A stretch of 18,558 nucleotides of DNA, taken from Candidatus Firestoneibacteriota bacterium (GTDB lineage: Bacteria; Oederibacteriota; JAAXVQ01). Below are positions 1 to 18,558 of the stretch, piece after piece. The stretch's first letter is position 1. Every line of letters starts with the position of its first letter. Location: assembly GCA_013335425.1 (NCBI GenBank), contig JAAXVQ010000006.1, forward strand, positions 1-18,558, in the 5' to 3' direction. The translations under genes and the position numbers were made by a program. The notes under the pieces are model-generated. The model was not told the DNA's origin and did no database searches. It saw only the letters and a program-made list of their open reading frames with translations.

Positions 1-2
1 TT

Positions 3-242
3 GCCTACGGCTCGCTGCCCTTCCCGCTCCAGGAGGTCAGCTTCCAGACGATCGGGGCGACGCTCGCCGACTTCTCCCTCGACGCGATCCTGCAGGCGGG
101 GCTGATCGCGATCCTGCTCGTCTTCTTCTTCATGGTCGTCTACTACCGGCTGCCGGGCGTCGTCGCCAGCGGTGCGCTGATCTTCTACGCGCTGATCATG
201 TACGCGCTGTTCCGCCTGGTCCCCGTCACCCTCACCCTGGCC
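3..242 (+). CDS. secD: SecD protein-export membrane protein, internal fragment
   Basis: The reading frame open from base 3 encodes about 80 residues resembling the region of SecD at the start of its membrane-embedded part. It shows a YGSLPFPL segment, then V.F.TIGATL, a hydrophobic helix, the diagnostic YYRLPGVVA stretch, and another helix ending VPVTLTLA. SecD works with SecF and SecYEG to drive protein export using the proton gradient. In intact SecD the sequence after TLTLA continues as GIAGFILSIGMAVDANVLIFE. Here it switches abruptly to an unrelated ABC permease. Neither end is natural: the window cuts the 5' side and a join cuts the 3' side. The base composition is GC-rich (40 of the first 60 bases), unlike the genes that follow. 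It probably comes from a different organism than the rest of the window. Confidence 0.75.
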
Positions 243-422
243 ACCTACCGGGAGAACGGCATTCTGCGCCGTCTGCGGACCACGCCGGTCAGCCCCCTGG
301 TCGTGATTGCCGCGCAGGTCGTCGTGGTCTTCACCATGACCGGCCTGGGCATGCTCCTGCTCGTCGCCGCCGGGATGCTGGTCTACCACGTGCGCTTCGC
401 GGGCAACGCCTTTAGCCTGCAG

Positions 423-434
<12 letters not shown>
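240..434 (+). CDS. ABC-2 type transporter permease, internal fragment
   Basis: In the same frame as the SecD fragment, the sequence continues as [18 protein letters not shown] followed by one or two hydrophobic helices. The [14 protein letters not shown] block is typical of ABC-2 permeases of the drug or polysaccharide export type, where it lies on a cytoplasmic loop before a membrane helix. About 65 residues are present. The 5' part of the gene is replaced by secD and the 3' part by antisense clpB. The open frame continues to a stop near 560, but that tail is only the antisense of clpB and is not a real protein. No ATPase partner is present. Family identification is from motif recognition and the exact substrate cannot be told. 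Confidence 0.65.
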
Positions 435-2828
<2,394 letters not shown>

Positions 2829-2830
2829 GG

Positions 2831-3823
2831 CTACACCTCCGACACCCACGCCCATAGAATGCCCAATTCGGGTTGGTCGGGCACGATTTTCCAAGCACCA
2901 AATCCCGCGGGCAGCAACAAGACCGTCCCGCGTTTCAACGTTTCAAATTGTTCCCCGAAGACCAAGCGCCCTTCACCCTGGGTTACCACCGCAACTTGAA
3001 ATCCTTGGTGAAGCTTGCCCTCGGCGGGTTGACGATAGGTAATATGCTCACTTAAAAAATGGCTGTCCGCCACCAGCGGACGAACCCTGGAGCCTTCGCT
3101 CTCCCGACCGCCCAAAGGCAGACGCCCTTCGGAGGTATCGTTGAAATCCATTACCGCCAAAGCCTGGTCGATATGCAAAGCCCTGGGCGCGCCTTGCACG
3201 TCGCGCCTGCCATAATCATAGACCCTGTAAGTCACATCCGAGTTTTGCTGAATTTCAGCCAACAGCACCCCGGCGCCGATGCTGTGCACGCGCCCCGCCG
3301 GCAGGAAAAAAGCGTCGTCCGGTCTGGGAACAACGGCGTTCACCATTTCCTCGAAACGATTTTCCATAACCGCGATCCTGATCGTTTCCAAGGTTTGCGG
3401 TTTTTTAAACCCAATGAGCAGTTCCGAGCCCGGCTGATTTTCCAAAATGTACCACATTTCAGTTTTGCCCGATTCACCGGGATGGTGTTCGCGGGCATAC
3501 GCGTCCCCGGGGTGGACCTGCAAAGAAAGACGGTCGCAGGCGCCGATAAATTTGATCAACAAAGGAAAGCGCTGGGCGGATTTGCCTTGGGGGCCCAGCA
3601 GGGCTTGCGGATACTTTTCTATCAAGGCGCGCAACGTGGTGCCGGCCCAAGGACCGTTGGCCACCACGCTGTTTTCTTCGGTTCGGTCGGAAATTTCCCA
3701 AGATTCGCCGATTTTGACCCCCGACGGCACCGGGGCATCCAGGACGTGCGCAACCAGGCTGCCTCCCCAAAGGCGTTCCTTGTAAATATGTTTGAACTTC
3801 AAGGGGTAGTTGGGTGCGGCCAT
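2831..3823 (-). CDS. manA: Class I mannose-6-phosphate isomerase
   Basis: This cytoplasmic zinc enzyme interconverts mannose 6-phosphate and fructose 6-phosphate, linking glycolysis to GDP-mannose and cell-surface sugar synthesis. The 330-residue length matches the short bacterial (Bacillus-type) form rather than the roughly 390-residue enteric form. The expected metal ligands are visible: Q102 and H104 in LQVHPGD, E122 in KTEMWY and H180 in GRVHSIGAG. The active-site arginine is R200 in [10 protein letters not shown]-terminal landmarks are YKERLWGG (15-22) and GESWEISDR (39-47). The start ATG has GGAG seven bases upstream. manA is the first gene of a two-gene unit with clpB, an uncommon pairing. 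It is separated from giant gene 2 by hairpins and has its own candidate promoter. Confidence 0.93.
2835..2840 (-). promoter_or_regulatory. clpB ribosome binding site inside the end of manA
   Basis: Read on the minus strand this is GGAGGT, six bases before the clpB ATG. It overlaps the last codons of manA, so clpB is probably translated from the manA transcript, possibly with translational coupling. Confidence 0.75.
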
Positions 3824-3842
3824 GTTCCAGCTCCGTCACGAG

Positions 3843-3870
3843 TAATTATCCGTCGGGTGGATTTTAACAA
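3843..3870 (-). promoter_or_regulatory. Candidate promoter for manA-clpB
   Basis: On the minus strand TTGTTA (3865-3870) is followed after 16 bases by TAATTA (3843-3848). Predicted transcription would begin about 13 bases before the manA ATG, just ahead of its GGAG site. The leader is short, so the assignment is tentative. Confidence 0.4.
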
Positions 3871-3914
3871 GCGTGGGGTGCGCGGGCAACCGTCTATCCC
3901 CGCACGCCACGGCT
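3871..3914. repeat. Imperfect inverted repeat between giant gene 2 and manA
   Basis: An imperfect stem pairs cgtgg..gtgcgcggg with cccgcacgccacg across a loop of about 12 bases, with one mismatch and a two-base bulge. It lies between the terminator of giant gene 2 and the manA promoter. No strong T-tract follows on either strand. Role unknown; it could back up termination or be a binding site. Confidence 0.35.
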
Positions 3915-3950
3915 AAAAATAGGCCGGGCGGATTTTAAGCCCGCCCGGCC
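3915..3950 (-). terminator. Rho-independent terminator of giant gene 2
   Basis: A perfect 10-bp GC-rich stem (3922-3931 with 3941-3950, loop of nine bases) is followed on the minus strand by ATTTTT (3915-3920). It lies about 65 bases after the stop codon of giant gene 2. Confidence 0.8.
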
Positions 3951-3970
3951 GTTAAACGAATCTCCCTTTC

Positions 3971-4002
3971 AAAATCCTCCCGCGCCCGCGTGCGCGGATT
4001 TT
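3971..4002. terminator. Second hairpin just after giant gene 2 stop codon
   Basis: AAAATCC (3971-3977) pairs with GGATTTT (3996-4002) around an inner GCGC stem with a small bulge. A- and T-runs on both sides give it a bidirectional terminator look, but the T-run is only four bases. It probably assists the stronger terminator at 3915-3950. Confidence 0.45.
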
Positions 4003-4014
4003 ATCGCCGTTTCC

Positions 4015-7000
4015 TTACGCCGCCCGCAAGGCGCTGATGATGCGGTTGCGCTCCATCGGCATGATCTGCTTGCCTTGGTCGTCATAAAGCAACGGGAACG
4101 TACGCATAAACATCTCCAAATGCATCGGCGAGGTCCGCAAAATATCGGGCATATTCAAAATCAAGGTTTTCACTTCCCGCTCGCGCACGGCGGTCATTTG
4201 CACCAGGGTTTGATTGTCCGGGTCCAGCAGGGAAATCAACACCAAGAGGGAGTCCGCATACCGGGGCGAAACATCCTTGCGGGAAAGCTGCACGACCAAG
4301 GTGGTGAGCAGACTTCGGACCAGGCGGGCGCTTTCCGCCGCATTCTTGGACTGATCCACTTTAGCCAACTGATCTTGAAAACGGCGGACAAAATGCAAGT
4401 CGCGCAATTCCCGACGCAAGGTTTCGATCCGTCCGGCTTGGGTTGCCTCGAGGTTGGTCAGCGCGTTCAATTCCTGAAGTTCCGCGACCCGGCGTTGGCG
4501 TTCGTTTTTCATATCTTCGGAAGAAAGCATAAAAAGCCCACGCAGGGTCGGATCCAGCTCTTGGTGGGCTTCAACTTGTTTAAGCATATAAGTCTGCTTG
4601 GCAAAATACCAGGCAACCTTGTCCATGCCCAAAACCTGGTCGACGAGCATGAGCAGTTCCGGGTTCAAGGCATTGAGATCAATATGACGAAACTTTAAAA
4701 AATCCATGAAACGAATTTTGGTCAGGAAATTCTTCAGCCATACCAAGTGCGTAAACGAATAGCGCAATGAAGCCGGAATTTTGGCATCGCCGACTTTCAA
4801 ATCCTCCAGTCGGCCGCCTTCCTCCCGCAGGGTCTTCTCCAACTTGCTCAAGTCGGCCAATTGCTGCCGCAGCATGGGATCCTGGGGGTCATTGCCGTAA
4901 CGACCTGTTACAATTTTCGCCATTAAATACAAAGCGGTTAAAAATTTCGGATGAATCACAATGGAAAAAATCGGCAAGCGCTGAGCTTTGAACCCTTTGG
5001 CATCCAGGACGCTGCCTGCTCTCCATAAAGACCGGGCAGTCAGCGTAAACGCCGCGACGCCCAGAGCAAGCCACGAAAAGAACCGTTGGAACCCTTTGAA
5101 CGTCAAAAATTTCGTCTGCATCTTCTCGGGTATCGCTTCGGCACCCGCATACACCCGGTCCGGGTTGTCCGTAGCCCGGGCATCCTCCAGCAATTGTTGA
5201 AATCCGGAGAAATTCGAAAGCTGGCTTTTGCCCTGTTCCACGCCGCGTGCATGGCCCGCGTTGGTTGAGAAGCAAATGACGCTGTCCTGTACCCCGAGGT
5301 GTTCCGTGAACTCTCGGGCTTCCGCCTTCGAAAGCTGCCGGCCTGCCAAGGTTGTGAGTTCGGAAAGATCTTCAAACTGCTGCGTCCCTTGCGCGTTCAT
5401 CGCCGCTTCCAGGAGATCCAAGTCGCGGGTCAGGCTGCTTTCCCAAACTTCTTCCGCCAGCGCCTGGGTGGACCCGGCATGTGTCGTCGCCAGGCCTAAA
5501 TTTTTCCCGATTGCGCTTAAACCTGAAAACGCCGCTTCCTTGGACAACATGCTGGAGGCGCCGGAGCCGAAGACCAGAAGCTTGTTATTGCCTTGACCAA
5601 CCAAAGACGCGGCCAACTGTTTAAAGACGTTGGGCGAAAGTGTGTCCAAGGCGACGCTCACGGCCTGGGCCCCGGCTGCAAATGCGGCCTTAAATTGTGC
5701 GGCTTGGCCATCAATCAATTGCCGCAAAGTCAACATCCGCTGATAGCCTTGCGCGCCGAGTTGCGTTTGCAGCAAACCGGTGGCGGCGGAGTCCACCAAA
5801 ATCCGGACGGGAAAAGCCGATAAGTTGAAATTCCCTTCCAGGTCACGAACCTGGGCTGCGGTCATCTGTCCTTCCGCAACATTGAAATTTCCCAGCAAAT
5901 CCTTGACCTCGCCTTTTTCCATTTGTTCGCGGGTTAACAAAAGCAGATCGCGATACTGAAGTTTGGACTGGTCGTCCAAGGACGTTTTAAGGTTGTTGCT
6001 GAACGATTGAATGTTTTCCGGGATGGACTTGCCGGAAAATTGGTTGATTGGAATGCCGATGACTTCGATAGGAATACGGATCGTGCCGTCCTCGTAAACA
6101 ACAGCGGTTTGTCCCGGGAAAACCCCGGTTTTCAGCGCCGCATTGTCCGCGCCTGCTACAACGGCCCCGTTTCCTGTGGAGAATCCAACCCCGTTCTGCT
6201 CCCCTGAAAAATCGAAACCCAACGTGCCTTGCCCCGGCGTGATCGCGATCATGCCGTTCACCGAACCCTGAGCCGGAAGGCTTGCGGGTACGGCCTGTTG
6301 GAAAGCCTGCAACAGGCTGTCGGGATTTTTATTGCCGCTCAATTGGGCTAAGGTAAAACCGCTCGGACTCGCGCCGGAACCGCCTTTAACACCTGTTCCG
6401 CTGCCGGAAAGATCGATCAGCTGCAAACGGAGCGCTTGCACAAAATTCGTCCAAATGAGGGAATTGGCGCCTTGACCCCCTTGCAGGTCGCTTCCCGACA
6501 CCAAGCTCGCCAACGCAGCCAACAGGTAGGGGTCGTTGGACATGAAGGTGAACGAAGGTAGCTTTCCCTTCGGCGGAGGCACGGGTTGGGAATTCCACAG
6601 ATTTAAAAACGAACCGAGCAAAGAGGGCAAAAGGGCCGCCGCCCGGCCCGCCGCCAAAGCCTGGTTCGCCGCATTCATTTGCGGCCGAGTCGTTGCTTGA
6701 GCAATGGGCGCGGTTGCTGTCGACATTTTGATATTGGTGCCTGTCGAATTGGCACGTTGGGTTGAAGGCAGGTCCAACGGCGCTGTCCCTACAGCGGCTG
6801 AACGCGGCATCGTATTGGTCACGCCTTTTCCTGATTGAGAAAACAATGCGGAATTTTCATTACCCAAGAAGGTCCCTGAAGCGCCATTAAACACTTGGCT
6901 TGTATCGCTTTTATCCAACTTCAGGCCCAAATTGGCCACGCCATTTCTTGATTGGGTCGTGGCATTTTTAATACTTGTCAAAACATCGATCGCTGATAGC

Positions 7001-10000
7001 CCGGTTGATGTTTCCGACAGATGTGTGGCGCTGACACCTGAAAAGGCCACCGCCTCAAAACCAACGACAACGCTTGGGCTCAAATGCGAATTGCTTTTAA
7101 CCGCTTTGCTGTGGGCAATGGTATCTAAAATCTCATTCATTTCGGCGCCCTTCCGCGACATGGGCGAATTTTCATCAGGCATATTGTTGGTCGCCGAATT
7201 TTCGGCAAGAACAATATTCGGGTTGAGCGAACTTTCGCTCTGATCGGTAACCGCCATAGATTCCGGTTGATTCTGACGGAAAAAGTTTCCCAGCAGTTGA
7301 GAAAACGCGCCAACTCCGGGCAGCGCCGCTTGGGCGAACTTCAAAAACGCTGCCACTGCCGGGCTTAAACCGGCGGCCAAAGCCCATTCCTTCCGGAGCG
7401 CTCTGGTAATGTTAATATTTCTGCTTAAATAAAAATGATACGCATCAAAATTTCCGGCCTGACGACTGGCGTCCAATTTTTTAACCAAAAGGGCATTTTT
7501 CTTGAAGAATTCACGCTCCCAGGCCCGCAGCGGAGGATCATGAAACAGGGATATAAACGGATGTTTTTTCTCGGTGGTGGAAAACGCCGTTTCTATTGCT
7601 TTGGCGACATCGGAAACCGAAATATTCTTTTTTTCCAAAACATCCCCATATTGGCTGGAAAGAAAGTCCTCAAGCGTTCCCTTGGCTCGGGCTTCGTCCA
7701 GTTTAAAAACAACCTCCATTAATAGTTCATCGTTGAGCGTATAAGTTTCCAAGTCTATTTTAAAAATTCGTTGCAGCCAGTAACTCTTTTCACCAATTTC
7801 GTAATCGAAAATGGATCCACGGTCATTTTGATTTTCCAAATCCCACCAATTGCGAATAAGCGTGTCCAGGTATTCTATTCTCTTATCGGCGGCATACATG
7901 GCGACTTCTTGCGCTGCTTTCACGCTGTTTTTATAATTGACCATGCTGTGGGTTAAAGCCTCGTCCTGTTTCCACATCTTCCGCCAATACTCAAGAGAGC
8001 AGTCCGCCAAACTGCGATCCGCTTTGTTCCGGTATTGGTCGATAATTTCCGGATGTTCTTTGAGAATACGAGCAAATTCAAAATCTTGAAGAGAGTAGAT
8101 TTGTGAAAGTTCCTCTTCCCTCGACTCTTTCGCCGAATTATCACCAACCCGATCCAAACGCTCCAACTCATTTTTCAGTTCTACCAAATTTTCGAAATTG
8201 CTTAATATTTCAGGAATATGCAGGTTTTTTCCATGCCGGTCTTCATGAAAATATGAAACAAACATAAGAAATAGAAAATTTTCAGGTTTTATCAACGCCT
8301 GATAATCGAACGGGCGGGTGCTTTTGTCTTCAAAGCGACTATTGCCTTCAAGTATTGTCTGTTTTAAGTCTTCCAGGACCTCGTCGCTATAAATGTGCTT
8401 GAAAACCCATGCGACCAAACGCCCGCGCTGGCCTACCAATAATTTGTTAATCAAGAACGAATCAATTACTCCCTCAATATACTCGCGGGGTAAGCCATCT
8501 GTCTGTACCACCTCTTTAGTGACATCGCGCCCTCTTTGATGAAACCTGACAAACCTTGGAAAAATCATATAAATGCTATTGATGATTTTTCCCTGTCTGC
8601 CATTTTCAGGCTTGTTGATAATGGGACGGCTAAGTGCCGGACTGCTTACAATGTCCGGCATATTATCAATGTCAAAATCCAGGGTGTTGATGTTCAGATT
8701 GGTAGTGCCCGTGATAAAACCTTGTCCCAGTAAAGACAAATAGTGCGCTACGGTTCCTTTTTCTTCAGGTGTCATAAGCTGGTAGGCGCCGCTGAGAACA
8801 CCTTCAGCGCCAAAAATCTCTTCTATTTTCACTTTAAATCTGGCCAATGCTTGTCGAGCCTCCAAATCAAACTGGGTGTCTCCCAGGTTGGTTTCAGGAT
8901 ATGATTTTTGCGCCAAATCGGCAATTCGGTTCGGAACCTCCAACCCTGTAACAATGATTTTTTTTTGAGCCTGCGAATCGCCTAAGGTACTCCCGAAAAA
9001 AGGAAGTCCTGCCATCAGCACTTGTCCGAAATCTTGAAGAACCTGACCGTGATCTATCGAGCCGGCAGCTTGAACCGTCAGCAACGCTTTTAAAGGGGCA
9101 ATCCCGCTTGCAGCCTTCAACACATTTTCCACCATGCTCCCGAGAAAGCTTAAATGATTGCCTGTCGGCGCAGGCAACGAGGAATTGAGTTGGGTGATAA
9201 AATCTGAAAAAACCGCGCCACCGAACACATGACTGAACAGGGCTCCTATCATCAAGGTAAACGCAACCGCATTGCGCCAAGTCAAAACATCGGAGATTTT
9301 TAAGTTGGTGAAACTGGCCAAACTCCAGGCCACCAGGCCCGCCGAGCCCAAGGCCAATAAGACGGGCATCAGGGCCGAGGAAAAAGCCGCCAAATACAGC
9401 AACGCACCCACGCCCAATACGGCCAAACTTGCAGTCCTCACCAGGGGTGAACCCAAAACTCCCAGCAGGCTTCCATCGGGCGGCAACGATTTTAAATTTT
9501 CCGCCTGACGGAACGCAATAACCCGGTCAATATTCCGATCCACGTACAATTTACCGTTTATAACCGTCAGATAAAATCCCGAGCCGCGCGGCAAGGACAA
9601 TTTAACGATCCCGTCCGAACGGCGTTCCATCGTGTTGCTTCGCGCCTTGCCGTCCGCAAACACCGCCTGCACCTTTTTGAACGCCTGGATTAATCCAAGA
9701 CGAAAACTCAACGGGAGCAACTCATCGGACGGGGCAATGGCATTACCCGAAGCCGGCCAAGACGCCACAAGCCGTTCGAGTTCCGTGGGCTGATCCGGAT
9801 AACGCAGACGAAGGAAATAATTGTTGGCCGCCGCCGGGTCGACTTGACGGGGACGGACAACCACCACCGACCAGCCTTGCGCCCTGGCTTGTTGGGCGAT
9901 GCCTTCGGTATGGAAACCTCCAGCCACCAGGACGGCTTGTTGTTCGCCGCGGACCCGGAGACGCGCCGCAGTTTTTTCCAACAAAGCCCGGTTGCGCAGC

Positions 10001-11088
10001 CCGGCCAGTTGGTAAAACACCAATCCTTGCTGCATGCTTTTTTCCAAGGCCGTCATATCTTCGCCGGCAATCGCGTCCTCCCCGGCACCCAACTTGAGTT
10101 TGCGGCATTCGGCCACCAAATATTTTTGGATGGCCGTCAATGAGACGTTGCGGGAAGCGGTCAGGTAGGCATCGATTTCCGCTTGAGAGGCGGAGACGGA
10201 TAAAATGTGTTCTGCCGTTTCCAGATACAAGGCGTACTCCAGAAGCTTTTTTTCATTGGAGGTTTTCAGCAGTCGCGCGCGCAGTTTTGTTTCCAGTTCA
10301 CGATCAAGCAGTGCGGACTCATACAACCCCCAGCTTCGACTTCCGTTGCCGAACGCTTCCAGTCCCGAAAGTATATTGTACTTCAATGCTTCCCGAATCA
10401 AGCTGCCGTGGTAAGCGCGCACATCCATCCGCCCCTGGAGCATGGCTTCGCGCCGTTTTTCAAACGCCAAAAGCTGCGGGTTATAGTAACGCGCCTGCAG
10501 CAGTTTGATTTGATCCGCCAGTTCCAAGACCAGGCCGCGGTTGCCGTCCGTGACAAAATCCCGGATCAAAGACAAACTCTGCGCATAAAGCCCCCGGTTT
10601 TCAGCGCCAAAAAGCTCCACTTGCGGCCGGTCGCAGATGGCCAATACGTCCGCGCCCGTAAGTTTGCCTTCCCGCATAAAATAATCGGCCACAGCCTGCT
10701 TGCCGGGCGTGTCGGGAAAATCAGCCAACGCCCGGGTCGGGATTATCCCCGTGGCGCCTTCAACGGCGATGAGTTTAAGGTCGGGGTTTTTTTGGGTAAG
10801 TTCCCCCAACAAGCGGCGGATGTTGCCTTGGACTTCATAATTGCAATGCAAGTCCTGGATCAGATATAGGGTGGTGCCCGCGGTTCCGCGATTGGCCGAG
10901 ATCACTTTGCCCAAGTTCGGTGTAATGGCCGGGGCGGCGGCCATGCCCGGCTCCATGTCATAGGCTTGAATTTGAAAAGCCCAGCTCATGGCCGGAAACA
11001 AAAAACTAACGGCCATACCTAGGGAAATAACCCTCCGAAAAATTGAACAGGTTGGTTTAGACCACACCGAAAGACTCAATGACAACAT
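4015..11088 (-). CDS. Giant membrane/exported protein 2 with ChaN/TIKI-like head (2357 aa)
   Basis: I do not recognise this as a named gene. Residues 1-40 form a signal-anchor-like segment (two arginines at 18-19, hydrophobic core, then FPAMSWAF). The head, about 70-430, carries LIQDLHCNYEVQ (76-87), VEGATG (109-114) and VAGGFHTEGI (388-397). Their spacing and look recall the ChaN/TIKI/EreA-type fold, where paired histidine motifs bind metal or haem; this is inference. A membrane-helix cluster follows at about 548-632. A long helical part, about 640-1270, is encoded by AT-rich DNA and contains an HEDRH sequence (948-952). Next are a Ser/Thr/Asn-rich linker (about 1273-1500), a Gly-rich probable beta region (1607-1694), a possible nucleotide-fold segment near 1830 (LLVFGSGAS), a membrane helix near 2000-2020 and a charged helical tail with coiled-coil potential. 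It is a paralogue of the next gene upstream. The ATG has GGGGGT five bases upstream and a strong promoter. Function is unknown. Confidence 0.9.
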   Translation of the reverse strand: MLSLSLSVWSKPTCSIFRRVISLGMAVSFLFPAMSWAFQIQAYDMEPGMAAAPAITPNLGKVISANRGTAGTTLYLIQDLHCNYEVQGNIRRLLGELTQKNPDLKLIAVEGATGIIPTRALADFPDTPGKQAVADYFMREGKLTGADVLAICDRPQVELFGAENRGLYAQSLSLIRDFVTDGNRGLVLELADQIKLLQARYYNPQLLAFEKRREAMLQGRMDVRAYHGSLIREALKYNILSGLEAFGNGSRSWGLYESALLDRELETKLRARLLKTSNEKKLLEYALYLETAEHILSVSASQAEIDAYLTASRNVSLTAIQKYLVAECRKLKLGAGEDAIAGEDMTALEKSMQQGLVFYQLAGLRNRALLEKTAARLRVRGEQQAVLVAGGFHTEGIAQQARAQGWSVVVVRPRQVDPAAANNYFLRLRYPDQPTELERLVASWPASGNAIAPSDELLPLSFRLGLIQAFKKVQAVFADGKARSNTMERRSDGIVKLSLPRGSGFYLTVINGKLYVDRNIDRVIAFRQAENLKSLPPDGSLLGVLGSPLVRTASLAVLGVGALLYLAAFSSALMPVLLALGSAGLVAWSLASFTNLKISDVLTWRNAVAFTLMIGALFSHVFGGAVFSDFITQLNSSLPAPTGNHLSFLGSMVENVLKAASGIAPLKALLTVQAAGSIDHGQVLQDFGQVLMAGLPFFGSTLGDSQAQKKIIVTGLEVPNRIADLAQKSYPETNLGDTQFDLEARQALARFKVKIEEIFGAEGVLSGAYQLMTPEEKGTVAHYLSLLGQGFITGTTNLNINTLDFDIDNMPDIVSSPALSRPIINKPENGRQGKIINSIYMIFPRFVRFHQRGRDVTKEVVQTDGLPREYIEGVIDSFLINKLLVGQRGRLVAWVFKHIYSDEVLEDLKQTILEGNSRFEDKSTRPFDYQALIKPENFLFLMFVSYFHEDRHGKNLHIPEILSNFENLVELKNELERLDRVGDNSAKESREEELSQIYSLQDFEFARILKEHPEIIDQYRNKADRSLADCSLEYWRKMWKQDEALTHSMVNYKNSVKAAQEVAMYAADKRIEYLDTLIRNWWDLENQNDRGSIFDYEIGEKSYWLQRIFKIDLETYTLNDELLMEVVFKLDEARAKGTLEDFLSSQYGDVLEKKNISVSDVAKAIETAFSTTEKKHPFISLFHDPPLRAWEREFFKKNALLVKKLDASRQAGNFDAYHFYLSRNINITRALRKEWALAAGLSPAVAAFLKFAQAALPGVGAFSQLLGNFFRQNQPESMAVTDQSESSLNPNIVLAENSATNNMPDENSPMSRKGAEMNEILDTIAHSKAVKSNSHLSPSVVVGFEAVAFSGVSATHLSETSTGLSAIDVLTSIKNATTQSRNGVANLGLKLDKSDTSQVFNGASGTFLGNENSALFSQSGKGVTNTMPRSAAVGTAPLDLPSTQRANSTGTNIKMSTATAPIAQATTRPQMNAANQALAAGRAAALLPSLLGSFLNLWNSQPVPPPKGKLPSFTFMSNDPYLLAALASLVSGSDLQGGQGANSLIWTNFVQALRLQLIDLSGSGTGVKGGSGASPSGFTLAQLSGNKNPDSLLQAFQQAVPASLPAQGSVNGMIAITPGQGTLGFDFSGEQNGVGFSTGNGAVVAGADNAALKTGVFPGQTAVVYEDGTIRIPIEVIGIPINQFSGKSIPENIQSFSNNLKTSLDDQSKLQYRDLLLLTREQMEKGEVKDLLGNFNVAEGQMTAAQVRDLEGNFNLSAFPVRILVDSAATGLLQTQLGAQGYQRMLTLRQLIDGQAAQFKAAFAAGAQAVSVALDTLSPNVFKQLAASLVGQGNNKLLVFGSGASSMLSKEAAFSGLSAIGKNLGLATTHAGSTQALAEEVWESSLTRDLDLLEAAMNAQGTQQFEDLSELTTLAGRQLSKAEAREFTEHLGVQDSVICFSTNAGHARGVEQGKSQLSNFSGFQQLLEDARATDNPDRVYAGAEAIPEKMQTKFLTFKGFQRFFSWLALGVAAFTLTARSLWRAGSVLDAKGFKAQRLPIFSIVIHPKFLTALYLMAKIVTGRYGNDPQDPMLRQQLADLSKLEKTLREEGGRLEDLKVGDAKIPASLRYSFTHLVWLKNFLTKIRFMDFLKFRHIDLNALNPELLMLVDQVLGMDKVAWYFAKQTYMLKQVEAHQELDPTLRGLFMLSSEDMKNERQRRVAELQELNALTNLEATQAGRIETLRRELRDLHFVRRFQDQLAKVDQSKNAAESARLVRSLLTTLVVQLSRKDVSPRYADSLLVLISLLDPDNQTLVQMTAVREREVKTLILNMPDILRTSPMHLEMFMRTFPLLYDDQGKQIMPMERNRIISALRAA
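7087..7137 (-). repeat. Single related motif in giant protein 2 linker
   Basis: Residues 1318-1334 (NEILDTIAHSKAVKSNS) match the giant protein 1 motif at the I-L-D, I, S-K and final S positions. It sits in the equivalent low-complexity linker. A weaker second candidate (DVLTSIKNATTQS) follows at about 6960-7000. Confidence 0.45.
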
Positions 11089-11093
11089 AAGAC

Positions 11094-11099
11094 ACCCCC
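11094..11099 (-). promoter_or_regulatory. Ribosome binding site of giant gene 2
   Basis: GGGGGT on the minus strand, five bases before the ATG at 11088. Like the site of giant gene 1 it is a run of G rather than a textbook AGGAGG. Confidence 0.55.
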
Positions 11100-11200
11100 A
11101 CTTTCAATTAAACTCATCAAAGAACGCGCTTATGCAAAATTCACTAAAAATCTTAAATCTTCATTAACGCTATTTTTGTGATCGGCTTAAAATCATTACT

Positions 11201-11229
11201 ATTATATCACATTCAAACGTCTATTTCAA
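11201..11229 (-). promoter_or_regulatory. Near-consensus promoter of giant gene 2
   Basis: On the minus strand TTGAAA (11224-11229) and TATAAT (11201-11206) are separated by 17 bases. A TG one base before the -10 makes it an extended -10 as well. It sits in the AT-rich 191-bp spacer between the two giant genes, giving an untranslated leader of about 105 bases. It is the strongest promoter-like sequence I saw in the window. No clear terminator for giant gene 1 lies in the spacer, so read-through is also possible. Confidence 0.75.
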
Positions 11230-11279
11230 AATCGAACACCTTTTAACCTAGATAATCTTTTATTTTCAAGCGTTTTCCT

Positions 11280-14200
11280 TTATGCCGCGCTATCCATGGT
11301 GAAGGACTTGGGCGGAAATTCAAAACTCGGCTTTTCTTTTTCAGGCGACAGACGATGCATCAGAGCCGGATTGTCCGCAATCTCCGCAGGAATTTCCGAT
11401 GATTGTCCCGACACAATCACGCGCGTTGCAGACAACACACCCGGAACTGCAGCCGCTGCTTCGGCAGCCGCCAAGGCGTTCTTCGCGTCCTGGGAAGTAC
11501 GAATTCCGCGGATCTGAGTCTTGACCCGATCCATGAGATCTGCCCGCCACAAATTTCCCATAAAACTCACAACCATTGCCCAGGCAACCTCTGTTCCGGG
11601 GATAACCTTCCCGGCGCTCCACAATGCGTTAAGCAGTCCGACGCGCAGGCGGGAAGAGAGTTGGGAAGTTAGCCGGAAAATACCCGGGATCAAATTCAGG
11701 CCGGAAGGCTTGGGAAGTTCCAAGCGGAAATTTGAAATAAACCCGCGCACTTGATCCGCCCAGGTCGGTCCTTGTTGCGGTTGAATGCCGAGTTGGGCCG
11801 CTTGCAAAACAGGAGCCAGCGGTTCATTTGGGTCTGGCAGCAGCTCGTTTCCGGCACTCGGATTGGACGCCTCGGTCTTGGCTTGCGTGACCACCAGACC
11901 GGTTTTTTTGGGAATCGCCGCCTCTTCTTGGCTGGAGGGTTCCGATTTTTCCGGTACGGCAAACACTTTGTCCAGTTTCAAAGTCTGCGTTTCCTTAGGT
12001 ATGACAGCCGAAGGTATGACAGCCGATGCGGCCGATTTAGCGTTGATGATCTCATCTAAGATTGACCCAGACGACTTTTCCGACTTAACATAATTGGCAC
12101 CTTTTACGACCGCCGGGCCTTCCGTCTTCAAGGTTGACCGCTTACTTTTCTCTGTGGGAGCGGCCAAAACAACAGCGATTTGAGTGGGCCCCGAAACCTC
12201 AGATTTATCAACATGTGCGGCGCCCTTTTTAGTGGTCACGTCCGTTTTCTCTCTCAGGTTCTTGGCTGCCTTATCCTTCTTGCCGGAAGCGACCGATTGA
12301 GCGGACGCAATTTGGTTCAAGATTAAAGTGCCGCCCGGTTGGGTTGCAGGCGCAACCGATTTTTCAGAGAGAATGTTTGCTTTCACCGCTGGTTTCTGAT
12401 CGTCCGTCGGCAATATGCCTTTAGCCGCGGAAGCAGCCGACTTAGAGGCTGTGATCTCGCCCAGAACCGCATTCTTTTCTTTGGCAGTTGATTTTTTCGT
12501 TACGGGTAATTTTTTAGGCGCGGTATCCGGTGGTTGCGTCGCTGCTTTGGCCGTACGCGCGGCTGCATTGACAATCACATTTCCTTCCTTGCCCGGAACT
12601 TGGGTCGTTGCCTGTTTCTCAGTTACGTTTTTCGCACCGCTTTCCTTGGGCAATACTTTTTCAAGGCTTTCTTTAGCAACTTTAACAGGAGCTTCGGCTG
12701 ATTTTGCCGCGGCAATGGCATCCAAAGGCGAACCAGCGGACACGCTTGCTTTGCCTGGTATTGACTTTGGAGACACTTCTCTTTTTGGTTGCGCTTTCGC
12801 GACCTGAACTTTTTTTGTCGCTAGGGTTTCAGATGTTGCAACTTGGGCGGGAACCATCGCGCCATTGCCCGGAGCTTGAGGTGCCGACTTATTGGACATC
12901 ACCGGATTGATCCTTTCCGGAATTTTCTTTTCAGAAATTTCAGAAGTGTTTTTTTCTCCGTTTGATTCCATCGCTTTGACGTTCTCATGCCGATTAGCTC
13001 TATGCCCGGCGGACTTTATTTCCGCCGCCACGGACGCCTCGACGGTTGATGCCGTCTGCACCTCGCCCAAGGTGCGCTTGATTTTCGCTAATTGTTCCTT
13101 AACCTTTCCTGAGATTTGTGCTTGGTCGCCTTCACTCTCATCGCTCGGTTTCTCCGGATGGTAACCCAGCAGGGGGCTCAATAATGGCTCCACCAGGGCC
13201 AGCGTGATTTTCCGTTCTTGCGCCAACCGGGCCATGGCCGGGGCTTGTTTTTCCATGACCGCCAGCGCCAATAAGCGCTGCGGAAACGCAGCTTCCAAAC
13301 CCTGACCCACAGCAAACGTGGAAGCGGTAAGGCCGTTTTTCGTCGGATTGAACGAGGCTTGAGAAAGCGCTTTAACGGCATTGAGCAATTGGTTGCTCGC
13401 TGCCGTCGCCTCGGCGGGCAAACCGGCAGCCAACGGCTGGTTCAGTTTGGCCCTGACGGCTTTCAGCGCTTTTTGTCTTTCAACGAAGAGTTTATGCCCG
13501 GTTTCCCCCACGCCGAACTTTTCAAATACATCTTTTAAATCCGCTTGAATGCTTTTGATCAAATCAGCCGGCCGATTTTCGGCTGGCACTTTCGCCCAGA
13601 CTGCTTCCCAGACTTTGCCGGCCTTAGCCAAATTCTCCCAAAGTGCAGCTTCCGGGAACGCGACCCGCATCAGCTGCGCGAGCTGGGAGTCGCCCTTTAG
13701 CAGAAGGTCCGCGGACACGAGCTTTCCTGCCTGTACCAGCGCAGCCAGCTCTTCGCCCTGGGCCAAGTCGCGGACAAAGGCCAGCATTTTTTCATCCGGC
13801 GTGAGGGCGGCGTCCTCGCCTTCGAGGCTTACCGGGGTCAACGGGGTTTGGTGCCAGCGGATGGCCAACAACCCCAACAACCGCGGATCGCGCAGAGCCT
13901 GGTCCATGACTGCTTGCTCGGCCGGACTGAATTTATCCTCATTGGTAAACCCCTTCAAGCGCTCCACCACGGTTTCCACCGAAGTTCTGAACATGGTGCC
14001 TTCATACTCGGGCTTACCAAAACCAAAAGTTTGAATGGAGTACCCAATGGCCCGTTCGATCAAATCATCTCCCTGGGGTCTGGGCAGCCGGCGACCTTTT
14101 GGCATGACTTGACGGGTTACCGTGGTTCCCACCCAACCGAGCACCGGCAGCAGTAAAGCGCTCAAGACGCTCAGATAACCGCTACGGCCGGAGGCAACCG

Positions 14201-16370
14201 GAGAAACTGCCTGAGTCAGGGCGTCCACCGTCTGCATCACCCACGGGCCCATTTGTTGCGAGAGGAACGCGGCCAGCATGCCCACGCCCAGCGTGAAGCC
14301 GTATTTCAACCCCTGGGGAGTTTGGGCATTGGTAAGTACGAAGTACGCAAAAATCATGGCACCGACCACCAACGCCAGCTGGCTTGCGGCCAGCAAAGCC
14401 GCGGGCAACGTAAAGGTCGCGCTGACCGCCAAAGCCGCCAGCAGCACGGCACCGCCGATCGCCTGCGGCTGCCAAGCCGCGGCCGCGTTTTTAATTCCCT
14501 GCCAGGCGTTGGCGGCCGCCGCCAGCAACGGTTGCCAACCCGGAGCGGTCTGAGCGGTTTCTTCCAGGCTTAAAAGTTTGTTGCGGTTTTCAGCCAAGTC
14601 CTTGGCCTTGACGATTTCCATCTGATACCCGTTGCCGAGATCTTCCTTGGCCTGAATGAACGGCAAATAAGCGGAGTTGTCGGTTACGTTGGCGGCGGGA
14701 CGCAGCACCACGGCATAATCGGACCCTTGTACCGGAAAAGCGTAAATCCGCTTCTTCAGATTGGAGACCGTGCCCTGGTAATTGAAGAACGCCGGAGAAC
14801 CCGCCTGGGCCGCGTCCAGGGCCTGCAAATGTTTGGCCAGAAATGCTTCGGAGTCATGCCCGGTTTCGAGGAGATCCTCAAGTTCCTTATAGATCTCCCG
14901 CACTTCTTTCCAATATTTGACAAAACCCAGCTCATTAAACGCCGAAGGCGGCGCGAACATGTTTTGACTTTGCGCCAGCAGGGCTTCGGCCGGGGCGCGG
15001 CGGTTGAGCAGCAGGGAAAAATAGGGGTTCTCGTCATAGGTGTGCGTGAGACGGGGTTTGATGGTGAGAAAAGAAACGCTTTGCTTTTTCAAAGCCGCTT
15101 CCACTTGCTGGTTGTGATAGCCGCCCGTAATCAACACGGCCAGGGTCTGCTGGTGCCGGTTCATCTGCCCGAGGATGTTTTGCACAAAGGCCTCGGAGCG
15201 TTGATCGGCTACTTCGTAAAAGTGCCCCGCGAGCTTGAGGTATTCGTCGAGTTTGACCACCCCCGTGTCCAGCGTGGAAGACACGCCGTTGCGGTAGGCG
15301 AGATTGTCCAAAAATCCCACCAACGTGGTTATGGAAAACTCTTCGCGATGCGCCCGGTAGTAATCCAGTTCTTTGGCCGTGGCGCTGATGGCCAGCATAT
15401 CGGCCATGATCTTCAACATGTCGGCATAATGATCCAAACGGCGCTGGTCCGGGGAGGTGTACAAACGTTCCCGGACGGCCTGGTCCAGATCCGCGGCATC
15501 GTCCACCAGTTTGTTATAATCCGAGTCCGTGGTGACAGGCACACTCTGCGTTTGGGCAAAAAGGTTCATGTGCGGAAACGTTGCCAAGGCGACGCCTTGT
15601 TTTCGGCTCTGCTCCAGTAAAAACTGGCAGTAGGTTTCCAGGGAAATAGTTTCACCCTCAAACTGCTCGCGGAAATGGTCTACCTTGGCCAGGTCCGTGG
15701 AGTACAGGGGCGCTTTGAGTTTTTCAATGACGTCTTTCAAATCCCCGCAGTACCCTTGGGCTTTTTCTCCCAAAAATTTCAGCAACGTGGTCTTGTCCTG
15801 CTCGTAGAGCGCTTGGTCTTCGACTCCCTCCAGCAGAAGAGTCGGGTGTCCCGTGGCGGCCAAGTACTCGCTGCCGGTTATGCGTCCGCGTTTTAAAAAG
15901 TACTGCCCGACATTGGTCTTCACCGTAGGGCGGGGAAACTCGGCATGTTGCCGGACGTTCACAGTTCGGCTTTCGCCTTCAACGCCGATGAGTCTGAGCC
16001 CGTTCTTTTTCGCCAGCGTGCCCAAAAGCGCGGCAATGTTGCTCTGCACTTCGTAATTGCAATGAAGGTCATGAATATACACCACGGTTTTTCCGGATTT
16101 TCCACGGAAACTGCTGACCACACGTCCCAGTTCCGCCGACACGTCAACCGCCGCTCCGTTGACCACAAAAGCACTTCCCGCGGAAAGTTTTCCCGCCGAC
16201 ACCGGGTAGGTCGCGGCCTCGAAAGCAAACGCCAGGGTGGGAAAAATAAACGAAGCCGAAACCATCAGGGTAATGCTCTTCACCCAGGTCTGCCAAAACC
16301 ACGACCGGCGCAGCAGCCACCCCCGGGAAAAACCGTTGGTCTTCAATTTTTGATCAACCGGATGAGCCAT
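11280..16370 (-). CDS. Giant membrane/exported protein 1 with ChaN/TIKI-like head (1696 aa)
   Basis: Not a recognised gene. I chose the ATG at 16370 over an in-frame ATG at 16427 because GAGGGGG lies eight bases upstream and the protein then starts with an ordinary signal-like segment: an n-region with arginines (20-22), a hydrophobic stretch 33-49 and a possible AFA cleavage site near 48. The head (about 93-455) holds YIHDLHCNYEVQ (98-109), GVEG (129-132) and ITGGYH (414-419), followed by KPR and NPYF, all matching giant protein 2. Three or four membrane helices follow at about 631-744. A helical region runs to about 1100. The linker, rich in Lys, Ala, Ser and Thr (about 1110-1500), contains four clear copies and one weaker copy of an 18-residue motif. 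The C-terminal 190 residues include two hydrophobic patches and end in DSAA. Both histidine motifs suggest a metal- or haem-binding or hydrolytic head by analogy only. No lipobox cysteine is present. Confidence 0.9.
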   Translation of the reverse strand: MAHPVDQKLKTNGFSRGWLLRRSWFWQTWVKSITLMVSASFIFPTLAFAFEAATYPVSAGKLSAGSAFVVNGAAVDVSAELGRVVSSFRGKSGKTVVYIHDLHCNYEVQSNIAALLGTLAKKNGLRLIGVEGESRTVNVRQHAEFPRPTVKTNVGQYFLKRGRITGSEYLAATGHPTLLLEGVEDQALYEQDKTTLLKFLGEKAQGYCGDLKDVIEKLKAPLYSTDLAKVDHFREQFEGETISLETYCQFLLEQSRKQGVALATFPHMNLFAQTQSVPVTTDSDYNKLVDDAADLDQAVRERLYTSPDQRRLDHYADMLKIMADMLAISATAKELDYYRAHREEFSITTLVGFLDNLAYRNGVSSTLDTGVVKLDEYLKLAGHFYEVADQRSEAFVQNILGQMNRHQQTLAVLITGGYHNQQVEAALKKQSVSFLTIKPRLTHTYDENPYFSLLLNRRAPAEALLAQSQNMFAPPSAFNELGFVKYWKEVREIYKELEDLLETGHDSEAFLAKHLQALDAAQAGSPAFFNYQGTVSNLKKRIYAFPVQGSDYAVVLRPAANVTDNSAYLPFIQAKEDLGNGYQMEIVKAKDLAENRNKLLSLEETAQTAPGWQPLLAAAANAWQGIKNAAAAWQPQAIGGAVLLAALAVSATFTLPAALLAASQLALVVGAMIFAYFVLTNAQTPQGLKYGFTLGVGMLAAFLSQQMGPWVMQTVDALTQAVSPVASGRSGYLSVLSALLLPVLGWVGTTVTRQVMPKGRRLPRPQGDDLIERAIGYSIQTFGFGKPEYEGTMFRTSVETVVERLKGFTNEDKFSPAEQAVMDQALRDPRLLGLLAIRWHQTPLTPVSLEGEDAALTPDEKMLAFVRDLAQGEELAALVQAGKLVSADLLLKGDSQLAQLMRVAFPEAALWENLAKAGKVWEAVWAKVPAENRPADLIKSIQADLKDVFEKFGVGETGHKLFVERQKALKAVRAKLNQPLAAGLPAEATAASNQLLNAVKALSQASFNPTKNGLTASTFAVGQGLEAAFPQRLLALAVMEKQAPAMARLAQERKITLALVEPLLSPLLGYHPEKPSDESEGDQAQISGKVKEQLAKIKRTLGEVQTASTVEASVAAEIKSAGHRANRHENVKAMESNGEKNTSEISEKKIPERINPVMSNKSAPQAPGNGAMVPAQVATSETLATKKVQVAKAQPKREVSPKSIPGKASVSAGSPLDAIAAAKSAEAPVKVAKESLEKVLPKESGAKNVTEKQATTQVPGKEGNVIVNAAARTAKAATQPPDTAPKKLPVTKKSTAKEKNAVLGEITASKSAASAAKGILPTDDQKPAVKANILSEKSVAPATQPGGTLILNQIASAQSVASGKKDKAAKNLREKTDVTTKKGAAHVDKSEVSGPTQIAVVLAAPTEKSKRSTLKTEGPAVVKGANYVKSEKSSGSILDEIINAKSAASAVIPSAVIPKETQTLKLDKVFAVPEKSEPSSQEEAAIPKKTGLVVTQAKTEASNPSAGNELLPDPNEPLAPVLQAAQLGIQPQQGPTWADQVRGFISNFRLELPKPSGLNLIPGIFRLTSQLSSRLRVGLLNALWSAGKVIPGTEVAWAMVVSFMGNLWRADLMDRVKTQIRGIRTSQDAKNALAAAEAAAAVPGVLSATRVIVSGQSSEIPAEIADNPALMHRLSPEKEKPSFEFPPKSFTMDSAA
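12015..12734 (-). repeat. Degenerate 18-residue motif, five copies in giant protein 1 linker
   Basis: Copies begin at residues 1213 (12681-12734), 1263 (12531-12584, weaker), 1300 (12420-12473), 1347 (12279-12332) and 1435 (12015-12068). The shared pattern is a hydrophobic pair, then D/N/G-E/Q/A-I, two residues, A/S-K/Q-S-A-x-S, as in GSILDEIINAKSAASA. Spacing is irregular (50, 37, 47 and 88 residues), and the DNA of the copies has diverged, so this looks like retained protein motifs rather than a recent tandem duplication. Confidence 0.6.
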
Positions 16371-16378
16371 CGGGAACG

Positions 16379-16385
16379 CCCCCTC
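16379..16385 (-). promoter_or_regulatory. Ribosome binding site deciding the start of giant gene 1
   Basis: GAGGGGG on the minus strand, eight bases before the ATG at 16370. The alternative upstream ATG at 16427 has only a weak GGGA four bases away, so the downstream start is preferred. Confidence 0.6.
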
Positions 16386-16482
16386 TGCAATCTGCCCGGG
16401 TAACAAGGGCAAAAAAATCCAGCACATTTTCCCGGCCTAAACCGGAAAAAGCAAGCAAGTGACTTTTTCTCAAGTTAATCAA

Positions 16483-16511
16483 AGTATAGCATACGAAAAA
16501 ATCGAAAGCAA
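16483..16511 (-). promoter_or_regulatory. Promoter of giant gene 1
   Basis: On the minus strand TTGCTT (16506-16511), 17 bases, then TATACT (16483-16488), preceded by TGC as an extended -10. The leader to the ATG would be about 105 bases, much like giant gene 2. The 12 bases 16482-16493 are identical to those in front of lnt (18352-18363). Confidence 0.65.
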
Positions 16512-16570
16512 ACGTGCTAAAATTATACGCTCTCATTTATATGCCTAATTTTAAAGGGTATTTCCGAAAT

Positions 16571-16607
16571 TTTTAAAAATAATTCAGATGCATCAAGCCT
16601 ATCTGAA
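16571..16607 (-). terminator. Candidate terminator of lnt
   Basis: A perfect 7-bp stem TTCAGAT/ATCTGAA (16583-16589 with 16601-16607, loop of 11 bases) is followed on the minus strand by TTATTTTTAAAAA. It lies about 60 bases after the lnt stop. The stem is AT-rich and so only moderately stable. The rest of the 299-bp gap 16371-16669 holds the giant gene 1 promoter and leader. Confidence 0.5.
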
Positions 16608-16669
16608 AAATCCGCTCATTTTCTCGTAAAGGATTTGAAAACAGAAAATTTAAAGTGCCGAGGTTTGCT

Positions 16670-18346
16670 TTAAGCTCTTTTCCGAACTGCGAAAGCAACT
16701 GCCAGGAGGGAAAAAAATAAGATAAGGAAAGAAAACACCACGATATTGCCGAAGCGGGTAAAAAAAGTCCGGTAGTTCGGGGTATAGGCGACATCTTCCA
16801 GCTTGAACCCCTCTTGAAAATAAGGCAATGGCCGGGAAATGTTTCCCCAGGGATCAATCAGACAGGTGGGTCCCGTCATGTTGGCTTTGGCCATGTACAC
16901 GCGGTGCTCAATAGCCAAAAACACGGACATAGCCGTATGCTGGTAGCTCATGGCCGAGGTCCCGGCCCAGCGGTCATTGGCCATGCCCGCAAAAAGCCGC
17001 GCGCCCCGCCGGGCCAATTGAAAGCCCAGCTCTTCAAAATGATCCTCATAGCAGATCAGCGGCGATAGGTTCAGATCGCCGAACACCAGGGACGCATACT
17101 CATGCCCGGGTTCAAAATCCACGGGAATGGGTTCGCGCACCACGGCATGCAGGAATTTTTTTAAAATCTCCCAGGGTATGTATTCCCCAAAGGGAACCAG
17201 TTTGATTTTACGGTAACGCCCGAGGGTTTCGCCGGCGGGGCCGAGCAAAAACGAGCTGTTGTAATGATGGTAGCCTTGACCGTCGGCGTTGTTTTCCTGG
17301 ACGTATTCGTTGCTGGTCAACAACGTAGGCACGCCCCCGGTTTTAACCAATCCCCGCAGGCGGTCTTCCCATTCGCGCTCGGAGGGGTAATCCAAAATCC
17401 CCGGGAAGCAGGATTCGGCCCAAATAATCAGCGCCGGTTTTTGGGCCACGGCCTGAAGGTGCAGGCGCTGCATGCGGTCCAGCAAACTGGTTTTGTATGC
17501 CCGGTCCCAACGCGCGGTGGTGTCGGTGTTGCCTTGCAGCAGGGCTACACGGAAATGCTTTTGCGGAGCGCGTACAAACATAACGGCCTCGACCGCGCCC
17601 ACGCCCAAGAGCACCACCCACAGTGTCACCAGCAAAGCCGTGACGCTGCCCAGCACCGGGCGCTGCTGCCACTTTGCCCGCCACGCGGCCGGCTTGACCG
17701 CCTGCGGCCAGGCTCCTGGCCACGCGCCCCACCCGGAGGCAACCACACGCGCCAGCGCCTGAGCCAGGATCACATTGACCCAGGCTACCAGAAAAGAAAT
17801 CCCGCCCACCCCGGCCGTGGCCGCGATTTGCCGGATGAGCACGTTGCTGTATTGCGTATGCCCCAAGGAACCCCAAGGCCAGCCGCCGAAGAGCACATGC
17901 CCCCGCAGGTATTCCCAAGCCACCCAACCCAAAGGCAGCACCAGGGCATCGGGCCAGCGGAGCCGCTCGGAAACAAACTTGGACGTGGCGCTGAAAAGCC
18001 CCATGTAAAAAGCGCCGCAAACGGAAAAAATCAGCCAGGTGAATTGATTGCTGACATTGGTGTCGCGGTTGATCAACGTGATCCACGACAAAATCCCCAG
18101 ATAATAAATGAAGCCCAGCACCCAACCCTGCACGAAAGCGCCGCGCCAGCCCGATTGTCGCCATAGATAAATGAAGGGCACCAAGGAAACCCAGGCCAAA
18201 TACCCCGGAACGGCGGAAAAAGAGGCGACCCAGACATTGGGCCAGGAAAGCATGAGCAATATGCCGGATAAGGGAGCCAGAGCCCAAAGAACCCAACTCG
18301 GAACATTTTTCGCTGCGGTTTTCTCAGGCGGGGTGGATGTCGGCAT
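16670..18346 (-). CDS. lnt: Apolipoprotein N-acyltransferase
   Basis: Lnt adds the third acyl chain to the N-terminal cysteine of lipoproteins at the periplasmic face of the inner membrane, completing lipoprotein maturation in diderm bacteria. The protein is 558 residues, slightly longer than the roughly 510 of enterics. Seven N-terminal membrane helices (between about 18 and 257) precede a nitrilase domain (about 265-525), and a last helix lies at 534-554. The catalytic triad is visible: E311 in IIWAES, K380 in YRKIKLVPFGEY and C432 in SPLICYED. Landmarks LEHRVY-like AIEHRVYMAKAN and IDPWGNI close the domain. I chose the ATG at 18346. A TTG at 18424 would add 26 residues without membrane character. 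No Shine-Dalgarno sequence precedes the ATG, and a -10 element lies only seven bases upstream, so the message may be leaderless. Its next genes downstream encode exported proteins without a lipobox. Confidence 0.93.
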   Translation of the reverse strand: MPTSTPPEKTAAKNVPSWVLWALAPLSGILLMLSWPNVWVASFSAVPGYLAWVSLVPFIYLWRQSGWRGAFVQGWVLGFIYYLGILSWITLINRDTNVSNQFTWLIFSVCGAFYMGLFSATSKFVSERLRWPDALVLPLGWVAWEYLRGHVLFGGWPWGSLGHTQYSNVLIRQIAATAGVGGISFLVAWVNVILAQALARVVASGWGAWPGAWPQAVKPAAWRAKWQQRPVLGSVTALLVTLWVVLLGVGAVEAVMFVRAPQKHFRVALLQGNTDTTARWDRAYKTSLLDRMQRLHLQAVAQKPALIIWAESCFPGILDYPSEREWEDRLRGLVKTGGVPTLLTSNEYVQENNADGQGYHHYNSSFLLGPAGETLGRYRKIKLVPFGEYIPWEILKKFLHAVVREPIPVDFEPGHEYASLVFGDLNLSPLICYEDHFEELGFQLARRGARLFAGMANDRWAGTSAMSYQHTAMSVFLAIEHRVYMAKANMTGPTCLIDPWGNISRPLPYFQEGFKLEDVAYTPNYRTFFTRFGNIVVFSFLILFFSLLAVAFAVRKRA

Positions 18347-18352
18347 AAAATA

Positions 18353-18361
18353 AGTATAGCA
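18353..18361 (-). promoter_or_regulatory. Extended -10 promoter directly before lnt
   Basis: On the minus strand TGCTATACT, with the -10 hexamer at 18353-18358. Transcription would start at or next to the ATG at 18346. No convincing -35 is seen at 16-18 bases. The surrounding 12-mer equals that in the giant gene 1 promoter. The remaining stretch to 18526 shows no gene. Confidence 0.5.
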
Positions 18362-18526
18362 TAAAAACCTGTTCGCGACACTCTCTCCGAACACTACCGA
18401 AACCGTTTCCGCCTTTCGTCTCAACGTTCAGAGCCTAAATTTCCCAACAAATTTATCCACGGATTTTACCAATAGCCACGGCTTAAAGAACTTTATGGCA
18501 CGAATAACCAAACATGTGACACATCG

Positions 18527-18558
18527 AAAAAAAATATTCCCCTCCCTCGATGGGAGGG
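18527..18558 (-). terminator. Terminator of an upstream minus-strand gene outside the window
   Basis: A perfect stem CCCTCCC/GGGAGGG (18540-18546 with 18552-18558, loop of five) is followed on the minus strand by GAATA and eight T (18527-18534). It indicates that a minus-strand transcript ends here, from a gene lying beyond base 18558, and that lnt starts its own transcript. The stem may extend past the window edge. Confidence 0.65.

Follow-up and report, generated by a model that had tools for sequence, protein, structure and literature searches.

Results

The analysed window, an 18,558-nucleotide stretch, is one entire contig of a draft genome. Its minus strand carries, in this order, a Lnt-like gene, the genes of two giant proteins (A and B), a ManA-like gene and clpB. 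The Lnt-like (16670-18424, minus strand) and ManA-like (2831-3823, minus strand) names are those we presume from reading the sequence; the ClpB identity was confirmed by search. The ORFs of A and B are separated by 191 bases. Both giants announced in an earlier note on this DNA are real minus-strand ORFs, of 2357 aa for B and of 1696 aa for A if read from an internal ATG at 16370 (1715 aa in the full ORF), and each of the sequence blocks named there was found: the signal-like segment, DLHCNYEVQ, VEG, GG(F/Y)H, the hydrophobic segments after the head, and the low-complexity linker (Table 1).

Table 1. Positions of proteins A and B and of their parts in the window
Feature	Position	Strand	Remarks
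Protein A, giant with TIKI-like head	11280-16427	-	1715 aa
A, signal-peptide-like hydrophobic segment, end AFA/FE (PTLAFAFE)	16221-16283	-	hydropathy and sequence
A, head domain	14946-16223	-	model pLDDT 89.0, pTM 0.85
A, motif D120-x-H122, end of core strand	16062-16070	-	
A, E150 (VEG), 28 residues past H122	15978-15980	-	
A, R410, conserved basic residue, 28 ahead of H438	15198-15200	-	
A, H438 (GGYH)	15114-15116	-	
A, post-head hydrophobic cluster, about 3 segments	14109-14450, approximate	-	hydropathy scan
A, low-complexity linker, four LDxIxxAKSA-like motifs	12018-12725, approximate	-	
Protein B, giant with TIKI-like head	4015-11088	-	2357 aa
B, signal-peptide-like hydrophobic segment, end SWA/FQ (PAMSWAFQ)	10975-11034	-	hydropathy and sequence
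B, head domain: D79, H81, E110, R365, H393	9727-10977	-	model pLDDT 89.7, pTM 0.87
B, post-head hydrophobic cluster	9199-9408, approximate	-	hydropathy
B, C-terminal region, tail part best conserved among B orthologues	4018-6717	-	

The gene arrangement recurs in related genomes. Four genomes (G000, G002, G004, and G006) have both A and B on one contig, and in each of them the two are neighbours with the same orientation; ManA follows B in G000, G001, G002, and G005, and ClpB lies nearby in G000, G001, and G003. The left end of the window (bases 1-416) has a chimeric look: homology to ClpB ends at about residue 826 of the frame, near base 417, and the plus strand of the remaining bases encodes a SecD-like fragment (E 6e-6). 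This may reflect an assembly error or a break in the end of ClpB.

The heads of A and B are homologous beyond chance: a whole-genome search aligned head residues 1-423 at 30% identity (E 2.2e-46). Nothing in Pfam passed its cut-off in whole A, whole B, or either head. The C-terminal region of B is 37% identical over 929 columns to the orthologue from the same genus, and matches to G002, G003, G004, and G005 lie in its final several hundred residues, whereas the tail of A has hardly any conservation among orthologues. A search of 182 giants and large ORFs with the linker motif taken from A gave four matches in A itself and none in the other 181 proteins; B has a looser version, ILDTIAHSKAV.

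Distribution and history of the family

The tandem pair described earlier is real and not isolated, since its own genome has 18 matching places, A and B included, two of which are short fragments. Every one of the eight order genomes has the head (8-29 rows per genome, fragments possibly included); it was found in none of the 37 other genomes of the phylum and in none of 14 further genomes. When 384 genomes were searched with a profile (E<=1e-10), 20 had heads: the eight of the order, 0 of the 37 from the rest of the phylum, and 12 of the 339 from other phyla. In the phylum to which the Omnitrophota genome G059 belongs, the head is present (E<=1e-15) in 102 of the 193 genomes sampled. Eight genomes picked for having heads gave 2-83 rows each, many heads being split over two rows. 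Finally, 367 of the 427 pattern matches encode a relative; the best 80 of these 367 represent 77 loci, in records titled FCPU426, Firestonebacteria, Omnitrophota, Auribacter fodinae, or simply 'bacterium'. Homology across genomes and phyla rules out spurious or chance frames, and none of 17 pattern matches in viral contigs was a relative, which speaks against a viral origin.

A quick unrooted tree covers 116 of the known heads. All eight order genomes contribute B heads to a single clade (SH-aLRT 100), and the A heads of six genomes, the window's and five others of the order, make up another (95); a third clade of 26 further heads (98) represents an expansion inside the order. A branch with support 92 parts the heads of the order from those of Omnitrophota and relatives. 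A and B are conserved orthologues, and the further copies have diverse tails, some of them glycan-active. In locus L204-L206 (G002:C34:15666-48713), four consecutive headed giants with the same orientation take up about 33 kb; the fourth is truncated where the contig stops. Short Omnitrophota proteins of 481-635 aa (L120, L122, L125, L128, and L129) consist of a head without a long tail; possibly they retain the ancestral form.

Fold and conserved residues of the head

The heads had been proposed to be a divergent branch of the ChaN/TIKI/EreA-type fold, and this idea is supported. Structure prediction and fold search model both as a beta-sheet core with flanking helices, like Ere, ChaN, and HopBA1, and ChaN is among the best structural neighbours of both models. 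In 108 full-length heads the His, Glu, Arg, and late His are invariant, although heads from other phyla are only about 22-29% identical to those of the window. The set comprises 36 unique sequences from the order (44 hits, 38 of full length) and 72 from elsewhere (87 hits, 79 of full length); the count covers part of the known heads. The first acidic position, ahead of the first His, is Asp in 93 heads, Glu in four, and another residue in 11. The Glu follows the His by 28 residues in A and 29 in B, the pair lying close to adjacent core strands, and the late His follows the Arg by 28 in both; the accessible part of PMC6254334 gives 28 for the His-Glu spacing of the superfamily and places the basic residue 29 before the late His in RRSP.

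Known sequence families match the heads weakly. Over 193 genomes at E<=0.1, the Pfam models of ChaN and DUF5682 gave 44 and 45 rows, and at the 30 loci examined per model 25 matches lay inside heads, mostly near the GGxH end. No head among the 44 ChaN (PF04187) rows reaches the curated cut-off, the lone row above it being the headless locus L215; A of the window scores 13 bits against a cut-off of 27.7, and the model matches 2 of 63 head members weakly. Neither window head passes the curated cut-off of the Ere, TraB, or DUF5682 families, and DUF5682 exceeds its own in 0 of 193 other genomes. ChaN proper was sought in the window's phylum and found in 0 of 45 genomes at E<=0.001. PDB sequence profiles returned nothing but unrelated matches (E>=0.14), and BFVD yielded no match at E<=0.001.

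Giant sizes and tails

Headed frames that were read run up to 9,482 aa, and headed relatives of the same order reach 28.4 kb; two such giants, of 9,482 and 9,337 aa, occupy most of a 64.5-kb contig free of N. Among ORFs of at least 2,000 aa in eight sampled stretches, 9 of 14 have a head, and one of the five headless ones is cut at its start; the head does not define all giants. Frames above 10,000 aa from whole-genome searches were accepted only once read. A 24,620-aa frame in G469:C22 was discarded because it runs through a stretch of N. Locus L336-L340 (G084:C47:74879-160000, minus strand) has a frame that stays open, free of N, over 28,374 aa or more (the search lists it at 39,033 aa; its start is unread), and the part read includes a SecA-like domain around residue 23,300.

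No Pfam tail domain at E<=0.01 was found in 9 of the 16 headed giants scanned singly; the remaining ones, together with further giants scanned, gave domains that include GH5, GH130, GNAT, and a sub-threshold GH99. Tails of headed giants also contain starch synthase and GATase domains, an HTH (L099), methyltransferase, NUDIX, and LOG domains (L103), and SecA (L074), and another scan yielded SecA, M23, and PIG-L; among the recognisable domains, glycan-active enzymes recur. A 7,861-aa frame of L341-L342 (G126:C3) combines a TIKI-like head with LysM, a SecA-like motor, and a domain of the 1,3-beta-glucan synthase family (PF02364, E 2.6e-40), which is known as eukaryotic.

Export-related modules

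The 9,337-aa giant (L179-L180, G004:C4:2956-30966, minus strand) unites in one frame a head, SecY (E 1.9e-47), SecA-like domains, several TolC-like (OEP) stretches (best E 1.1e-24), and a GH5 cellulase domain (E 3.5e-6), with the SecY-SecA stretch placed between the TIKI-like head and the TolC-like domains. A second, divergent SecA lies inside a giant frame in five of the eight order genomes, and in four of the eight SecY stands ahead of it in the same frame. Head and SecA share one frame in G004, G005, and G006, while the contigs of G003 and G007 stop short of the beginning of the frame. Two of the headed giants with SecA also have SecY, and one of these two has the TolC-like and cellulase domains as well; a search for SecY in the G006 giant with head and SecA found none.

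Nine of 30 head-bearing genomes of other phyla have SecA-like domains over the cut-off in long frames (10 frames, 1,008-39,033 aa). Seven of the 10 were read: four are headed (G126, G065, and two in G064), and in three (G081, G084, and G115) the start is open or unread. The SecA profile built here does not match the G065 giant that the Pfam SecA model matches. A SecY profile from six SecYs of the order found no match in the other-phylum giants read, on few of which Pfam SecY was run. Most of the SecA-like domains, though not all, retain the residues of Walker A, the DE box, and motif VI.

Discussion

We consider it somewhat probable (roughly 0.6) that A and B are members of a family of exported, membrane-anchored proteins of very large size, whose intact TIKI-type hydrolase head acts outside the cytoplasmic membrane, perhaps in envelope processing or maturation. 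A typical member begins with a signal-like segment and a head of about 400 residues, mostly followed by hydrophobic segments, and ends in a long tail that differs between members. The head, probably a divergent branch of the TIKI/Ere/ChaN superfamily of hydrolases, is predicted to hydrolyse peptide or ester bonds by the His-Glu pair H122/E150 with R410 and H438 (A numbering), and its predicted location is outside the cytoplasmic membrane. One conserved head is joined to very different tails, and therefore a service common to all members is likeliest: it may mature or release the giants, or trim envelope material where they are displayed, and the tails would provide member-specific functions. 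Homology, predicted fold, residue conservation, distribution, and tail domains are the observations behind this reading, from which we infer enzymatic activity, location, substrate, and service role.

The heads share with EreC, BcR135, ChaN, HopBA1, and RRSP the predicted beta core with flanking helices, the His-Glu pair, the basic residue, and the late His at the published spacing. They differ in having mostly Asp-x-His in place of Glu-x-His, in a long helix run between the strand at about residue 130 and the late His, in the failure of the window heads to reach any curated family, and in fusion to very long tails with hydrophobic segments. The giant ORFs of Omnitrophota, described in the accessible part of PMC10066038 as poorly understood and with few annotated domains, resemble ours in that scarcity, in extreme length, and in several transmembrane segments; a giant of V. 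archaeovorus is described there too. Many Omnitrophota giants carry the TIKI-like head, which that part of the paper does not mention, while headless giants exist too, and the window ORFs (5.1 and 7.1 kb, in a different phylum) fall under its 20 kb. Listings from searches of published open-access articles gave no name for the family, which the earlier note had singled out as the best candidate for an undescribed system; it spans several phyla and is larger than the pair.

Two further proposals concern the giants as wholes, and both seem to us doubtful. The giants might be contact-dependent weapons or predation proteins, with the head as a trafficking or processing module and variable tails acting on other cells. 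The head, conserved while the tails vary over many copies that sometimes stand in arrays, is comparable to the conserved N-terminal part of polymorphic toxins, and some tails have glycan- and peptidoglycan-active domains. The giant ORFs of Omnitrophota are linked to predation or adhesion in the available text of PMC10066038. However, no Pfam toxin domain is among the families listed for the scanned tails (25 of 28 in one scan), tails also carry biosynthetic and regulatory domains, and relatives from the lineage of the window are reported, in the available part of PMC7031533, as cellulose degraders.

With similar hesitation, the headed giants could be imagined as a self-contained export and display system, in which one or two members per genome with their own SecA, some with SecY and one with TolC-like domains, export the others, and the head is a protease that matures them by cleavage or release at the envelope. 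This idea rests on the domain content of a minority of members. A laboratory-made SecY-SecA fusion is active in vitro (PMC5562318, as far as its accessible part goes); the likeness is SecY followed by SecA in one chain in four order genomes, whereas the fusions here are natural, with a divergent SecA, and that one was constructed.

The head itself may have kept the TIKI fold as a pseudoenzyme or binding scaffold. The prevalence of Asp over Glu at the first acidic position, non-acidic in 11 of the 108 heads, would fit, and PMT, a superfamily member, lacks the catalytic motif according to the accessible part of PMC6254334; the unchanged His, Glu, Arg, and His at such low identity across phyla make this improbable. 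A ChaN-like head binding haem or another cofactor for uptake, the variant that the earlier note had also evoked, hardly survives, because the structural neighbourhood of ChaN and the weak matches to its model (2 of 63 members, 25 of 30 loci) are outweighed by the failure of every head among the 44 rows to reach the ChaN cut-off and by a conserved set that matches the published hydrolase His/Glu/Arg set.

On the preferred reading of the heads as hydrolases of an exported giant family, the TIKI superfamily is extended into a large multi-copy bacterial family. The shared conserved head offers a common handle for many Omnitrophota giants, and brings with it a predicted active site and a means of counting such proteins. 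Finally, the natural SecY-SecA fusions in giants, provided that they function, would represent an uncommon mode of export, and how such giant proteins exit the cell would become directly testable.
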